A DNA stretch of 61,960 nucleotides from Fusobacteriaceae bacterium (GTDB lineage: Bacteria > Fusobacteriota > Fusobacteriia > Fusobacteriales > Fusobacteriaceae). The first letter of the stretch is position 1; every line of letters starts with the position of its first letter. The stretch is from contig JAISTB010000038.1 in NCBI GenBank assembly GCA_031272775.1, forward strand, positions 1-61,960, given 5' to 3'. Under the pieces are notes generated by a model. The model saw only the letters and a list, made by a program, of their open reading frames with translations, was not told the origin of the DNA and made no database searches. Position numbers and translations under genes: made by a program. Positions 1 to 61,960 of this stretch are shown here, in pieces.

Positions 1-42
1 GGCGGTCAAATCTGACTCGGTGCGGCAGGGCTCAACAAAAAG

Positions 43-97
43 CAAAAAGAGCCGTATGAAATCTGGCCGTGTTACCGGCCGGTTTTCTATATGGCTC
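43..97 (-). terminator. Hairpin terminator or attenuator at the left edge
   Basis: A nested hairpin pairs GAGCC (49-53) with GGCTC (93-97), with further pairing inward and an inner GGCC/GGCC stem. On the minus strand it is followed by TTTTTGC. It begins only a few bases after the predicted start site, so the RNA made would be about 60 nt, almost all hairpin. It could be a tiny RNA or an attenuator for a gene beyond the edge. Confidence 0.5.
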
Positions 98-108
98 CCA
101 TTATCCGC

Positions 109-137
109 ATGATAGCATAAAAAATGTGAATTGTAAA
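109..137 (-). promoter_or_regulatory. Promoter of a short left-edge transcript
   Basis: Reading the minus strand, TTTACA (132-137) is followed after exactly 17 bases by TATCAT (109-114). Transcription would begin near 102 and run off the left edge or stop at the hairpin that follows at once. No minus-strand coding start lies between the promoter and the edge. Confidence 0.5.
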
Positions 138-275
138 TAGACGCAAAAAGAAATTTTTGACACGATGAGGCGGACAAGAGGTGCAAAAAATGAAACAGCG
201 CGGGTTGCAATAAATTTTAAATTATTTTTGTATATGATTGGGCCGACGCCTGTATATGGGGGCGTGTCCGTTGCA

Positions 276-299
276 AGAGACGCAAGGCATTGCGTCTCT
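276..299. repeat. REP-like palindrome
   Basis: AGAGACGCA (276-284) and TGCGTCTCT (291-299) are perfect 9-base inverted arms, flanked by GTTGC on one side and ACGGGG on the other. Similar palindromes recur in this window at 2866, 24312, 55035 and 61937. The rest of 138-326 is AT-rich and shows no convincing gene. Confidence 0.55.
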
Positions 300-325
300 A
301 CGGGGGGTATTCTGCATGTCGCCAA

Positions 326-352
326 TAAAAAAGGCGGAACCGAAATTCCGCC
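326..352 (-). terminator. Terminator of the symporter transcript
   Basis: GGCGGAA (333-339) pairs with TTCCGCC (346-352). On the minus strand this is followed by a run of T (plus positions 327-332). It lies about 65 bases past the symporter stop codon, so it would end the birA-bioB-symporter transcript. Confidence 0.8.
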
Positions 353-416
353 TGTAAAATCGCGTTCTATGCCTAACAAATCATGACTCTTTTCTTTCTG
401 CCTTCAATATAGCATA

Positions 417-1778
417 TTATTCATTGAAAAACAAGGTTGATTTTTTCCCCGCCAGCAAGATCCCCCCGTTCAGCAAAAAGGCCAGAATCATCACATAATT
501 CCCACGGGTCCCGCCGTAGAGCTTCCCGCAAAGGGCGACGACGCCCCCGGTGAGAATGGCTGCCATCACGACTTTTTTCGACGGCCGGAGTCCCAGCATA
601 CCCGCCAGCGTCGGAATGATGAGCGCTCCCGAATAGACCGTGAAGGCCAAAAGCAGCGTCGGCAGGATGTCCTGTCTGTGGATGGCGATGACCATGGACG
701 CGGCCCCGATTACGGCCATAAAGGCTCTCGTGGCGCTGATGCCCCGCCGGCTGTCGAGATCGTCGGTAAAGACCTGCGCAATCAGCGACGCCGCTGTGAT
801 CAGCGTCGTATCGGCCGAGGAGATCACCGCCGAAAGCAATCCCACGTAGAGTCCGAAGGCCACGAAACCCGGGAGTTTTTGCGAAGCGATCATGAAGAGC
901 ACGGATTCCTTTCCGATCGCTCCCTGACTGAAGGCCTGGGTCGCGTAGATCCCGATTTTTCCGAACATGAGCCCCAGGGGAACGAGAACCGCGATGCAGA
1001 TCACGATGGCCCTCTTCATGGTCTTTTCGTCCTTGGCGCAAAAAAGCCGCGAATAGACGTCGGGACCCACAAAATATGTGCTCGAGTACGTGAGGAACAG
1101 GATCAGAAGATCAAGCCCCGTGAATTTCGCGTTGAAAAAGCCGGGCGCGGGCGTCGTAACAGGCGTCGTCCGGATAAAGGCCCAAGTCAGGACGAGGCCC
1201 GCGAGGATAAAGAGCAGTTGCCAGAAGTCGGTCTTGAGGACCGAAAGCTGGCCGCCGCAGAGCGTGTAGAGCGTGAAGACGGTTCCGGTAATGACGACCC
1301 CCGTCGCGAAGGAGATCCCCAGAAGGACGGTCAGAATCTTGGCCGCGCCCATGATCTGCGCCGCAACAACGCCGATCCAGGCGATGGAAATAATCAGAGA
1401 CGAGAGTTTTTTGACCCCATCGCCGTAAAATCCGCCGAGAAGGCCCGGCAGATTGTAGCCTTGATAGTCCTTGAGGCAGCGGACGAGAAAAAACAGGACC
1501 ACGAGACCCAGTGCCGCCGAAAGCATAAACCACGAACCCGCCCAGCCGATCCGATACGCGGAATCGACGGAGCCGATGATGGCGCTGCTCCCCAGCATGG
1601 TGGCCAAGAGACTTCCGCTCACCTGAGCGACGCCGGCTTTTTTCCCGGCCACGTAAAAGTCCCTGCCGTCTTTGACCTTGCGCCAGGACCGATAACCGAC
1701 AAAGAGGGTGAAGACAAAATAGACCGTGATGAAAACAGATTTTAAATGGATTGCGCTGATTGTATTGCCGATTGACAT
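417..1778 (-). CDS. Sodium:solute symporter (SSF family)
   Basis: This 453-residue polytopic inner-membrane protein belongs to the sodium:solute symporter family, which couples Na+ influx to uptake of small solutes. About twelve to thirteen hydrophobic segments span the whole length, and the N-terminal YFVFTLFVGYRS and GSSAIIGS stretches are typical of the family. The ATG follows an AAGGAG site about 10 bases upstream. It lies 88 bases downstream of bioB on the same strand and is followed by a strong terminator, so it is probably the last gene of a birA-bioB-symporter unit. SSF proteins include vitamin carriers (pantothenate PanF, animal SMVT for biotin and pantothenate). A biotin-precursor role is therefore plausible here, but it rests on context only. 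Confidence 0.85.
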   Translation of the reverse strand: MSIGNTISAIHLKSVFITVYFVFTLFVGYRSWRKVKDGRDFYVAGKKAGVAQVSGSLLATMLGSSAIIGSVDSAYRIGWAGSWFMLSAALGLVVLFFLVRCLKDYQGYNLPGLLGGFYGDGVKKLSSLIISIAWIGVVAAQIMGAAKILTVLLGISFATGVVITGTVFTLYTLCGGQLSVLKTDFWQLLFILAGLVLTWAFIRTTPVTTPAPGFFNAKFTGLDLLILFLTYSSTYFVGPDVYSRLFCAKDEKTMKRAIVICIAVLVPLGLMFGKIGIYATQAFSQGAIGKESVLFMIASQKLPGFVAFGLYVGLLSAVISSADTTLITAASLIAQVFTDDLDSRRGISATRAFMAVIGAASMVIAIHRQDILPTLLLAFTVYSGALIIPTLAGMLGLRPSKKVVMAAILTGGVVALCGKLYGGTRGNYVMILAFLLNGGILLAGKKSTLFFNE

Positions 1779-1866
1779 GATTTTGTTGCTCCTTTACTGA
1801 TAAGCAGTGATTCCATTGATGGGAATGAATACGTGATTTATTTATTGCATATTCATTTACCGGGTA

Positions 1867-2823
1867 TTACACTAAGGTATATCCCAATTCCGCGAACAAT
1901 TTGAGGTCATTGTCAATATTTGACCCCGTTGTTGTCAAGAAATCTCCGGTAATTGTCGCGTTGGATCCGGAGCGGAACACGGCCCGGTCGTCGCCCAGCA
2001 TGGCCCGGCCCGCCGCCATTTTGATGAAGGCCCGGGGGTTAATGAAGCGAAAGATCGCGATGACCCTGAGGGCTTCGTCCAGTTCGATTTTTTCATTATT
2101 TTCACATGGCGTTCCGGGGATCGGATTCAGGAAATTGACCGGTATCGAGCGGATATCCAATTCCCGCAGGGCCAAGGCCAGATCAATCCGGTCTTCCATG
2201 GTCTCGCCGAGTCCGATGATGCCGCCGCTGCAAATCTCCATGCCCGCCGCTTTGGCCGCCTTGATGGCCGCGACTTTGTCCCGGAAGCTGTGCGTCGTGC
2301 AGATTTCCGGAAAATAGCGCTCCGAGGTCTCCAGATTGTTGTGGATACGGGTCACGCCGGCGTCTTTCAGCATCCGGTACTCCTCTTCGTTGAGGAGACC
2401 CAGGGACGAGCAGATCTGCTGCGGCAGGTTCTCCGCCCTCAGGGCCCTGACGCTCTCGCAGACTTGCTCCAATTCCCGGCGCGGGAGCTTCTTCCCCGCG
2501 GTCACGATGCAGTAGCGGGGGATTCCGCGGTCGGCGTTGTATTTGGCGTCTTCGACGATGACCTCCGTGCCGTAGAGCGGATGGCAGTCGATTTCGGCGT
2601 GATTGTGGGCCGATTGGGCGCAGTATTTGCAGTCTTCGGAGCATTTGCCGACCTTGCCGTCCAATATGGCGCAGACGTCAAAGGCATTTCCGCAAAAATG
2701 GGTCCGGATCTCGTCGGCTGCCGCGCACAATTCCTCGAGAGGGGCCTCCGCCAAATACAGGGCCTCTTCCCTCGTGACGGATTCGCCCCGAAGGACCTTT
2801 TCTTTCATTTCCTGGGTGTTCAT
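1867..2823 (-). CDS. bioB: Biotin synthase
   Basis: BioB is a radical SAM enzyme that inserts sulfur into dethiobiotin to make biotin. The 318-residue product has the CxxxCxxC cluster motif (CSEDCKYC). It also has the three further cysteines expected for the second iron-sulfur cluster, in RYCIVTAG, QICSSLG and EICSGGIIGLGE. The reading frame is open to 2904, but that extension is encoded by a palindromic repeat. The second ATG of an ATGATG pair (2823) sits 5 bases after AGGAG and gives a normal N-terminus. No bioA, bioD or bioF lies nearby, so the enzyme may act on imported precursor. Confidence 0.95.
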   Translation of the reverse strand: MNTQEMKEKVLRGESVTREEALYLAEAPLEELCAAADEIRTHFCGNAFDVCAILDGKVGKCSEDCKYCAQSAHNHAEIDCHPLYGTEVIVEDAKYNADRGIPRYCIVTAGKKLPRRELEQVCESVRALRAENLPQQICSSLGLLNEEEYRMLKDAGVTRIHNNLETSERYFPEICTTHSFRDKVAAIKAAKAAGMEICSGGIIGLGETMEDRIDLALALRELDIRSIPVNFLNPIPGTPCENNEKIELDEALRVIAIFRFINPRAFIKMAAGRAMLGDDRAVFRSGSNATITGDFLTTTGSNIDNDLKLFAELGYTLV

Positions 2824-2865
2824 CATTTCTCCTTTTTCAAATTGATCAATGTTTTGATGCAACCT

Positions 2866-2892
2866 GTACGGGCGCGCAATGCGTGCCCCTAC
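2866..2892. repeat. REP-like palindrome in the bioB leader
   Basis: Arms at 2866-2878 and 2880-2892 (GTACGGGCGCGCA and TGCGTGCCCCTAC) are complementary except for two positions. The element fills most of the 97-base gap between birA and bioB. It would fold into a hairpin in the mRNA about 40 bases before the bioB start. Confidence 0.7.
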
Positions 2893-2920
2893 GACCTTCT
2901 CCAACCTGCCTTTGTGCGAA

Positions 2921-3889
2921 TCATGATTGAATTTTCACGCTGATTTCCCCCGAAAAGAGCGAAACTCGCTTCCCGTCGGGCAGCCGAACAATCAGCTCCC
3001 CGGCCTTGTCGATATCCTCGGCCGTCCCTTCATAGGGCACGTTTTCGAGGACGAAGCGGACCGTTTTCCCCAATACGAAGGACGCCGCCCTGTACTCGGC
3101 GATCAGCCCCGCGTCGTCGTCTTCGGCAAGGATCGCGAAGAATTCCTTCAAATACTCCCCCATAAGCTCGTTGCGGATGGCCGCCGGTTGGACGTCCTCA
3201 AAGATCGGGCCCGCGATGTCCCTGAGCTCCGGCGGAAAATCCCGCGCGGCGAAGTTGACGCCGGTTCCCACGATGACAGCCGAAATATTGCCCGTCTCGT
3301 AGTCGAGGACTCCTTCGGTCAGGATCCCCGCGATTTTTTTCCCGCGCAGATAGAGATCATTGACCCACTTGATGGCGACGTCGACGTTTGCCACCCGATC
3401 GATTGCTCTTTTGAGCGCGACCGCGTTCCTGATCGTCACAAGGGCCGTATTTTTGTCGTTTATCCCTTCACGCAGAATGACGCTCGTGTAGATGCTGCCC
3501 GGGGGCGACCAGAATTCCCGGGAAAAGCGCCCGTAACCGCCGGTTTGTCGGTTGGCAACAAGGACCGTTTTGTCTTTCGCGCCTTCAATGGCCATGATTT
3601 TCGCCGTTTTGTTCGTGGACGGAATGCTGTCGTAGCAGAAAATGTCAATGCCTTTGAGACTTTCGGGCAGCCGGTGGCGGATCCCCTCAGGCGTCAGGAT
3701 GTCGGTTTTCCGGTAGCGATAGCCTTTGTTGCCGGCGCTCTCGATGACATGGCCCTCCGCCTTCAGCTTCCGGATGGCCTGCCAGACCGCTGTCCGGGAA
3801 AGGCCGAGATATCCCGCAATTTTCTCCCCCGAGGTCCCGGCGTCGCCGCTCTCTATCAGATAGCGCAGCACTTCGCTTTTCGTTTCCAT
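2921..3889 (-). CDS. birA: Bifunctional biotin-protein ligase and biotin repressor
   Basis: BirA activates biotin with ATP, attaches it to carboxylase lysines and, in the long form, represses biotin genes. The 322 residues include an N-terminal winged helix-turn-helix (GEKIAGYLGLSRTAVWQAIRKL, residues about 20-41). A catalytic domain follows with the substrate loop GGYGRFSR and the KWVNDL motif (usually KWPND), then a small C-terminal domain. The ATG has GGAGG just upstream. The gene has its own strong promoter with a dyad at the start site, which fits autoregulation. It leads the bioB and symporter genes. Confidence 0.93.
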   Translation of the reverse strand: METKSEVLRYLIESGDAGTSGEKIAGYLGLSRTAVWQAIRKLKAEGHVIESAGNKGYRYRKTDILTPEGIRHRLPESLKGIDIFCYDSIPSTNKTAKIMAIEGAKDKTVLVANRQTGGYGRFSREFWSPPGSIYTSVILREGINDKNTALVTIRNAVALKRAIDRVANVDVAIKWVNDLYLRGKKIAGILTEGVLDYETGNISAVIVGTGVNFAARDFPPELRDIAGPIFEDVQPAAIRNELMGEYLKEFFAILAEDDDAGLIAEYRAASFVLGKTVRFVLENVPYEGTAEDIDKAGELIVRLPDGKRVSLFSGEISVKIQS

Positions 3890-3902
3890 TTGACCTCCGT
3901 TA

Positions 3903-3933
3903 TCGTTAACATAAAATCAAATTTGCTTAACGA
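3903..3933. promoter_or_regulatory. Candidate BirA operator
   Basis: TCGTTAA (3903-3909) and TTAACGA (3927-3933) form a perfect 7-base dyad separated by 17 bases. Widely spaced GTTAAC-like half-sites are the pattern known for BirA operators. The dyad covers the predicted birA start site, where a bound repressor would block transcription. Confidence 0.6.
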
Positions 3934-3937
3934 CGAT

Positions 3938-3966
3938 ATTATATCTTATTTTTCTCTCTTGTGCAA
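3938..3966 (-). promoter_or_regulatory. birA promoter
   Basis: On the minus strand TTGCAC (3961-3966) and TATAAT (3938-3943) are separated by exactly 17 bases. The start site would fall near 3931, inside the TCGTTAA dyad. Confidence 0.8.
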
Positions 3967-3987
3967 CGCTTTTTTTTATGATACAAT
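3959..3987 (+). promoter_or_regulatory. Divergent promoter for the DUF368 gene
   Basis: TTGTGC (3959-3964) and TACAAT (3982-3987) are 17 bases apart. Transcription would start near 3994, so an ATG at 3978 cannot be the translation start. This supports the TTG start at 4029. The promoter overlaps the birA promoter back to back. Confidence 0.7.
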
Positions 3988-4028
3988 ATCATGGCGCGAA
4001 TATCGCGCGCAAAGGGGGCAATTTCATT

Positions 4029-4838
4029 TTGAAAGAAACCGCGATTGATTTTCTCAAAGGCCTTGTGATCGGATCCATCAACGTGATTCCCGGCGTTTCC
4101 GGCGGTACCATGGCCGTGATCCTCGGAATCTTTGAAAAATTGACGGAATCCATCAGTTGCTTTGTCGGGGCCGCCCGGGCGAAGAAGCTGCAATACGTCA
4201 AATTTCTCGCCGCCGTGGGGATCGGCATGGCCATCGGCATCGTGACCTTTACGAATATCGTCCTTTATTTTCTGACCCGCTGGCCCAGGGCCACGGCCGT
4301 CGTTTTCATCCTGATGGTCCTCCCCAGTATTCCGCTGATCGTCAAGGGGCTCGACAAAAAAGATCCAAAAAATATCGGTTTTTTCGTTCTGGGACTGATT
4401 CTGACCGGCATATTCGTCTTTCTGGACGCGCGCTACGGCGCCGGAGAAGCGAGCGTCGGCGCGCCCGTCGCGGTGACCGCCGCGTATTGCGTCAAAATGC
4501 TGCTCTGCGGAGCGGTGGCCGCGGGAGCCATGATCATTCCGGGAATTTCGGGCTCGCTGATCCTGCTGATTCTCGGCGAATACCACCATATCATCGGCTT
4601 TGTCGGCGATCTGGCCAAACTTCCGGCGCTCCTCGGGGCCTTTCCGGGGCTATCGGCCTTTGCGCGGGAATTGCATCTGATTCCGGTGTTCTTTTTCGGG
4701 ATCGGCGTATTGCTGGGCCTTGTCTTTGTGGCGAAGCTGCTGAATTTTCTGCTGCGGAAATACAAAGGACCGACGCTCTTTTTCATCACGGGCCTCGTGA
4801 TCGTATCCCTGTACCAAATCTGGCTGAAGCTCAGCTGA
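4029..4838 (+). CDS. popT: PopT-type undecaprenyl-phosphate transporter (DUF368)
   Basis: DUF368 membrane proteins (PopT) recycle undecaprenyl phosphate across the cytoplasmic membrane for cell wall synthesis. The 269-residue protein opens with the family signature: a short helix, then NVIPGVSGGTMAVILG. A second similar loop, MIIPGISGSLILLILG, lies near residue 175, as expected for the internal repeat. I place the start at TTG 4029, ten bases after AGGGGG, because the promoter lies over the upstream ATG at 3978. The PHP phosphatase gene follows after 57 bases. Confidence 0.85.
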   Translation: MKETAIDFLKGLVIGSINVIPGVSGGTMAVILGIFEKLTESISCFVGAARAKKLQYVKFLAAVGIGMAIGIVTFTNIVLYFLTRWPRATAVVFILMVLPSIPLIVKGLDKKDPKNIGFFVLGLILTGIFVFLDARYGAGEASVGAPVAVTAAYCVKMLLCGAVAAGAMIIPGISGSLILLILGEYHHIIGFVGDLAKLPALLGAFPGLSAFARELHLIPVFFFGIGVLLGLVFVAKLLNFLLRKYKGPTLFFITGLVIVSLYQIWLKLS

Positions 4839-4895
4839 AATCCATAAAAGGGCCGGAATATCCGGCATGAACCATTTTGAGGGGGAAAAACGAAG

Positions 4896-5705
4896 ATGAT
4901 TGATCGGGATTACCATATCCACACGGCCTATTCCAACGATTCGACGCAGGATATGGAGGAATCGGTCAAAAGCGCCATTGCCTTGGGTTTGCGGGAAATC
5001 GCTTTTACCGACCATTACGAACATGACGTGGAGACCTTTGACTACGAGGGGGATTACTGGCTGGACCGTCCCGCCTATATCGCGGGCGTACTGCGAATGC
5101 GGGAAAAATACGCCAGGGACATCCGTATCCTTTTGGGCGTTGAGATCGGCGCGCAACCGGGGCTGGCGGACTATTTCGCCGGAGAATTGGCCAATGACCC
5201 CTGGGATTTCATTATCGCCTCCTGTCATACGATCGACCGGATCGACCTCTTCTTCGGCAAGGTCCAGGAAGGGAAAACAAAAGACGAGATGCAGGACCTC
5301 TATTTCCGGAACCTGTTGGAACTCGTCAGCGGCTATGACTGCTTTTCGGTTTTCGGACACCTCGACTACGTGACCCGCTACGGAGGGGAGCGCTTTCGCG
5401 GGCTCAATTACGAGCGGCAGCGCGACGTCATCGACGAGATCCTGAAGATGCTTATCGCCAAGGGCAAGGGCATCGAGATCAACACCTCGGCCTTCCGCTA
5501 CAACGAAGGCCGCTTTTATCCCCACCCCGACATCGTCCGGCGCTATTTCGAACTGGGCGGGGAAATCCTCACCGTAGGCAGCGACGCCCACAAGTGCGGG
5601 GATATCGCCCGGGATTTCGACAAGGTCGCGGATTTTCTCCGGAGCGTCGGAAAGCCCTATATCACCGTGTACGAAGGCATGAAACCGCGTTTCGTCAAGA
5701 TTTGA
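4896..5705 (+). CDS. PHP-domain phosphatase, HisJ-like histidinol-phosphatase family
   Basis: This 269-residue metal-dependent phosphoesterase shows all the PHP metal ligands: DYHIHT at the N-terminus, TDHYE, GVEIG, the histidine of ASCHT, FGHLD, and GSDAH near the C-terminus. Length and motif order match the HisK/HisJ histidinol-phosphatases, which remove phosphate from histidinol phosphate in histidine synthesis. No other his gene is nearby, so the substrate is not certain. The ATG follows a GAGGGGG site. It is probably co-transcribed with the DUF368 gene. Confidence 0.8.
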   Translation: MIDRDYHIHTAYSNDSTQDMEESVKSAIALGLREIAFTDHYEHDVETFDYEGDYWLDRPAYIAGVLRMREKYARDIRILLGVEIGAQPGLADYFAGELANDPWDFIIASCHTIDRIDLFFGKVQEGKTKDEMQDLYFRNLLELVSGYDCFSVFGHLDYVTRYGGERFRGLNYERQRDVIDEILKMLIAKGKGIEINTSAFRYNEGRFYPHPDIVRRYFELGGEILTVGSDAHKCGDIARDFDKVADFLRSVGKPYITVYEGMKPRFVKI

Positions 5706-5773
5706 GAGGCCCCCTTTCCCGCCGGAAAATCATGAAGCCGGAAAAAACGGAAGAGAAATTTTAAAAAAAGGGA

Positions 5774-5802
5774 TTGACGGAAAGACGAAAATCTGTTATA
5801 CT
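5774..5802 (+). promoter_or_regulatory. Promoter of the tRNA cluster
   Basis: TTGACG (5774-5779) and TATACT (5797-5802) are 17 bases apart. Transcription would begin about 13 bases before the first tRNA. Confidence 0.85.
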
Positions 5803-5821
5803 TTTTAAGCTGAATCAATAC

Positions 5822-5911
5822 GGAAAGATGGTCGAGTGGTCGAAGGCACATGCTTGGAGAGCATGCGTACGGGAAACTGTACCGTGGGTTCGAATCCCAC
5901 TCTTTCCGCCA
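5822..5911 (+). tRNA. tRNA-Ser (GGA)
   Basis: A class II tRNA of 90 nt including encoded CCA. The acceptor arms GGAAAGA and TCTTTCC pair, the anticodon loop TTGGAGA gives GGA, and there is a long variable arm and a GGTTCGAATCC T arm. Confidence 0.95.
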
Positions 5912-5916
5912 AATAT

Positions 5917-5993
5917 GCACCCATAGCTCAGATGGATAGAGTGCTGCTCTCCGAAGGCAGAGGCCGTGCGTTCGAACCGCACTGGGTGTACCA
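5917..5993 (+). tRNA. tRNA-Arg (CCG)
   Basis: A 77-nt tRNA including CCA. The anticodon loop CTCCGAA gives CCG, and the D loop holds GGA with the arginine identity base A20. It reads CGG codons. It lies 5 bases after tRNA-Ser and 6 before the next tRNA. Confidence 0.95.
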
Positions 5994-5999
5994 TTTTTT

Positions 6000-6076
6000 G
6001 CGCCCATAGCTCAGATGGATAGAGCGTTGCCCTGCGGAGGCAAAGGTCGTGCGTTCGAGTCGCGCTGGGCGCGCCA
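6000..6076 (+). tRNA. tRNA-Arg (GCG)
   Basis: A 77-nt tRNA including CCA. The arms GCGCCCA and TGGGCGC pair perfectly. The anticodon stem TTGCC/GGCAA encloses CTGCGGA, giving GCG. Most bacteria read CGC and CGT with an ACG anticodon edited to inosine, so a G34 arginine tRNA is unusual. Confidence 0.9.
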
Positions 6077-6121
6077 TTTTTTTAATTTCCGGGGGAAACG
6101 CGGAACCACAGGAGGCCACAC

Positions 6122-6544
6122 ATGAACGCAACCAACATTTACGTAGAAGTGCTGAACAACACCAACCTCATCGCGCTGGCGACCGCGGTGGACAATATCC
6201 CCAGCGTCAGGGTCGTCAATTTTTACTATAATCCGGAAAAACCGCACATCCTGTACTTCGTATCGGACCGGGCCGACCGGAAAGTCCTCGAGTTCGCGAA
6301 AAACAACGTGATCGCCTTTACGACAATCCCCGCGGAAGGCATTGCCCACGCCCGCTCCCTGAAAGCCGGCGTACAAAAAAGCGCCCTGACTTACGGGGAA
6401 TTCGCCAAAGCCCTCGGAGAATCCACTCCCGGAGAGGAAGGATCCGCCGACGGAAACGGCGAATTGCTCGACGTCTATGAGATTCTCGTGTCGGAAGCGG
6501 AAGCCGTCACTGAAAATGGCGAAGTTGTGCGCATCCGCTTCTAA
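6122..6544 (+). CDS. Pyridoxamine 5'-phosphate oxidase-like flavin-binding protein
   Basis: A 140-residue protein resembling the small flavin-binding split-barrel proteins of the PNPOx-like superfamily. It has the beta-strand pattern of the fold (VRVVNFYYNP, ILYFVSDRA, NVIAFTTIP) followed by a variable, acidic C-terminal part. Such proteins bind FMN, F420 or heme, and the ligand cannot be told here. The start has AGGAGG upstream. Only 11 bases separate it from the next gene, a flavodoxin-ferredoxin protein, so a shared redox role is likely. It begins 45 bases after the last tRNA and may share that transcript. Confidence 0.65.
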   Translation: MNATNIYVEVLNNTNLIALATAVDNIPSVRVVNFYYNPEKPHILYFVSDRADRKVLEFAKNNVIAFTTIPAEGIAHARSLKAGVQKSALTYGEFAKALGESTPGEEGSADGNGELLDVYEILVSEAEAVTENGEVVRIRF

Positions 6545-6555
6545 GGAGGCATACC

Positions 6556-7314
6556 ATGATAGTATATTTTAGCGGTACCGGCAACAGCGAATTTGTGGCG
6601 AGACGCGTCGCAAAAATCGTCGGAGACGAGCTTATTTCCCTCAACGCGGCCATCAAAAACGGAATTCCCGGAAATTTCCACTCGGAAAAGCCCTGGGTCT
6701 TCGTCTGCCCTGTCTATGCCTGGCGTATGCCCAGGATCGTGGAGGATTTTATCGAAAAGTCCACATTTACAGGAAGCCGTGAGGCCTATGTCCTCATGAC
6801 CTGCGGAGAATCGGCCGGGAGCGCCGGCGATCGGGCAAAGATCCTTCTCGAGTCAAAAGGTCTGACTTTTCTGGGTTTCTCAGCCTTGAAAATGCCCGAA
6901 AATTATATCGCCCTGTTCTCGGCCCCCGATCCGGAAGCCTGCCGGGAAATCATTGAAAAAGCGAAGCCGGACATGGACCGGTTGGCGACTCAAATAAAGA
7001 ATCGCAGCCCCCTTCAGACAAAAACCGGCGGGGTTCTGACAAGACTGCTCGGCGCGATGATCAATCCCCTGTTTTACCGTTTTATCATCAGCGCCAAGGG
7101 CTTTCACGCAACGGACGCCTGCACATCCTGCGGGGCCTGCGTCGATCTCTGCCCGCTCAACAACATTGAGTTGCGGGATGGAAAGCCGGTCTGGGGAGAC
7201 CATTGCACCCATTGCATGGCCTGCATCTGCCGCTGCCCCACGGAAGCGATCCAGTACAAGAAGCGCAGCGAAAAAAAGAGGCGATATTTTTTGAATCAGG
7301 AAGAAGAGGTCTGA
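6556..7314 (+). CDS. Flavodoxin-ferredoxin fusion protein (EFR1 family)
   Basis: This 252-residue electron carrier combines an N-terminal flavodoxin-like domain with a C-terminal pair of four-iron clusters. FSGTGNSE (residues 5-12) is the FMN phosphate loop. CTSCGACVDLCP and CTHCMACICRCP (about residues 190-235) are two CxxCxxCxxxCP motifs. Proteins of this layout are common in strict anaerobes, where they are thought to pass electrons between ferredoxin and flavin enzymes. It overlaps no neighbour and is co-directional with the flavin protein upstream and a second, different flavodoxin-ferredoxin gene downstream. Confidence 0.88.
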   Translation: MIVYFSGTGNSEFVARRVAKIVGDELISLNAAIKNGIPGNFHSEKPWVFVCPVYAWRMPRIVEDFIEKSTFTGSREAYVLMTCGESAGSAGDRAKILLESKGLTFLGFSALKMPENYIALFSAPDPEACREIIEKAKPDMDRLATQIKNRSPLQTKTGGVLTRLLGAMINPLFYRFIISAKGFHATDACTSCGACVDLCPLNNIELRDGKPVWGDHCTHCMACICRCPTEAIQYKKRSEKKRRYFLNQEEEV

Positions 7315-7394
7315 CATCCGCGCGTCGTATCCCGCGAGGATTCAGCATGAGCAGATACATGTGATTGACATCGTCACGTTTTACAGGAGGAAAA

Positions 7395-8174
7395 ATGGAA
7401 GGAAAATTGCACGCCATGTATTTCAGCCCCACCCGCACGACGCAAAGGGTCATCGCGGCCCTGACGCCGGTTATCGGAGAAGGTCTCGGTCTTGCCCGCG
7501 AAGACATTGACCTCACGCGCCCCGCCGCCAGAGAAAAAGCTTACGCCTTCGGAAAAGAGGATTTGCTGATCTTCGGCTTCCCCGTATACGCCGGACGGAT
7601 CCCCACCCTGCTGGAAAGTCTGTTTCCGAAGCTCTCGGGAAGCGAAACGCCCGCGGTCGTCATCGCAACCTACGGAAACCGCGATTACGACGACGCCCTT
7701 CTTGAGGCCAAAGATCTCCTGACGGCGAGAGGCTTTGTGGTCATCGCCGCCGGCGCCTTTATCGGGGAACATTCGTTTTCAAACATACTGGCGGCAGGAA
7801 GGCCCGACCGGGATGATCTGGACATCGCCGCGACCTTCGCCGGTAAGATCGTCGAAAAACGTCGCGGGGGAAGTCCGGCCGCCGTTTCCGTAAAGGGGAA
7901 CTTTCCCTACAGAGACGGAATGGCCGCCATGCCCTTTTTGCCCAAAACAAAAGAGGCGTGCACAAAATGCCTCGCCTGTGTAAAAGGATGCCCCATGGGC
8001 GTTATCGATCCCGCCGATCCGGCTCAAGTCAGCCCGGGCTGCATTCTCTGCTGCGCCTGCGTGAAAATCTGTCCCGTCGGGGCCAAGTATTTTGACGCCG
8101 AGCCCCTGGCCAAAATGCGGGCCAGACTTGAGGGGAATTTTATGGCCCGAAAAGAGCCCGAGCTCTTTTTGTGA
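7395..8174 (+). CDS. Second flavodoxin-ferredoxin protein
   Basis: A 259-residue protein with a flavodoxin-like loop (FSPTRTTQ, residues 10-17) and two C-terminal cluster motifs (CTKCLACVKGCP, CILCCACVKICP). It is a distant paralogue of the gene just upstream, with the same domain order but low identity. The frame is open to 7365, but the ATG at 7395 has ACAGGAGG at ideal distance, so I start there. The last codons double as one arm of a terminator hairpin. Its partner enzymes are unknown. Confidence 0.88.
   Translation: MEGKLHAMYFSPTRTTQRVIAALTPVIGEGLGLAREDIDLTRPAAREKAYAFGKEDLLIFGFPVYAGRIPTLLESLFPKLSGSETPAVVIATYGNRDYDDALLEAKDLLTARGFVVIAAGAFIGEHSFSNILAAGRPDRDDLDIAATFAGKIVEKRRGGSPAAVSVKGNFPYRDGMAAMPFLPKTKEACTKCLACVKGCPMGVIDPADPAQVSPGCILCCACVKICPVGAKYFDAEPLAKMRARLEGNFMARKEPELFL
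8150..8171 (+). terminator. Terminator overlapping the stop codon region
   Basis: AAAAGAGC (8150-8157) pairs with GCTCTTTT (8162-8169) around a four-base loop, and the T run continues to 8171. The hairpin lies wholly inside the last codons of the flavodoxin-ferredoxin gene. It would end the plus-strand unit before the converging ATPase gene. Confidence 0.75.
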
Positions 8175-8219
8175 CAAGCGCTCCACCCGACTCCGGATCA
8201 TGGCGGATAAACTTGCCCC

Positions 8220-9644
8220 TCATCCGAACAAATCCTGCATCGTGACTTCCGACTGCGCGAGGTAGGCGTATTGGTTTCGCTTGACGCCATAAGTCGTCAC
8301 AAACGTCATATGAAGGCCTTTCCGGGTTTTTGTCTCTTCGGCAAAAGCCCGGATTTTTGCTTCAAGACGTTCCGCGTAACTTTTGTCGATCGCAAATTCC
8401 CGAAGGGCGTACTTGATCTCACAGAGATTGATGATATGATCGGCCCGGTCGATCACGAGGTCGATCTGCGCGCCCGGGGCATAGTCGCCGTTACCGTTAC
8501 TTCGCCAAGCTGACGTATTGGCGACGACGCCGGCGATGCCGAGGGCTTTCCGGATCTGCTCCTCATGGGCGAGACAAACCAGTTCAAAAGCATACCCGCG
8601 CCAGGCGTTTTGGCTGCCGGCGCTCAGGCTTTTCGCCCAAAACGCAGCGTCGTTGTTTCCGCCTTCCGCGAGAAAGCGGCGCCAAAACAGGGTGAAGGGA
8701 TCCGTGAGCTGATAGAGCGCGCCCCTGCTTTTTTTGGCATAACCGTGGTACTTGCGGATAAAGCCGCTGGATTCCAGCTCATCGAGAACTTTTGTCAGCG
8801 TCCCGCCGTCGGGTAAATTCGCCACCGAAACGATCTCTTCCCTCGGGAGACCCGATAATTTTCCCGCAAGGGCCGTGACTATTTTCCGATGGTTTTCGTC
8901 ATTTTTGAACAGTGTCTTATAGAGCACCTGATATTCGTCTTTCAAAGGGGCGTTCTCTCCGAAACAGAGAAAATCCACATTTTGCGCAAGCCCGTAGTCC
9001 GGGCGGAACTGATCGAGATAAAAGGGAATGCCGCCGAAAATCATATAGGCTTCGACGATCTGATAGCGGTTCAGCACAATGTGACGCGAGTGGAAAAATG
9101 CCTCGCATTCCGCCAGCGTAAAGGGCTTGAGGGCCATTCGCCGCGTCACGCGGTTGAAAAGTCCGCCGGTATTTTCAAACAGCTTTTTCACAATCCAGGA
9201 CGTCGCCGACCCGCAGGCGATCAAAAACACGTCCGGCCGGGCCGAAGCGAAACTGTTCCAGAAATATTCCAGCGCGGACAAAAAGCCGGACGCGCGCGTA
9301 TCCAACCACGGCATTTCATCGATAAAAATGACTTTGCGGCCCGGGGATTTGGCGGTTTTGATCAGCTGTTCCAACTGGAGGAAAGACTCCAGCCAGTCAT
9401 TTTTTTGCGGGTAGGGTGTTTTACCGTATTTATTCAGGGCAATGTTGAACATTTGCAGCTGTTCCTCTTTGCTTCCGTCAAAACGGCCTGTGCAATAAAA
9501 CGCAAAGCGGTTCCTGAAAAATTCCTTGATTAAAAATGTCTTGCCGACTCTTCTCCGGCCATAAACAGCTAAAAATTCGGGCTTTCCGGATTCCATATAG
9601 CTTGTAAGCGCCTTGATTTCCTGCTTTCTGCCGATTATCTCCAT
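8220..9644 (-). CDS. AAA ATPase with C-terminal DUF234 nuclease-like domain
   Basis: A 474-residue protein of the archaeal-type STAND-like ATPase family. The N-terminal half has Walker A (GRRRVGKT, about residues 29-36) and Walker B (KVIFIDEMPWLD). A winged-helix region follows. The C-terminal DUF234 part carries a PD-(D/E)xK-like pattern (QIDLVIDR then CEIK). The cellular role of this family is not known. Its promoter lies between two inverted repeats with the same half-site, suggesting tight regulation, possibly by its own product. The next upstream gene on the same strand is another AAA ATPase. Confidence 0.85.
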   Translation of the reverse strand: MEIIGRKQEIKALTSYMESGKPEFLAVYGRRRVGKTFLIKEFFRNRFAFYCTGRFDGSKEEQLQMFNIALNKYGKTPYPQKNDWLESFLQLEQLIKTAKSPGRKVIFIDEMPWLDTRASGFLSALEYFWNSFASARPDVFLIACGSATSWIVKKLFENTGGLFNRVTRRMALKPFTLAECEAFFHSRHIVLNRYQIVEAYMIFGGIPFYLDQFRPDYGLAQNVDFLCFGENAPLKDEYQVLYKTLFKNDENHRKIVTALAGKLSGLPREEIVSVANLPDGGTLTKVLDELESSGFIRKYHGYAKKSRGALYQLTDPFTLFWRRFLAEGGNNDAAFWAKSLSAGSQNAWRGYAFELVCLAHEEQIRKALGIAGVVANTSAWRSNGNGDYAPGAQIDLVIDRADHIINLCEIKYALREFAIDKSYAERLEAKIRAFAEETKTRKGLHMTFVTTYGVKRNQYAYLAQSEVTMQDLFG

Positions 9645-9662
9645 CGGGGGTCCTCCGAAAGC

Positions 9663-9698
9663 CAGCGCTAAGTGGTATAAAAAATATAGTTAGCGCTG
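9663..9698. promoter_or_regulatory. Dyad downstream of the DUF234 ATPase promoter
   Basis: CAGCGCTAA (9663-9671) and TTAGCGCTG (9690-9698) are perfect inverted arms. They lie between the predicted transcription start and the ribosome binding site of the ATPase gene. The half-site CAGCGCTAAGT nearly matches the arms of the dyad at 9794. Confidence 0.7.
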
Positions 9699-9723
9699 AG
9701 TTCTCTGAATTGCTCTTACGGAT

Positions 9724-9752
9724 ATTATAGGGCAAAACGGCTTAAAAGTCAA
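9724..9752 (-). promoter_or_regulatory. Promoter of the DUF234 ATPase gene
   Basis: On the minus strand TTGACT (9747-9752) and TATAAT (9724-9729) are 17 bases apart. The promoter sits between the dyads at 9663 and 9794. Confidence 0.8.
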
Positions 9753-9793
9753 GCAATATCAATGTTTTAGAAAAAATAAATCAAAAATAGATT

Positions 9794-9831
9794 TCAGCGC
9801 CAAGTCACTTTTTGAAGGTACTTGGCGCTGA
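9794..9831. promoter_or_regulatory. Dyad upstream of the DUF234 ATPase promoter
   Basis: TCAGCGCCAAGT (9794-9805) and ACTTGGCGCTGA (9820-9831) are perfect 12-base inverted arms around a 14-base spacer. The half-site differs from the 9663 dyad by one or two bases. The two dyads lie roughly 130 bases apart on either side of the promoter. Confidence 0.7.
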
Positions 9832-9851
9832 TTTTAAAAATGATATCATCT

Positions 9852-9869
9852 GTAGGGGACGCGACGTAC
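9852..9869. repeat. Partial REP-like sequence
   Basis: GTAGGGGACGCGACGTAC has the GTAGGGG end seen in the palindromic repeats of this window but lacks a clean second arm. It is probably a decayed copy. Confidence 0.4.
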
Positions 9870-9878
9870 AAGAAGGGT

Positions 9879-9902
9879 TTTTCGACCTCAAAGTCTGAAA
9901 TT
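9879..9902. repeat. Flanking copy of the ATPase repeat
   Basis: TTTTCGACCTCAAAGTC occurs here, just beyond the stop of the DUF4143 ATPase gene, and again at about 11179-11195, upstream of its promoter. The two copies bracket the gene in direct orientation. Confidence 0.65.
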
Positions 9903-9904
9903 TT

Positions 9905-11128
9905 TCATTCCTGCAAAAAGTCAAGCAGATTCTTAACCTCTATGCCCTCATAGGAATTCACAAAACTCCGGTCCATGGTCAGGATGACTTTGCGGTAATT
10001 GTCCTTTGCGCTTTGGAGCGAAAAGATCTCCCGTTTTCTTGTGCCTTCGTCCCGGATACTTTCCGAAACCTGATAATAGATTTTCTCATCGGGTTTGACC
10101 GCTATAAAGTCTATCTCCGTCTCGCCGACCTTTCCGACGGACACGTCATATCCTCTTCGCCTCAATTCGAAATAGACGATGTTTTCCAGCAGATATCCCC
10201 GATTGACGTCCCGATATCCCAAAAGGATGTTTCGGATGCCGGTATCTACGATATAGTATTTATCCAGCGTTTTTAAATACTCCTTCCCCCGGATGTCATA
10301 GCGGGGAACGCCGTAAAAAATATAGGCGCTTTCCAGGGCTTCAATATAGGAAGAAATCGTCTTGCCCGCAGGAGGTTTTGTCTTTCCCCCGATCTGGAGT
10401 TCCTTTTCCCGAACAAAGGCGTTTCCAATGCTGTTGGGAGAGACAAGGCTCCCGATATTATCCGCGAGGAAGAGAACCAGTTTTTGCAGCAGGCGCTGAT
10501 CACCGACGGCGTTCCGCTCCACGACGTCCCGCAAGACAATCGTGGAATAGATTCCTTCCAAAACGGGATTGATTTGATCCTGCGCAAAATTGTACTGAAC
10601 AATCCCGGGCATACCGCCATACTTCAGATAGGATTCGAATTTTCGTTCCATCCCTGCGTCGGACTCAAAATCATTGAAATCCAGAAATTCTTTGAAGGAA
10701 AGCGGATACATTTTGATCTCCACACAGCGTCCGCCCAGCATTGTGGCAAAGTCCGAAGACAGCAGGCGGGAATTGGAACCGGTGATGTAAATATCCGCCG
10801 GGAAGTCCACCCGAAATGAATCTATGGCTCTGGCCCAATTCTCTACCATCTGGACTTCATCCAGAAGAATGTAATGCTTTTCCGTTCCCGATATCAAGGC
10901 GGAAACGGCGCGGTACAAATCCATGTAGTTTTGAATATGCGAAAAACGCAGAGACTCAAAATTCATCCGGATGATCCTTGTTTCGGGGACTCCGCTTGCG
11001 AGCAGATATTCGACAAACAATTCCAGCAACGAAGATTTGCCGCAGCGTCTGACGCCGGTGATGATTTTGATTTCTTCTTTATCCTTGAAGGATTTCAGGA
11101 CGGAAAGATAAGCGTCTCTCGCTTTCAT
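9905..11128 (-). CDS. AAA ATPase with DUF4143 domain
   Basis: A 407-residue ATP-binding protein of the AAA_14/DUF4143 type. Walker A is TGVRRCGKSS (about residues 24-33), Walker B is HYILLDEVQ, and a sensor-like ITGSNS follows. The C-terminal DUF4143 domain ends with a degenerate nuclease-like pattern (EIDFIAV, then QVSES where an active enzyme would have ExK). The function of this common family is unknown. It has its own promoter with a 39-base repeat array directly upstream, and a further copy of the repeat lies just past its stop codon. Confidence 0.87.
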   Translation of the reverse strand: MKARDAYLSVLKSFKDKEEIKIITGVRRCGKSSLLELFVEYLLASGVPETRIIRMNFESLRFSHIQNYMDLYRAVSALISGTEKHYILLDEVQMVENWARAIDSFRVDFPADIYITGSNSRLLSSDFATMLGGRCVEIKMYPLSFKEFLDFNDFESDAGMERKFESYLKYGGMPGIVQYNFAQDQINPVLEGIYSTIVLRDVVERNAVGDQRLLQKLVLFLADNIGSLVSPNSIGNAFVREKELQIGGKTKPPAGKTISSYIEALESAYIFYGVPRYDIRGKEYLKTLDKYYIVDTGIRNILLGYRDVNRGYLLENIVYFELRRRGYDVSVGKVGETEIDFIAVKPDEKIYYQVSESIRDEGTRKREIFSLQSAKDNYRKVILTMDRSFVNSYEGIEVKNLLDFLQE

Positions 11129-11145
11129 ACAATCACCTCAACCTG

Positions 11146-11174
11146 AGTATACGCTTTTCAAGGGAGAAAGTCAA
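11146..11174 (-). promoter_or_regulatory. Promoter of the DUF4143 ATPase gene
   Basis: On the minus strand TTGACT (11169-11174) and TATACT (11146-11151) are 17 bases apart. The -35 box lies within an AAAGTC-AAGAACTTTT dyad that belongs to the upstream repeat array. Confidence 0.8.
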
Positions 11175-11290
11175 GAACTTTTCGACCTCAAAGTCAAAAA
11201 CTTTTATTTTTTATAAATTTCTGACTTGGAAGCCAAAAACTTTTATTTTTTTGAAATTTCATACTTTGAAGTTGCAAAATTTTTATTATA
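11167..11290. repeat. 39-base degenerate tandem repeat array
   Basis: Three units start near 11184, 11223 and 11262, giving a period of 39 bases. Each has an AAAGTC-type box, then AAAAACTTTTATTTTTT and an AAATTTC end. The first unit contains the small dyad AAAGT-N5-ACTTT, and a further AAAGTCAAGAACTTTT lies at 11167-11182. Units 2 and 3 diverge from unit 1. The last unit supplies the final codons of thpR. Confidence 0.7.
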
Positions 11291-11794
11291 CATCGCCGTA
11301 TACGTCAGCTTCCCCTGAATCCGTTCCGATTTCATCAACGCTACGCTAATGACGTCAAAGGTAAGCGCCGCGGGTTCCGGGGGGCTGTATCCCTGTCGCA
11401 AATTCACCCCGCGCCCCAATGTCACGTGGGGCCGAAATTCTCTGTCATCAACGCGAAAACCCGCTTCCCGCAGGCGCTCGCACAGATCCCGCTGCAATTG
11501 CGTCAGCGCGTCATTCTTCCCGACGCCGATCCAACGGACGTCGCCCCCTTCCCGGCGGAAGCGGCCGGTTTTTTCCAGCGTCAGGGAAAAAGGCGCGAAT
11601 GCCAGACGCTTCAAGACCGATTTCACCAAAGCGGTCTCCCTGCTGTCGCATTCGCCGAGGAAAGCCAGCGTCAAGTGAAGATTATTCGCCGCGGAAAAAG
11701 TCCCGGAAATCGCATTGTCCCGGAGCTCCGTGATCAAGGTTCGCAGGCTTTCCCTGACGTCGGCGGGAAAATTGATCGCGATAAAAAGGCGCAT
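11243..11794 (-). CDS. thpR: RNA 2',3'-cyclic phosphodiesterase
   Basis: ThpR (LigT) opens 2',3'-cyclic phosphates on RNA and belongs to the two-histidine phosphoesterases. The 183-residue protein shows both catalytic motifs, HLTL (about residue 40) and HVTL (about residue 121). The frame is open to 11812, but the ATG at 11794 has AAGGAGG six bases away and begins MRLFIAINFP, the normal family start. It starts one base after the lgt stop codon. The last dozen or so codons lie in the AT-rich 39-base repeat array, so the C-terminus is probably not native to the family. Confidence 0.9.
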   Translation of the reverse strand: MRLFIAINFPADVRESLRTLITELRDNAISGTFSAANNLHLTLAFLGECDSRETALVKSVLKRLAFAPFSLTLEKTGRFRREGGDVRWIGVGKNDALTQLQRDLCERLREAGFRVDDREFRPHVTLGRGVNLRQGYSPPEPAALTFDVISVALMKSERIQGKLTYTAMYNKNFATSKYEISKK

Positions 11795-11795
11795 G

Positions 11796-12656
11796 TCAGG
11801 CCTCCTTGCCACGGGCCAACATCAGCGCCGCGAAAACCATAATCAGCGCGCTGACCGCGTGGGGGGCGCGGAAGGGGCCGATCATCAGGTCCTCAACCCG
11901 GAAAAAGCTCACGATGATCCGGTTGACGCTGTAGAGGATCAGGTACCACCACCAGAGCCGGCCGGGCTTTTTTCCGCATTTTTTCCGCAACACAAACCAG
12001 ATCAGGCAAAATCCCGCCAGATTCAGGACCGATTCGTAAAGCATGGCCGGATGCAGGGCCACGCCGGGAAATTCGGATCCCGCCGGGGATGAAGGCGGAA
12101 ACACAAGCCCCCAGGGGACTTTCGGCGCGTATTGCAAACGTTCGGCGGCCGGCAGGGTCAGATAGCGCGCGTACCAATCCCCGAAGGCGGGTTTCAGCCG
12201 GAATATGACGGACCAGGGCGTCACGACAGGAACGCCGTGGACTTCCCCGTTCATAAAATTTCCGATGCGTCCGACGGCCTGTCCGAGGATGAAGGGCGCC
12301 GCCATCAGATCCCCGAAGGCCAAAAAGGGGATTTTTTTTATCCGCGAATACAGAAAAGCGCCAAAAAATCCGCAGATGATCCCACCGTGAATCGCGAGGC
12401 CCCCGTGCCAGACCGCCGGAATCTCAAGGGGATTCGCGAGATACCAGGGCAGGTGGAAGGCCACGTAATACAGACGCGCGCCGATGACGCCGGAGATCAT
12501 GGCCACAAAGGCGAAGTTTTCGACGGCGGGCTGTGGGATCCCCTTCTCCCGGGCGTGGCGCTTGGCGACCGCCAGCCCGAGCAAAAAAGCCAGCGCAATG
12601 CAAATCCCGTAAAAACGGATATCCAAATTTCCGATGCGTATCAAGGTCGGATGCAT
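11796..12656 (-). CDS. lgt: Prolipoprotein diacylglyceryl transferase
   Basis: Lgt transfers diacylglyceryl from phosphatidylglycerol to the lipobox cysteine of prolipoproteins in the inner membrane. The 286-residue protein has about seven membrane segments and the family signature GRIGNFMNGEVHG (about residues 128-140). It supplies the first step for lipoproteins such as those encoded at 15935 and 46064. It has its own promoter directly after the tRNA-Arg terminator and is followed with almost no gap by thpR. Confidence 0.97.
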   Translation of the reverse strand: MHPTLIRIGNLDIRFYGICIALAFLLGLAVAKRHAREKGIPQPAVENFAFVAMISGVIGARLYYVAFHLPWYLANPLEIPAVWHGGLAIHGGIICGFFGAFLYSRIKKIPFLAFGDLMAAPFILGQAVGRIGNFMNGEVHGVPVVTPWSVIFRLKPAFGDWYARYLTLPAAERLQYAPKVPWGLVFPPSSPAGSEFPGVALHPAMLYESVLNLAGFCLIWFVLRKKCGKKPGRLWWWYLILYSVNRIIVSFFRVEDLMIGPFRAPHAVSALIMVFAALMLARGKEA

Positions 12657-12716
12657 TATTTCTCCTCTCCCCGATTCCGGACTCAGGCCGGGGTTTCCGT
12701 AGACTTATCTGTTCCC

Positions 12717-12745
12717 ATTATACAACAAAAAAAGAAAAAGGGCAA
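12717..12745 (-). promoter_or_regulatory. lgt promoter
   Basis: On the minus strand TTGCCC (12740-12745) and TATAAT (12717-12722) are 17 bases apart. The -35 box begins within a few bases of the T run of the upstream tRNA terminator. Confidence 0.75.
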
Positions 12746-12746
12746 C

Positions 12747-12771
12747 AAAAAGCGGGGCTTTGCGACCCCGC
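12747..12771 (-). terminator. Terminator of tRNA-Arg (TCG)
   Basis: GCGGGG (12752-12757) pairs with CCCCGC (12766-12771), and on the minus strand a TTTTTG run follows. It lies just after the tRNA 3' end. Confidence 0.85.
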
Positions 12772-12781
12772 GTGATTTTCT

Positions 12782-12858
12782 TGGCGCGCCCGGCAGGACT
12801 CGAACCCGCAACCCCTTGATCCGAAGTCAAGTGCTCTATCCAATTGAACTACAGACGC
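12782..12858 (-). tRNA. tRNA-Arg (TCG)
   Basis: A 77-nt minus-strand tRNA including encoded CCA. The anticodon stem CTTGA/TCAAG encloses CTTCGGA, giving TCG. The D loop has GGA with A20. It reads CGA and, by wobble, CGG codons. Confidence 0.93.
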
Positions 12859-12941
12859 GTACAGTGATTACAGCGATTGCTATGATTACATGAGTAAACG
12901 ATGACCTTATTCGTCATGGCTCAACCGTCAGGGGTTCCCCG

Positions 12942-14168
12942 TCAGGATTTCATTTGTGAGGTTTCGGTCCCGTTCAGGTGTTCGGCCATACTGATGGCGA
13001 TTTGTTTCAGCTTCGCGATGTCCTCTTCCTTGGGGGAACCGTGAGCTTCGACCGGAGGCGCGACCAGGGTCAGTCCCGGCAGGCTGTCCACAAATTCCTG
13101 AATGGCGCGAACGCCGCCCCCCGACCACATCATGCTGCCGAAGATGCCGACGAAGCGATTCTTCAGGCCGTAATTCTTCAGCTTGTGCAGGATCGGCACG
13201 AGCTTTGGGTATGCGGTCGTGTTGTGGGCGCAGGAACCCAGGATCAAGCCCTGATATTTCCAGATCCGGCTCACGATATCGGTCGAGTCCACTTTGGACG
13301 AGTCATAAATCCGGATATCGGTAATGCCCGATTCCCGCAGTTGAGTCCCGATGACTTCCGCCATCTGGGCCGTATTGCCGTACATGCTGCCGTAGACGAT
13401 GACGACGCCCTTCGTCTCGGGCTCGAATTTCGCCCATTTTTCATATATCCGCACGATCCCCGGCACGTCCCGCCGCCACAGAATCCCGTGGGCGGGGCAG
13501 ATCATTTTGATGTCGAGGGCGCCGAGCTTTTTGATGGCCATGACGACTTGAGCGCCGTATTTGCCGACGATGTTTGAATAATATTTGCGCATCTCGCTCT
13601 TGTAAAACGTGAGGTCCACCTCATCGTCAAATATACCCCCGGAAAGGGCCCCGAAGCCGCCGAAGGCGTCGTTGGAAAAGAGAATCCCCGACGTCTTGTC
13701 GTAGGTGACCATGGATTCGGGCCAATGAACCATGGGGATCATGGCAAACGTCAGCTTGTGCTTGCCGAGGTCGATTTCGTCCCCTTCCTTGATCGTGATG
13801 AAATTTTCCTCGGGGAAGTTGTGGGCGAGCGCCTTCAGCATCGGGAGACTCTTGGCGTTTCCGATGATCTTCATGTCCGGGTAATAGCGGACGAGTTCCT
13901 TGAGTCCCGACGAATGGTCGGGCTCCACGTGATTCACCACGAAATAATCGGGCTTCCGGCCGCCCAAAGCCTCATGGAGCTTGTCCATGAACGTGATTGC
14001 CGTATTGATTTCCACCGCGTCGATGACGCAGATTTTCTCGTCTCTGATAATATAGGAATTGTAACTGACGCCGTTAGGTATCGGGATATAATTTTCAAAG
14101 CGTTCCTTCTGAAAATCATTGACGCCGATCCACGAAATATCGTCGCATATTTTAACCGATCGAAACAT
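12942..14168 (-). CDS. fprA: Flavodiiron protein (A-type flavoprotein)
   Basis: FprA-type flavodiiron proteins reduce oxygen to water or nitric oxide to nitrous oxide and protect anaerobes. The 408-residue protein has an N-terminal metallo-beta-lactamase-like diiron domain with HVEPDHS, MVHWPES, SNDAFG and PAHG ligands. It ends with a flavodoxin domain starting at VVIVYGSMYGNTAQMA (FMN loop). The frame is open to 14231, but ATG 14168 has AAGGAGG and lies downstream of a strong promoter whose boxes span 14203-14231. The flavodoxin-ferredoxin proteins at 6556 and 7395 are possible electron donors, but nothing in the sequence proves it. Confidence 0.96.
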   Translation of the reverse strand: MFRSVKICDDISWIGVNDFQKERFENYIPIPNGVSYNSYIIRDEKICVIDAVEINTAITFMDKLHEALGGRKPDYFVVNHVEPDHSSGLKELVRYYPDMKIIGNAKSLPMLKALAHNFPEENFITIKEGDEIDLGKHKLTFAMIPMVHWPESMVTYDKTSGILFSNDAFGGFGALSGGIFDDEVDLTFYKSEMRKYYSNIVGKYGAQVVMAIKKLGALDIKMICPAHGILWRRDVPGIVRIYEKWAKFEPETKGVVIVYGSMYGNTAQMAEVIGTQLRESGITDIRIYDSSKVDSTDIVSRIWKYQGLILGSCAHNTTAYPKLVPILHKLKNYGLKNRFVGIFGSMMWSGGGVRAIQEFVDSLPGLTLVAPPVEAHGSPKEEDIAKLKQIAISMAEHLNGTETSQMKS

Positions 14169-14202
14169 CCGGATCCTCCTTTTGTGATTCGCTGACTCTC
14201 CC

Positions 14203-14231
14203 ATTATAGATGATTTTCCGAAAACTTGCAA
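14203..14231 (-). promoter_or_regulatory. fprA promoter
   Basis: On the minus strand TTGCAA (14226-14231) and TATAAT (14203-14208) are 17 bases apart. This shows that fprA does not depend on the RNA transcribed upstream of it. Confidence 0.85.
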
Positions 14232-14321
14232 GGAATATTTTCAAGGGCCTCCGATTCCGCGGAATTTCCCTTGATTTATGAGGATTTTTGTGATAGAATC
14301 AAACTGCGGTCCTTCCCCGCA

Positions 14322-14559
14322 AAAGAAAAACCCGGGGTAGCTAATCCCGGGTTTTACCCGCAATCTCAATGAGTAGCTAATTCATTTCCGATTGCTTAAA
14401 GGTTTTTTCCTTCAGTCAAGTAGCCAACTCTATCTGTCCGAAAAACCCTTTGTCATTTCCCGGCCTCCGGAGCCACCATCGGTCAGGAAATTATAATTTG
14501 TCTTGCGAGGAGCCACCTGCAAGAAAAATTCCGTTGCTTAGCAATATCACTATTGCTAC
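14322..14559 (-). ncRNA. Multi-hairpin small RNA with repeated URGCU loops
   Basis: The region has its own promoter (14566-14594) and ends in a strong terminator hairpin, giving an RNA of about 238 nt. A first stem pairs TAGCAAT with ATTGCTA (14539-14558). Five more hairpins follow, each ending in a five-base loop: UGGCU (plus positions 14511-14515, 14471-14475 and 14422-14426) and UAGCU (14375-14379 and 14339-14343). Outer stems include CTTGC/GCAAG, ATTTCC/GGAAAT, a long AAGG-T-rich stem and GCAATC/GATTGC. There is no ORF of note. I see none of the hallmark sequences of tmRNA, RNase P RNA, SRP RNA or 6S RNA. The function is unknown. Confidence 0.7.
14326..14355 (-). terminator. Terminator of the multi-hairpin RNA
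   Basis: CCCGGG (14331-14336) pairs with CCCGGG (14346-14351), extended by an A/T stem, and on the minus strand TTTTTCTTTT follows. The loop carries the same UAGCU core as the hairpins before it. Confidence 0.85.
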
Positions 14560-14565
14560 AATTCA

Positions 14566-14594
14566 TTTATAGCACATATTTTCCCGTTTGTAAA
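14566..14594 (-). promoter_or_regulatory. Promoter of the multi-hairpin RNA
   Basis: On the minus strand TTTACA (14589-14594) and TATAAA (14566-14571) are 17 bases apart, placing the start near 14559. Confidence 0.75.
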
Positions 14595-14696
14595 GTGTTT
14601 TTTCAAAAAAAAATTTATTGACGTTTTTATAAGCAGTGCAAAATCTACCTTGTGACAATAAATACTCTTGTTGGTTATTCATTATTGGGAGGGTCA

Positions 14697-15365
14697 ATGT
14701 ACAGCAAAATCCTGCTCTTGTGGATCTATTGTCTCGCCTTTACGGGGGGCATGGTCAATACGGTCTGCGTCGCGTATTTCGCGACGACAGTCTCGCATTT
14801 TACCGGCGTCGTTTCCCGCTTCGCCACTCATGTGGCGGCGCTTCGCTTCCGGGACATGGGGAGCGCCCTGGCGCTGATGGGGGCTTTTCTCCTGGGGGGC
14901 GCCGTCTCGGGCTTTATCGTCCACGAGCGGGAATTCAACCTCAAGAAGCGCTACGGCATTATCCTGCTCTTTACCGGAGCGGCCCTTGCCCTGGCAAACG
15001 CCCTGACGGCCGGCCGCGTCTATCCCTTTATGCTGTTTCTCGCGTTCCTGATGGGCCTTCAGAACGGGTTGCTCCTCCGCTACAACGGCGTCGTCGTCCG
15101 CACGACCCACATGTCGGGCAATCTGACGGATTTGGGCGTCTACCTCGGCTATTTCCTGAGGGACCCCGCGAACCGGAACCATCTCGAAAAAGCCTTGATT
15201 TCCCTGTTCTGCATTCTGTTTTTTGCGGGAGGCGGCGTCTTCGGCATGCTGCTGTATCCTGTCCTCGGGCGGCGTTTTTTCTATGTGACAGCGCTCTTTT
15301 ACTGGCTGATCGCGGCTTTTTATTTCCGGATCCGTCATCTCCGGCTCCGCGGCTACATATTTTAG
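14697..15365 (+). CDS. DUF1275 (YoaK-type) membrane protein
   Basis: A 222-residue inner-membrane protein of the DUF1275/YoaK family, with about six hydrophobic segments. Family-like motifs are GGMVNTVCVAYF near the N-terminus and MGLQNGLLLRYNG with THMSGNLTDLG in the middle. The biochemical role of the family is not established. The frame is open to 14652, but the ATG at 14697 follows GGGAGGG at the right distance. It diverges from the multi-hairpin RNA, and its own promoter is not clear. Confidence 0.8.
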   Translation: MYSKILLLWIYCLAFTGGMVNTVCVAYFATTVSHFTGVVSRFATHVAALRFRDMGSALALMGAFLLGGAVSGFIVHEREFNLKKRYGIILLFTGAALALANALTAGRVYPFMLFLAFLMGLQNGLLLRYNGVVVRTTHMSGNLTDLGVYLGYFLRDPANRNHLEKALISLFCILFFAGGGVFGMLLYPVLGRRFFYVTALFYWLIAAFYFRIRHLRLRGYIF

Positions 15366-15414
15366 CGCGACAAACGCTTCGCCGAAATCTTTCCCGAAAA
15401 ATTAAAATTTTCCA

Positions 15415-15443
15415 TTGACATTTTGGAAAAAATGCGTTAGAAT
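15415..15443 (+). promoter_or_regulatory. Promoter of tRNA-Leu
   Basis: TTGACA (15415-15420) and TAGAAT (15438-15443) are 17 bases apart, ending 12 bases before the tRNA. Confidence 0.88.
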
Positions 15444-15454
15444 CTTACTGTTAC

Positions 15455-15541
15455 GCCTAGGTGGTGAAATTGGTAGACGCACGGGACTCAAAATCCCGCG
15501 GTAGCAATACCATGGGGGTTCGAGTCCCCCCCCAGGCACCA
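15455..15541 (+). tRNA. tRNA-Leu (CAA)
   Basis: A class II tRNA of 87 nt with encoded CCA. The anticodon stem CGGGA/TCCCG encloses CTCAAAA, giving CAA for TTG codons. The acceptor stem has one A-C mismatch at the fifth pair. Confidence 0.93.
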
Positions 15542-15564
15542 AACGCATAAAATCACACGTTAAA

Positions 15565-15599
15565 ACATCCGTCCCGCAGGACGGATGTTGCCTTTTTTT
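15565..15599 (+). terminator. Terminator of tRNA-Leu
   Basis: ACATCCGTCC (15565-15574) pairs perfectly with GGACGGATGT (15579-15588), followed by CC and a T run (15593-15599). It may also stop converging transcripts from the minus strand. Confidence 0.9.
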
Positions 15600-15604
15600 G
15601 CCGC

Positions 15605-15862
15605 TCACATGATTTCGTTGAAATTCAGCACATATTCGAATTTGTTCATGGTCTCGGCCAGAAGCTCCAGCTCCGCCTTCAACATGGACGTATCGTCTAC
15701 TCCCAGCGCCTCGTCGCCTTCCCCGCTCAGATGGCTTTCGATAATCATCCTGCGGAAGGCCATGGAGCTCAGGCTGATGATAAAATCCTCCTTGGTAAAG
15801 GCGATGGATTCCTCAAATTCCACTTCTCTCAATTCGGGATTGCTCTGCTCGATTTTTTTCAT
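15605..15862 (-). CDS. Small acidic hypothetical protein
   Basis: An 85-residue protein that I do not recognise. It is rich in Glu and Leu, predicted mostly helical, and has no signal peptide or membrane segment. The start is preceded by GGGGTGA at a suitable distance. It lies about 70 bases downstream of the coiled-coil lipoprotein gene on the same strand and ends at the tRNA-Leu terminator. It is probably the last gene of the msrA unit. Confidence 0.6.
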   Translation of the reverse strand: MKKIEQSNPELREVEFEESIAFTKEDFIISLSSMAFRRMIIESHLSGEGDEALGVDDTSMLKAELELLAETMNKFEYVLNFNEIM

Positions 15863-15934
15863 TGATTCACCCCTATAGGTTTTGACTTTTCTGTATACTC
15901 CCAGTTTTGTCTGCTTTGTGATTTGCGTCGGGTC

Positions 15935-16603
15935 TCAGTCGCCGGTCCTGGCCGTGCCGAGACGCTGTTTCAGGTTTTTGATCAGGGCCTGGAGCTCTTC
16001 GTTTTCTTTTTTGAGCCGCTCCGTATCCTCATAGAGCTTCCGGCCGTCGGCCTTGAGGGCCTCGTTTTCCCGGGCCAGTTCGCCCAATCGCGATTCCGTT
16101 TCTTCCTTTTCCCGCCTGAGCGTCGTAATCGTCTGCTTTCCCGCTTCATTTTCGGCCCGCAGGGTCGCCGTTATTTTCTCCCCGTCGGCGCTTTCGGCGC
16201 TGAGCCGCTTGATATAATTCTGCAGTTCCTCGGTCTCGAAGCTCTTCTTTTGGGCGAAGGACTCAAAATCTTTCCGTTCGCTCTCTTTTTTCGCGACCTC
16301 CCTTTCCTTGGCGGCGACATTCGCCTTTGCCTCGGCGAGCCCGTCCCTGAGGCCGGCCAGTTCTCCCCGCAGTTTCTCCGCGTCTTCTTCGAGTGCGGCG
16401 ATTTTGTCCTCAAGGCTCAGTTTCGTCTTGAACAGCTCGTCGTTATCGGCCGTCAACCGCTCCTGGTCCTGCATGGCGAGCTTCAGCGCCTTTTCCAATG
16501 AGGCGTTTTCCCTCGTCAGCGCGTCGTTTTCTTCCCAGACGCAACCCGAAAGGGTCAGCATCAGGATCGGGAGAAAAAATTTTGTCTTTTGGTTTATCTT
16601 CAT
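15935..16603 (-). CDS. Coiled-coil lipoprotein
   Basis: A 222-residue protein with a lipoprotein signal (charged start, hydrophobic core, LSGC lipobox with Cys21). A nearly continuous coiled coil of Glu, Lys, Ala and Leu heptads follows to the C-terminus. No catalytic domain is visible. It is probably anchored to a membrane and acts as a spacer or scaffold in the periplasm. The frame is open to 16636, but the lipoprotein start at 16603 is the sensible one. It lies 35 bases after msrA on the same strand. Confidence 0.8.
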   Translation of the reverse strand: MKINQKTKFFLPILMLTLSGCVWEENDALTRENASLEKALKLAMQDQERLTADNDELFKTKLSLEDKIAALEEDAEKLRGELAGLRDGLAEAKANVAAKEREVAKKESERKDFESFAQKKSFETEELQNYIKRLSAESADGEKITATLRAENEAGKQTITTLRREKEETESRLGELARENEALKADGRKLYEDTERLKKENEELQALIKNLKQRLGTARTGD

Positions 16604-16638
16604 CGTAAATCCCGTTCCGTAGCCCAAAGTCGGCAAGA

Positions 16639-17130
16639 TCAGAATATTTTTTTGTAAAAATGGCAGTAGGGCGCGGTCCCCTTGTGTTCGTAATATTCCT
16701 GATGATAGTCTTCGGCGGGCCAGAATGTCTCCGCCGGTCTAAGGGCCGTCGCCACCTTGTAGCCTTTTTCCGTCAGGATGCCGGTGTATTTTTCGGCAAT
16801 GGCTTTTTCTTCCGGACTCCCGTAAAAGATCGCCGAGAGGTATTGAGAGCCGATATCCGGACCCTGACCGTCGGTCTGGGTAAAGTCGTGGGTCTCAAAA
16901 AACAGCCGGACGAGAGCCTCATAGTCTGTCTTCCCGGGGTCGTACTCCGCCTCGACGCACTCGAGATGGCCTGTGGTTCCGGTCTTGACCTCGACGTAGG
17001 CCGGACGCTCCACGCGTCCTCCCATAAAGCCTACGGTGGTCGAGACGATCCCCGGCGCTTTCATGAAAAAGTATTCGGTCCCCCAGAAACAGCCTGAAGC
17101 AAAATACGCTTTTTTCGTTTTTTCAGACAT
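16639..17130 (-). CDS. msrA: Peptide methionine-S-sulfoxide reductase
   Basis: MsrA reduces methionine S-sulfoxide in proteins with thioredoxin-type reductants. The 163-residue protein is a stand-alone MsrA with the active-site GCFWG (Cys14), GYMGG-like GFMGG, and the GSQYLSAIFY and EDYHQEYY motifs. No MsrB domain is fused. A clear promoter precedes it, and a coiled-coil lipoprotein follows. With fprA it is one of two oxidative defence genes in this window. Confidence 0.97.
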   Translation of the reverse strand: MSEKTKKAYFASGCFWGTEYFFMKAPGIVSTTVGFMGGRVERPAYVEVKTGTTGHLECVEAEYDPGKTDYEALVRLFFETHDFTQTDGQGPDIGSQYLSAIFYGSPEEKAIAEKYTGILTEKGYKVATALRPAETFWPAEDYHQEYYEHKGTAPYCHFYKKIF

Positions 17131-17157
17131 TTCATCGCCTCCGCCTTATTTTTATAT

Positions 17158-17186
17158 ATTGTATCCGCATTTGTCTGAAAATGCAA
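17158..17186 (-). promoter_or_regulatory. msrA promoter
   Basis: On the minus strand TTGCAT (17181-17186) and TACAAT (17158-17163) are 17 bases apart, about 28 bases before the start codon. Confidence 0.75.
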
Positions 17187-17240
17187 GCAATAATCTTGAA
17201 ATTTTTAAAAAATTTTTTTCCCATGGAGAAAAAAATACGC

Positions 17241-17246
17241 TATAAT
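17241..17246 (+). promoter_or_regulatory. -10 box of the adenine deaminase gene
   Basis: TATAAT lies 38 bases before the ade start. The -35 region (17218-17223, TTCCCA) is a poor match, so an activator may be needed. Confidence 0.55.
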
Positions 17247-17283
17247 AGAAGAGGAACAAAATCTGAATAAGGAAGTGATGAAA

Positions 17284-19077
17284 ATGCCCGCATTTTCCAA
17301 AAATACGCTCTGGGACGTCAGTCCCGCGCTATCTGCCGTGGCCCAGGGAACGATCCCCGCGGATCTCGTGATCCGGGACGCGAAACTCGTCAACGTCTGT
17401 ACCCGTGAAATCCTCGAACACACCGACGTCGCCGTATCCCGGGGGAGGATCGCCCTGGTAGGCGACGCGGCCCACTGTATCGGAGAGAAAACCCTTGTGG
17501 TCGAGGCCCGGGGCAGATACCTCGTTCCGGGTTTTCTCGACGGCCACATCCACGTGGAGTCCTCCATGCTTTCGGTGGGCGAATACGCCGCGGCCGTCAT
17601 TCCCCACGGGACGACGGGCATCTATATGGACCCCCATGAGATCTGCAATGTGCTGGGCGTCCCCGGCGTCGACTGCATGATCGCCGACGGCAAGCGGACG
17701 CCGCTGAAATCCATGGTCACCATGCCCTCCTGCGTCCCTGCCGTACCGGGCTTTGAGGACGCCGGCGCCGAGATCCGTTCCGGAGACGTCCGCGAGGCCA
17801 TGAAATCCGAAGACATCGTCGGTCTCGGGGAAATGATGAATTTTCCCGGAATCCTGTTTTCGGACCCGGAGACCCACGCCATCGTCGGCGAAACCCTGAA
17901 AGCGGGCAAAATCGCTACGGGCCATTTTTCGATCCCCGACACGGGAAAAGGCCTCAACGCCTACGCGGCCGCCGGGATCCGCTGCTGTCACGAGTCGACC
18001 TCCGCCGCCGAAGCGCTGGCCAAGATGCGGCTCGGCATGTACGCCCAGATCCGGGAAGGCTCGGCCTGGCACGATCTCCATGACGTCTCCAAAGCCGTGA
18101 CGGCCAATGAGATCGATACCCGCTTCGCCTGCCTCGTCAGCGACGATACCCACCCCAACACGCTGATCCGGGACGGTCACTTGGACCACATCCTGAGGCG
18201 GGCCGTGGCCGAAGGCATAGATCCCCTGACGGCCCTCCAGATGGTGACGATCAATACGGCCCAGTGCTTCAAAATGGATCATGAACTGGGATCCGTGACG
18301 CCCGGGAAATGCGCCGACCTCGTCCTCCTCAAAGACCTCAAAGACTTCGCGGCGGCGGAAGTCTGGATCGACGGGGAGCATGTGGCCTCGGAGGGAAAGA
18401 TCCTCTATACGCCGGAACCCGCCGCTTTTCCGGATTTCGCGCTGCATACGATGCATGTCAAACAAACAATCACGGCCGATTCCTTCCGGATCGAAGCGCC
18501 GGGCCCGGATCGTGTCCGCGTCCGGGTCATCGAGGTCATCCCCGCCCGGGTGGGCACCTACGAGCGCGTCCTTGACGTCGCCCCCGTAAAGGGAAGGATC
18601 GAATCCGATCTCTCCCGGGATCTGCTCAAGGCCTTTGTCTTTGAGCGCCACCACGGGACCGGCAACTTCAGCTGCGGTCTCGTCAAAGGCTTCGGCATCA
18701 AAAAAGGCGCCATGGCTTCCACGGTAGCCCATGACGCCCACAATCTGCTGGTTCTCGGGACAAATGACGACGATATGGCATTGGCGGCCAATACGCTGAT
18801 CGAAGCCGGAGGCGGCATGGTTGTCGTCGCCGACGGAAAAATCCTCGGCCTCGTGAAGCTCCCCATCGCGGGTCTTATGGGGGACAAGCCCGTGGCGCAA
18901 ATGGCCCGGGACGTCGAAGCCCTCGAATCCGCCTGGGACGCCATCGGCTGCGCCATGCCCTCGCCTTTCATGACCATGGCGCTGATCCCTCTCGCCTGTC
19001 TGCCCGAGCTCCGGTTGACGGACAGGGGCCTTGTGGACTGTGTGAATTTCCGCTTTACGGATTTCTTTGTGAAATAA
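17284..19077 (+). CDS. ade: Adenine deaminase
   Basis: This amidohydrolase deaminates adenine to hypoxanthine in purine salvage. The product of about 597 residues matches the full-length bacterial Ade type. It has the metal-binding DGHIHVESS motif, DPHEICNVLG, GLGEMMNFPG, GHFSIPDTGKG and SDDTHP, and the C-terminal domain with GMVVVADG. Starts at GTG 17275, ATG 17278 and ATG 17284 are in frame. AAGGAAG at 17269-17275 is best spaced for 17284. Its 3' end overlaps the converging PhzF-like gene by 23 bases. Confidence 0.96.
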   Translation: MPAFSKNTLWDVSPALSAVAQGTIPADLVIRDAKLVNVCTREILEHTDVAVSRGRIALVGDAAHCIGEKTLVVEARGRYLVPGFLDGHIHVESSMLSVGEYAAAVIPHGTTGIYMDPHEICNVLGVPGVDCMIADGKRTPLKSMVTMPSCVPAVPGFEDAGAEIRSGDVREAMKSEDIVGLGEMMNFPGILFSDPETHAIVGETLKAGKIATGHFSIPDTGKGLNAYAAAGIRCCHESTSAAEALAKMRLGMYAQIREGSAWHDLHDVSKAVTANEIDTRFACLVSDDTHPNTLIRDGHLDHILRRAVAEGIDPLTALQMVTINTAQCFKMDHELGSVTPGKCADLVLLKDLKDFAAAEVWIDGEHVASEGKILYTPEPAAFPDFALHTMHVKQTITADSFRIEAPGPDRVRVRVIEVIPARVGTYERVLDVAPVKGRIESDLSRDLLKAFVFERHHGTGNFSCGLVKGFGIKKGAMASTVAHDAHNLLVLGTNDDDMALAANTLIEAGGGMVVVADGKILGLVKLPIAGLMGDKPVAQMARDVEALESAWDAIGCAMPSPFMTMALIPLACLPELRLTDRGLVDCVNFRFTDFFVK

Positions 19078-19582
19078 GATAGACGGCGATCTTTCGTCTG
19101 CGGGTCTCGCAAAGGTACACGCCCCCGCCGGGGGTGAACTGCCGGACCCGTATTTTAGCCTGCGACAGGCGGTCGCCCCAAAAGGCCGCCAGCGTCCCCA
19201 TCAGCGCGCTTTCCACGTCGCGCTCGGCGGGCCCCGCCATCCGGAAAAATCGAAAGACCGCGTCACAGTATGCCCCGGGCGTTCCGGCCGTCACGATCAG
19301 GCCCAGCCCTTCGGGAAAAGCCCCGAGCATGGTCTCCGGATCAAAACGGGCCACGTCGTCCTCCGTAGCGAAGCGGATCAGGACGGCGCTTGAAAAGAGA
19401 ACTTCCGCCCCTTCCCGGGTTGCCAACTCCAGGAGAGGGCCCCCAAGGGCATCGGCCACAGGCCTTTCCGCCGGAACTTCCCGCATAAAAAATTTCAATT
19501 CCCGAAGACGTTCCCGGCTTGCGTAAATCACGGGAGCGTCTTCGCCCATAGAGACTTTCCCTGCATGAATGATCTTTCTCAT
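19055..19582 (-). CDS. PhzF-like half-length protein
   Basis: A 175-residue protein without a firm family assignment. The pattern GLIVTAG, then a YCDAVFRFF stretch, an acidic ESALMGTLAAFW segment and a late RQFTPGGGVYL resembles the second domain of PhzF-type isomerases. It is only about 60 percent of the usual PhzF length, and the usual EDPVTGSA signature is not intact. GGAGG lies seven bases before ATG 19582. A strong promoter lies about 165 bases upstream. It could be a domain remnant or a distinct small family. Confidence 0.5.
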   Translation of the reverse strand: MRKIIHAGKVSMGEDAPVIYASRERLRELKFFMREVPAERPVADALGGPLLELATREGAEVLFSSAVLIRFATEDDVARFDPETMLGAFPEGLGLIVTAGTPGAYCDAVFRFFRMAGPAERDVESALMGTLAAFWGDRLSQAKIRVRQFTPGGGVYLCETRRRKIAVYLISQRNP

Positions 19583-19747
19583 CCGCAATCCTCCTTACTT
19601 TTCCTCATCGCCGATCCTCATGATCATCCGCCGGGCGCTTCTGCCCTTCCTTTTTTACGATGTTTTTTTGTTTTTCGCCACAGCGCCGGACTGTGGATTT
19701 ATCGCCTGCTTGCAAACCCGTGTGCGTTTGGGATTGCTGTTTGGCCT

Positions 19748-19776
19748 ATTATACGACGCATTCCAAACTATGTAAA
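19748..19776 (-). promoter_or_regulatory. Promoter of the PhzF-like gene
   Basis: On the minus strand TTTACA (19771-19776) and TATAAT (19748-19753) are 17 bases apart. The leader to the start codon is about 160 nt and contains a CCACAG/CTGTGG hairpin. Confidence 0.75.
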
Positions 19777-19830
19777 GAAAAATCTGAATTGTGGTGAAAT
19801 TTATATCCAATGAACAAATCAATAACAAAT

Positions 19831-19854
19831 TGTGAAAATATGGAAATTTTCACA
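19831..19854. promoter_or_regulatory. Palindromic operator-like site
   Basis: TGTGAAAAT (19831-19839) and ATTTTCACA (19846-19854) are perfect inverted arms with a six-base spacer. It lies in an AT-rich gap about 55 bases upstream of the -35 box at 19771. The rest of the 19860-19980 gap shows nothing I can name. Confidence 0.5.
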
Positions 19855-19986
19855 GGAAATTTATAATCGTTTCAATTTTAAAAAATGTTCATCCCAGTTT
19901 TGGCTTTTTGGAAAAATTCCAAAACTTTTGTCGCTAATTGACTACAAACGACAATTTTATGTCTGAAGCTTGACCAAAAAGAAAAC

Positions 19987-20007
19987 AGCGGTTTCATACG
20001 AACCGCT
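19987..20007 (-). terminator. Terminator of the kinase-like gene
   Basis: AGCGGTT (19987-19993) pairs with AACCGCT (20001-20007). On the minus strand it is followed by GTTTTCTTTTT. Confidence 0.8.
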
Positions 20008-20044
20008 GCGCTCTTATTTTTTGCCGTCATTTTTGCGTCGGAAT

Positions 20045-20674
20045 TTATTTTTCCTTCGTCAGAATTCCCACATAATCCGCCAGCAATTCCACCGCCTGAT
20101 CCACGGTAATCTTGCTCGTGCTGATACAGAGGTCGTACTGACGGATATCGTGCCACTTCTCGCCCGTATGGTACTGGAAATAGCCCGCCCGCTGCTTGTC
20201 CGTCTTCTCGATCAGGCGCTCGATGTCCCGCAAAGGCAGGTCAAAGCGTTCCTGGATGGACTTGATCCGGTCCTCTTTCCTGGCCGTCACATAGACTTTC
20301 AAGAGCTTCAGTTTCGGCGTCATGTCATCCAAAACGAAACCGCCGCATTGCCCGATCATCACGTAGGATTCCTTTTCGGCCAGCTCCTTGACGACCTTGG
20401 CCTGATAGTTGAACAGGTTGTCGCCCGACAGGAAGCCGGTTCTCCCCGGAGGGATCACTTCTCCCGTGTAGATTTTCTTGGCGATGCCGAAGAGGAGCGG
20501 ATTCTTCTGCTCGTATTTGGCGAAGAGCTCTTCGTTGATCCCGCTGGATTCCGAAGCGAGCTTCAGGATATCCTTGTCATAGTATTCGACGCCGAGACGC
20601 TCCGCCAGCAAACGTCCGATCTCCCGTCCTCTGCTCCCGTGCTCCCGGGATATGGTTACCACAAAATTGCTCAA
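20045..20674 (-). CDS. Cytidylate kinase-like family protein
   Basis: A 209-residue P-loop protein of the cytidylate kinase-like (AAK6) group. Its opening VVTISREHGSRGREIGRLLAERLG is the expected variant phosphate loop, and YYDKDIL and YVTARKEDRI follow the pattern of the family. These proteins resemble nucleotide kinases, but their substrate is unknown. A GTG at 20683 is in frame, yet it abuts the AAGGGG site. TTG 20674 is nine bases away and is preferred. The gene has its own promoter and terminator. Confidence 0.85.
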   Translation of the reverse strand: MSNFVVTISREHGSRGREIGRLLAERLGVEYYDKDILKLASESSGINEELFAKYEQKNPLLFGIAKKIYTGEVIPPGRTGFLSGDNLFNYQAKVVKELAEKESYVMIGQCGGFVLDDMTPKLKLLKVYVTARKEDRIKSIQERFDLPLRDIERLIEKTDKQRAGYFQYHTGEKWHDIRQYDLCISTSKITVDQAVELLADYVGILTKEK

Positions 20675-20705
20675 TGCTATCACCCCTTATGTTCGTGTTA
20701 CTACA

Positions 20706-20735
20706 ATTATAGCCCGCAACTCCCCCTCTTGTCAA
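20706..20735 (-). promoter_or_regulatory. Promoter of the kinase-like gene
   Basis: On the minus strand TTGACA (20730-20735) and TATAAT (20706-20711) are 18 bases apart. Confidence 0.75.
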
Positions 20736-20771
20736 CGGGCGCCGCCCGAAAAATTCCTTGCCTCGCGCCTC

Positions 20772-21476
20772 CTACGCGCCCAGATAGGCTTTGCGCACCC
20801 TGTCGTCGTCCATGAGTTCCTTTGCCGAACCCGACATAGAGATATTGCCTGTCTCCAGCACATAGGCCCTGTCGGCTATGGAAAGCGCCATTTTGGCGTT
20901 CTGCTCCACCAGCAGGATCGTAATCCCCTTCTCGTGCAGCTGTTTGATGATGCTGAACACTTCCTTGACGAGGATCGGCGAGAGCCCCATGGAAGGTTCG
21001 TCCAACAACAGAATTTTCGGCTTTGACATCAATGCCCGGGAAATGGCCAGCATCTGCTGCTCTCCGCCGGAAAGCGTGCCGCCCACCTGCTTTACCCGCT
21101 CTTTCAGTCTCGGGAAACTCTTGAACACCTCTTCCATTTCGGCGCCGAGGTTGGCGTTGTCTTTACGCATATAGGCGCCCATTTCCAGATTTTCGAGAAC
21201 CGTCATCCGCGCGAAGATATGACGCCCCTCGGGTACGTGGGCCATACCGATCGTGACGATTTTGTTCGGCGCGATTTTCCTCAAGTCCACGCCGTCGTAG
21301 GTAATCTCGCCCGAAGACGCCGCCTTCAGTCCCGTGATCGTATGCAGGATCGTCGTCTTTCCCGCGCCGTTCGCCCCGATCAGGGAAACGACCTCTCCGT
21401 CGTTGACTTCGAGGTCAATGCCGTGTATCGCGTGGATGGCCCCGTAATGTACGTGCATATTTTTTACCTGTAACAT
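20772..21476 (-). CDS. livF: Branched-chain amino acid ABC transporter, ATPase LivF
   Basis: LivF is the second ATPase of the high-affinity leucine, isoleucine and valine importer. The 234 residues carry Walker A GANGAGKTT, the signature LSGGEQQM, Walker B LLLDEPSMGL and the switch histidine in the usual places. It is the last gene of the liv operon, 12 bases after livG. Length and motifs are normal. Confidence 0.96.
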   Translation of the reverse strand: MLQVKNMHVHYGAIHAIHGIDLEVNDGEVVSLIGANGAGKTTILHTITGLKAASSGEITYDGVDLRKIAPNKIVTIGMAHVPEGRHIFARMTVLENLEMGAYMRKDNANLGAEMEEVFKSFPRLKERVKQVGGTLSGGEQQMLAISRALMSKPKILLLDEPSMGLSPILVKEVFSIIKQLHEKGITILLVEQNAKMALSIADRAYVLETGNISMSGSAKELMDDDRVRKAYLGA

Positions 21477-21488
21477 AGTCCTCCCCCC

Positions 21489-22283
21489 TTAGTCGTCCGC
21501 GCCCAGATAGGCCGCGATGACCTTCGGGTCCTTGGAAATCTGGTCCGGCGTGCCCGCCGCGATAATCCTGCCGTAATCCAGAACGACGATGCGTTCGCAG
21601 ATGTTCATGACAAGGCTCATGTCGTGCTCGATCAACAGGATCGTGATCTTGAAGCGCTCGCGGATCAGGTTGATACATTCAAGCAATTCCTGCGTCTCCG
21701 TGGGGTTCATGCCCGCCGCGGGTTCGTCCAGCAGAAGGAGTTTCATGCCCGTGGCAAGAGCTCTGGCAATCTCCAGTTTCCGCTGCTGCCCGTAGGGCAG
21801 ATTCTGCGCGATGTATTCGGCCTTGTCCTCCATATGGAAGATCTTCAGCAGATCCCGCGCTCTGGCGTCCATATCCGCTTCTTCCCGCAAGTAGAGCGGC
21901 GAGCGGAACACGGATCCGAAGAGCCGGTATTTGATGTCTTTACCGAAGGCGACTTTGATGTTGTCCAATACGGACAATTTTTTGAAGAGCCGGATGTTCT
22001 GAAAGGTCCTGGCCATGCCCGCCGCCACGCATTGATAGGGTTTCTTGCCGTTGAGGAGCTTGCCCTCGAAAAAGATCTTGCCCTCCGTGGGCATATACAC
22101 GCCGGTCAGAAGATTGAAAACCGTCGTTTTTCCCGCGCCGTTGGGGCCGATGAGCCCCACAAGCTCGCCGGGATACAGTTCGATATTGAAATCGTCCACG
22201 GCCTTCAGCCCGCCGAAGGCGATGCCGAGATATTCCGTCTTCAAAACGGCTTCTTTGCTCACTGCCGCTGTCGCTTGCGCCAT
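21489..22283 (-). CDS. livG: Branched-chain amino acid ABC transporter, ATPase LivG
   Basis: LivG is the first ATPase of the importer. The 264-residue protein has Walker A GPNGAGKTT, the LivG-type signature PYGQQRKLEIARAL and Walker B LLLDEPAAGMNPTE. Its start codon overlaps the livM stop codon as TAATG, which couples their translation. Confidence 0.96.
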   Translation of the reverse strand: MAQATAAVSKEAVLKTEYLGIAFGGLKAVDDFNIELYPGELVGLIGPNGAGKTTVFNLLTGVYMPTEGKIFFEGKLLNGKKPYQCVAAGMARTFQNIRLFKKLSVLDNIKVAFGKDIKYRLFGSVFRSPLYLREEADMDARARDLLKIFHMEDKAEYIAQNLPYGQQRKLEIARALATGMKLLLLDEPAAGMNPTETQELLECINLIRERFKITILLIEHDMSLVMNICERIVVLDYGRIIAAGTPDQISKDPKVIAAYLGADD

Positions 22284-23326
22284 TACCGATCACCTTCCCC
22301 GGTCGTTTCCGCCGCGGCCTTGACCGCCGGCGCCTTTTTCCCGAAAAATTTCCTGAGCGTCTGTACGAGGGAGAATTCATAGCTCCCGAACACGCCGCCC
22401 GGTTTGTAGATCATGACGAAGACGAGGGCCACAGAGTAGGCCAACATTCTGTAAGTGGAGAAGGTCCGGAGCAGTTCCGGCAGCGCCGTCAGGAATACGG
22501 CCGCCACCACGGATCCGGTCAGCGATCCTCTGCCGCCCAAAACCACGATGATCATGTATTCGGTGGACTTGCTGAAATTGAAGGTCGAGGGCTGCAAGGT
22601 CACGATATAATGGGCGTAAATGGTCCCGCCGACGCCCGCGAAAAACGCGGATATCGTAAAGGCCAGCACCTTGTAATAGGTCGTATTGATGCCCGAGGCC
22701 CCCGAAGCCACCTCGTCCTCCCGGATGGACATAAAGGCCCTGCCGTATTTGGAATTGACCAGGGCGTAGATCACGGAAACCGAGGTCACCATGACCCAAA
22801 AGACCACGTAGAGGTTCGAAAGGCTGTCAATCCCGATGTAGGAACGGCCCTTACGCGTAATCTCCATATTCTGGATCACGACCCGGATGATTTCCCCGAA
22901 GCCCAGCGTGATGATGGCCAGATAGTCGCCTTTGAGTCTCAGCGCGGGTATCCCCACAAATACGCCAAATATGGCTGCCAGCACGCCCCCGCACAACATT
23001 CCGAACAAAAATCTTGTGATGTCGGCGCCCGCGGAGCCGGTCAATATGCCCGCGTCCCGCAGCGTGCAGGTGACGATGGCCGAAGTATAGGCCCCGATGG
23101 ACATGAATCCCGCGTGTCCCAGCGTTACCTGGCCCAGGAATCCCGTCGCGAGGTTCAGAGACGTGGACATGACGATGGCGATGCAGGTCGTCATCATGAT
23201 CCCCTGGATATAGGGGGAGAGCCTGCCGGTCTGCTTCAAGCCCACGATAATCGCAAAGATGGCCGCAACAGCCAGAAAATTAATTAAATGCCGCTTTGTA
23301 TCGCTCATATTGTTTTCGATGACCAT
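22283..23326 (-). CDS. livM: Branched-chain amino acid ABC transporter, permease LivM
   Basis: LivM is one of two permease subunits. The 347 residues form about nine to ten membrane helices. The characteristic LATGFLGQVTLGHAGFMSIGAY (about residues 57-78) and the cytoplasmic EDEVASGASGINTTYYK loop that meets the ATPases are present. The start at ATG 23326 is two bases after the livH stop, with GAAGGTG as ribosome site. A later ATG at 23308 is also possible. Confidence 0.96.
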   Translation of the reverse strand: MVIENNMSDTKRHLINFLAVAAIFAIIVGLKQTGRLSPYIQGIMMTTCIAIVMSTSLNLATGFLGQVTLGHAGFMSIGAYTSAIVTCTLRDAGILTGSAGADITRFLFGMLCGGVLAAIFGVFVGIPALRLKGDYLAIITLGFGEIIRVVIQNMEITRKGRSYIGIDSLSNLYVVFWVMVTSVSVIYALVNSKYGRAFMSIREDEVASGASGINTTYYKVLAFTISAFFAGVGGTIYAHYIVTLQPSTFNFSKSTEYMIIVVLGGRGSLTGSVVAAVFLTALPELLRTFSTYRMLAYSVALVFVMIYKPGGVFGSYEFSLVQTLRKFFGKKAPAVKAAAETTGEGDR

Positions 23327-23328
23327 GG

Positions 23329-24231
23329 CTACACCTTCTCCCCGATATTCTTCCCCAGGATGCCCGCGGGCTTCACGAGCAGCACGACAATCAGGATCGC
23401 AAACACGAAGGCGTCGGCGTAGGAAGAAGAAATATAGGCTTTTGTCATTGTTTCCACAAATCCGATGACCATGCCGCCGAGCATGGCCCCGGGAATGATG
23501 CCGATACCGCCCAGTACCGCGGCGACATAGGCCTTAAGCCCCAGCATGGCCCCCATAAAGGGCTGCACCTGCGGATAGGCCGTGCAATACATCATGGACG
23601 CCACGGCGGCCAGCCCCGACCCCATGGCGAAGGTCAGCGTAATGCTGCGATTGAGATTTATTCCCATAAGAATAGAAGCCTGCCCGTCTTCCGATACGGC
23701 CCGCATGGCTTTCCCGGCTCTTGTGCGTCTGACGAAGAGCGTCAGGCAGATCATGACAAAAAGGCCGATGACAATGGTCAGCATGGAATTGCCGTTGACG
23801 GAAACCCCGCTGATTTTCACATTGGGCATTCTGAATATCCGCGGAACGCTGCGCGGAGATCCGCCGACAACGAGAAGCGCCATATTCTCCATAAAGAGAC
23901 TCACGGAAATGGCCGTAATCAGCGCGGATACGGATGAACCGGACCTTCTCACCGGCTTGTAAGCGACTTGCTCTACGGTGACGCCCACACAGGAGCATAT
24001 TGCTATGGCAATAAACACCGCGCACCAGACCGGGATTCCCATTTTTGCCATGACAGGCATCATGAACAGCATGGTGTAACCGCCGACCATAATGAAGTCC
24101 CCGTGGGCAAAATTGGTGAGCCGGATGATCCCGTACACCATGGTGTAGCCCAGAGCGACCAGCGCGTAAACACTTCCTATTTTCAGCGCGTTGATCAATT
24201 GCTGAAAAAATAATACCAGTTCCTTGTTCAA
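23329..24231 (-). CDS. livH: Branched-chain amino acid ABC transporter, permease LivH
   Basis: LivH is the other permease. The 300-residue protein has about eight helices, the N-terminal YALVALGYTMVYGIIRLTNF segment and a coupling loop (RAVSEDGQASILMGIN). It begins with TTG at 24231 behind a GGGGG-type ribosome site. The 145-base gap upstream contains a palindromic repeat but no terminator. Confidence 0.96.
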   Translation of the reverse strand: MNKELVLFFQQLINALKIGSVYALVALGYTMVYGIIRLTNFAHGDFIMVGGYTMLFMMPVMAKMGIPVWCAVFIAIAICSCVGVTVEQVAYKPVRRSGSSVSALITAISVSLFMENMALLVVGGSPRSVPRIFRMPNVKISGVSVNGNSMLTIVIGLFVMICLTLFVRRTRAGKAMRAVSEDGQASILMGINLNRSITLTFAMGSGLAAVASMMYCTAYPQVQPFMGAMLGLKAYVAAVLGGIGIIPGAMLGGMVIGFVETMTKAYISSSYADAFVFAILIVVLLVKPAGILGKNIGEKV

Positions 24232-24311
24232 AATTTCCCCCCTTTTTCGATGTTGTTCTTTTGGGATGAGATGTATTTTTCACAGATGACTTTGTTCGGG
24301 TGTTAATGGGC

Positions 24312-24357
24312 AGAGACGCGCCGTATGCGGGTGGTCTATGCTTACCTGCGCGTCTCT
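24312..24357. repeat. REP-like inverted repeat between livK and livH
   Basis: AGAGACGCGC (24312-24321) and GCGCGTCTCT (24348-24357) are perfect arms around a 26-base centre. The arm sequence resembles the repeat at 276. In the mRNA it would form a hairpin between the binding-protein and permease messages. Confidence 0.6.
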
Positions 24358-24377
24358 CCCGGTGTTGCGTTATAAAA

Positions 24378-25514
24378 TTACGGTTTTACCGTGACGATGT
24401 ATTTTTCCTTGCCGTCTACGATACCGTTGACGACTACGTTTTTCTGGGGATTGCCGCCCTCGAGGGTGAAGGTTCCCGAGGTGCCCGAGAACTTCAGCGA
24501 GCGCAGGGCCGCCGCAACCTTTTCCCGATCGGTCGTCGAATTGGCTTCTTTCATGGCCTGGGCCGCGATAAACACGCAGTCGTATCCCAGGGCCGCCGAG
24601 CTGGTCAGTGTTTCGTTGCCGTACTTGCTCGTGAACTTCTTGACGAAAGCCTGAACGGCGGGTTCCGGATCATCCACGGAATAGTGCCCCGTCCAGTAGG
24701 TGTCTTTGAAGGCGTCGGCGTTGTCGCCGACCTTTCCGGCGATGTTGCTCCAGCCGTCCGCGCCCACAAGATATCCCGTAAAGCCGGCCTCTCTGGCCTG
24801 AACGACGATGAGCGCCGCCGTCCCGTAGTAGTAGGGGGCGAAAATCATCTCCGCGCCGCTTTCTTTGATTTTGGTCAATTGGGCCGAGTAGTCCACGTCG
24901 GTCATGGTCGTCGAGATTTCTTTGGCAACGAGCTCGATGCCGAAATCTTTGCAGGCGATGAGGAAGGACTCATACAATCCGAGGGAATATTCGTCGGCGC
25001 TGCAATAGAGCACGGCCGCCTTTTTGACTTTCAGCGTCTCCGCCGCGAATTTCGCCACGATCTTTCCCTGATAGGAGTCCACAAAGCAGGATCTGAACAC
25101 GAAGGATTTTCCTTCCGTCAGCATATCCGCCGTTCCCGTAGGCGTCAGGATAGGCATTTTGTCCACGTCAGCCTTGGCCGCCATGCCCGCGGTCACCCCG
25201 GAGGTCAGGGAACCGAGAATAATCGGATAGCCTCTGCCCTTGAGGAGCTGATAGGTGTTGGCCCCTTCGATGGGGTCCCGCTTGTCGTCCTGAAAATCAA
25301 GCCTCAGTTTCTTGCCCAAAACGCCGCCCTGTTCATTGATTTCTTCCATGGCCATGGTCATGCCCTGGCTGACCTGCTGTCCGCTGAAAGCCAGATCGCC
25401 CGTAAGCGGCAGCGTGACTCCGATGACTACCTCATCGGATTTTGCCGCGCCCAGGACTGTGATGGAAAGACACGCAAGTAAACTCATTACAACGGACAAA
25501 AAGTACTTCTTCAT
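24378..25514 (-). CDS. livK: Branched-chain amino acid binding protein 1
   Basis: A 378-residue periplasmic binding protein of the LivJ/LivK type. A signal peptide (MKKYFLSVVMSLLACLS..., about residues 1-23) precedes EVVIGVTLPLTGDLAFSGQQ. The frame is open to 25556, but ATG 25514 begins the signal peptide and follows a GGGGG site. It is clearly a paralogue of the binding protein encoded just upstream, sharing long stretches such as GVTAG-AAKAD and the PTGTADMLT motif. It delivers ligand to LivHM. Confidence 0.93.
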   Translation of the reverse strand: MKKYFLSVVMSLLACLSITVLGAAKSDEVVIGVTLPLTGDLAFSGQQVSQGMTMAMEEINEQGGVLGKKLRLDFQDDKRDPIEGANTYQLLKGRGYPIILGSLTSGVTAGMAAKADVDKMPILTPTGTADMLTEGKSFVFRSCFVDSYQGKIVAKFAAETLKVKKAAVLYCSADEYSLGLYESFLIACKDFGIELVAKEISTTMTDVDYSAQLTKIKESGAEMIFAPYYYGTAALIVVQAREAGFTGYLVGADGWSNIAGKVGDNADAFKDTYWTGHYSVDDPEPAVQAFVKKFTSKYGNETLTSSAALGYDCVFIAAQAMKEANSTTDREKVAAALRSLKFSGTSGTFTLEGGNPQKNVVVNGIVDGKEKYIVTVKP

Positions 25515-25583
25515 ATTCTGTAACCCCCTTATCCGGAAGCAAGTCTTCCGAATCATATGAATGATGGAATGGTTTTATGCCGT

Positions 25584-25625
25584 CACACCGCGGCCCCTCT
25601 CCCCCGAAAGGGGCCTGCGGGATGT
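25584..25625 (-). promoter_or_regulatory. Stable hairpin between the two livK genes
   Basis: GGCCCCT (25592-25598) pairs with AGGGGCC (25609-25615), and imperfect pairing extends outward to 25584 and 25625. No T run follows on the minus strand, so it is not a simple terminator. Such hairpins after binding-protein genes often protect the upstream mRNA. Confidence 0.6.
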
Positions 25626-25627
25626 GG

Positions 25628-26752
25628 TTATTCCACAGCGGCGATAAACTTGTTCACGCCGTCTTGCACGCCGATGATAACGCCGCCCTTTGTGGGGTTG
25701 CCGTTCTCAAAGGTGAAGGTGCCCGTAACGCCGGAGAACTTCATTTTCTTCATGGCTTCGTTCATTTTTTCCGTATCGTCGGAACCCGCTTCGCGGATGG
25801 CCTGAGCCAGAATATAGGCGGCGTCATAGGCGCAAGCGGAAAGAGCGTTCAGATTGGCCGTGCCGAATTTTGCCGTGAAAGCCGCTACGAATTTCTGTAC
25901 GGCGGGATCCGGATTGTCATTGGCATAGTGGTTCGTGAACGCTACGTCATGGAAGGCTTCTTTGTTGTCGTCATTGATTCTTTCGGCCACGCCGTCAAAT
26001 CCGTCGGGTCCGAGGATGGGTCCGTCAAATCCGGCCTGTCTCGCCTGGGTGATGATCAGGACAGCCTGGCCGTAATAGTAAACGGTGTAGAGCAGATCGG
26101 GATTGGCCGCGGCGATCTTGGACAGCTGGGCGGAAAATTCCACGTCGTCCATGGTGGCAGAAGTCTCTGAAGCGACGATCTTAATGCCGAGGGCTTCCGC
26201 TTCTTTCCGGAAGGATTCCGCGAGACCGAGGGAATATTCGTCGGCGCCGCAGTACAGGAGTCCGGCCGTCTTTACTTTCAGGATGTCTTTGGCGTAGGTG
26301 GCCGCGTATTTGCCCTGGCGGGAATCGATGAAGCAAGCGCGGTAGATGTAATTCTTGCCGACCGTCAGCATATCGGCCGTGCCGGTGGGCGTAATCACGA
26401 TCATTTTGTCGGCGTCTGCCTTGGCCGCGATCCCGGCCGTAACGCCCGAGGTACAGGAACCGATAATGGCGGAAACGCCTCTTCCTTTCAAAATATTATA
26501 CGTATTGGCGCCTTCGGTGGCGTCCCCTTTGTCATCGAGAAAATCAACCTTGATTTTCTTTCCCAGCACGCCGCCGGCGGCGTTGATTTCGTCAAACGCC
26601 AGCTGTACGCCCTGATTGATGGACTGACCGTACAAAGCGATATAACCCGTCGCGGGCGATGTCACACCGATATAGATTTCATCGGCCGCAAGCGCCATCG
26701 TCGCAAACAAACCAGTGATCAACGTTGCAACTAACAGAAATACCTTTTTCAT
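25628..26752 (-). CDS. livK: Branched-chain amino acid binding protein 2
   Basis: A 374-residue periplasmic binding protein with a signal peptide ending in MALA, followed by ADEIYIGVTSPATGYIALYGQS. It is the first gene of the liv operon and is followed by a stable hairpin, so it is likely the most abundant product. ATG 26752 is nine bases after AGGAGG. A TTG two codons upstream is less likely. The two binding proteins may widen the ligand range. Confidence 0.94.
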   Translation of the reverse strand: MKKVFLLVATLITGLFATMALAADEIYIGVTSPATGYIALYGQSINQGVQLAFDEINAAGGVLGKKIKVDFLDDKGDATEGANTYNILKGRGVSAIIGSCTSGVTAGIAAKADADKMIVITPTGTADMLTVGKNYIYRACFIDSRQGKYAATYAKDILKVKTAGLLYCGADEYSLGLAESFRKEAEALGIKIVASETSATMDDVEFSAQLSKIAAANPDLLYTVYYYGQAVLIITQARQAGFDGPILGPDGFDGVAERINDDNKEAFHDVAFTNHYANDNPDPAVQKFVAAFTAKFGTANLNALSACAYDAAYILAQAIREAGSDDTEKMNEAMKKMKFSGVTGTFTFENGNPTKGGVIIGVQDGVNKFIAAVE

Positions 26753-26773
26753 ATACAACCTCCTCCTTAGTAT

Positions 26774-26806
26774 AATAAATTATCTTTTTGACAAAAATAA
26801 TTTATT
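26774..26806. promoter_or_regulatory. Dyad in the liv leader
   Basis: AATAAATTAT (26774-26783) and ATAATTTATT (26797-26806) are perfect inverted arms. The dyad lies between the promoter and the start codon of the first livK gene and could be an operator or an mRNA hairpin. Confidence 0.5.
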
Positions 26807-26814
26807 TAAGACAA

Positions 26815-26844
26815 AGTATACTAAATTTCAAACTGAATTGTCAA
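26815..26844 (-). promoter_or_regulatory. liv operon promoter
   Basis: On the minus strand TTGACA (26839-26844) and TATACT (26815-26820) are 18 bases apart. The remaining gap from 26850 to 27055 is AT-rich and shows no gene. Confidence 0.8.
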
Positions 26845-27055
26845 CAACTTCAATTTTTTTCAATAAAAAAAGGTTATTTTGTACGAAAAATGGATAATTG
26901 TACGGAAATATATGAATTTGTTCCGTTTTTTTCGTACTTCCATAGTAAATTATTGGGACCGGATTACCATTTTTTTGTGATGACCGAATCGCGCCCTTCG
27001 GTGAACAAGGGCATTTTCGGGCGACAAAAAAACGGAATGTAAGATTTCGGAACAT

Positions 27056-27082
27056 AAAAAGGGGGCGCGATTTTACGCGCCC
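27056..27082 (-). terminator. Terminator of the autotransporter gene
   Basis: GGGCGCG (27063-27069) pairs with CGCGCCC (27076-27082). On the minus strand CC and TTTTT follow. Confidence 0.85.
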
Positions 27083-27144
27083 TGCCTTTTCGTGTCCATT
27101 TCAAGCGAAAATTATCCCTGCCCGGTCACCGACCGACCGCGCCC

Positions 27145-30100
27145 TCAGTCGAACAAATGAGTGAACTGTACGCCGCAGGTCGTTCCGTCCCTGTCCCCCG
27201 ACCGGTGGCTCCAGGTCAGCAAAAGGGCGTTGCCTCCGCGGGTTTCGTAGCGGAGGCCGAGTTCGGTCTCGAGAACGCCCCGCACCCGTTCGGGCGCTTC
27301 GAGATCATAGAAATCGCCTCCTCTGAGAATACGGGCGCGGACCGGCTCGTCGCTCCCCTTCCCCAATTCGTACCGGTAAGCGGCCACGCCGCCGATCACC
27401 CATTTCCCCCGCTTTGTGTACTTCGTCCACGAGAGATCGACGCCGGCCCCGGGCCGGACCGAGAAGATGTCGTCGGTCTCGGCGCCGAGGAAAATCCCGT
27501 CGCCCGTTTCCCGAATGTCTCCGATCCTGCCCCAGCCGAGATCGAGGTCGGCCGAGATCCCGGCCTTGAACCGGCTGTCGCCGGGGATCGGCAGCGCGTA
27601 GCGCAGGGAATTTTCCCAGAGCAGCAGACCCGTCCAATAATTGGCTTCATTGGTATAGACGCCGCTGCTCAAGTGAATCCGCCGTTTGGCTTCATGACGG
27701 CCCAGACTCGCCATGCCCGTACTGCGCCAGGACAGGCCGCCGGAATCCCCCAACGACCCGCCGTAGCCCAGGCCCAGATGGAGCGTCAGGGCCCGGTCCC
27801 GGGAGCCGCCGTCGTACTCGAAGACCGAGCGGGTAAAGCCGAAGAGGATTTCTTCGGTCCGGCCGAAGATCCGCCCGTCCGTTTCGTGAAGGACGAGCAG
27901 CCCCGTCGTATGCCAGTCACAGTTGACCAGACCCGGATTACTGTTTTGTTTTTTGCCTCCGCTTACGAGAGCCCCGATTTTCGTGCGCTCCCGGGCATAA
28001 ATTTCGTTGTCCCTCAGTTTGTCCGCGGCCTTTCCGAGCGTCTCGCCCACGGTCCAGACCCGTTCCCGGAGATCGGCGTAAAAGTTTCCCCGGAGTTCCA
28101 TGTCGAAGGTTGCCGCCAATTCTTCCTTGTCCGAGATCAAATCGAGGGCGTCGAACATCCTGAGTTCCGTTCCGGCGGCGGGCTCATAAATGGCGTCGAG
28201 TCCGTGCCCGAAGGCTTCGGCCTTCGTCCCCGCCGTGAGATCGGCATAGGGGATTTTCACGAGGATGATCCGGTAAATGTCGGGATTCGTCGGATCGGCC
28301 TGCAGTTCCGCGAGCCAGGTCACCGAGTGGGAGACGGCCTCGATGCTGCCGTTATTGGGCATGTTGACGGCCCCTTTGAGGTACTGGATAATCCGGACCG
28401 GCAGATTGTTGCCCTGGGTGGCGTTGGGGAGAACGATGAAGCGTCCCGCGGCGAATTCCCCGGCGCTGATGGTCCCGATGTGGCCGTCGGTCCCGCCGAT
28501 CTTGAGGGTCCCGAAATCCAGAACTCCCGGCCCGAAGTCCATATAGCCGCCGTTCAAGAGCGTCGGCGCGTCGTAAACAACGTTTCCGACGCGGATCTCC
28601 GGTCCCTGGTCGCTGATGACAATACTCCCGACCCTGGCCGAGCCCGTATTGTTGTTGGCGACGCTGAGCCCGGCGTTTCTGACATGGATGGTCCCCGCGT
28701 TTTCGAGAACGCCGCCCTGCCCGAGGGAGATGCCGGCCGCCGCGCCGCCGTCAATCTCGATAACGCCATAATTGCGGACGATACCGCCTTTGGCGGCATA
28801 GATGCCTTCGGCTCCCTGACCGCTTACCGTGATCAGGCCCCCGGCCTCGTTAATGACAAGCGCGCCGCCGGTTCCGGCCATGCCCCTCGCTCCTTCGCCG
28901 TTGACGACGATGGTCCCGCTGTTGGAGAGGACGGCCCGGTTGCTTCCTTCCATGCCGTAGGCGTCCTTGCCCGAAACCGTGATCAGACCCCTGTTTTCCG
29001 CCCGGCCGGTCCCGTTGTTGGCCAGCATGGCGACGCCGTAGTCCCTAGGGACGTCGACGGTCCCGTGATTGATCAGCGTCCCGCCGCCCACGGGGTTTCC
29101 AGCCGCGTCGGCGGAACCTGTGGCCATGGCGGCGGAGATTTTCTCCGCGCCCTGACCGATCCGGGACGCGCCCACGGTGATTTTCGCGTAATTGACCGCC
29201 GTTCCATCCCGCGCGGCCATGCCGACGCTGTAATCCGAGAGGGCAAGATCCGTCCGCAACACGACGGTCCCGTTTTTCGTATACAGGTACGTGGATTCCT
29301 CCCCGGCTGTAAGCTTCGCCCCGGCGTCCACAAGGATATCCCCCGCTTCGCTGGCGACGCCGACGGACCGCGCGCCCACGGCGACGGTCCCGCCCAGGTG
29401 GCTGATCCCGGTCGTGCCCGCGCCGTAGAGACCCGAGGCTTTGTCGCCGCCCACGGCGACGTCTCCGCTGTTGACGATGCTTCCGTTTTCGACGTAAACT
29501 CCGTTTGACGTATCGTTCAGTTGTATCACGCCTCTGTTTTCCGCGTTGCCGCCGATGACATAGAGGCCCGTGTTGTCGCTTCCCGAACCCGAAAGGCTTC
29601 CGTTATTGAGAACGTTGCCGCTCCTCGCGTACATCCCGGCGCCGTGGGCGGCCAGGCGGATGGTTCCGTCGTTGACGAGGCCGGTCGCGCCGTCTCCGAA
29701 CATGGCTACGGCCGAGGCCTTGCCGGTCCCGCCGCCCATGTCGATCAGACCCGCGGGCCCGTTGGAAAGCGCGGTGGCGTTTTTCCCGTAGAGGCCTACG
29801 GAAGACTCGCCCGAAAGAATGATCTTGCCGCTATTGGCGACGGATCCGCCGCCGGTCGAGAGGATGCCCTTGGCGCCGGCGTCGGCGGAGGACATGTGGC
29901 CTCCGTAGGAGATCCACCCCGTTCCGGCGGCGAGCACGCCCGTCGCGCCCGGACCCAGCGCAATGGAAATCGATGAGGCGACCGCCTTACCGTTTTCCGT
30001 AAAGATGGCCGTTCCGTCCTTTCCCGCGTCAATGCCGGAAAGATTCCGGATATTGGCGTAGTCGCCGTCATTTTTGAGGAAGAGACCCACGCCTTTTTCG

Positions 30101-33100
30101 CCTGCGGAAAGATAAGCCCCGCCGAAATCGACGACGGCGGCGGCCCCCGTCAGCACGAGCCCCGTCGTCTCCGCCGAAAGCGTGATCTTCCCGCCTGTCC
30201 AGCGGATATCGCCGCCTTCGCCGTAAAAGAGCACCGAGCCTCTGCCGAGGGTCGCGGGTCCGCTGACGTTGATCTCCGTCCGGCCCGCTCCCGTATCCTT
30301 GCCGGCATAGTAGGCGACGGATTCCGCCCCCACGGCAACGGACCCGGAAGAGTCGGCTTTGGACCCCTCGCCGGCGTAAATCGCGACGGATTTGTCGCCG
30401 CTCAGGGAAATCACGCCAAGGTTTACGAGAACCGAACCGTCGGCGCCGGACATTCCCCGCGCGCCGGTAACGGCGCTTTCCAAAAGACCCGAGGGATTGT
30501 TTGTGATCCGGGCGTGGTCGGCGGCCTGCAGGCCCCTGGTCCCCACGTTGAGCGTCGTGTCGTTGGTGATCCGGCCGGAAGCGCCGCTCACGGCCACATT
30601 GGCGTAGTTGATCGTAAAGGGATTCGACGCGCCGAAGTGCAGCGCCCCGTCTTCAAGGTAAGCGAAGACGCCGTCCGGCGTATTGCTCACGCTGCCGCCC
30701 GAAACGTCCAGAGTCGCCCCGGCTTTCACGTAAAAGCCGATGTTGTCCGCGCCGCCGATGGAAACCGTCGCGCCCGGCGTCAGCGTCAGTCTCGCCCCCG
30801 TATCGAGCAGGGCCCCGATGGCCCGTCCGAGGGGTGAAGCGGGGGCGCTTATGGAAAGGGCGCCGGCATAATCGACGGAAGCGCCTTTGGTCCCGTCGGT
30901 CGCGAGATAGATACCCACGGCGCCGGCCCCTTCGATGGAAATGCCGTTCCTCAACGTTCCGCTCAAGGGATGGGCCGCGTAGACGCCGATGGCGCGATCC
31001 GTTGCCGTGGCTTCCGCCCGGAGTCGGAGCAACCCTGTCCAGGACACGGGAGCGGTCGCCAGATACAACCCGACGCCGCCGTCCAGATCGAAATGATAGT
31101 CCTTATTCCCGCTGATATCGCCGTTTTTGACGTAAATCCCCGCCTTTCCGCCGCCGGGCCCGACAGGATCGCCTTCGATGGTCCCGGGATCCGAGAGCGT
31201 CGAGGTCCCTGTGGCCGCGGGATCGGATTTGTCGATAAATATTCCGATCGTATTGTTTCCCCGCAGCGTGAGCTTTCCCCGGTTTTCCGTGTGGGAACCG
31301 TTGTCTGTGAAAATGCCGATGCCGTCCTCAAGGATGTCCTGATCGGCCGTATTGATCAGCGACACGCCGTCGGCATAGAGGTGCACAAGATTCGTCCCGC
31401 CCGCTCCGTGGACTACGGAAACCCCGTTGGTCACAGGCGTCGTTCCTTTATAATAGATCCCGACGCCTTTGTCCCCGCCGATGCCCGCGTAGTCAAGACG
31501 GAAGGGGGCGTTTCCCGCGAAGCTCGTGTCTTCGGCATAAATCCCGACGCCCTTTGTCCCGACGCTCACGGATCCCGTAAAGCCCGAAAAATCAAGGGAA
31601 CTCCCGAGGGCGTAGACGCCCACGCCGCCGCTTCCCAGCGTCAAACTCCCGGAAAGGAGCCGGCCGCTTGCCCTTTCGAGCCTGAGTCCCGTGCTCCCCG
31701 GGCCCGTCAGCGCAATCGACGCGCCGTCCAGCACAAGAATCGCGCCGTCTTTGGCAAAGGCGCCGGTCAGGCCCGACGCGCCGCCGGCCCCTGTTATGGA
31801 TCCGCCCAGGAGTCTCGCCGCCGAGGCTTTGCCCGAGGCGTCTTTTCCCGCGGCGAAAAGCCCGATGGCGCCGGTTTCGATCACGCCGCCCTTTTGCAGC
31901 GCCTCGCCGCCGTCATTGGCGTAAACGCCGACCAAAGAACTTTTCACGCTGCCCGCGTTTTCGAGAAAGCCGCCCCGGGTGTAGGCGGCTACGTCCGCTC
32001 CCCCGGCGTCGATGACGCCCGCGGCCCCGTTGATGAGTTTCGCGCCCTGTTCGCTGTAGAGACCGATACCGGAGCTTTTGTCCACACGGACCGTCGCCGC
32101 GTTTGTGACCTCCGTCCCCGTTCCGTCGGCGATCAGAGCCACCGTATCGGCGCCGACAGCCTCCACGGCGCCGCTGTTGAGGGCCCGGCCCCCATTCCAG
32201 TACAGGCCGTAGGCCCCGTCGCCTTTGATCTCCACATGGCCGAGGTTTTCCGATTCGCCGCCCGTAAAGACCGCGCCGATGCCTTTGGCCTCAATGAGGA
32301 TTTCGCCGTTGTTGATAAAGCGCAAGTCGCTTTTTTCATAAAGACCAACGATTTCGCCGCTCCCCGCGGCAATGACGATCTTTGCGTTATTTCCCGCCGA
32401 GTCTTTTCCGTAGAAAAGGCCCGCGGGCCGGACGGGATTACCCGCTTGATCCACGGCCGTCTTGCCTGACTTCAGCGTCAGCGTCCCCGAGGTATAGGCG
32501 GCCCCGCCCTCAAAATAGAGGCCGATGCCTGATTTGCCGCCCGCTTCCGAGGAAAGTTCGGCCGAAAAATCCCCGCTGACGAAGGAGGTCGACGCGCCCT
32601 TCAGGTAAATGCCCGCGCCGTTGGGGGAGACCTTCAGCGTCGCGGGCGTCGCGGCGTTGATGGAAAGCCCGTTACCCGCGCCGTATACGCCGACATTGAG
32701 ATCGGCGTCGGCGAGAGAATCCGTCACGACGCCGATGTCGGCCCCGGCGAGCGTCAGGGTCCCCGCGCCGCCGCCCGACGCTTCGGCCGCGATCCCGATA
32801 TTTTTGACGCCGCTCAGTCGCAGGGTCCCTCCGAAGGTGAGCGCGGAATTCTTTGCGTAAATCCCCGTATTGGCCCCTTCGGTGGCCGATCCGCCGAGGA
32901 TGTAGCGGCCCGTCACTTTGTTGCCGGCGCTCGTCATCTCCTCAAGGGCCAGCCCGATCCGCCGGTCGTTCTCCGAAGCCGAGGGCGCAAGCGCCATGTC
33001 CGTTTCGCTCAGCAGCGTCAATTGCGGACGGTTTCCCTGATCTTTGGCGTAAAAACCGAGGGCTTTTTTGCCTTGAACGCTCATGGGGGCGCTTCCCTGT

Positions 33101-36100
33101 CGCAGTCTCAGAATCTTGCCGCCGGAGAGCGATCCGTTTTCGGTGTAGACGCCCACTGCCTTATCCCCGGCCGTAAGGATCAGATTGCCGTAAGTATCAA
33201 TCGCCGCGTCTTTGGCATAGATACCTATCCCTCCCGCGCCTGTTGCTTGACCCGTTGTAATACGATTTGTATTGATTATGTCCGTTCCCCGGGAAATGAT
33301 GCCGTAAAAACCGTCAGACGTCCCGGTAATCGCGCCGTTGTTTGTCACCGTGCCGCCGCCTTCCGCGTAAAGGCCCGAGACGGCCCCGCTCATGCCCGAA
33401 GGCGTGATGATTTCGAGGTTTGTATCGTTTGTCATATTTTCCCCGGGCGCGCCCTGCCATACCAGCGCCGTGGCCGAGCCGGAAACCGCTCCCTGATAGT
33501 TCATCCGAAGCGTTCCGGGACTCAGCGTTCCCGTTCCCTTCAGAAGAATCCCGATTCCGTTTTCTTCGGTCACGAGTTCATAAGCCTGGCTGCCGCCCAG
33601 AATCACGTCGCTGTTTTCCCCGTAGACGCCGATGCCGTCTTTCCCGGCGCGGATTTCGGCCTTTCCGTTATTGGTAAGCAGGATGACGCCGCCGTCGTCC
33701 GTCCCTTTGACAAAAATGCCCGCGCCTTTTTCGCCGACGGCAATGCGCCCGCTGTTCTCAACCCGGACCCGGGTTTTGGATCCCGCGGGACCTGTGTTGT
33801 TGTCGGCGTAAAGTCCGACGCCGCCTTGACCGGCCACCGTAATGCTTCCGTTATTGTGCAGGCTGATCAGATCCGTCGTCAGATCCCCGGCGTCGGTGCC
33901 GTACATCTCGGGCAAATCCGGCGTTCCCGCGGCCGTCACTTTCCGGGACATACCGGCCATGCCGATCCCGGTCCCGTTGACGACGATGGCGCCGTCGTTT
34001 TTCAATCGGCTGCCGTTGGCGCCCGCCGCCGCGATGGAACCGTCCACGATAATGTCGCCGCCGTTGAGAATGTGGCCGTAGCTCACGAAAAGCCCTATGG
34101 CGTTGCCGCCGGAGACGTTGACGCGCCCCCGGTTGTCAAAGCCGCTTTCGGCGTTCTTTCCGCCGACATTGGCGCTGTCGTTGGATCCCATGGAGAGCCC
34201 GAGACCCGTCTTCGATTCCACCGTGATTCCCGCTTCGATCGTCACCCGCTCTCTTTCCATGGTGATGTCGTTGAAGGGATCGCCGCCCTTGACCGTCCCC
34301 TGCGAATACGCGTCCAGGTCGACGTCCTTGCCGATATCGAGCGTTCCTCCCTCGAGATAACTGTAATACCATTTTCCGTTGGGATTGATGTTCCGTACCT
34401 GCGGCACTTGCTCGATCTGGTCGAGGTAATGCTGCTCGGCCGTTTTGCCGCCGCCCGTCGTCACGTCCCGCCAATCAATGGCCAGATCCCGGAACACGCC
34501 GAGGTTGACGCCGTGCTCCATGAGGATCACGTCCACATTGCCCATCCCATTGTAGCGCGCCCCGGATCCCAGAGCGGCGGCATAATCGGTCTTGTCTCCG
34601 TAAAAGGCGACGCCGTGATACAGTTGCAGCGTCGTGGAACCCGTAAAATTGATATTCGATTGCCTGTCGGCAAAAAAGGCCAGTTCCCCGGCGTGATCGC
34701 CAGGCTGATTTTCCCGGTGAATGATGGTTCCGCCGCCGAAGTCTATGCTCCCGCCGTTCAGCGCGTCAAGGGCCCCGTTTGTGCCCGTGCGGATCTCGTT
34801 GGCCGCGCCGTTCAGGAAGATTTTCGCTCCGAGGCCGTTGGCAAAGGCCCCGATGCCGTTTACGATCATATTGCCGGCAACGCTTACTTCTCCGCCCGCC
34901 CCGGCGAAAGCGCCGATATTGCTGAATTTATCGGAAAGTTGAGCGACAATGCCGTCTTCGGCCGCGATGTTCCCCGTGATTTCCACGAGGCCGCCGCTCC
35001 GGGCGTAGGCGACGATGGAATTCCTCCCCCAGGCTGTCGTATCAGCCGTGACCGTAATTTTGCCGTCGTTCTCGGCAAACCAGGCGATACCGTTTTTGCT
35101 GACCATATCGAGGTCCTGGGCCACTTTGATCTCCGTGGGGGAACCGTTGGGAACGCCCTTCAAGCCCGTTCCCGTATCGGTCCAGGTCCCTTCGGCGTAA
35201 GCCACAATGGTATTCTCCCCGGTTTGGGCCTCGGGCGTGGCGCTTCCCTGCGCCCCGTCGCTGAAACGCTGCTGGATTTTGTTTTGGATATCGACAACGG
35301 TCCCGTTTTTCACGAGAAACATGAAGCCGTTGCGGGATTTTTCCCCGAACGTGATCTTGAAGCGATCAAAAATCAAGTCGTGAACGGGATCCCGGTCATA
35401 AAAGGAGTAGTTTGACAGGGAAGCCCTGCTGACGCCGATCCTTTGGCCCGATACGGCGTAGACGCCGACGCTGCCGTCCGTGAGACCCGCCGTGTATCCC
35501 GGTTCGTTCAAATCCCCCCGGACCGGATCGGGCGCGCCTGTTCCGATTTCAAAAAACAGCTCAAAATAACCCTGGTGAACACCCACATCCCAGCTCCGGC
35601 CCGGCAATTTTTCGCTGAAAAAGATCCCGACGTTCTCGTCGCCGTTCAGCCGCATGGGTTTCGCGGGATCCAGCTTCACATAGGGAATATAGGCCTCCAG
35701 GATCCCTTCTCCGTCGTTGCCGCCCTTGGCGTAGTCTTTGAACTGGGAGGCGATGTATTTGGATTTGTCGGGGACCCAGGTCAGGAAGGAAAAGCCGATG
35801 TTGGACGCGCCGTCCAGAACGATGGAGCCGGTGTTTTCGAGACGCAAGCCCCCCGCGAAATTCCTTACCGCAAAGACGCTGTTGCCCCGGGTCTGCACAT
35901 TGATGTCGGCGCTTCCGGCAAATTTCGTTGAAAACTGCCCGCCGTTGTAGCCGCCCGCGTCCTGGCCGGGATCGCTCCCCTTCAAATGAAAAATCGTGTT
36001 TTGGTCGTCCCGCACAAGGATCGCGACGTTCTGCATGGTCGTCTGGCCCCCGCGGAAGGATTCGGCGTTGATAAAGGCCGCCTTGCCGTAGAGGTTGGCC

Positions 36101-37476
36101 GTGACGTTTTCCAGATGAACGTCGCCCACGAGATGAAAGGCTTCGGTCCCTTCGGCGGTTCCCTGTCCGGCCATGCCTTTCACATGGAACTCGCCGCCTT
36201 TGATGATATTGCCCCGTGTCTTGGTCCAGCGTCCGTTGTAGGAATTGATGATGCTCTGATGCCGCCGGTCGAAGGTCCTGTCCCCGCTCAAGCCCGACTT
36301 GGGATGGTAGGTCGTGTCTTCGGCCGCGCCCTTGTATCCGGCGCTGTCCTCTTCTTGATTGGTGAAGGGATTGTAGCCCGACCAGAAAATGCCCGCCGTG
36401 ACATCGATATTTTCCCCGAGAGGATTCGTGCGAACGGGATCATTGAGATTCTTGTTGGCCGCCGTCTGGCCCGACGTGAGCCAGCCCCAACTGAAATCCG
36501 AAAAGGGATCGGCGTCGGGGGTCACGGGATTGACCTGCCGGCTGGGATCGGCGGGATTGGGTTCCGCGATGGTCTCGGGCGTCGAGACCTTGACCGCGAC
36601 GGTCGGAACCTGCGGCGTCACAGAAAATTGCGGCGTCGCCGGATTCACGCCGATCGTCACGGGGCGAACGGAAATATTGGGTTCCGCCGCCGTCACGGGG
36701 GCCGCGGCCGGAGGCGTCAGTCCGGGCGGAGGCGCAACGGAAGGAGTTTTGATGACCGGCGTGCGCACCGCGATATTCCCGACGGCGACCCCCAGAGGTT
36801 GCGGCGGCGCGACCACGGGCGCGAAAGGCGCGGCGGGCAGCGTAAACGTCAGTTTCGGCGCGCTCCCGACCTCCGCTTCGGGTATCCGTAGCGCCGGCAA
36901 AATCATCAGTTTTGTGTTGTAATCATAGGTGTTGGTATTGCCCTGCCAGGCGGGAGACCCCGTGATCCAGCCCGTGGTCCGGTTGCCGCAGATCCCGTCG
37001 GCGCCGGGGTAACGGGAGCGCGTATAGTCCATGGCCCGGACGAGATCCCCCGTTCCGGAAACGCCGGCGGCAACTTCATTGAATTGCCGTCTCTTCTGAT
37101 CAATGGCGGTCAGTCCGTGATCCGTATCGACCCAGTTTTTTTCCCGAGCCTTGCCGTAGTGCCAGTCCGTGATCAGGCTCACGGAGGTAAGCGGCCCCCG
37201 CGGCTTTCCGTACCAATCGGCCTCGCGGATCAGTCTTTCCCGCTTTTCCCGGATTTCGGCGAGGCGCTTCTCGTTTTCGTCCAGCAGCGTCCGGATTTCC
37301 TTGCGCAAAATCGCGATCCGCTCGGCGATGGTTTCCTTTTCTCCCTCGATATCCTCATTTGCCGCCACTTGTCCCGTAATCAAAAATGAAATCAGCAGAG
37401 CCGCTGTAAATCCGATCTTTTTCTTTTTCAGAAAAGATTTGAGCGCTTTTTCAAGTAAGGCTTTTCTGTTCTGCAT
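27145..37476 (-). CDS. Giant fusobacterial-type autotransporter adhesin
   Basis: A 3,443-residue type V secretion protein. Residues 1-39 are a long signal peptide with a basic start. Residues about 45-80 form a short Glu/Lys/Arg coiled coil, followed by a Trp/Tyr-containing domain like the N-terminal domain of Fusobacterium autotransporters. Residues about 195-320 are a Pro/Ala/Val linker. About 2,800 residues of parallel beta-helix follow, in which variants of GIGIYAKD recur more than 25 times. Residues from about 3165 form the outer-membrane barrel, ending in an aromatic Phe-Asp (HLFD). The ATG at 37476 has GAGGAGGG upstream; the open frame to 37611 is not used. The likely role is adhesion or aggregation, and the ligand is unknown. 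It is a single-gene unit with its own promoter and terminator. Confidence 0.93.
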   Translation of the reverse strand: MQNRKALLEKALKSFLKKKKIGFTAALLISFLITGQVAANEDIEGEKETIAERIAILRKEIRTLLDENEKRLAEIREKRERLIREADWYGKPRGPLTSVSLITDWHYGKAREKNWVDTDHGLTAIDQKRRQFNEVAAGVSGTGDLVRAMDYTRSRYPGADGICGNRTTGWITGSPAWQGNTNTYDYNTKLMILPALRIPEAEVGSAPKLTFTLPAAPFAPVVAPPQPLGVAVGNIAVRTPVIKTPSVAPPPGLTPPAAAPVTAAEPNISVRPVTIGVNPATPQFSVTPQVPTVAVKVSTPETIAEPNPADPSRQVNPVTPDADPFSDFSWGWLTSGQTAANKNLNDPVRTNPLGENIDVTAGIFWSGYNPFTNQEEDSAGYKGAAEDTTYHPKSGLSGDRTFDRRHQSIINSYNGRWTKTRGNIIKGGEFHVKGMAGQGTAEGTEAFHLVGDVHLENVTANLYGKAAFINAESFRGGQTTMQNVAILVRDDQNTIFHLKGSDPGQDAGGYNGGQFSTKFAGSADINVQTRGNSVFAVRNFAGGLRLENTGSIVLDGASNIGFSFLTWVPDKSKYIASQFKDYAKGGNDGEGILEAYIPYVKLDPAKPMRLNGDENVGIFFSEKLPGRSWDVGVHQGYFELFFEIGTGAPDPVRGDLNEPGYTAGLTDGSVGVYAVSGQRIGVSRASLSNYSFYDRDPVHDLIFDRFKITFGEKSRNGFMFLVKNGTVVDIQNKIQQRFSDGAQGSATPEAQTGENTIVAYAEGTWTDTGTGLKGVPNGSPTEIKVAQDLDMVSKNGIAWFAENDGKITVTADTTAWGRNSIVAYARSGGLVEITGNIAAEDGIVAQLSDKFSNIGAFAGAGGEVSVAGNMIVNGIGAFANGLGAKIFLNGAANEIRTGTNGALDALNGGSIDFGGGTIIHRENQPGDHAGELAFFADRQSNINFTGSTTLQLYHGVAFYGDKTDYAAALGSGARYNGMGNVDVILMEHGVNLGVFRDLAIDWRDVTTGGGKTAEQHYLDQIEQVPQVRNINPNGKWYYSYLEGGTLDIGKDVDLDAYSQGTVKGGDPFNDITMERERVTIEAGITVESKTGLGLSMGSNDSANVGGKNAESGFDNRGRVNVSGGNAIGLFVSYGHILNGGDIIVDGSIAAAGANGSRLKNDGAIVVNGTGIGMAGMSRKVTAAGTPDLPEMYGTDAGDLTTDLISLHNNGSITVAGQGGVGLYADNNTGPAGSKTRVRVENSGRIAVGEKGAGIFVKGTDDGGVILLTNNGKAEIRAGKDGIGVYGENSDVILGGSQAYELVTEENGIGILLKGTGTLSPGTLRMNYQGAVSGSATALVWQGAPGENMTNDTNLEIITPSGMSGAVSGLYAEGGGTVTNNGAITGTSDGFYGIISRGTDIINTNRITTGQATGAGGIGIYAKDAAIDTYGNLILTAGDKAVGVYTENGSLSGGKILRLRQGSAPMSVQGKKALGFYAKDQGNRPQLTLLSETDMALAPSASENDRRIGLALEEMTSAGNKVTGRYILGGSATEGANTGIYAKNSALTFGGTLRLSGVKNIGIAAEASGGGAGTLTLAGADIGVVTDSLADADLNVGVYGAGNGLSINAATPATLKVSPNGAGIYLKGASTSFVSGDFSAELSSEAGGKSGIGLYFEGGAAYTSGTLTLKSGKTAVDQAGNPVRPAGLFYGKDSAGNNAKIVIAAGSGEIVGLYEKSDLRFINNGEILIEAKGIGAVFTGGESENLGHVEIKGDGAYGLYWNGGRALNSGAVEAVGADTVALIADGTGTEVTNAATVRVDKSSGIGLYSEQGAKLINGAAGVIDAGGADVAAYTRGGFLENAGSVKSSLVGVYANDGGEALQKGGVIETGAIGLFAAGKDASGKASAARLLGGSITGAGGASGLTGAFAKDGAILVLDGASIALTGPGSTGLRLERASGRLLSGSLTLGSGGVGVYALGSSLDFSGFTGSVSVGTKGVGIYAEDTSFAGNAPFRLDYAGIGGDKGVGIYYKGTTPVTNGVSVVHGAGGTNLVHLYADGVSLINTADQDILEDGIGIFTDNGSHTENRGKLTLRGNNTIGIFIDKSDPAATGTSTLSDPGTIEGDPVGPGGGKAGIYVKNGDISGNKDYHFDLDGGVGLYLATAPVSWTGLLRLRAEATATDRAIGVYAAHPLSGTLRNGISIEGAGAVGIYLATDGTKGASVDYAGALSISAPASPLGRAIGALLDTGARLTLTPGATVSIGGADNIGFYVKAGATLDVSGGSVSNTPDGVFAYLEDGALHFGASNPFTINYANVAVSGASGRITNDTTLNVGTRGLQAADHARITNNPSGLLESAVTGARGMSGADGSVLVNLGVISLSGDKSVAIYAGEGSKADSSGSVAVGAESVAYYAGKDTGAGRTEINVSGPATLGRGSVLFYGEGGDIRWTGGKITLSAETTGLVLTGAAAVVDFGGAYLSAGEKGVGLFLKNDGDYANIRNLSGIDAGKDGTAIFTENGKAVASSISIALGPGATGVLAAGTGWISYGGHMSSADAGAKGILSTGGGSVANSGKIILSGESSVGLYGKNATALSNGPAGLIDMGGGTGKASAVAMFGDGATGLVNDGTIRLAAHGAGMYARSGNVLNNGSLSGSGSDNTGLYVIGGNAENRGVIQLNDTSNGVYVENGSIVNSGDVAVGGDKASGLYGAGTTGISHLGGTVAVGARSVGVASEAGDILVDAGAKLTAGEESTYLYTKNGTVVLRTDLALSDYSVGMAARDGTAVNYAKITVGASRIGQGAEKISAAMATGSADAAGNPVGGGTLINHGTVDVPRDYGVAMLANNGTGRAENRGLITVSGKDAYGMEGSNRAVLSNSGTIVVNGEGARGMAGTGGALVINEAGGLITVSGQGAEGIYAAKGGIVRNYGVIEIDGGAAAGISLGQGGVLENAGTIHVRNAGLSVANNNTGSARVGSIVISDQGPEIRVGNVVYDAPTLLNGGYMDFGPGVLDFGTLKIGGTDGHIGTISAGEFAAGRFIVLPNATQGNNLPVRIIQYLKGAVNMPNNGSIEAVSHSVTWLAELQADPTNPDIYRIILVKIPYADLTAGTKAEAFGHGLDAIYEPAAGTELRMFDALDLISDKEELAATFDMELRGNFYADLRERVWTVGETLGKAADKLRDNEIYARERTKIGALVSGGKKQNSNPGLVNCDWHTTGLLVLHETDGRIFGRTEEILFGFTRSVFEYDGGSRDRALTLHLGLGYGGSLGDSGGLSWRSTGMASLGRHEAKRRIHLSSGVYTNEANYWTGLLLWENSLRYALPIPGDSRFKAGISADLDLGWGRIGDIRETGDGIFLGAETDDIFSVRPGAGVDLSWTKYTKRGKWVIGGVAAYRYELGKGSDEPVRARILRGGDFYDLEAPERVRGVLETELGLRYETRGGNALLLTWSHRSGDRDGTTCGVQFTHLFD

Positions 37477-37599
37477 CGTGTTCCCTCCTCTGTTTCGTGT
37501 GTTGCCGCAAGTCCTGCCGGGATCTCCTGTCCGGGACAACAAAAACAAAAAACCCCGACACGCCTTCCGCGTGTACCAAATTTCATAGGCCCTATATTT

Positions 37600-37629
37600 A
37601 TTATATACCATTTATAACAGGTATATAAT
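37600..37629. promoter_or_regulatory. Operator-like dyad at the autotransporter start site
   Basis: ATTATATACC (37600-37609) and GGTATATAAT (37620-37629) are perfect 10-base arms around a 10-base spacer. The outer arm touches the predicted transcription start, as expected for a repressor site. Confidence 0.6.
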
Positions 37630-37637
37630 TGTTTTTG

Positions 37638-37666
37638 ATTATACTCTATTTTTGTATAGTTTGCAA
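37638..37666 (-). promoter_or_regulatory. Autotransporter promoter
   Basis: On the minus strand TTGCAA (37661-37666) and TATAAT (37638-37643) are 17 bases apart. The leader is about 155 nt. Confidence 0.82.
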
Positions 37667-37770
37667 GTATTTTCTATCTTTTTTATATATTTTAATATGT
37701 CTGAAACACGCGGCAAATGGACATATGCTTTGCAAAAATATGGCAATGCCGGGAAAATTCGGCGGGAAAT

Positions 37771-37799
37771 AAAAAAAAGCCCGCCTACGCGGCGGGGCT
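37771..37799 (-). terminator. asnB terminator
   Basis: GCCCGCC pairs with GGCGGGGC (37779-37799, one bulge), and on the minus strand eight T follow (37771-37778). Confidence 0.85.
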
Positions 37800-37836
37800 T
37801 TCCTTGTTTTGTTTGTATCCGACGGCGGGGCGTATA

Positions 37837-39423
37837 TTACACGCCGCTGTCTCCGTAATTGGCCAGAACCCGGGCGCTGGGATCGTTGACGTCGCAACCG
37901 ACCCATTCTTTGTTGGGCATCCAGAAATCTTTGATCCAGCCCGCGTTGCCGCCGTAGTATTCCTCGAAAATGTCCCGGTACAGCAGGGATTCCTTTGTGA
38001 AGGGCGTGCGGTAGGGGTATTTGTCCGCCGCTTTGGCGACGTCGTCTTCCGTGTAGAGGCCTTCGGCGTATTCCTTGAGGTAGTCGACCATGGAGTGACC
38101 CACGGCGTCGGAAAAGGCCGCTTTTTCCCGGAAAAGGATGCTCTCGGGCAGGTAATCGGTCCCCTCGAAGGCGTGGCGCAGCAGGTATTTTCCCTTGCCG
38201 TAGATGTTCATTTTTTTGGCGGGGTCAAGGCTCATGGCGTACTGGACGAAGTCGAGGTCCGCGAAGGGCACCCGGCCTTCGAGGGAGTGGGCCGAGATGC
38301 ACCTGTCCGCCCGCAGCACGTCGTACATATAAAGTTCCCTGAGCCTTTTCTGGGCTTCCCGCTGAAAGGCGTCGGGGTTGGGCGCGAAATCCGTATATTT
38401 GTACCCGAAGATCTCGTCGCTGACTTCTCCGGTCAGGATCACTTTGAGTTTCGTGTTCTGGTGAATGTATTTGCACAGGAGATACATGCCGATGCTGGCC
38501 CGGATCGTCGTGATGTCCCAGGTCTCCAGATGATAAATGACTTCCCGGAGCGCTCCGATCACGTCGTCTTTGGTCATGATGACTTCCGTATGGTAGCTCC
38601 CGATGTGGTCGGCCACCTGTTTCGCGTATTTGAGGTCGATGGGGTCCTTGTCCATGCCGATGGCGAATGTCGGGATAGGCCGTTTCAGCAGTTTCGCGGC
38701 GATGGCGCACACGAGGGAGGAATCGAGTCCGCCCGAAAGCAGATAACCCACCGGGGCGTCGGATTGCAGGCGCTTTTCAACGGCCCGCTCCAATTTTTCC
38801 CGGATCTTCCGGCCGATGGTATTGAGGTCGTCGTCCCTGACCATGTCCACGTTGCCGATGTCGTGGTACTGGATAAATTTCCCGTTCACATAATAATGGC
38901 CCGGCGGGAAGGGCTGCACGTCGTCGCAGATGTCAATGAGTCCCTTGGCTTCGCTGGAAAAACAAATCTCCTTGTTTTGCTTGCTGTAGCCGTAAAACAT
39001 GGGCCGGATCCCCATGGGGTCCCGGGCCGCCATCATCTGCCTGCTGTTGCCGTCATACATGACAAAGACAAATTCGGCGTCCAGGAATTTGCAGGCCGTC
39101 TCGATGCCGTATTTCAAGTACATGGGGATCAGGACCTCACAGTCGCTCCCGGACTTGAACTCATATTCCTGGGACAGCAGTTTTTTCAGCGTGGGGTAAT
39201 TGTAGATTTCCCCGTTACAGACAACAACGCAATTGTTGTGGACAAAGGGCTGATTGCCCCGGGCGGAAAGGTCCATGATCGAGAGTCGATTAAATCCCCA
39301 GGTCATGCCGTCTTTGATACTGGCATCCTGGTTGTCGGGCCCCCTGTGCACCGTCTTGTCCAAAGAGTCTGTAAAGGTTTTAATGGAATACTCATCGCTT
39401 CCCACTACTAGAAATCCACACAT
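37837..39423 (-). CDS. asnB: Asparagine synthase (glutamine-hydrolysing)
   Basis: AsnB makes asparagine from aspartate, ATP and glutamine. The 528-residue protein has the N-terminal glutaminase domain, with catalytic Cys2 directly after the start Met, RGPDNQ and NGEIYNY. The C-terminal synthetase domain has the PP-loop LLSGGLDSSL (about residue 225), and GEVSDEIFGYKY and SLEGRVPFAD follow. AGGAGG precedes the ATG, and the gene has its own promoter and terminator, so it is monocistronic. Confidence 0.97.
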   Translation of the reverse strand: MCGFLVVGSDEYSIKTFTDSLDKTVHRGPDNQDASIKDGMTWGFNRLSIMDLSARGNQPFVHNNCVVVCNGEIYNYPTLKKLLSQEYEFKSGSDCEVLIPMYLKYGIETACKFLDAEFVFVMYDGNSRQMMAARDPMGIRPMFYGYSKQNKEICFSSEAKGLIDICDDVQPFPPGHYYVNGKFIQYHDIGNVDMVRDDDLNTIGRKIREKLERAVEKRLQSDAPVGYLLSGGLDSSLVCAIAAKLLKRPIPTFAIGMDKDPIDLKYAKQVADHIGSYHTEVIMTKDDVIGALREVIYHLETWDITTIRASIGMYLLCKYIHQNTKLKVILTGEVSDEIFGYKYTDFAPNPDAFQREAQKRLRELYMYDVLRADRCISAHSLEGRVPFADLDFVQYAMSLDPAKKMNIYGKGKYLLRHAFEGTDYLPESILFREKAAFSDAVGHSMVDYLKEYAEGLYTEDDVAKAADKYPYRTPFTKESLLYRDIFEEYYGGNAGWIKDFWMPNKEWVGCDVNDPSARVLANYGDSGV

Positions 39424-39494
39424 AAAAATCCTCCTGTCATTAATTTAGACCAAAAATCCGTCTTTTCTCATCCAAAAAAAACCATAATAGAACA

Positions 39495-39523
39495 ATTATA
39501 AAAGATTTTCCCGAAAAAATCAA
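39495..39523 (-). promoter_or_regulatory. asnB promoter
   Basis: On the minus strand TTGATT (39518-39523) and TATAAT (39495-39500) are 17 bases apart. Confidence 0.7.
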
Positions 39524-39603
39524 ACACTATTTGATTTCAGGGCGCTTTTGCGGTGAAAACGTCATTTATCGTACGATTTGTCTGATAAGTTGACAAAAAT
39601 CCG

Positions 39604-40554
39604 TCAAATATAGCCGAAATTCTTCAGGATCAGCACCCAAAGGAAAGTGGTCAGAATACTGAAGACCGACGTCGTCACGACGATCTCCCCGGCCAGATCC
39701 CCGTCGGCCCCCATGTCTTTGGCCATATTGAAGGACGAAACGGCCGTGGGCGTGGCCGAGACGCCGAAGAGGGCGATCAGAGCCTGATCCCGGTAGCCCA
39801 GGCGAATGCCCGCCGTAATTACCGCTAGCGGGATCACGATCAGCCGCAGGACGTTGAGGGCAAGGAGCAGCCGGAGGTTTTTCAAAATACTCCGGAAGGT
39901 CAGCGTCGCGCCCAGGATCACGAAAGCCAGCGGCGTCGCCGCCTTCGACATGGTCGCGACGGGATCCTCGATCATTTTCGGAAGCCTGATCCCGTACTTG
40001 AGCTTCAGGATCAAAAAGAAAAGCCCGAAAAGCCCGCCCACGATCAGCGGATTTTTGACAATGCCTTTGGCGATCTGTCCCGTATGGATCTTGCCGCCGC
40101 GGTAAATCTCGAAGACAATGACGGAAATCACATTGAAGGCCGGGACGATAATGCTGAGAAGAATCACGATCTCTCCGACGTTGCCGTCGCCGTAGAGGGA
40201 CTGGGCCACCGAGAGACCGAAAATCAGAAGATTCGTCCGATAGGTCCCCTGCATCAGCACCGAAACCTGCCGGGGATCTTTGGTCATTTTCCGAAAAATC
40301 AGCCACGAAACAAGAATTTCCATGGCGATAATGAAAAAAGACAGAAAAATCAGGGACCCCCGCCCGTGGGAGGAGGGGGTCAGACAATAGACGTTATAGA
40401 AAATCAGAAGGGACATAAAGCCCCGAAACTGGACCTTGTTCATTTCCGTCAGGCTCTTGTCGCCGATGAGTCCGCATCTTTTGCTGACGTAGCCCACGGT
40501 CATCATAAAGACCAGCGGAATTACAAGGTTCAGGGACAGCACAATATTTTTCAT
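39604..40554 (-). CDS. AEC-family carrier
   Basis: A 316-residue membrane protein with about ten helices of the auxin efflux carrier family (AEC), which in bacteria exports or imports organic and amino acids. The start LSLNLVIPLVFMMTVGYVSKRCGLI and the C-terminal FGVSATPTAVSSFNMAKDMGADG segment match the family. It follows the M20 amidohydrolase gene by 23 bases, so it may move the product of that enzyme. The substrate is not known. Confidence 0.85.
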   Translation of the reverse strand: MKNIVLSLNLVIPLVFMMTVGYVSKRCGLIGDKSLTEMNKVQFRGFMSLLIFYNVYCLTPSSHGRGSLIFLSFFIIAMEILVSWLIFRKMTKDPRQVSVLMQGTYRTNLLIFGLSVAQSLYGDGNVGEIVILLSIIVPAFNVISVIVFEIYRGGKIHTGQIAKGIVKNPLIVGGLFGLFFLILKLKYGIRLPKMIEDPVATMSKAATPLAFVILGATLTFRSILKNLRLLLALNVLRLIVIPLAVITAGIRLGYRDQALIALFGVSATPTAVSSFNMAKDMGADGDLAGEIVVTTSVFSILTTFLWVLILKNFGYI

Positions 40555-40577
40555 TCGTCTTCACTCCGATGGAGGAC

Positions 40578-41975
40578 CTAAAGCGCAATGGGGTCCTTGC
40601 CGTATTTCATGGGAGACACATAGGGCTCCCGGGTTTTCTCAAACTCCGCCCGGATCCTCGCCAGCAGTTCCGGATCCTCAAGGATGTCGACGGCGGTTTG
40701 GCCCATGACGCGGGCCGCGTATTCCATGCCCTTGATGGCAACTGAACTTTTGCCCTGGGCCACGATCTGCCACGAATGGCCCGGAGAGCCGATGGCGTAG
40801 CAGGCCACGCGGATCTGCCCCGTGGGGATGATCTTGCTGACGTCGCCGACGTCGGTGGAGCCGGGTTGCAGACGACTTCGCGCCGGATCATAGGGGAGCA
40901 CGCCCCTGAAGGCGGCGCTGTCCCGGATCATGGCCTTGAACTCGTCCCAGCGTTCGCCCGCGGGTTCGGCCATCCAGCCGTACTCGGACTCAATCTCGCT
41001 TTCGGAGAGCGTGTCCTTGAAGGATTGCAGATATTTGAGCTCTTCGTCGTTGTAGGTGGCGTCGTCAAATTTGAGCATGTTTTTGTACAATTGCTTTTCC
41101 AGTTCCCGGTTGCTGCGGTACTCGCTGGTGCCCTTCTCAAAGAGCAGCTTTACCGTAGTTCCGGTCATAAGCGCCGCCCCTCTGGCCACATTGCAGACCC
41201 GCTCGAAGATTTCATCGACCTGGGAGAGCTTCGGCGCCCGGACGAGGTAGAGGACCTCGGCCTCAGGCTGGACCACGTTGGGGGAAATGCCGCCGGTATT
41301 GGTGATCGCGTAATGGAGCCTGGCCTCGGGGATAATGTGCTCCCTGAGGTAGTTGCAGCCCACGTCCATCAGTTCCACGGCGTCAAGGGCCGAACGCCCC
41401 AGATGGGGACTGCCGGCCGCGTGGGAACCTTTGCCCTCAAAGCGGAAGGCCGCCTGGTAATTGGCCAGCGTCGACATGTAGTAAATGCCGTTGTCGGCGA
41501 AGGGATGCCAGGTAATCGCGACGTCCACATCTTTGAATTCGCCGTTTTTGATCATCCAGGCCTTGCCCGAACCGCCTTCCTCGCCGGGGCAGCCGTAAAA
41601 GATCACGGTCCCGGGCTTGCCGCTTTTTTCGAGATGTTCCTTGACATATTGGGCGGCCAGCAGAGAGCCCGCGCCCAGCAAATGGTGACCGCAACCGTGG
41701 CCGTTCATTTCCTGGGGGCCCTTTTCCTTCCGGGGGACGTCCTCTTTCTGGGAAAGTCCCGCCAGGGAATCGTATTCGCCCAAAATGGCGATCACGGGAT
41801 GGCCGCTGCCGTAGCTGGCCTTGATAGCGGTCTCGAGGCCGCCCGCGCCGCGCTCCACGGTAAAGCCCGCGGCCTCGGCGTATCGGGCCAGCTCCTCGGC
41901 GGATTTGTGCTCCTTGAAGCGGATTTCCGCGTAATCCCAGATGTTCTTCGCGACTTCCGCGATGGTTTTCGACAT
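40578..41975 (-). CDS. M20-family amidohydrolase (AbgB-like)
   Basis: A 465-residue metallopeptidase of the M20 family, closest in pattern to AbgB-type hydrolases that cleave p-aminobenzoyl-glutamate and similar N-acyl amino acids. Metal and catalytic motifs are GEYDSLAG, MNGHGCGHHLLG, CPGEEGGSGK and HAAGSPHLGRSALDA. It lies 101 bases after the last peptide-transporter gene and 23 before an AEC carrier. That suggests imported dipeptides or acyl-amino acids are hydrolysed here and a product is moved by the carrier. The exact substrate is unknown. Confidence 0.85.
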   Translation of the reverse strand: MSKTIAEVAKNIWDYAEIRFKEHKSAEELARYAEAAGFTVERGAGGLETAIKASYGSGHPVIAILGEYDSLAGLSQKEDVPRKEKGPQEMNGHGCGHHLLGAGSLLAAQYVKEHLEKSGKPGTVIFYGCPGEEGGSGKAWMIKNGEFKDVDVAITWHPFADNGIYYMSTLANYQAAFRFEGKGSHAAGSPHLGRSALDAVELMDVGCNYLREHIIPEARLHYAITNTGGISPNVVQPEAEVLYLVRAPKLSQVDEIFERVCNVARGAALMTGTTVKLLFEKGTSEYRSNRELEKQLYKNMLKFDDATYNDEELKYLQSFKDTLSESEIESEYGWMAEPAGERWDEFKAMIRDSAAFRGVLPYDPARSRLQPGSTDVGDVSKIIPTGQIRVACYAIGSPGHSWQIVAQGKSSVAIKGMEYAARVMGQTAVDILEDPELLARIRAEFEKTREPYVSPMKYGKDPIAL

Positions 41976-42076
41976 GATGCAGCTCCTTTCATGATGTTCC
42001 AGATTGTGTATTAAATTAGTGCGTTTTGTTTGAAATTAACACAGCCGCGCCGTCGTAATTCGGGCAGCCGCCGCTT

Positions 42077-43048
42077 TTATTTGGTAAAACCGAGTTCTTC
42101 GGCCTTGCAGCAGGCGTAAAAATGGTTGGCCTCGGATTCCTGCAGGGTCTGATTCGTCCGGAAGCAGCGGTCGTCGGCATAGATGCAGCGCTTGGCGAAA
42201 CGGCAGCCCACGCCCGGATTGATGGGCGAGGTGATTTCTCCCTCAAGCTTGATCCGCTCCATTTTCTTGCGGGCCGAAGGGGCCGGAATGGCCGAAAGCA
42301 ACGCCTTCGTATAGGGATGGATGGGCTTTCTGAACAACTGGTTCGAAGGCGCCTTTTCCACGAGCTGGCCGAGGTACATGACCGCGATATCGTCGGAAAA
42401 ATGCTTGACGACCGACAAGTCGTGGGTGATGAACATATAGGTGAGCCCCAGCCTGTCCTGCAAATCCTGCATGAGGTTGAGGACCTGGGCCTGGATCGAC
42501 ACGTCGAGGGCCGATACGGGCTCGTCGCAGACGATGAACTTGGGACCGAGGGCAAGGGCCCGGGCGATCCCGATCCGCTGCCGTCTGCCGCCGTCCAGCT
42601 CATGGGGATAGGTGTTCACAAGCCTCTCGGCCAGGCCCACGAGATCCATGAGGTTCCGGACTTTGTTGTTCAGTTCCTGCCGGCTGGCGCATTTTTTGTG
42701 GATGATCAGCGGCTCCGCGATCGTTTCGCTGATGGTCATCCGGGGATTCAGGGACGCGAAGGGATCCTGGAAGATGATCTGCATTTTCTGCCGCAGCAGG
42801 CGCATTTCGTCTTTTTTGTAATTGAGGATGTTTTCCCCCTCAAAAATGACTTCCCCCGCTGTGGGTTCCTGCAGGCGCAGGATCACGCGACCCGTGGTGG
42901 TCTTGCCGCAGCCCGATTCCCCCACGACGCCGAGGGTCTTGCCCTCGTCGATCGAAAAATAGACGTCGTCCACGGCGTGCAGGAGTCCCTTGGGCGTATT
43001 GAAATATTTTTTGAGTCCTCTGACTTCGAGCAAACGTTTTCCTTCCAT
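42077..43048 (-). CDS. Peptide ABC transporter ATPase, DppF/OppF type
   Basis: A 323-residue ATPase with Walker [10 protein letters not shown], Walker [13 protein letters not shown] and the C-terminal oligopeptide domain with its cysteines ([15 protein letters not shown]). The ABC signature reads LDGGRRQR, in which Asp replaces the usual Ser. It pairs with the ATPase encoded just upstream (one-base gap) to power the peptide importer. Confidence 0.93.
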
Positions 43049-43049
43049 A

Positions 43050-44045
43050 TCAGTCCAGCGCCTCCTTTACGGCTTTGATGGTCCCGTCGGCCAAAAAGCA
43101 CTTCGTCATATGGTTGTTTCCGAGATCCGTGACGGGCGGCGTTTTCTCCCGGCAGATGTCCTGCGCATAGGGACAGCGCGGGTTGAATTTGCATCCCGAC
43201 GGCAGCTTCGTCGGATCGGGCATGAGGCCGTTGATGGGCTTCAAGCGCTGCACTTCGCTTTCCATATTGGGGATGGAGCCGAAGAGTCCTATGGTGTAGG
43301 GGTGCTTCGTGTCTTCGTAGACGTCAAAGAGCGTCCCCGATTCCACGATTTCACCGGCGTACATGATGGCGACCCGGTCGCAGACCTGGGCCACAACGCC
43401 CAGATCATGGGTAATCAGGATCATGGCCGTGCTGAATTTCTGTTTGAGTTCGCCCATGAGATCGAGGACCTGGGCCTGGATCGTCACGTCGAGGGCCGTC
43501 GTGGGCTCGTCGGCAATCAGCAGCTTGGGATTGCAAGCCAGCGCTATGGCGATAACGACCCGCTGTTTCATTCCCCCCGAAAACTGGTGGGGATATTCGA
43601 TGGAACGGGCGGCGGGAATCCCTACGAGTTCAAGCATTTCCTCGGCTTTGGCCATGGCGTCGTGGGCGTTCAGGCCCTCGTGGATCGCGATGACTTCGGC
43701 GATCTGTTCGCCTACGGTCATCACGGGATTCAGGGACGTCATGGGGTCCTGGAAAATCATTGAGATATGATTTCCCCGGATGTTCCGCATTTCCTCCTCG
43801 GGCAGCTCCAGGAGGTTTTTCCCCTGAAAGGTGATGTCGCCGCTCCGGATGACGCCGGGCGGATTCGGGATAAGCCTGAGGATCCCCAGGGCCGTGGTCG
43901 TTTTGCCCGCGCCGGTCTCGCCGACGAGACCGAGGGTCTCCCCTTCGTCGAGCTTGATGGAAATGGCGTTTACCGCGTGGACCGTTTCATCTTCGGTCAC
44001 GTATTCAATCACAAGATCTTTAATGTTCAACAATTCTTTCGACAT
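43050..44045 (-). CDS. Peptide ABC transporter ATPase, DppD/OppD type
   Basis: A 331-residue ATPase with Walker A GETGAGKTT, signature FSGGMKQR, Walker B LLIADEPTTALD and the C-terminal GCKFNPRCPYAQDIC motif typical of OppD/DppD. It starts 20 bases after the second permease gene. Confidence 0.94.
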   Translation of the reverse strand: MSKELLNIKDLVIEYVTEDETVHAVNAISIKLDEGETLGLVGETGAGKTTTALGILRLIPNPPGVIRSGDITFQGKNLLELPEEEMRNIRGNHISMIFQDPMTSLNPVMTVGEQIAEVIAIHEGLNAHDAMAKAEEMLELVGIPAARSIEYPHQFSGGMKQRVVIAIALACNPKLLIADEPTTALDVTIQAQVLDLMGELKQKFSTAMILITHDLGVVAQVCDRVAIMYAGEIVESGTLFDVYEDTKHPYTIGLFGSIPNMESEVQRLKPINGLMPDPTKLPSGCKFNPRCPYAQDICREKTPPVTDLGNNHMTKCFLADGTIKAVKEALD

Positions 44046-44065
44046 GATATTCTATCCTCCCCCGC

Positions 44066-44962
44066 CTATTGTTTCAGTCTCGGGTCGAGGGCGTCCCGGA
44101 GGCCGTCGCCCAGCAGATTCAGCGCAAATATGGTCAGCATAATGGAAACGCCCGGAAACGTTGTCACCCACCAGGCCGAACGCAGGTACTGACGTCCGCC
44201 CGAGAGCATGTTGCCCCATTCGGGGGCCGGCGGCTGGATGCCGAGGCCGATAAACGACAGGCCCGCCGTGGACAGAATGGCCGAGGCGACGCCCAGCGTT
44301 CCCCGCACGATAATGGGCGCGAGGCAGTTGGGGATGATGTGCCGGTAAATGATCCGGGTGTTGCTGGCCCCGATGGCCCGGGCCGCTTCGATGAACTCCT
44401 GATCCCGGATCGTCAGGACCGAGGCCCGCACAATACGGGCAAACTGGGGCACCGAGGAAATGGCGATGGCCACCATGAGGTTGATCATGTTGGGTCCCAG
44501 GGCCGATACGATGGCAATGGCCAGCAAAATGCTCGGGATCGCCAGGAAGATATCCATGATCCGCATGATGACGTTGTCGAGGACGCCGCCGAAATAGCCG
44601 GCGATGGCGCCCAGGGCGCCTCCCGCGAGGATGGACATCGTCACGGACACAAAGCCCACTTTGAGCGATACCCTGGCGCCGTGAATGAGCCGCGCGAAGA
44701 TATCGCGGCCGAATTCGTCGGTCCCGCACCAATGCGCCATGGAAGGCGAAGCGAGACGACCGGGCAGGTTCTGCTTGATCACGACCTTGTCATAGTCGTG
44801 GATTACGTTGGCAAAGATCGCGAGGAGCAGGAGCACCGTCAGGATGCCCAGCCCCACGAGGGCCATTTTGTTTTTCTTGAGCCGCCGCCAGACTTCGCCC
44901 CACTGGCTTCGTTTCTTGGAAGCGGCCACTTCGGTGATTTCTTTGTTTTCGATATTTTCCAT
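44066..44962 (-). CDS. Peptide ABC transporter permease, DppC type
   Basis: A 298-residue permease with six helices. It has a cytoplasmic N-terminal tail, the GTDEFGRDIFARLIHGARVSL segment after the first helix, and the EAARAIGASNTRIIYRHIIPN coupling motif. It forms the channel with the DppB-type subunit. Confidence 0.95.
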   Translation of the reverse strand: MENIENKEITEVAASKKRSQWGEVWRRLKKNKMALVGLGILTVLLLLAIFANVIHDYDKVVIKQNLPGRLASPSMAHWCGTDEFGRDIFARLIHGARVSLKVGFVSVTMSILAGGALGAIAGYFGGVLDNVIMRIMDIFLAIPSILLAIAIVSALGPNMINLMVAIAISSVPQFARIVRASVLTIRDQEFIEAARAIGASNTRIIYRHIIPNCLAPIIVRGTLGVASAILSTAGLSFIGLGIQPPAPEWGNMLSGGRQYLRSAWWVTTFPGVSIMLTIFALNLLGDGLRDALDPRLKQ

Positions 44963-44977
44963 GTGTGTTCGCCTCCT

Positions 44978-45904
44978 TTAGCGGTATTGGGACTTGATCC
45001 GCGGATCGATGTATGCGTACAGAATATCGACGATCAGATTGACGAAACTGAACGTCGAAGCCAGAAAGACCACCGAGGCCAATACGGTCGGCGTGTCTTT
45101 TTGCCGGATGGCGTCAACCATCATACGGCCTACGCCCGGCCAGGAATAGACGGATTCCGTGAGAACCGCTCCGCCCAGAAGGCCGCCGAATTGCAAGCCC
45201 ACAACGGTCACAATGGGAATCAGCGCGTTTTTCAGCGCGTGCTTGCGGATTACGATGTTTTCTTTGACGCCCTTGGCCCGGGCCGTCCGGATGTAGTCCT
45301 GCCGGATGACCTCAAGCATGGACGAACGGGTCATTCGGGTGATGATGGCCGCCGTCATGGTCCCCAGCGTAATGGATGGCAAGATAAGGCTTTTCAACGT
45401 TTCGTTGCCTCCCGACGGCAAAAGCATCAGCTTTACGGCGAAGAGCAGAATCAGCATGAGCCCCTGCCAGAATACGGGCATGGATACGCCGACCAGCGCC
45501 AGGATCATGCTGACGTTATCCAACAGCGAATATTGCCGCGTGGCGGAAAGAATCCCCACGGGAATGGCGATGCCCACGGCGACGAACATGGCGGAAAGCG
45601 CCAGTTCCAGCGTAGCCGGAAAACGGGCGAAGATTTCCTTGAACACTTCCCGGCCCGTCGTATAGGACGTGCCGAAATCCCCGTGTATGGCGTTCCAGAC
45701 GAAACGCAGGTACTGCACGAGGAAGGGCTTGTCCAGGCCCATTTTCACCCGGAGTTGCTCAATGGCTTCCCGCGGCGCGTTCTCCCCCAAAATCAGCTGA
45801 GCCGGATCCCCGGGCGTCAGCGACATGATGGTGAACACCAGCAGGGAAACGCCGAGCAAAACCGGAATCAGAAGCAGCAGTCTTCGGACAATGTACTTGT
45901 ACAT
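44978..45904 (-). CDS. Peptide ABC transporter permease, DppB type
   Basis: A 308-residue permease with the opening YIVRRLLLLIPVLLGVSLLVF, the MTPGDPA-like SLTPGDPAQ, and the coupling segment DYIRTARAKGVKENIVIRKHALKNAL. It starts 159 bases after the binding-protein gene. I see no clear terminator in that gap. Confidence 0.95.
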   Translation of the reverse strand: MYKYIVRRLLLLIPVLLGVSLLVFTIMSLTPGDPAQLILGENAPREAIEQLRVKMGLDKPFLVQYLRFVWNAIHGDFGTSYTTGREVFKEIFARFPATLELALSAMFVAVGIAIPVGILSATRQYSLLDNVSMILALVGVSMPVFWQGLMLILLFAVKLMLLPSGGNETLKSLILPSITLGTMTAAIITRMTRSSMLEVIRQDYIRTARAKGVKENIVIRKHALKNALIPIVTVVGLQFGGLLGGAVLTESVYSWPGVGRMMVDAIRQKDTPTVLASVVFLASTFSFVNLIVDILYAYIDPRIKSQYR

Positions 45905-46063
45905 AGTGTTTTTCCCCCTTTATGGTTTGAGTATATGAAGGCCCGGGCTTGTGTGTCCTCCCGTCCCATTCGTACGATGTCGGTATCATTTACCTATGTT
46001 ATAATATTATGTTGATCGCGATATTCAGAATTTTCGCGTAGAATCTCTTTTGTGATTTTTCCT

Positions 46064-47578
46064 TTATTGCGCCAGAGACACGCCGTAGAGCCGGTGGCTG
46101 CCCGTGGCCCGGAGCGTAAAGCCCTTGACGGTTTTCAGTGCCGCCGCGCTGGTGTTGCCGTAGGCGATCGGGTAAACGGGAACCTCTTCCTGGATGATGT
46201 CCTGCACTTTGGCGTAAAGGGCCGCCCGTTTGTCTTCGTCGGTCTCGGTCTTGGCCTCATCCAGAAGGCTGTCGACCACGGGGTTGGAATAGAAGGAGCG
46301 GTTGCCCGCGCCGCCCATGTTGTCCGTATGGACAAGAGGCGCCAGGCCGTAATCGGCGTCGGCTGTCACGGTCCCCCAGCCGAGGATATACATCTCGTGC
46401 TCGCCCCGTCCCGTCAGATCAAGAAACGCGCCCCAGTCGACGACTTCGATGCTCATGTCGACGCCGATGTCCTTGAGCTGGGCCTGCATAATGACCGCGA
46501 TGTCTCTGCGCTGCTGGTTGTCGTTTGTCCAGAGGCTGACTTTGAGCCCATCGGGATAACCGGCTTCGGCCAAAAGGGCTTTGCCCTTTTCCACATCCCG
46601 GTTCCAGGCTTTGGCGGTCTTGCTGTAGCCGAAGACATTGGGAGGAATCAGGGAATTGGCCTTGACGGCGCCGGCCTTGAAGACCGCGTCGATCATGGGG
46701 TCAATATCGATGGCGGAACAGATGGCCTGCCGCACCCGCAAATCATCGAGGGGGGCCTTTCTGGCGTTGAAGCCCACATAGGTCGTCGAAAGCGAAGGGC
46801 CCTCGTAGTAGTCGATCTTGGGATTGGCCATGAGCCGCTCTTTGTCCGTGACGTCGATGCCGTAGGCAATGCCGATCTCCCCGGCTTCAAGGGCGATGGC
46901 CCGGGCCGCGTTTTCGGGGATATTGCGGAAAATCAGCTGTTTTACGGCGGGCGGACCCGCGAAATAGTTTTCGTTGGCCGAGAGAACGATCCGGTCTCCG
47001 CTCTGCCAGGATTCAAATTTGAAGGGACCCGTCCCCACGGGATGCTCGCCGTAGGCGGCGCCCGCGGCCTTGACGGCCTTTTCGCTCAGGATGCTCACGG
47101 CGTTGTGGGAGAGATGGCTCAGGATCCCCGCAAAGGGCTTTTCGGTCCGGATCACGACCGTATAGTCGTCGGGGGTCTCGATCTCCGAGACGGTCTCCAC
47201 AATAAAGTTCACCTGGGGCGATTCCATGGCCCGTTCCAGCGTAAATTTGACGTCGGAGGCCTTCAGTTCCTCGCCGTTATGGAATTTGACGCCCCGCCGG
47301 AGCTTGAAGACCGTGGTCCTCGCGTCGGGGCGGGTCCAAGATTCCGCCAGCGAAGGCGTAATGTTCTTGTCGTTGTCCTGCTCAACAAGCGTGTTGTAGA
47401 TCTGGATGGCCACGGCGGCCGAAGGCTGGTCATTTGTGGCGTGGGGATCCAGGGATTTGGCGTCGGCGCCCTGGGCCACGACGAGGGTCGGGCCCGCGGC
47501 TTTCTCTTCACCGCAACCATGGAAAAAAATCATTCCGAGTAAAAGGATTCCGGCAATTTTGCACAGTTTACGCATCAT
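46064..47578 (-). CDS. Peptide-binding lipoprotein, DppA/OppA type (family 5)
   Basis: A 504-residue solute-binding protein anchored by a lipobox (FHGC, Cys at about residue 22). The family 5 signature is seen in SLAESW, FKLRRGVKFHNGEELKASDVKFTLER and VGTGPFKFESW. It is the first gene of the dpp-like set. The ATG has AAGGAG six bases away and lies 38 bases after the YibE/F gene, so read-through is likely. The ligand class (dipeptide, oligopeptide or acyl-amino acid) cannot be told from sequence. Confidence 0.94.
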   Translation of the reverse strand: MMRKLCKIAGILLLGMIFFHGCGEEKAAGPTLVVAQGADAKSLDPHATNDQPSAAVAIQIYNTLVEQDNDKNITPSLAESWTRPDARTTVFKLRRGVKFHNGEELKASDVKFTLERAMESPQVNFIVETVSEIETPDDYTVVIRTEKPFAGILSHLSHNAVSILSEKAVKAAGAAYGEHPVGTGPFKFESWQSGDRIVLSANENYFAGPPAVKQLIFRNIPENAARAIALEAGEIGIAYGIDVTDKERLMANPKIDYYEGPSLSTTYVGFNARKAPLDDLRVRQAICSAIDIDPMIDAVFKAGAVKANSLIPPNVFGYSKTAKAWNRDVEKGKALLAEAGYPDGLKVSLWTNDNQQRRDIAVIMQAQLKDIGVDMSIEVVDWGAFLDLTGRGEHEMYILGWGTVTADADYGLAPLVHTDNMGGAGNRSFYSNPVVDSLLDEAKTETDEDKRAALYAKVQDIIQEEVPVYPIAYGNTSAAALKTVKGFTLRATGSHRLYGVSLAQ

Positions 47579-47616
47579 TTTTGTCTCCTTTCAAATGGGT
47601 TACTCACGGGGAATAC

Positions 47617-48705
47617 TCAGGATTTGCCATGCTTTCCGTAAAAACGGGAAGCGACCCAGGCCGTGATCGGAACGGCCACGAGAATGCCTATGCTGCCGCA
47701 CATGGCTCGCAGGAAATCGACGACGATATTTTCAAAATTGAGCAGACGGATCATCGGGAACTGGTCTTTTTGCAGAGCGACGAGGATGTTGGTCAAAAGC
47801 GAGCTCCCCACGTAGGCGAGAATCAGGGTGTTGATCATGGTCCCGATCATGTCGGAGCCGATATTCATGCCCGATCGAAAGATTTCCCCCGACGTGATGT
47901 CGCTTTTCTTTTCCCTGAGCTCGTTGAGCGCCGAGGAAATGGACATGCCCACGTCCATGACCGCGCCCATGGAGCCGATGATGACCCCCGCCGAGATGAT
48001 TTCCCGGAGGTTGACGTTCTGAAGCATGCCCGCGTAATTGAGCGTTTCCGTCGTCACAAAGCCCGTGAGACGCATTTTGTACACAAAAATCAGAGAAAGC
48101 GCGCCCGCGGCGATTACGCCGCCCACGGCGCCCATAATGGCCACGAGGCCCTTGGCGTTGAAACCCGTCATCAGGTAGATCGTCACGACCGAGGCGAATA
48201 CGGCCGTCAGGACCGCCCCCGCGATCGGCGAATTGCCCTTGATGATAAAGGGCACAAACCAGCCGTAAATAAAGGCAATCACGAAGAGCAGGGCCAAAAG
48301 TCCCCGGAGTCCCCGGGCTTTGGAAAACAAAAGGGCGAGACAGATGAAAATCCCCGCCATGGCGTAAAGATAGATTCTTTTATCTGTATCGACAATGTAG
48401 TAATGCTCCGTTTCCTCTTCCGTATCGTAGAAGATGACGACGGGGTCCCCTTCCCGGATCGAAACGTTGTAGGCGTTTTCCCGGTACAGGGGAAATTCGA
48501 CGGGCACTTCCTCATTTCTGCGCTCGCCTTCAAGGATCAGGACCCGCATGGGCCAGATTTCCCTGATTTCTCCACTTTCCGACTCGTCGGGCAGAAGGGG
48601 CTTCTCGATCCTGACGACCTTGCCCTTGAGATATTCCTCCCGGGCGTCAAGGGTCAGCGCGAAGAGCGCAAAGGCAATCAGAAGCGCCAAACAGCATTTT
48701 TTCAT
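47617..48705 (-). CDS. YibE/F family membrane protein
   Basis: A 362-residue protein of the YibE/F family. It has a cleavable or anchoring N-terminal segment, an extracytoplasmic beta-rich domain (residues about 25-110) and about eight helices, with GAVMDVGMSISSALNEL as the conserved core. The family function is not established. It starts shortly after the rpsO terminator, behind CCGGAGG, and is followed with only 38 bases by the peptide-transporter genes. Confidence 0.88.
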   Translation of the reverse strand: MKKCCLALLIAFALFALTLDAREEYLKGKVVRIEKPLLPDESESGEIREIWPMRVLILEGERRNEEVPVEFPLYRENAYNVSIREGDPVVIFYDTEEETEHYYIVDTDKRIYLYAMAGIFICLALLFSKARGLRGLLALLFVIAFIYGWFVPFIIKGNSPIAGAVLTAVFASVVTIYLMTGFNAKGLVAIMGAVGGVIAAGALSLIFVYKMRLTGFVTTETLNYAGMLQNVNLREIISAGVIIGSMGAVMDVGMSISSALNELREKKSDITSGEIFRSGMNIGSDMIGTMINTLILAYVGSSLLTNILVALQKDQFPMIRLLNFENIVVDFLRAMCGSIGILVAVPITAWVASRFYGKHGKS

Positions 48706-48734
48706 TGCAGCCTCCGGCTACCTGGAATTATGAT

Positions 48735-48785
48735 AAAAAATGGACCTATGGATGAAAGTCTTCTGTCCGATGCTTCCCATAGGTC
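48735..48785 (-). terminator. rpsO terminator
   Basis: GACCTATGG (48743-48751) pairs perfectly with CCATAGGTC (48777-48785) around a 25-base loop. On the minus strand CA and TTTTTT follow. Confidence 0.75.
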
Positions 48786-48792
48786 TATTTCG

Positions 48793-49056
48793 TTATTTTC
48801 TTATTCCCAGTTTCGCGATCAGGCTTCTGTAGCCGTCAAGATCCTTTTTCGTCAGATAGCTCAGCAGACGTTTCCGCTGTCCTACCATTTTCAACAATCC
48901 CAATCTGGAATGGAAATCTTTTTGATGGGTCCGCAGGTGGTCCGTCAGGTGGTTGATCCGCTCCGTCAGGATCGCGATCTGCACCTCCGTGGAACCCGTG
49001 TCTCCCTCGAATTTTCCGTATTCTTTGATAATTTCCGCTTTGTTGCGCATAGCCAT
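48793..49056 (-). CDS. rpsO: 30S ribosomal protein S15
   Basis: S15 binds the central domain of 16S rRNA early in 30S assembly. The 87-residue protein is of standard length with the conserved [25 protein letters not shown]-type core and a [16 protein letters not shown] segment. AAGGAGG precedes the ATG. It has its own promoter, a structured leader and a terminator, so it is expressed as a single gene. No pnp gene follows, unlike in many bacteria. Confidence 0.98.
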
Positions 49057-49084
49057 ACCGCTTTTCCTCCTTAAATCTCTTGAT

Positions 49085-49140
49085 TGGATTGATCTGAGCC
49101 AGGTAACAGGAGGCTAACCCTGTAACATCGCTCAAATTAC
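49085..49140 (-). promoter_or_regulatory. Structured rpsO leader, possible S15 autoregulatory site
   Basis: In the minus-strand leader CAGGTAA pairs with TTACCTG, an inner ACAGG pairs with CCTGT, and TGAGC can pair with GCTCA further on. Such competing pairings just before the ribosome site resemble S15-binding leaders of other phyla. Confidence 0.45.
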
Positions 49141-49146
49141 CTGTTT

Positions 49147-49175
49147 AGTATAGCACATTTCCCGGAATTTTGCAA
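49147..49175 (-). promoter_or_regulatory. rpsO promoter
   Basis: On the minus strand TTGCAA (49170-49175) and TATACT (49147-49152) are 17 bases apart. Confidence 0.85.
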
Positions 49176-49224
49176 GTCCGAATTTTGGACAAACAACCCC
49201 CGGCGCTGCGCGCCACCCCTAATA

Positions 49225-51267
49225 TTATGCTTTCATCAACGCTTCGAATTCTTCCCGGTCAATCGTGTCTTTCTCGACGAGGGCGTCGGCCACGCGCCGT
49301 AATTTTTCGAGGTTGGCCTTTAATATCTCCACGGTGGCCGCGTAGTTTTCATGGATGATCCTGAAGATCTCGGCGTCCACTTCCTTGCCGGTGACGTCGC
49401 TGTAATTGCGGGACTGGAACATGTCGCCCTCGTGGGTCGCGTCAAGCAACACGGGCCCGAACTTGGACACCATGCCGAACTTGGTGACCATGGCGTGGGC
49501 GATGGCCGTGGCCCGTTCGATGTCGTTGCTGGCCCCGGTCGAAATATCGCTGAATTCGATTTCCTCGGCGGCCCGTCCGCCGTAGAGGATCTTGATGTCG
49601 TTCAAAAAGTCGCTCTTGAATTTGTGGGTGCGCTCGATCTCGCTGTCGGGAAGGGACAGCGTATAGCCGCCGGCCCAGCCTCTGGGCACGATGGTCACCT
49701 TGTAGACCGGATCCACGTCTTTCAAATTCCAGGTCACGACCGCGTGGCCCGCCTCATGGAAGGCCGTGATCCGCTTATCCCGCTCGCTGATGACCCGGGA
49801 TTTCTTTTCCGGGCCCATGGAAACCTTTTCCGTGGCTTCCTGGATGTCTGCCATCAGGATTTCCTTGCGGCCCGCCCTGGCGGCCAGTATGGCCGCTTCA
49901 TTGAGAATATTGGCCAAATCCGCCCCCACGAGGCCGTAGGTCTGCTTGGCGATATCCTTCAGATTGACGTCCTTGCCGAGGGTCTTCCCGGCCAGATGAA
50001 CCTTGAGGATCGCTTCCCGCCCGTTGATGTCGGGGATGTCCACATAGACGCGCCGGTCGAAGCGGCCCGGTCTCAACAAGGCCCGGTCCAGGACGTCGGG
50101 CCGGTTTGTGGCCGCGATCACGATAATCGTCTCTTCGTTGCCGAAGCCGTCCATTTCCACGAGAAGCTGGTTCAGGGTCTGCTCCCGCTCGTCGTTGCCG
50201 CCGCCGGAACCCGTGCCGCGCTTTCTGCCCACGGCGTCGATTTCGTCGATAAATACGATACAAGGGGCGTTTTTCCGCGCTTTGTTGAAGAGATCCCGCA
50301 CCCGGGACGCGCCGACGCCCACGAACATTTCCACGAACTCGGAGCCGGACATACTGAAAAAGGGCACTTTGGCCTCGCCGGCCACGGCCTTGGCCAAAAG
50401 CGTCTTACCGGTGCCGGGCGCGCCCAAAAGCAGCACTCCCTTGGGGATCTTCGCGCCGACTTTCTTGAATTTTTCAGGCTCCCGCAGAAATTCCACGACT
50501 TCTTCCAATTCGGCCTTGGCTTCCACGATGCCGGCTACGTCTTTGAACGTGACCTTGGAGAGGCTCTCGCCTTCCTTGGCTTTGGATTTTCCCATGTTGA
50601 AGATCTGGGGGCCGCCGCCGTTGCCCTTGTTCATCCGGTTCAGCATGAAGACCCAGATCCCGATCAAAATCAGGAAGGGGAACCAGGAAGTCACCATGTT
50701 GACCAGCATATTGGGAGGATCGGGGGCCACGGAACTGACCTTGATGTTCTTGGCCTCGAGGGCCGTCAAAAGTTTCTGATCGTCGCCCAGCCGGAACGTC
50801 AAAAGCCGCGTCCGGTAGGCGTTTGTGTCATCTCTGAAATAGCCCGTAACCGAGCCGTCTTTTTCCTCGACCCGGTCGATTTTCCCGATGCGGATCAGAT
50901 TGTTGAAATCCGTATAGGAAACGTCGATGGTCGGCGTCTTCCGGCTGTCTTTGCGGATCGCGGGCACCGTCATCACGAGAGCGATAATGAAAGCAAGCAA
51001 AACGAGCCCCTTGAAGTTGAACTTCTTGAAGCCGAAGGGATTTTTGTTCTTGTCGTCGCCGTCCTCCCGGATCTTCCGGCGGATTTCCTCCTGCCGTTCA
51101 CGCTGCTTTTCCTTGAGCAGTTCTTCGGGGGTTTTGAGCTTTTCTTCGTCATTTTCTTCGGGCTTTTCGCTTTCCGTTTCTTCCGTCGGCTTCGGATCTT
51201 CCGGCTTCAAATCGGGATCTTTATCGTCACGCAATGATTTGTTTTCATCCTGATTGTTCTTATCCAA
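49225..51267 (-). CDS. ftsH: ATP-dependent zinc metalloprotease FtsH
   Basis: FtsH is a membrane-anchored AAA protease that degrades misfolded membrane proteins and short-lived regulators. The 680-residue protein has an unusual acidic, Lys/Glu-rich N-terminal tail of about 85 residues before the first helix, then a periplasmic domain and a second helix (about 195-215). Walker A is GAPGTGKT and Walker B is [11 protein letters not shown]. The SRH region is followed by the zinc site HEAGH. The start is TTG at 51267 with AGGAGG upstream. It is 15 bases after tilS. Confidence 0.97.
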
Positions 51268-51282
51268 CGAATTCCTCCTTTT

Positions 51283-52302
51283 TTATTCTGAAAACGCCTT
51301 CGGGGGCGTATTTTCTTCCTCATTTTTTGTTTTCGGGCCGCAAAGCGTCAGCCGATCCTTCGTTTTCCGGACGCTGTAACCGCCGCCCAGCGTGATTTCC
51401 TTTGCGCCGCCGGCAGTGACGATCCGGGCCAGCGCCTCGAGCTTGGAGCGGTCAAGGCCGTTTCTGCCCAAAGGGGCCGGGATCCGGAGAAGCCAGTCCC
51501 GCAGGATCTTTCGCAGGCGCAGGGGTTCACGCAAAGCCAGCTCTTTGAGGGCGCTCAAGGAAAGGGCGCGGTTATTGTCGGGCTCCGCGAAATACGCTTC
51601 GGCGTCGACCGCCGTCATCCGGTTGATCGCGCGGATTTCCGGCAGAAGGGCCGCGATTTTTTCTTTGAAGCGCGGGTTGTAGGTCCGTTCAATGCCCGGA
51701 ATCAATTCCAGGCGAATTCGGTTTCTCGTATATCCGGGATCGTTGTTGCTGCGGTCTTCGCGCCACGATAAGCCGTGTTCCCGCAGCCAGGCGCAAATGT
51801 CTCTTTTCCAGCGCCAGGCCAAGGGCCTTAAGATTTCCCCGCTTTCGGGGATCCCTTCCAGTCCTTCGAGGGAAGTCCCCCGGATCAGCCGGAACAAAAA
51901 AGTCTCGACCTGATCATCCAGATTGTGGGCCAGGACCAGTTTCGTCGCGCCCAGCGTTTCCATGACCTCGCGGAATACCGCGTACCGCGCTTGACGGCCC
52001 GCCGTCTCGGGGGAAATTTTTCGTTCTTCCGCCAAGGCCCCCACGTCCACGCGTCTGGTGATCATCTGAAAATCGTGATCGGCCGCGTAACGCAAGCAAA
52101 AAGCCTCGTCGCCGTCCGATTCCTCCCCCCGCAAGAGATGATTCACATGAACGAGGGTCGGCGAAAAATCCAGTTCATCCCGAAGGGTCCGCAGCAATTC
52201 CGCCAGCATGACGGAGTCGGCGCCCCCGGAAAATCCGACGACGACCTGCTCTCCCGCCTTGATGTCCCGGCGCAGGTTTTGCAATTCCGGCACAAAATCC
52301 AA
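51283..52302 (-). CDS. tilS: tRNA(Ile)-lysidine synthase
   Basis: TilS attaches lysine to C34 of the CAU-anticodon tRNA-Ile so that it reads AUA. The 339-residue protein has the PP-loop GFSGGADSV (about residues 23-31), HVNHLLRGEES and LAHNLDDQVETFLFRLIRGTSLEGL. It ends in a short C-terminal domain. The start is TTG 52302 with AAGGGAGG upstream. The tilS-ftsH order is widely conserved in bacteria. Confidence 0.96.
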   Translation of the reverse strand: MDFVPELQNLRRDIKAGEQVVVGFSGGADSVMLAELLRTLRDELDFSPTLVHVNHLLRGEESDGDEAFCLRYAADHDFQMITRRVDVGALAEERKISPETAGRQARYAVFREVMETLGATKLVLAHNLDDQVETFLFRLIRGTSLEGLEGIPESGEILRPLAWRWKRDICAWLREHGLSWREDRSNNDPGYTRNRIRLELIPGIERTYNPRFKEKIAALLPEIRAINRMTAVDAEAYFAEPDNNRALSLSALKELALREPLRLRKILRDWLLRIPAPLGRNGLDRSKLEALARIVTAGGAKEITLGGGYSVRKTKDRLTLCGPKTKNEEENTPPKAFSE

Positions 52303-52369
52303 TCGGACGCCTCCCTTCGCTAAACCTTACACATTATAGCGCATTTTTCTGATTTTTTCAATGAAGATT

Positions 52370-53347
52370 TTATTTTTTCGACGAGTTGGCTTTCCGCTGC
52401 TCATTCTGGAAGCGGATGTGCTCCCGGTAGGTTTTGCTGAAAAAATGTCCGCCGTCTCCCCTGGCCACAAAGAACAGAAATTCCGTGTCGGCCGGATGAA
52501 AGGCCGCGTCCACCGAAGCCGCGTCGGGATTGCAGATGGGCGCCGGGGGCAGTCCCTCGTATTTGTAGGTGTTGTAGGGGGAATCGACCTCAAGGTCTTT
52601 ATAGAGGATCCGCTTTTTCTCATAGCCGAAGACGAAATTGACCGTCGCGTCGGAGGCCAGCTTCATGCCCTTTTTGATCCGGTTGTAAAAAACCGAGGCC
52701 ATGAGCTTCTTCTCGTCGGCGACCCTGGCCTCCCGTTCGAGGATCGAAGCCAGGATCAATTTCCGGTAAAAATCCTCTTTGTCGGGATAGTTTTCGGGCG
52801 GGAAACGCTTTAAAAATTCCCGCAGCAGCGTATCAATAATGATCTCTTCCGTCGCTTTTTCCGTGAGATAGTACGTCTCGGGGTAAAAATAGCCTTCGAA
52901 ATTCCCACCGGGCGTCAGGTAGGGAAAGCTTTCCCCGCGTTTCGAAAGGACTTCCGCAAAGCGCGCCCGGTCGATGCGCCCGTCGGCCTCCAGCTGTTTC
53001 ACGACTTCGGCGACGGTGCGGCCCTCGGGGATCGTCAGGCGAAAGATCCTGTCCATGCCTTTTTCCAGCATGTCGATGATGTCGATCACGCTCTTTTCGC
53101 CGCTGATCTCGTACCAGCCGGCCTTGATGCCCTTGCCGCCGTTCCGCAGGGCTTTGAGGTACAGCCGGAAGGGCAGACTCCGGGCGAAGGGAAGCGGCGC
53201 CAGGGAGCGGATCAGAGGCGCGTCGCCGCGGATCTCCAGAACCGTCGAGTAGGGTTTTTTCTCCGTCAGCGCGAGATAGCACCAGCCGCCGGCGCACAGG
53301 ACGGCCGCAACAATCGCTATAAACAGGGAACGAAGGACCTTTTTCAC
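52370..53347 (-). CDS. mltG: Endolytic murein transglycosylase
   Basis: MltG cleaves nascent glycan strands at the inner membrane and helps end peptidoglycan chains. The 325-residue protein has one N-terminal membrane anchor (residues about 8-25). A LysM-like region and the YceG domain follow, with the catalytic glutamate in LASILERE and the motifs YNRIKKGMKLASDATVNF and GLPPAPICNPD. The start is GTG, four bases after the helicase stop. Confidence 0.96.
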   Translation of the reverse strand: MKKVLRSLFIAIVAAVLCAGGWCYLALTEKKPYSTVLEIRGDAPLIRSLAPLPFARSLPFRLYLKALRNGGKGIKAGWYEISGEKSVIDIIDMLEKGMDRIFRLTIPEGRTVAEVVKQLEADGRIDRARFAEVLSKRGESFPYLTPGGNFEGYFYPETYYLTEKATEEIIIDTLLREFLKRFPPENYPDKEDFYRKLILASILEREARVADEKKLMASVFYNRIKKGMKLASDATVNFVFGYEKKRILYKDLEVDSPYNTYKYEGLPPAPICNPDAASVDAAFHPADTEFLFFVARGDGGHFFSKTYREHIRFQNEQRKANSSKK

Positions 53348-53351
53348 GGGT

Positions 53352-54953
53352 TTACCTCTTTGTTTTCGTTTTGACCTTGTCTTTTGCCTTGGAAATCAGG
53401 GGCTTGTGCCCCCGGCTCTTCTTTTTGAAGACGTCGAGGATGGCTTCCGCTTCCATAAAGGGGGCCGTCACAAAGGAAAATCCCTCGTAGATTTCCACGT
53501 TCCGGATGGCCTTGGGAGCCACGCCCGATTTTTCCGTGATGAAGTCGATGAGCTTCCGGGGCGTCATGTCCTGCTTGCGGCCTACGCCCACAAACAGCCT
53601 TACTTTGCCGCTTTCATCCAAGTGGATGGAATTTGTATTGATTTCCGCGTAGCTGTTTTCGTCGAGGACGTCCTCGTAAGAATTTTTGAGCAGCGCCGCC
53701 ACGATTTCCCTGGCGTCATGGTCCCGCAAAAGCTCTTCGGCGATTTTTTCATAGTTTTCGGGTACGCCAACGTCGAGAATGCCGTTGATGTCATCGATCA
53801 GCCGCGCCTTCTTGACCTCGATAATGTCCCGGGCGCCGGGGATGGTCTCGCGGCGAATCTCGGTCTTCACGATCCGCTGGATCTGCAAAAGCCTGCGGTA
53901 TTCCTGGGGCGTGATGAAGGTTATGGCCAGGCCTTCCTTGCCGGCCCTGCCCGTCCGTCCGATCCGGTGCACGTAGGATTCGGCTTCCTGAGGGATCGAA
54001 TAGTTGATCACGTGGGAGAGCTCGTTGATGTCGAGACCTCTGGCCGCCACGTCGGTCGCCACGAGGATGTTGATCTTTCTATTTTTGAAGCGCCGCAGCG
54101 TGTGTTCCCGACTCGTCTGGGTGATGTCGCCGTGGAGCGCCTCGGCCCCGTAAGAGCGGTCGTTCAGTTTCCCGGCCAGCTCGTTGACGTCGTTTTTCGT
54201 TCGGCAGAACACGAGGCCGTAAAAATCTTCGGCCAGGTCGATGATCCGGCAGAGGGCCTCGAATTTGTCCCGCTCGTGGACCTCGAAGTAAATCTGGTCG
54301 GCGAGGTCCGTCGTCAGTTCCTTGGACTTGACCGCCAGTTTTTCGTAATCGCCCATGTAATTTTCGGCGATTTTGAGGATTTCCGGGGGCATGGTGGCCG
54401 AAAAGCACAGAATCCGCTTGTCGGGATTCGTTCTGCCCATAATGAGCTCGATGTCCTCGATAAAGCCCATGTTCAGCATTTCGTCGGCCTCGTCGAGGAT
54501 GAAGAATTTCAGATGATCCAGCTTGAGGATCCGCCGGTTCATGAGGTCGATGACCCGACCGGGCGTACCCACGACGATATCGACGCCGCTTTTGAGCTGG
54601 CGAATCTGATACTCAATGGATTGTCCGCCGTAGACCGGCGCGACCCTGATCCGGCGGCTCGGCGAGAGGCTGTTGGTCTCTTCGGCCACTTGCAGGGCCA
54701 GCTCCCGGGTCGGGGCCAGCACGATGGCCTGTATATGTCCGTCGGGGATCAGGCGCTCGAGGATCGGGAGCGCGTAGGCCGCCGTCTTCCCGGTGCCGGT
54801 CTGGGCCTGTCCCACGATATCTTTGTCTCCGTTCAGCAAGGCCGGTATGGTCAGCTTTTGGATCGGGGTAGGGACCTCGTATCCTTTTTTCGACAATGTT
54901 TTTAATATTTTTTCTCCCAGTCCCAATTCTTTGAATTCCGTTAATGTTTCCAT
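53352..54953 (-). CDS. DEAD-box RNA helicase (DeaD/CshA type)
   Basis: An RNA helicase of about 533 residues for ribosome assembly and mRNA turnover. The Q motif, AQTGTGKTAA, PTRELALQ, DEAD (ILDEADEMLNMGF), SAT and HRIGRTGRAGKEG motifs are all intact. A C-terminal DbpA-type RNA-binding domain (VRLFVGVGRKQDMTPRKL onward) and a basic Lys-rich tail follow. ATG 54953 fits the AAGGAAG site better than the GTG two codons upstream. Confidence 0.96.
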   Translation of the reverse strand: METLTEFKELGLGEKILKTLSKKGYEVPTPIQKLTIPALLNGDKDIVGQAQTGTGKTAAYALPILERLIPDGHIQAIVLAPTRELALQVAEETNSLSPSRRIRVAPVYGGQSIEYQIRQLKSGVDIVVGTPGRVIDLMNRRILKLDHLKFFILDEADEMLNMGFIEDIELIMGRTNPDKRILCFSATMPPEILKIAENYMGDYEKLAVKSKELTTDLADQIYFEVHERDKFEALCRIIDLAEDFYGLVFCRTKNDVNELAGKLNDRSYGAEALHGDITQTSREHTLRRFKNRKINILVATDVAARGLDINELSHVINYSIPQEAESYVHRIGRTGRAGKEGLAITFITPQEYRRLLQIQRIVKTEIRRETIPGARDIIEVKKARLIDDINGILDVGVPENYEKIAEELLRDHDAREIVAALLKNSYEDVLDENSYAEINTNSIHLDESGKVRLFVGVGRKQDMTPRKLIDFITEKSGVAPKAIRNVEIYEGFSFVTAPFMEAEAILDVFKKKSRGHKPLISKAKDKVKTKTKR

Positions 54954-54991
54954 GTTCACTTCCTTTTTTGGATTTTTGTTGCGATAAAAAT

Positions 54992-56431
54992 TTATTCAGG
55001 CATTTCCTGCATGTCGGGCATATCGTCGTCGGAGGGGCGTATGTCATACGCCCGTACATGATCCGGGGCAGGGTTTGGGGCCGATTCGGGCATCGCCCCG
55101 TTGTCGGGACGCCGCGCGAGAAGCAGACGAAGCAGCAGGATCACGAAGCCCAGCAGGAGCAGGATGACGGTCCCGACGATTATCATATCAAGAATTTCCC
55201 CGCGTTCGGCGCCGGAGGCCCTGTCCGGCATGGACGCCGGTTCCTGGCGTTCGCCGTAGACGAGGTTGATGTTTTCCCGAGCCGGATCAACTCCCGCCTG
55301 TTCCCTGCGCTTTTCCGCCCGCAGGGCGGCCCGTTCTTTTTCTTCCGCTTCCAGTTGTTCTATGGTTTTGATCGGCAGATAGTCCCCGTTGCCGTAATAG
55401 AGCCGATATAGGGTCTCGGCGGACCGTTTTTTGAAGACGAGGCGGTGGGGGTAAAAATGCCCGCGGACCGCGATAATTTTCGCCTTGCCGAAATTGCCGT
55501 TCCGATTGCTCAGTTTCAAATGCAGGCTGTCCCTCGGATCGCTCCGCTCGAGGGGGATATCCGTCTCTTCCCGGCCGCCGCTCCGGTAGACTCTCCCCGT
55601 CCCGAGGGGATTTTTGGGCGTCGCCCGGGATTCGGAACCGTCCCAGAGCACATAGTCGCTGTCGAGGGTCGTATAGGTAAAAAGTCTCAAATTGTCGAGA
55701 GGAACCCGCTGTGTCCAGATCCTGAGCAGCGTCACATTGGGGTCGGCGTCGTACGCGCCGTAGGTCACGTCTCCGATCGGGAGAAACACATAGTCTTCGG
55801 GGGCGTCCCGGACGAGTTCCTCCTCGAGATAAAGCCGCGCCTGCCGCAGATAGCTGCGGGGGCCCCGCCCGGCCTCCTCCGGGATCAAAAGCTTGTACCA
55901 GAGGCTCGTATCGGCTTCCAGCAAAAAGGTCAGCGTATTGTCTTTAAGGGAAAATCCGGGACTTTCGACGCTTCTCCAAGTCTTGCCGTCGGGGCTCGCG
56001 AGGATTTTCACGGCTTCCCCGGGGAAGGGCCCGTCGGTCCGGGGAATATCCCGAAGCTTCAATTGCAGCCGGTTGCCATAGGGGACAAGACCGGATTTTT
56101 CCTCGGCGAAGCGGATGACGATTTCCCTGCCGCCTTCGGGCAGACGCTCATCCTGCCTGATTTCCCCGGCAAATTCGCCCGATATGACCCGGCGGGTCTC
56201 TTCCCGGTACGGCTCCAGAATATAGGGAACCTCGCGGTTTTTCCCGTCCACTAGGACAAGGTCCCGGAAATCCGGCTCCGCGCGCATATAGACGTCGGCG
56301 GGCAGGGGGATTTCCTGTACCGACCCGTTCCCCTTCAGTATTATATCACGATAATATCCGAATGAAAACAGTCTGCAAGCGCAGAAAATCAAAAAAAACA
56401 GGTTGAACGCGAGTCCTCTCATCATTTCCAT
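54992..56431 (-). CDS. DUF3999-like membrane-anchored protein
   Basis: A 479-residue envelope protein. An N-terminal signal or anchor (residues about 5-24) is followed by a large beta-rich extracytoplasmic region that resembles DUF3999 proteins. A linker rich in charged residues and one helix near residues 425-447 (DMIIVGTVILLLLGFVILLL) come next, then an acidic tail. Part of the tail is encoded by a palindromic repeat at 55035-55053. The function is unknown. It sits between the helicase and two TPR genes on the same strand. Confidence 0.65.
   Translation of the reverse strand: MEMMRGLAFNLFFLIFCACRLFSFGYYRDIILKGNGSVQEIPLPADVYMRAEPDFRDLVLVDGKNREVPYILEPYREETRRVISGEFAGEIRQDERLPEGGREIVIRFAEEKSGLVPYGNRLQLKLRDIPRTDGPFPGEAVKILASPDGKTWRSVESPGFSLKDNTLTFLLEADTSLWYKLLIPEEAGRGPRSYLRQARLYLEEELVRDAPEDYVFLPIGDVTYGAYDADPNVTLLRIWTQRVPLDNLRLFTYTTLDSDYVLWDGSESRATPKNPLGTGRVYRSGGREETDIPLERSDPRDSLHLKLSNRNGNFGKAKIIAVRGHFYPHRLVFKKRSAETLYRLYYGNGDYLPIKTIEQLEAEEKERAALRAEKRREQAGVDPARENINLVYGERQEPASMPDRASGAERGEILDMIIVGTVILLLLGFVILLLRLLLARRPDNGAMPESAPNPAPDHVRAYDIRPSDDDMPDMQEMPE
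55035..55053. repeat. REP-like palindrome inside a coding region
   Basis: GGGCGTATG (55035-55043) and CATACGCCC (55045-55053) are perfect arms with one central base, followed by GTACA as in the copy at 2866. The element is read in frame near the C-terminus of the DUF3999-like protein. Confidence 0.65.
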
Positions 56432-56489
56432 TCCGTAAAACCGTGATTTGTCCCTGCTGTCCGCAAAAAATACGTATCCCGAAAAATTT

Positions 56490-57596
56490 TTAGAGTTTGT
56501 TCATAATTGACTCAATTTGTTCTATTTCATTACGAACATCTTCGGCTTTTGTATCGAGCAGAGACTTCCCTTCCTCGAGCCAGGGCTGAGCCTCGGCTTT
56601 CCTGCCCTGCTCCGCGTAGATCCGGGCCGTCTGCAGCTGGGTCCAGCCGCTATAAGCGCCGGTCTTCCGGATTTTCTCATAGCAGTCCAGCGCCTTGTCG
56701 TAGTCTTTGTTGTTGCGATAGGCGACCCCGAGGTTGTACACGGCCCAGGCGTCGTCGGGCGAGAGGGCCGAGGCCTTCAGATAGTTGTCGATGGCGTTTT
56801 CGTATTCGCCCAATTTGTCGTAACTCCAAGCGATCTTGGAGTAGATCCAGGCGTCGTCGCGGCCTTTTTCGGCGGCCAGCCGGAAATAATCGAGGGCCTG
56901 CCGGTAGTCGCCGACGATGCCGTAATCCCAGCCGATTTCCGAATAGAGCCAGGGGTCGTCGCGCCCCGCCGATTCGGCCCGGGTCAGATAGCCGAGGGCC
57001 TCCCAGTGGCGATCGAGATTGCCCAGAATCTTTCCGGCCTGGGACAGCAGCCAGGCGTTGCTGACGTCGCCGATCAGGGCTTTTTTCGTGTAGTCGAGGG
57101 CCGTCTCGAAATCTTTTTTGATCCCCTCCGTCTCCAGGCGCAGGGCTTCGGCGTCCCGGGGGGCGGAAAATTTGTCCCGGAGACGCAGGTCGGCCCGGAG
57201 TTCCCAGGCGGAGCCCAACTGGGCATAGAGCCAGCTGTCGGGCTTTTCCAGAACCGCCGCGTTTTCAAACCACGCGATGGCTTCCACGGGCTTCATGCGG
57301 TTAAAGGCCACGAAGCCCAGGGCCTTATTGATCCAGGCGTCGTTTCGTCCGTTCCCGTGGACGAGGCGCAGGGTCTCTTCGGCCCCCGCGAAGTCCTTTC
57401 GTTTGACGAGGGCCGCCGCTTTGATCAGAAGCTCCTGTTCCTTCCGGTTTTCGGCGGCGGGTTGTTTTTCCCCCTTTGCCGCCTGTTCCCTGACCTTCGT
57501 GTAGCCGGTCATGATGCTGTCGTCATAGCGGCGGAAGGCCGGCGCTTTTACGGCCGGCAGCAGAAAAATCACACATGCTGTCAATACCTGCTTCAT
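56490..57596 (-). CDS. Exported TPR-repeat protein
   Basis: A 368-residue protein with an N-terminal signal peptide (residues about 1-21). About seven to eight tetratricopeptide units of the Trp-containing type follow, such as DDPWLYSEIGW and DDAWIYSKIAW. It is clearly related to the larger TPR protein encoded just upstream but is predicted to be outside the cytoplasm. ATG 57596 has AAGGAG at eight bases. TPR arrays mediate protein contacts; the partner is unknown. Confidence 0.8.
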   Translation of the reverse strand: MKQVLTACVIFLLPAVKAPAFRRYDDSIMTGYTKVREQAAKGEKQPAAENRKEQELLIKAAALVKRKDFAGAEETLRLVHGNGRNDAWINKALGFVAFNRMKPVEAIAWFENAAVLEKPDSWLYAQLGSAWELRADLRLRDKFSAPRDAEALRLETEGIKKDFETALDYTKKALIGDVSNAWLLSQAGKILGNLDRHWEALGYLTRAESAGRDDPWLYSEIGWDYGIVGDYRQALDYFRLAAEKGRDDAWIYSKIAWSYDKLGEYENAIDNYLKASALSPDDAWAVYNLGVAYRNNKDYDKALDCYEKIRKTGAYSGWTQLQTARIYAEQGRKAEAQPWLEEGKSLLDTKAEDVRNEIEQIESIMNKL

Positions 57597-57614
57597 TCCA
57601 CTCACTCCTTACGT

Positions 57615-59663
57615 TCAGGATAAAAAGCGCTGGGGCGCGTGCAACAGCGCCTGTACCGCTTCGATTTTTTCTTTGACCTCGCCGGCGTTCGTATCGAGAT
57701 AGAGCGCCGTCTCTTTGAGGTATTGCCGGGCCTCGGTTTCCATGCCGCCTTCGGCGTAGAGCTTCGCCAGTTGCAACTGGGTCCAGCCCTGGTACTCGCC
57801 GGTTTCGATGACGTCCAGATAGCAACGGATGGCCTGTTCCCGCTCCCGGACCTTTTCGTAGGCCGCCGCGAGGTTATAGAGGATCCAGGGGTCCACGGGG
57901 TCCAATTCCCGCGCCTTGCGATAATAATCCACGGACTTTTCGTACTGTCCGGTCTTGCCGTAGCTCCACGCGAACTGCGAATAGAGCCAGGCGTCCTGAC
58001 GGCCCATTTCCTCCACCTTCCGGAAGTATTCGAGGGCCTGCTCGTGGGCCTCCAGACCGCCCAAATTCCAGCCGATCTCCGAATAGAGCCAGATGTCGTC
58101 GCGGCCCGCTTTTTCCGCCTGATTGAGGTATTCGAGGGCCTCTTTGTAACGCTCAAGATTCCCCAAAATCTGTCCGATCTGGGACAGCAGCCAAGGATCG
58201 TCGCCGGCGGTCTTGTCCTTGGCCTTGAACGAGTATTCCAGCGCCTTTTCGTAGTCGCCCTTGAGGTTCCAGGCCCGGCCCAACTGCGTATAAAGCCAGT
58301 CGTCAGGCTCTTCCATTTCCTCGGCCGTCTGAAAATACGTGAGGGACCGGTTGGCGTCGCGGGTCTGCAAGTAGGCCCAGCCCAGTTCCCGGTAGACCCA
58401 GATGTCCTTCCGGCCCATTTCGACGACTTTGATCAAGTATTCGAGCTCCTCTTCATAATGGCCGGAGGCCCCGAGGTTCCACGCGAGTTCCGAAAAGAGC
58501 CAGACGTCTTCACGGCCCAGTTCCTTTGCCCGGAAAAGATAGGGAAGCGCCGTCTCCCGGTCGTTTTTCCGACTGTACATATAGCCCAGGCGGCTGTTGA
58601 TCCAGATGTCGTCCCGGCCCATTTCCTTCGATTGGAGAAAATATCCGACGGCCTTGTCGGGGTCGTCCAGATGGTTCCAGACCTCGCCCATTTCCGAATA
58701 AAGCCAGTTGTCGTCGGGATCGAGGGCCAGCGCCTTTTCGAGGTAACTCAATTCCTCCTCATAACGCTCCATTTGCCCGAGGGTCCAGCCGATCTGTCCG
58801 TAGACCCAGGCGTCGGCCTGCCCCATTTCCACGATTTTCTGAAATTCCGCCAGGGATTCTTCATAACGTTTGAGATTGCCGAGATTCCAGCCCAACTGCC
58901 CGTAGAGCCAGGGATCCACGTCGAGGCCTGCCCGCTGCTCGGACGAAACGGCCTTCCGGAGCCAGTTGACCGCCTCTTCCTCGCGGTTCTGCGTCCCCAG
59001 CACCCAGCCCAGCTGCCCGTAAACCCAGGAGTCGCTGCGGCCCAATTCTATAGCCTTGATCAGATATTCCCCGGCCAGGTCCAGCTGTTTCAGCTTGATG
59101 TAGTTGAAGGCCAGCTGACTCGCCAGTCCCGCGGTCTCTTCGGATTCCGCCAGCACCTTGACAAGGCCCTCCACGGCCTTTTCGTGCTCGCCCAATTTTT
59201 CCCAGAGATTGCAGATCTCCCTCAAAATGGCGGGATCCTTTTCGGGATCAAGCTCGTAGGCCCTTTGCAGCGTCTCCAGAGATTCGGCGTTGCGGCCGAC
59301 TTTTTCGTAATTCCAGCCGAGCTCAAAGAGCGTCCAGACGTCGTCGGGATCCAATTGCCGCGATTTTTCAAAGTAGACGATGGCGTTTTCGTAGTCCTCG
59401 AGGCCGCTGTAGGAGTAGCCGACCCGGTAATACCAGTATTTGTCGAGATCCTTGTAGGGCTCGATCTCAAGGAGCTTTTCGAGGGCCTCGGCGTACCAGC
59501 CGAGATTGTTCAGGGCCCGCGCCAATTTCCCCGTGACGCGCCAATCGGTCTGGTCGGCCGTCTCGAGGGCTTCTATTTCATCGATGACCTCCTGATGCCT
59601 GTCGGCGTCGTGAAGATCGTCCAATTTTTTCAAAAATTCCGTTTTCATGTTTTCCGTCATCAT
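57615..59663 (-). CDS. Large TPR-repeat protein
   Basis: A 682-residue protein made almost wholly of tetratricopeptide units of about 34 residues with a conserved Trp, as in GRDDIWLYSEIGWNLG. It has no signal peptide, so it is likely cytoplasmic. Its ATG overlaps the stop codon of the TrmR-like gene (ATGA), giving translational coupling. The exported TPR protein gene follows after 18 bases. It probably acts as a scaffold, but no specific role can be read from the sequence. Confidence 0.82.
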   Translation of the reverse strand: MMTENMKTEFLKKLDDLHDADRHQEVIDEIEALETADQTDWRVTGKLARALNNLGWYAEALEKLLEIEPYKDLDKYWYYRVGYSYSGLEDYENAIVYFEKSRQLDPDDVWTLFELGWNYEKVGRNAESLETLQRAYELDPEKDPAILREICNLWEKLGEHEKAVEGLVKVLAESEETAGLASQLAFNYIKLKQLDLAGEYLIKAIELGRSDSWVYGQLGWVLGTQNREEEAVNWLRKAVSSEQRAGLDVDPWLYGQLGWNLGNLKRYEESLAEFQKIVEMGQADAWVYGQIGWTLGQMERYEEELSYLEKALALDPDDNWLYSEMGEVWNHLDDPDKAVGYFLQSKEMGRDDIWINSRLGYMYSRKNDRETALPYLFRAKELGREDVWLFSELAWNLGASGHYEEELEYLIKVVEMGRKDIWVYRELGWAYLQTRDANRSLTYFQTAEEMEEPDDWLYTQLGRAWNLKGDYEKALEYSFKAKDKTAGDDPWLLSQIGQILGNLERYKEALEYLNQAEKAGRDDIWLYSEIGWNLGGLEAHEQALEYFRKVEEMGRQDAWLYSQFAWSYGKTGQYEKSVDYYRKARELDPVDPWILYNLAAAYEKVREREQAIRCYLDVIETGEYQGWTQLQLAKLYAEGGMETEARQYLKETALYLDTNAGEVKEKIEAVQALLHAPQRFLS

Positions 59664-60400
59664 GATGTTCCGTCCCGTTTCCTGACCAGTCCCACGCCGT
59701 CTCCGAAAGGCAGCAGCGCGAAATCGTCTTCGCCTTCGTAAAGGGCGTCGATAAAGGCCCCCATGCGCCTGGCGATGGTCTTGTAGCGCCCCGGAAACAC
59801 GCCGCAGACGTATCCCCGGAACAAAATATTGTCGATGAACACAAGGCCCCCGGCCCGCAATTTGCCATAGGCCGCCGCGTAAAAATCCGGATAGCGGCCC
59901 TTGGCCGCGTCAATAAAAATCAAATCAAAGGTTTCCGTCAAAGCGGGGATCCATTCAAGGGCGTCCCCATGCAAGAGCCGCACGTTGTCGAGACCGCAGG
60001 CCGCGAAGTTTGTCGCCGCCTCCCGGGCCCTGCCCCCGTCCTTTTCGATGGTCACGAGTTCTCCGCCCCGACGGCGGATGGCGTCGGCAAGGACAATGCC
60101 CGAATAGCCCGTGGCCGTCCCGATCTCCAGGACATGCCGTATTTGCGGGTTTTCCGCGATAAAGCGCAGATATTCCCGTACTTCCGGCGACACGATGGGA
60201 ATCCCGCGTTCCCGGGCCTCGCCCTCAAGGCGCTTCAACATCGCGGCAAATGCGTATTTGTCCGCCCGCTTGCGGATCCGTCCGGCCAGATAGTCATGGA
60301 CAATTGCCGGTAATTGCGGCTTTTCTTCGATGCCCGTCCGGTCCTCTCGGGTCTTTTCGTCTCCGGTTTCCATGGTTTTCAGGATTTCCGTCTCTTTCAT
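59660..60400 (-). CDS. trmR: TrmR-like O-methyltransferase
   Basis: A 246-residue SAM-dependent methyltransferase of the YrrM/TrmR group, which methylates 5-hydroxyuridine at the tRNA wobble position. The SAM loop VLEIGTATGYSGIVLA (about residues 90-105), LVTIEKD, the metal-site DLIFIDAAKGRYPDF and the family-like DNILFRGYVCG and RRM segments are visible. In Bacillus the gene neighbours mltG, which lies nearby here. Other small-molecule O-methyltransferases share these motifs, so the substrate is not proven. Confidence 0.75.
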   Translation of the reverse strand: MKETEILKTMETGDEKTREDRTGIEEKPQLPAIVHDYLAGRIRKRADKYAFAAMLKRLEGEARERGIPIVSPEVREYLRFIAENPQIRHVLEIGTATGYSGIVLADAIRRRGGELVTIEKDGGRAREAATNFAACGLDNVRLLHGDALEWIPALTETFDLIFIDAAKGRYPDFYAAAYGKLRAGGLVFIDNILFRGYVCGVFPGRYKTIARRMGAFIDALYEGEDDFALLPFGDGVGLVRKRDGTS

Positions 60401-60409
60401 TTCCGGGCC

Positions 60410-61702
60410 TCAGCGCTTGCGCAATTTGATCAGATAAAAGCCGTCCAGCGTATCTTCCCGCCAGTCGATGAGCCAGCCGCCGATTTCATCATACCCGCCG
60501 CCCACATTTGCCGGGATGTCCAGAGGCGCCACCGCAAAGTCCCGATGGCTTTGGAGAAAGGCCGCCGCCCTGTCGGTATTTTCCTCTCGCAGGATCGTGC
60601 AGGTGCTGTAGAGCAGCGTTCCCCCGGGCAGCAACACCTCAGCGCAGGCGTCCAGGATATCCGCCTGTGTCCGGCGCAGGGCCTCAAGGTTTTCCCGCTT
60701 TTTCGTATATAAGCTCTCGGGTTTTTTGGAAATCACGCCGTAACCGCTGCAGGGGACGTCGGCAAGAATTTTCGTAAAGCGCTTGCCCTGCAGGGGGAGC
60801 TTTGTCGCCGAAAGATCGGCGGCCGTCGCGTTTTTGATCCCCAATTTTGAGAGAGTCTCCCGGATCAGCTTGATCTTGTGGGGGTAAATGTCAAGGGCCG
60901 TCAGTTCCCCGCGATTTTCCATGCATTCGGCCAGCACGGCCAGTTTTCCCCCCGGCGCGCTGCAGGCGTCCAGGACGATATCGTCGGGCGTCGCGCCGAG
61001 ATTTTTCGCGGCGAGATAGGAAGCCGCGTCCTGCACGGTAAATTCACCCCGGGCAAATTCCGGCGTGTGGAGCAGACTCCCGCTTTCCGTATAATAGACC
61101 GCGTCGACCTGTTTGACGACGCCGATCCCTTCCCGGGCCAGCAAATCCTCAAAGGCCGCCGGCGTAGAACGGAGCCGGTTCACCCGGAAGCTCATCTTCG
61201 GCGTTCTTTTGAGGTAAGTCAAAACCGTCGGGAGATCGTCGGGGTATCTGGCCTGAAGGTCGCGGTAAATCCACTCCGGGAACGACCAGTACACATGTTT
61301 CGCCTTGGCCTTAATCTCAGCCAGGAGCTTCGGAGCTTCCCGCTGGACGCTGCGCAGGACGCCGTTGATGAAGCGACCTACGGGGACGCCGAATTTGGCC
61401 TTGCTCAGTTCCGTGGCCTCCCAGACGACGCCCTTGTCGTCGCTTTCCATAAAGAGCAACTGATAGAGGGAAATCCTTAGCAATTGCCGGAGCCAGTCCT
61501 TTTTGACCTCTTTGGTCTTCAGGGCAATCAGGGCGTCGAGGAGCGGTTTTCGCCGCAGGACGCCGTAAAAGACCTCCGTCGCGAAGCCTCGCTCGCCGGC
61601 AGAGAGTCCCTGCTCCCGAAAGAAGGCGCCGAGAACGATATTGGAATACTTGCCGCCTTCGGTCTCGCCGATCAGGGCGATGAGGCGCTCTTTGATGTTC
61701 AT
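60410..61702 (-). CDS. rsmB: 16S rRNA m5C967 methyltransferase
   Basis: RsmB methylates C967 of 16S rRNA. The 430-residue protein has the N-terminal NusB-like helical domain (residues about 1-130). The catalytic domain has DACSAPGGKLAVLAE, the catalytic cysteines in ADVPCSGYGV and LLYSTCTIL, and a C-terminal SAM fold. It is the first visible gene of the long minus-strand run to ftsH. A TATAAT box lies 45 bases upstream. Confidence 0.95.
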   Translation of the reverse strand: MNIKERLIALIGETEGGKYSNIVLGAFFREQGLSAGERGFATEVFYGVLRRKPLLDALIALKTKEVKKDWLRQLLRISLYQLLFMESDDKGVVWEATELSKAKFGVPVGRFINGVLRSVQREAPKLLAEIKAKAKHVYWSFPEWIYRDLQARYPDDLPTVLTYLKRTPKMSFRVNRLRSTPAAFEDLLAREGIGVVKQVDAVYYTESGSLLHTPEFARGEFTVQDAASYLAAKNLGATPDDIVLDACSAPGGKLAVLAECMENRGELTALDIYPHKIKLIRETLSKLGIKNATAADLSATKLPLQGKRFTKILADVPCSGYGVISKKPESLYTKKRENLEALRRTQADILDACAEVLLPGGTLLYSTCTILREENTDRAAAFLQSHRDFAVAPLDIPANVGGGYDEIGGWLIDWREDTLDGFYLIKLRKR

Positions 61703-61746
61703 GGGGTCTCCCCGCGCGGATTTTCTCCGCAGCTTCTCACAGGTAT

Positions 61747-61752
61747 ATTATA
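61747..61752 (-). promoter_or_regulatory. -10 box upstream of rsmB
   Basis: The minus strand reads TATAAT here. At 17 bases upstream the -35 region is only TGTAAA, a weak match. Confidence 0.5.
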
Positions 61753-61845
61753 CACGATAATTCTTTTTTTTTACAGGTTTTTCTTGTGAAATCGGGGTGG
61801 AAATAAAAGGGGGGGGATTTATGGGGACATATCCCCCCCGGACGC

Positions 61846-61876
61846 GAAAGAGAGAAGCCGGAGGCTTCTCTCTTTC
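61846..61876. other. Strong hairpin in the right-edge gap
   Basis: GAAAGAGAGAAGCC (61846-61859) and GGCTTCTCTCTTTC (61863-61876) are perfect 14-base arms around GGA. No T run follows on either strand, so it is not a standard terminator. A G8/C8 stem lies just to its left (about 61809-61839). Confidence 0.55.
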
Positions 61877-61936
61877 ACATCTGGATTTCCCATTTGGGAA
61901 GCATGGTTATGACGTGGGACGGACCGGCCGGCGGCC

Positions 61937-61956
61937 GGGGCGATTTGTGTCGCCCC
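61937..61956. repeat. REP-like palindrome at the right edge
   Basis: GGGGCGA (61937-61943) and TCGCCCC (61950-61956) are inverted arms. The GGGGCG core matches the other palindromic repeats in the window. The element may continue past the end. Confidence 0.45.
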
Positions 61957-61960
61957 CACG

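Follow-up and report, generated by a model that had tools for sequence, protein, structure and literature searches.

The repeats upstream of an AAA_14-DUF4143 ATPase gene in a bacterium of the Fusobacteriaceae are very probably operators of the gene that they precede, and the STAND-type protein encoded by this gene would bind its own promoter and autoregulate. Among homologues from many phyla, a 26-bp dyad, AGTTTT-N14-AAAACT, adjoins the -35 box of the gene's own promoter. The operators, their privacy to individual genes, their phasing to the promoter, and their co-variation with one residue of the predicted recognition helix are all apparent from comparison of the sequences. On these grounds, two readings of the repeat that the initial annotation had listed separately, as an autoregulatory operator and as a site recognised by the ATPase, become a single and well-supported one. 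The AAA_14-DUF4143 proteins are a very common bacterial family of unknown function and are often listed as virus-defence candidates; the private operator provides a concrete proposed ligand for this family, namely the promoter of each member's own gene.

The window gene, its promoter and its operators

The window, by which we mean the whole stretch of 61,960 nucleotides that was analysed, contains the following relevant features:

8220..9644, minus strand: ATPase_2-family gene (PADLOC PDC-S27), found in 1/61 related genomes (the window's own)
9662..9699, minus strand: second copy of the 38-bp dyad private to the ATPase_2 gene, located between the -10 box (9724-9729) and the start codon of that gene
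9794..9831, minus strand: 38-bp dyad private to the ATPase_2 gene, on the upstream side of the promoter
9877..9902, minus strand: downstream operator copy, just past the stop codon of the AAA_14-DUF4143 gene; the next ATPase gene follows ~235 bp downstream
9905..11128, minus strand: AAA_14-DUF4143 ATPase gene, 407 aa (Pfam AAA_14 5.6e-33, DUF4143 5.7e-16)
11146..11151, minus strand: -10 box TATACT, after a 17-bp spacer
11169..11174, minus strand: -35 box TTGACT, with its first base at operator coordinate 29
11177..11202, minus strand: O1, putative proximal private operator, AGTTTT-TGACTTTGAGGTCG-AAAAGT on the gene strand
11216..11241, minus strand: O2, putative private operator, 39 bp upstream of O1
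11255..11280, minus strand: O3, degenerate putative private operator, 39 bp upstream of O2 and conserved in a sister species (L099)

A 39-nt repeat occupies positions 9876-9914, 11176-11214 and 11215-11253, and a third upstream unit is located at 11255-11280. Along the gene strand, the units have the dyad form TTTTTGACTT-NN-AAGTCNGAAA with centres 39 bp apart, and each contains GACTT-NN-AAGTC with T and A tracts on its flanks. Three dyads thus lie upstream of the gene and a fourth just beyond its stop codon. This arrangement, as originally described from the sequence, is real, and its direct repeat exceeds chance, with none of 150 dinucleotide shuffles reaching it (p 0.007, the floor of the test). 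O1 terminates just ahead of the promoter TTGACT-17-TATACT. An AAAGTC-N5-ACTTT dyad had been placed across the -35 box; a GACTT half-site does lie inside this box, whereas the true proximal dyad is the GACTT-NN-AAGTC at 11177-11202. O3 falls within the reading frame of the adjacent LigT-like gene, at its last codons and 3' end (11243-11280).

It is evident that the repeat is private to this locus, as the initial annotation had proposed. Within the 2.09-Mb genome, the dyad occurs with at most two mismatches in three places, all of which flank the AAA_14-DUF4143 gene, while the fourth window unit, the distal O3, is more degenerate and falls outside this set; a genome-wide repeat family is thereby ruled out. 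The string TTTTCGACCTCAAAGTC is found exactly only at 9879 and 11179 of the window, with one place elsewhere in the genome at a single mismatch.

By its profile matches, the encoded protein is a member of the AAA_14-DUF4143 family, as it scores 114.1 bits for AAA_14 (PF13173, curated cut-off 27) and 59.1 bits for DUF4143 (PF13635, curated cut-off 28.1). The PADLOC profile PDC-S01 matches residues 2-406 of 407 with an E-value of 6.5e-154, although the profile library gives no cut-off for PDC-S01. Searches of NCBIfam and of PDB sequences with the protein returned no significant relative. In its AlphaFold2 model (pLDDT 91.9), a nucleotide-binding, a helical, and a winged-helix domain follow one another, the latter with predicted helices at 211-223, 231-240 and 255-267; the last of these is the predicted recognition helix, with K256 as its second residue. 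Structural matches over residues 1-309 include 2qen (Z 17.6), 2fna (Z 17.5), and the NLR, CED-4 and Apaf-1 cores (~15-16), and the protein is, by its predicted fold, a STAND-like ATPase. Among 69 aligned members, the Walker A residues G25, G30, K31 and S32 are kept in all, as is E91 of Walker B, while D90 is kept in 68.

The C-terminal domain presents a different picture. The PD-(D/E)XK-like motif residues E315, E338, D340 and Q353 are present in 69/69 aligned subfamily members, whereas residue 355, the position of the motif lysine in (E/D/Q)-x-K, is A, T, S or C in every one of them. Cutting by a nuclease of the window subfamily is doubtful because residue 355 is without a lysine, and the nuclease-like domain may be inactive. 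Its assignment to the PD-(D/E)XK fold is based upon the motif and upon the accessible part of PMC12988326 rather than upon a fold match. In several other DUF4143 proteins of the window genome, an E-x-K can be seen by eye in the translations at this motif.

A shared operator plan with private letters

Relatives of the window protein are present in 14/31 related genomes, and our homologue set consisted of the best 80 of at least 586 relatives from a scan of named genomes. The AGTTTT-N14-AAAACT plan was first spotted by eye and then tested. Among the 53 operators that pass the score threshold given below, positions 3-6, 12, 15 and 21-24 are conserved. The outer A/T tracts are common to the homologues; the inner bases vary by gene and yet remain palindromic. 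Positions 8 and 9, for instance, carry 0.18 and 0.04 bits and are nonetheless mirror-complementary in 89-92%. Because this last figure is inflated by selection on palindromy, we used an anchored test, in which only the outer scaffold letters were matched and the inner 14 bp counted as palindromic with at least 5/7 pairs. The test was positive for 34 of the best 80 homologues, 8/26 relatives and 0/16 genes of the window's own genome, compared with 12/377 control upstreams and 91/2440 shuffles. When the threshold was a combined score of 11 or more, 41/80, 10/26 and 2/16, respectively, passed, compared with 6/377 control upstreams and 19/1220 shuffles. The phasing to the promoter is similarly regular, with a -35/-10 pair having its first base at operator position 26-29 in 41/53 genes (shuffled tails: mean 13, maximum 18). 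The dyad is often repeated every 39-40 bp upstream of the homologues, and copies are spaced 39 or 40 bp apart in 21/24 pairs.

This plan has its limits. About half of the best 80 homologues score under the strict threshold, and most genes beyond the window's subfamily lack the 26-bp scaffold, although other private repeats are found there. Homologous loci without these repeats had been named at the outset as a result that would speak against a gene-specific repeat. The closest homologue, L105 (63% identical), is such a locus, with a best score of 7.8 and no recognisable operator, whereas many others keep the architecture and differ in its letters. A blind scan of 391 genomes with the window-type core pattern, allowing one mismatch, returned 8 distinct sites in 8 genomes, of which 4 immediately precede a homologous ATPase gene (1 new locus and 3 already in the homologue collection). 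Since the reversed-pattern control yielded more total matches than the real pattern, it is the location of these sites and not their number that lends support. The remaining matches comprise three sites elsewhere and an orphan two-unit array with a -35 box at ~1440-1560 of L333, where no ATPase gene is near; this array may be what remains after the loss of a gene. Phage DNA was also considered as the operator target and rejected, as strict operators were found in 0, 1, 0 and 0 viral contigs, a result that covers near-perfect operator sites only. The single viral match lies inside a long ORF beside similar long ORFs, which are probably phage structural genes.

The privacy observed at the window locus extends to the homologues. 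Recurrences of a gene's own operator number 76 in the 300 bp upstream of the genes (15.5 kb in total) and 8 in ~355 kb elsewhere, whereas the operators of other genes give 2.8 matches in the same near-upstream DNA. Of the 8 elsewhere, one is the operator itself, out of place because the ORF start of L117 is over-long, and another is the downstream copy of the window. As far as the sequences show, each of these genes has a private operator.

The window genome contains 17 DUF4143 matches, 16 of which have a usable start and entered the paralogue repeat test; the 17th, a fragment that lacks a start, was left out. A significant direct repeat is present in the 200 bp upstream of 10/16 paralogues and 4/60 controls (lowest attainable p 0.007), and a direct or inverted repeat in 13/16 and 8/60, respectively. 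The letters of the repeats differ per gene, while their period tracks the subfamily: 39-40 bp in three genes, including that of the window; 23 bp or its double in another three (L031, L032 and L036, on contigs C39, C3 and C14); and 32-33 bp or its double in three more (L026, L029 and L030, on C34, C40 and C35), with a longer array in L029. At L031, L032 and L036, the 23-bp tandem direct repeats reach the promoter and likewise have letters of their own. Broken or shortened DUF4143 copies were encountered at C5:79087, C20:59499 and C5:163640 (L034, L039 and L040), which we regard as a sign of rapid turnover. Private operators may also exist in a second ATPase family, since the 38-bp dyad of the neighbouring ATPase_2 gene (PDC-S27) occurs in the window genome, at up to three mismatches, only at 9662-9699 and 9794-9831.

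Residue 256 and the operator core

For a training set of 49 genes less than 75% identical, each protein column was scored by its mutual information with the operator core. Column 256 ranked first of 397 with an excess of 1.46, the next column having 0.79 (mean 0.105, sd 0.163), and it also ranked first of 396 when the operators were chosen by their outer letters only; all of these co-variation figures are inflated by shared ancestry. It is the base at operator position 8 that shows its strongest co-variation with residue 256. G8 accompanies Lys, Arg and His in the training table and C8 accompanies Asp, while Glu is mostly paired with C8, Asn mostly with T, and Pro mostly with A at this position. 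Exceptions to the rule are Glu256 in the TVYNY subfamily and Gln256.

The rule was then applied to a held-out set of 84 new homologues less than 75% identical to any training protein (67/110 plus 17/22). Operators at a score of at least 10.2 were present in 30 of these, 24 of them non-redundant, and the base was predicted correctly for 31/48 half-sites, or 31/42 among those whose residue occurred in the training set. None of 20,000 permutations did as well, and column 256 again ranked first, in this case of 391. At a threshold of 11, the prediction held for 20/32 half-sites, column 256 ranked 4th of 394, and 8 of 20,000 permutations were as good. Nearest-pair contrasts, for which 44 of 51 pairs were counted (the rest being at least 95% identical), also showed agreement between residue class and base (Fisher p 0.0017), although column 256 ranked only 11th of 407, because many columns change with divergence. 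Judging from the combined comparisons, the letters of an operator go with the recognition helix of the protein that its gene encodes, with the pair contrasts providing the weaker part of the evidence. The distance from position 8 to its mirror is 11 bp, approximately one helical turn, as would be expected for a dimer. Such a partial recognition code is testable by the swap of one residue or one base.

Proposed mechanism, alternatives and comparison with known systems

Based upon these features, we infer physical binding of the operators, a dimer, autoregulation and its sign, and a role for ATP, and the following model can be proposed. A dimer would dock on the 26-bp dyad with one recognition helix in each of two successive major grooves, where the shared A/T flanks could serve all subfamily members and the variable core (positions 8-10 and their mirror) would be read partly by residue 256. 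With copies 39-40 bp apart, several dimers would line up beside the -35 box and control their own transcription; this autocontrol is most likely negative and probably dependent upon the nucleotide or oligomer state. The cores differ between paralogues, which would thus not have to interfere with one another in one cell.

The sign of the autoregulation could also be positive, with a dimer beside the -35 box recruiting RNA polymerase to create a self-amplifying switch, and the position of the operator, which adjoins the -35 box and leaves the -10 box uncovered, would suit such a role. However, many of these promoters have near-consensus -35 and -10 boxes and should therefore have no need of an activator, and we consider positive control possible but do not favour it. 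A bolder proposal, and one we think unlikely, is that the operator is itself the sensor: the inactive STAND ATPase would sit as an array on its own promoter, and a phage or stress that strips, degrades or transcribes this DNA would free the protein for a change of nucleotide state, oligomerisation and action. If this were true, the separate core codes would let many independent tripwires coexist in a genome, which would explain the many copies per genome (17 matches here).

It is also conceivable that the gene is a mobile or homing element, in which the ATPase and its nuclease-like domain would recognise the array and the downstream copy in order to move the gene. Besides the downstream copy itself, the recent history of the locus is consistent with this. 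Over its first 243 bp, the gene shares 99% identity with that of a sister species (G001:C135, L099), whereas the two adjacent upstream genes align in blocks that are mostly 71-90% identical, the operator array is 89% identical with the drop in identity inside it, and two other DUF4143 orthologue pairs of the same two species are only 80-83% identical. To judge by these identities, the window ATPase gene was recently transferred or replaced, with a boundary near the array, and the accessible part of PMC10782964 names COG1373 among genes shared by transfer. The LigT-like neighbour is present in 5/31 genomes, and of the other four only G001 is close; no clean empty site was found among the 31 genomes, and the far boundary of the transfer is unseen because the G001 contig ends inside the ATPase gene. 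Nevertheless, an operator copy within 300 bp downstream is found for 1/53 comparable genes, that of the window only, so that bracketing is not the rule, and the initial descriptions of a gene bracketed by its repeat and of a possible insertion trace are not supported as general features. A transposon or insertion element, with repeats at both gene ends as a rule, was rejected on the same count. Together with the strict phasing of the operator to the promoter and the missing motif lysine in 69/69 aligned members, this makes a homing function improbable. As a separate observation, a perfect second operator-core copy lies 964 bp past the gene at L119.

A dyad beside the -35 box would suit any repressor, and another regulator might in principle bind the operators, with the ATPase gene a mere target; this is quite improbable, as the core letters differ per gene and correspond more closely to the recognition helix of the gene's own product than to other parts of this ATPase. 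Chance repeats in A/T-rich intergenic DNA can be dismissed for practical purposes, since, even though the flanks are A/T tracts, neither shuffles nor control upstreams reproduce the pattern and the repeat is locus-private genome-wide.

Autoregulation through private operators can be set beside several known systems. PDC-S01, COG1373 and AAA_14-DUF4143 proteins are phage-defence candidates, and the window protein is a member by sequence. In the accessible part of PMC12988326, PDC-S01 is an ATPase fused to a PD-(D/E)XK domain and was found by "guilt-by-embedding". Its genes are counted there at roughly 39,000, it is ranked fourth in frequency among the defence systems of prokaryotes, and most PDCs still await validation; this part of the account makes no mention of private operators or self-recognition, and the accessible part of PMC9252829 no mention of PDCs. 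For the window ATPase, the defence role is a label that marks an unproven candidate. No description of operators or self-regulation of AAA_14-DUF4143 ATPases was found in the literature searched, to which subscription journals did not belong.

The order of nucleotide-binding, helical, and winged-helix domains is the same in the archaeal proteins 2QEN (PAB2304) and 2FNA (SSO1545) and in the NLR, CED-4 and Apaf-1 cores. In the STAND proteins of animals and plants, the winged helix serves protein contacts. Unlike those of NLR, CED-4 and Apaf-1, the winged helix of the window ATPase appears to keep DNA recognition, which suggests that a domain best known from immune and cell-death switches here reads DNA. 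Orc1/Cdc6 proteins (2qby, 2v1u) also combine AAA+ and winged-helix domains and bind DNA repeats; their sites, in the accessible accounts, are replication origins, whereas those of the window family would be gene-specific promoter operators. Toxin-antitoxin repressors and the C proteins of restriction-modification systems are autoregulated with private operators. RepA similarly autorepresses individual repABC operons, according to the accessible part of PMC4492784. Toxin-antitoxin repressors, C proteins, and plasmid RepA thus resemble the window family in having a self-encoded operator that avoids cross-talk, but they differ from it in that the window family would combine DNA reading, a STAND ATPase and a nuclease-like domain in one protein.

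What the first reader, a model, noticed from the sequence alone, without database searches (positions are those of the whole stretch)
14322..14594. Independent small RNA with five hairpins sharing a URGCU pentaloop
Between fprA and a DUF1275 gene the minus strand has a complete promoter, about 238 nt with no ORF, and a strong terminator; fprA then has its own promoter. Five successive hairpins all end in the loop UGGCU (three) or UAGCU (two), although their stems differ in sequence. Repeated loops on unrelated stems suggest selection for the loops. They may be multivalent sites for an RNA-binding protein, or kissing loops, since UAGCUA is self-complementary and pairs with UGGCUA. I cannot match it to any known RNA class.
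Basis: partly seen in the sequence, partly recalled or inferred. Interest (0 to 1): 0.75.

Follow-up and report, generated by a model that had tools for sequence, protein, structure and literature searches.

The report
Small RNA with repeated matching loops
This is a real, previously unnamed small RNA of an unnamed Fusobacteriaceae genus whose five hairpins carry the same short loop words, and a second long RNA in the same genomes carries the pairing (complementary) word in its own hairpin loops, so the two RNAs may grip each other loop to loop.

Summary
The finding is real. Window 14559-14322 (minus) encodes a free-standing structured RNA ('RNA1') with its own sigma70 promoter and terminator. 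Clear homologues exist in the two other genomes held for its genus and in none of the other Fusobacteriales genomes searched (96 in all). Across the three, 20 of 77 base pairs change on both sides, while loop words stay fixed: UGGC(U/A) in hairpins 2-4 and AGCUA in hairpins 5-6. Rfam has no match. RNA1 is not a leader of fprA, because the gene beyond the terminator is a convergent thioesterase in the other two genomes.

New here: a covariance model of RNA1 picked out, as best non-self hit in all three genomes, a second undescribed RNA ('RNA2', about 490-780 nt). It has a conserved promoter and 5' motif, and ends in two hairpins whose loops contain invariant AGCCA, the exact complement of UGGCU. 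These loops pair with UGGCU better than nearly all of 2,759 intergenic hairpin loops; UAGCUA is self-complementary.

Best explanation: RNA1 is a multivalent loop-loop (kissing) regulator whose partners are RNA2 and itself. A shared RNA-binding protein or mRNA antisense pairing are live rivals. CsrA, Hfq and ProQ are absent. No expression data exist.

The parts
14566..14594 (-). Promoter of RNA1: TTTACA (14594-14589), 17-nt spacer, TATAAA (14571-14566)
   Evidence: Sequence; conserved in G001 and G002
14322..14559 (-). RNA1, about 238 nt, six hairpins, no conserved ORF
   Evidence: Folding z -4.3; homologues; covariation
14539..14558 (-). Hairpin 1, no shared loop word; not formed in the predicted fold of the G002 homologue
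14495..14530 (-). Hairpin 2, loop UGGCU (14515-14511); GGUGGCUCCU invariant in three genomes
14455..14491 (-). Hairpin 3, loop UGGCU (14475-14471); UGGCA in G002; five pairs change on both sides
14398..14451 (-). Hairpin 4, long stem, loop UGGCU (14426-14422); UGGCA in G001
14360..14395 (-). Hairpin 5, 9-nt loop AUUAGCUAC (UAGCUA 14379-14374); AAUGAAUUAGCUACUC invariant
14323..14359 (-). Hairpin 6 = intrinsic terminator, 9-nt loop AUUAGCUAC (UAGCUA 14343-14338), then U-rich tail; CAGCUAA in G001
14203..14231 (-). Separate promoter-like site for fprA (TTGCAA-17-TATAAT)
12942..14168 (-). Neighbour: fprA-like flavodiiron protein (ODP beta-lactamase + flavodoxin); not next to RNA1 in the other two genomes
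14652..15365 (+). Neighbour: DUF1275 gene, divergent, next to RNA1 in all three genomes

Best explanation
RNA1 is a free-standing, trans-acting small RNA of one Fusobacteriaceae genus. Its hairpins are scaffolds that present short loop words for loop-loop (kissing) pairing. The UGGC(U/A) loops of hairpins 2-4 pair with the AGCCA loops of the two 3' hairpins of a second RNA, RNA2 (G000:C35, about 33105-33600 +). The UAGCUA loops of hairpins 5-6 pair with each other, within one molecule or between two. Because RNA2's 3' module resembles RNA1's own hairpins 5-6, RNA2 probably competes for, or titrates, hairpins 2-4, so one RNA acts as sponge or antagonist of the other. Shown: the two loci, structure, conservation, complementarity and restriction to the genus among the genomes searched. 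Inferred: that both are transcribed, that the loops pair in the cell, and which RNA regulates which. My confidence that RNA1 is a genuine functional structured RNA is about 0.95; the figure below is for the kissing mechanism.
For: Homologues and covarying stems with fixed loops. RNA2 is the best non-self match of the RNA1 model in all three genomes (E 1.9e-4, 0.002, 0.03); conversely the RNA2 3' model's best non-self match is RNA1 hairpins 5-6 in G002 (3.4e-4) and G000 (0.0046). RNA2 is a conserved unit: promoter, 5' motif AUACUAGAUAAGCAGGGAA exact in all three and only there, and two 3' hairpins with 5 of 14 pairs changed on both sides and AGCCA invariant. AGCCA occurs 3, 4 and 2 times in RNA2 (0.46, 0.65 and 0.09 expected from shuffles) and never in RNA1; among RNA1's conserved loops UGGC(U/A) is confined to hairpins 2-4. 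Pairing energy with UGGCU: only 1 and 20 of 2,759 other intergenic loops do as well as RNA2's two loops; hairpin 5/6 self-pairing is matched by 2 of 2,759. In G001 hairpin 6 changed to CAGCUAA yet keeps a 6-bp match to UUAGCU of hairpin 5. The loops are predicted unpaired (0.96-1.00) in the G000 RNA1 fold, as are the two RNA2 3' loops when RNA2 is cut at its terminator.
Against: Only three genomes, no transcript data. RNA2 was found by likeness to hairpin 6, so its complementarity to hairpins 2-4 is not fully independent. RGCY is palindromic in type, so the same loops also fit one same-sense motif, YRGC(H), that a protein could read. Kissing would be only 4-6 bp. UGGCA in G001 hairpin 4 and G002 hairpin 3 shortens the match to UGGC:GCCA. 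In hairpins 2, 4 and 5 stem bases beside the loop are also invariant, which loop-only pairing does not require.
Confidence: 0.45

Rival explanations
1. Protein sponge or scaffold: RNA1 (and RNA2) bind several copies of an RNA-binding protein that reads a YRGC(H) hairpin loop, as CsrB-type RNAs do for CsrA.
For: All conserved loops of both RNAs share RGC in register, shown by the covariance alignment; repeated loops on different stems are the CsrB/RsmZ layout (from general knowledge).
Against: CsrA, Hfq and ProQ/FinO families absent from all three genomes. Intergenic hairpins genome-wide are not clearly enriched for the loop words: UGGCU 6 against 4.0 expected, AGCCA 3 against 4.0, so no obvious mRNA regulon. 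The split (UGGC in RNA1, AGCCA in RNA2) is not expected of one shared motif.
Confidence: 0.27
2. Classical trans antisense sRNA with redundant seeds: the loops plus flanking bases pair with ribosome-binding sites of mRNAs, like LhrC.
For: Conservation reaches beyond the loop in hairpins 2, 4 and 5. GGUGGCUCC is complementary to an SD-like GGAG. Hairpin 5 has 11 nt complementary to the start codon of cstA (AAUGAGUAGCU) in G000, and the pairing is largely kept in G001 and, with two G-U pairs, in G002.
Against: About 0.4 such 11-nt matches at start codons are expected by chance (my estimate), and the cstA start is conserved as coding sequence. A scan of 1,858 predicted start regions gave no outstanding target family; cstA itself was missed there because a false reverse-strand ORF displaced it.
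Confidence: 0.2
3. 5' leader or attenuator of fprA.
For: fprA lies downstream on the same strand in the window.
Against: In G001 and G002 the gene beyond the terminator is a 4HBT thioesterase on the opposite strand; fprA has its own promoter-like site.
Confidence: 0.02
4. Chance hairpins or a decayed repeat, no function.
For: Multi-loop sharing in one genome is not rare.
Against: Conserved promoter, loops and terminator with 20 double-changed pairs in three genomes.
Confidence: 0.03

Closest known systems
LhrC sRNAs of Listeria (PMC4132741)
   Same: One sRNA carries several redundant short motifs, in hairpin loops including the terminator loop, each able to bind the target.
   Different: LhrC motifs are CU-rich (UCCC), number three, and target an mRNA ribosome-binding site; RNA1 has five URGCU loops and its best candidate partner is another ncRNA.
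CsrB/RsmZ protein-sponge RNAs
   Same: Many hairpins with one repeated loop word on different stems (general knowledge).
   Different: The loop word there is GGA for CsrA (abstracts); RNA1's loop words are URGCU and the genomes have no CsrA.
sRNA sponges such as OmrB-RydC (PMC12692685)
   Same: One small RNA captures another by base pairing.
   Different: The passages read do not describe repeated short loop-loop contacts; the partner here is a long ncRNA with a 3' two-hairpin module.
Kissing antisense RNAs (RNAI/RNAII, FinP, OxyS-fhlA; from general knowledge)
   Same: Contact starts between complementary hairpin loops.
   Different: Those are cis-antisense pairs, or one or two longer loops; here five short repeated loops face two, at unlinked loci.
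FoxI and FoxJ of Fusobacterium nucleatum (PMC11005410)
   Same: Free-standing sRNAs of Fusobacteriaceae without Hfq or ProQ.
   Different: They use a cytosine stretch as seed; no homologue of RNA1 was found in other genera of the order.

Membership tests
Known Rfam family | Score above a family's gathering threshold | tested here: not met
   Only tRNAs in the window; best sub-threshold match BSnc120 18.6 bits against cut-off 114
Trans-encoded bacterial sRNA | Own promoter, intrinsic terminator, no ORF, independent of neighbours | tested here: met
   neighbours differ
Trans-encoded bacterial sRNA | Expressed as a discrete transcript | not testable with these tools
   No RNA-seq for these MAGs
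CsrB/RsmZ-type CsrA sponge | Repeated GGA loops | tested here: not met
   Repeated loops are URGCU
CsrB/RsmZ-type CsrA sponge | CsrA encoded in the genome | tested here: not met
Kissing-loop RNA pair | Complementary unpaired hairpin loops on both RNAs, conserved | tested here: met
Kissing-loop RNA pair | Compensatory change between the two loops across species | tested here: inconclusive
   The cores UGGC and GCCA do not vary among three genomes, so no covariation can be seen
Kissing-loop RNA pair | Demonstrated binding dependent on loop complementarity | not testable with these tools
   Needs gel shift or in vivo ligation
LhrC-type redundant-seed sRNA | Loops complementary to a conserved mRNA ribosome-binding site | tested here: inconclusive
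   cstA lead only, near chance expectation

The most novel reading that the evidence does not exclude
RNA1 and RNA2 form a dedicated multivalent RNA-RNA network: five short sticky loops on one RNA, two on the other, with self-complementary UAGCUA loops allowing RNA1 multimers, so that the pair works as a protein-independent RNA sponge or assembly in a genus lacking CsrA, Hfq and ProQ.
Probability: 0.15. Interest if true: 0.82.

Novelty: new variant of a known kind. Interest (0 to 1): 0.58.

Why it matters
The three genomes lack CsrA, Hfq and ProQ, and how small RNAs of Fusobacteriota find partners is open. A pair of unlinked ncRNAs, each with conserved loops bearing complementary words, would be a compact natural example of multivalent loop-loop regulation, testable in vitro with two short transcripts. 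Neither RNA1 nor RNA2 is in Rfam, so at the least two new RNA families of an uncultured genus are defined here, with covariance models for RNA1's 3' half and RNA2's 3' module.

Tried and rejected
Rfam, gathering and permissive thresholds: nothing (RNA2 loci). Wider distribution: R1 over 96 Fusobacteriales genomes, a hairpin 2-3 pattern, the RNA2 5' motif with 3 mismatches and the R2 model confine convincing hits to three genomes; matches in other genera are weak, and those I read look like ordinary terminators. A pattern hit in Mesobacillus harenae is taken as chance: the covariance model does not score that place (only 0.92 elsewhere in the locus). Genome-wide regulon of the loop hairpins in G000 (read from fetched stretches): no clear enrichment (one search missed true hairpins because the stems beside the loop are short and a spurious ORF covered RNA2). 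T-box resemblance of GGGUGGCACC in G002: dropped, since hairpins 5-6 do not carry UGGN and no T-box match was reported for the window. mRNA targets: repeated CCGGAGCCACC in C37 lies antisense to a repeat-protein gene; cstA kept only as a weak lead. Pairing of the RNA2 5' motif with another G000 locus: only matches with 3-4 mismatches or more, none at a striking place.

Full report
What is there. The minus strand of window 14594-14322 carries a TTTACA-17-TATAAA promoter, about 238 nt without a conserved ORF, and an intrinsic terminator. The RNA folds far better than shuffles (z -4.3). It contains six hairpins; the last five end in UGGCU, UGGCU, UGGCU, AUUAGCUAC and AUUAGCUAC. Rfam gives no match.

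Conservation. A DNA search of 61 relatives found strong homologues only in the two other same-genus genomes: G001 (E 4e-46) and G002 (4e-13). A genome contigs pattern search, with matching contig lengths, names them Fusobacteriaceae MAGs Md513_bin107 (JAISST01) and Pq454_bin26 (JAITPM01). The isolate prefixes suggest termite hosts, but I did not verify this. Promoter, loops and terminator are retained. The three folds have the same layout from hairpin 2 onward. With the RNAalifold consensus, 89.5% of cells pair and 20 of 77 pairs change on both sides (shuffle mean 8.0, 0 of 500 as high; sliding the partner by 1-3 columns gives 2-6). Loop words: UGGCU in hairpin 2 always; UGGCU/UGGCU/UGGCA (G000/G001/G002) in hairpin 3; UGGCU/UGGCA/UGGCU in hairpin 4; AAUGAAUUAGCUACUC invariant in hairpin 5; UAGCUA/CAGCUA/UAGCUA in hairpin 6. 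A covariance model of hairpins 4-6 over 96 Fusobacteriales genomes finds RNA1 nowhere else.

Not a leader. The divergent DUF1275 gene is shared by all three genomes. The gene past the terminator is fprA in G000 but a 4HBT thioesterase on the opposite strand in G001 and G002.

A second RNA. The same model's best non-self match in every one of the three genomes is one intergenic locus (E 1.9e-4 G001, 0.002 G000, 0.03 G002). Reading these loci shows a second RNA, RNA2: promoter, a 5' hairpin, the motif AUACUAGAUAAGCAGGGAA identical in the three genomes and exact in no other of 96, a variable A/G-rich body, and two 3' hairpins of which the second is the terminator (alignments). Transcript direction is inferred from promoter-like and terminator-like sequence at conserved ends. 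Its neighbours differ in each genome. The 3' stems covary (5 of 14 pairs changed on both sides), whereas AGCCA stays fixed in both loops. A model of this module has RNA1 hairpins 5-6 as its best non-self match in G002 and G000, in register.

Do the loops match by chance? AGCCA is over-represented in RNA2 and absent from RNA1. Among 2,759 other intergenic hairpin loops of G000, 1 and 20 pair with UGGCU as well as the RNA2 loops do; 2 pair with AUUAGCUAC as well as it pairs with itself. The loops are predicted accessible in G000. Two cautions: RNA2 was reached through likeness to hairpin 6, itself nearly complementary to hairpins 2-4; and the palindromic type RGCY means a shared same-sense motif YRGC(H) describes the same data. 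The split of UGGC to RNA1 and AGCCA to RNA2 tilts me towards pairing.

Mechanism. I commit to loop-loop pairing at 0.45: RNA1 presents UGGC(U) to RNA2's AGCCA, while UAGCUA loops join hairpins 5 and 6 or two RNA1 molecules. A protein sponge stands at 0.27; CsrA, Hfq and ProQ are absent and no loop regulon is visible. Antisense regulation of mRNAs stands at 0.2, with cstA as one lead: AAUGAGUAGCU over its start codon pairs with hairpin 5 in G000, nearly as well in G001, and with two G-U pairs in G002; about 0.4 such matches are expected by chance.

Place among known things. It works most like LhrC (redundant loop motifs) combined with sRNA-on-sRNA sponging, but belongs to neither by sequence. 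It fails CsrB membership (wrong loop word, no CsrA). It is a new RNA family; if kissing is shown, a new variant of sRNA sponge pairs.

Noticed in passing
G000:C35 about 33105-33600 (+) (L046:1083-1578); L045 about 2280-1504 (-); L047 about 1985-1500 (-): RNA2: an undescribed long ncRNA with conserved 5' motif AUACUAGAUAAGCAGGGAA, variable A/G-rich body and a 3' module of two AGCCA-loop hairpins; no Rfam match.
   Followed up: partly
G000:C37:55317 (cstA start); L227, L228: cstA-like gene: 11 nt over the start codon are complementary to RNA1 hairpin 5 in G000, nearly kept in G001, and kept with two G-U pairs in G002; may be chance.
   Followed up: partly
G000:C37 about 90115-92160: Repeat-protein gene followed by a stretch with the same repeat outside the predicted ORFs (reverse-strand word CCGGAGCCACC three times in all), perhaps a decayed copy.
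   Followed up: no
L045:1650-1760: RNA2 of G001 has short tandem repeats (GAAACAUGAAAAA type) in its body and is about 270 nt longer than in G000.
   Followed up: no
window 12785-12858 (-), 15455-15538 (+): tRNA genes flank the fprA-RNA1-DUF1275 region on both sides.
   Followed up: no
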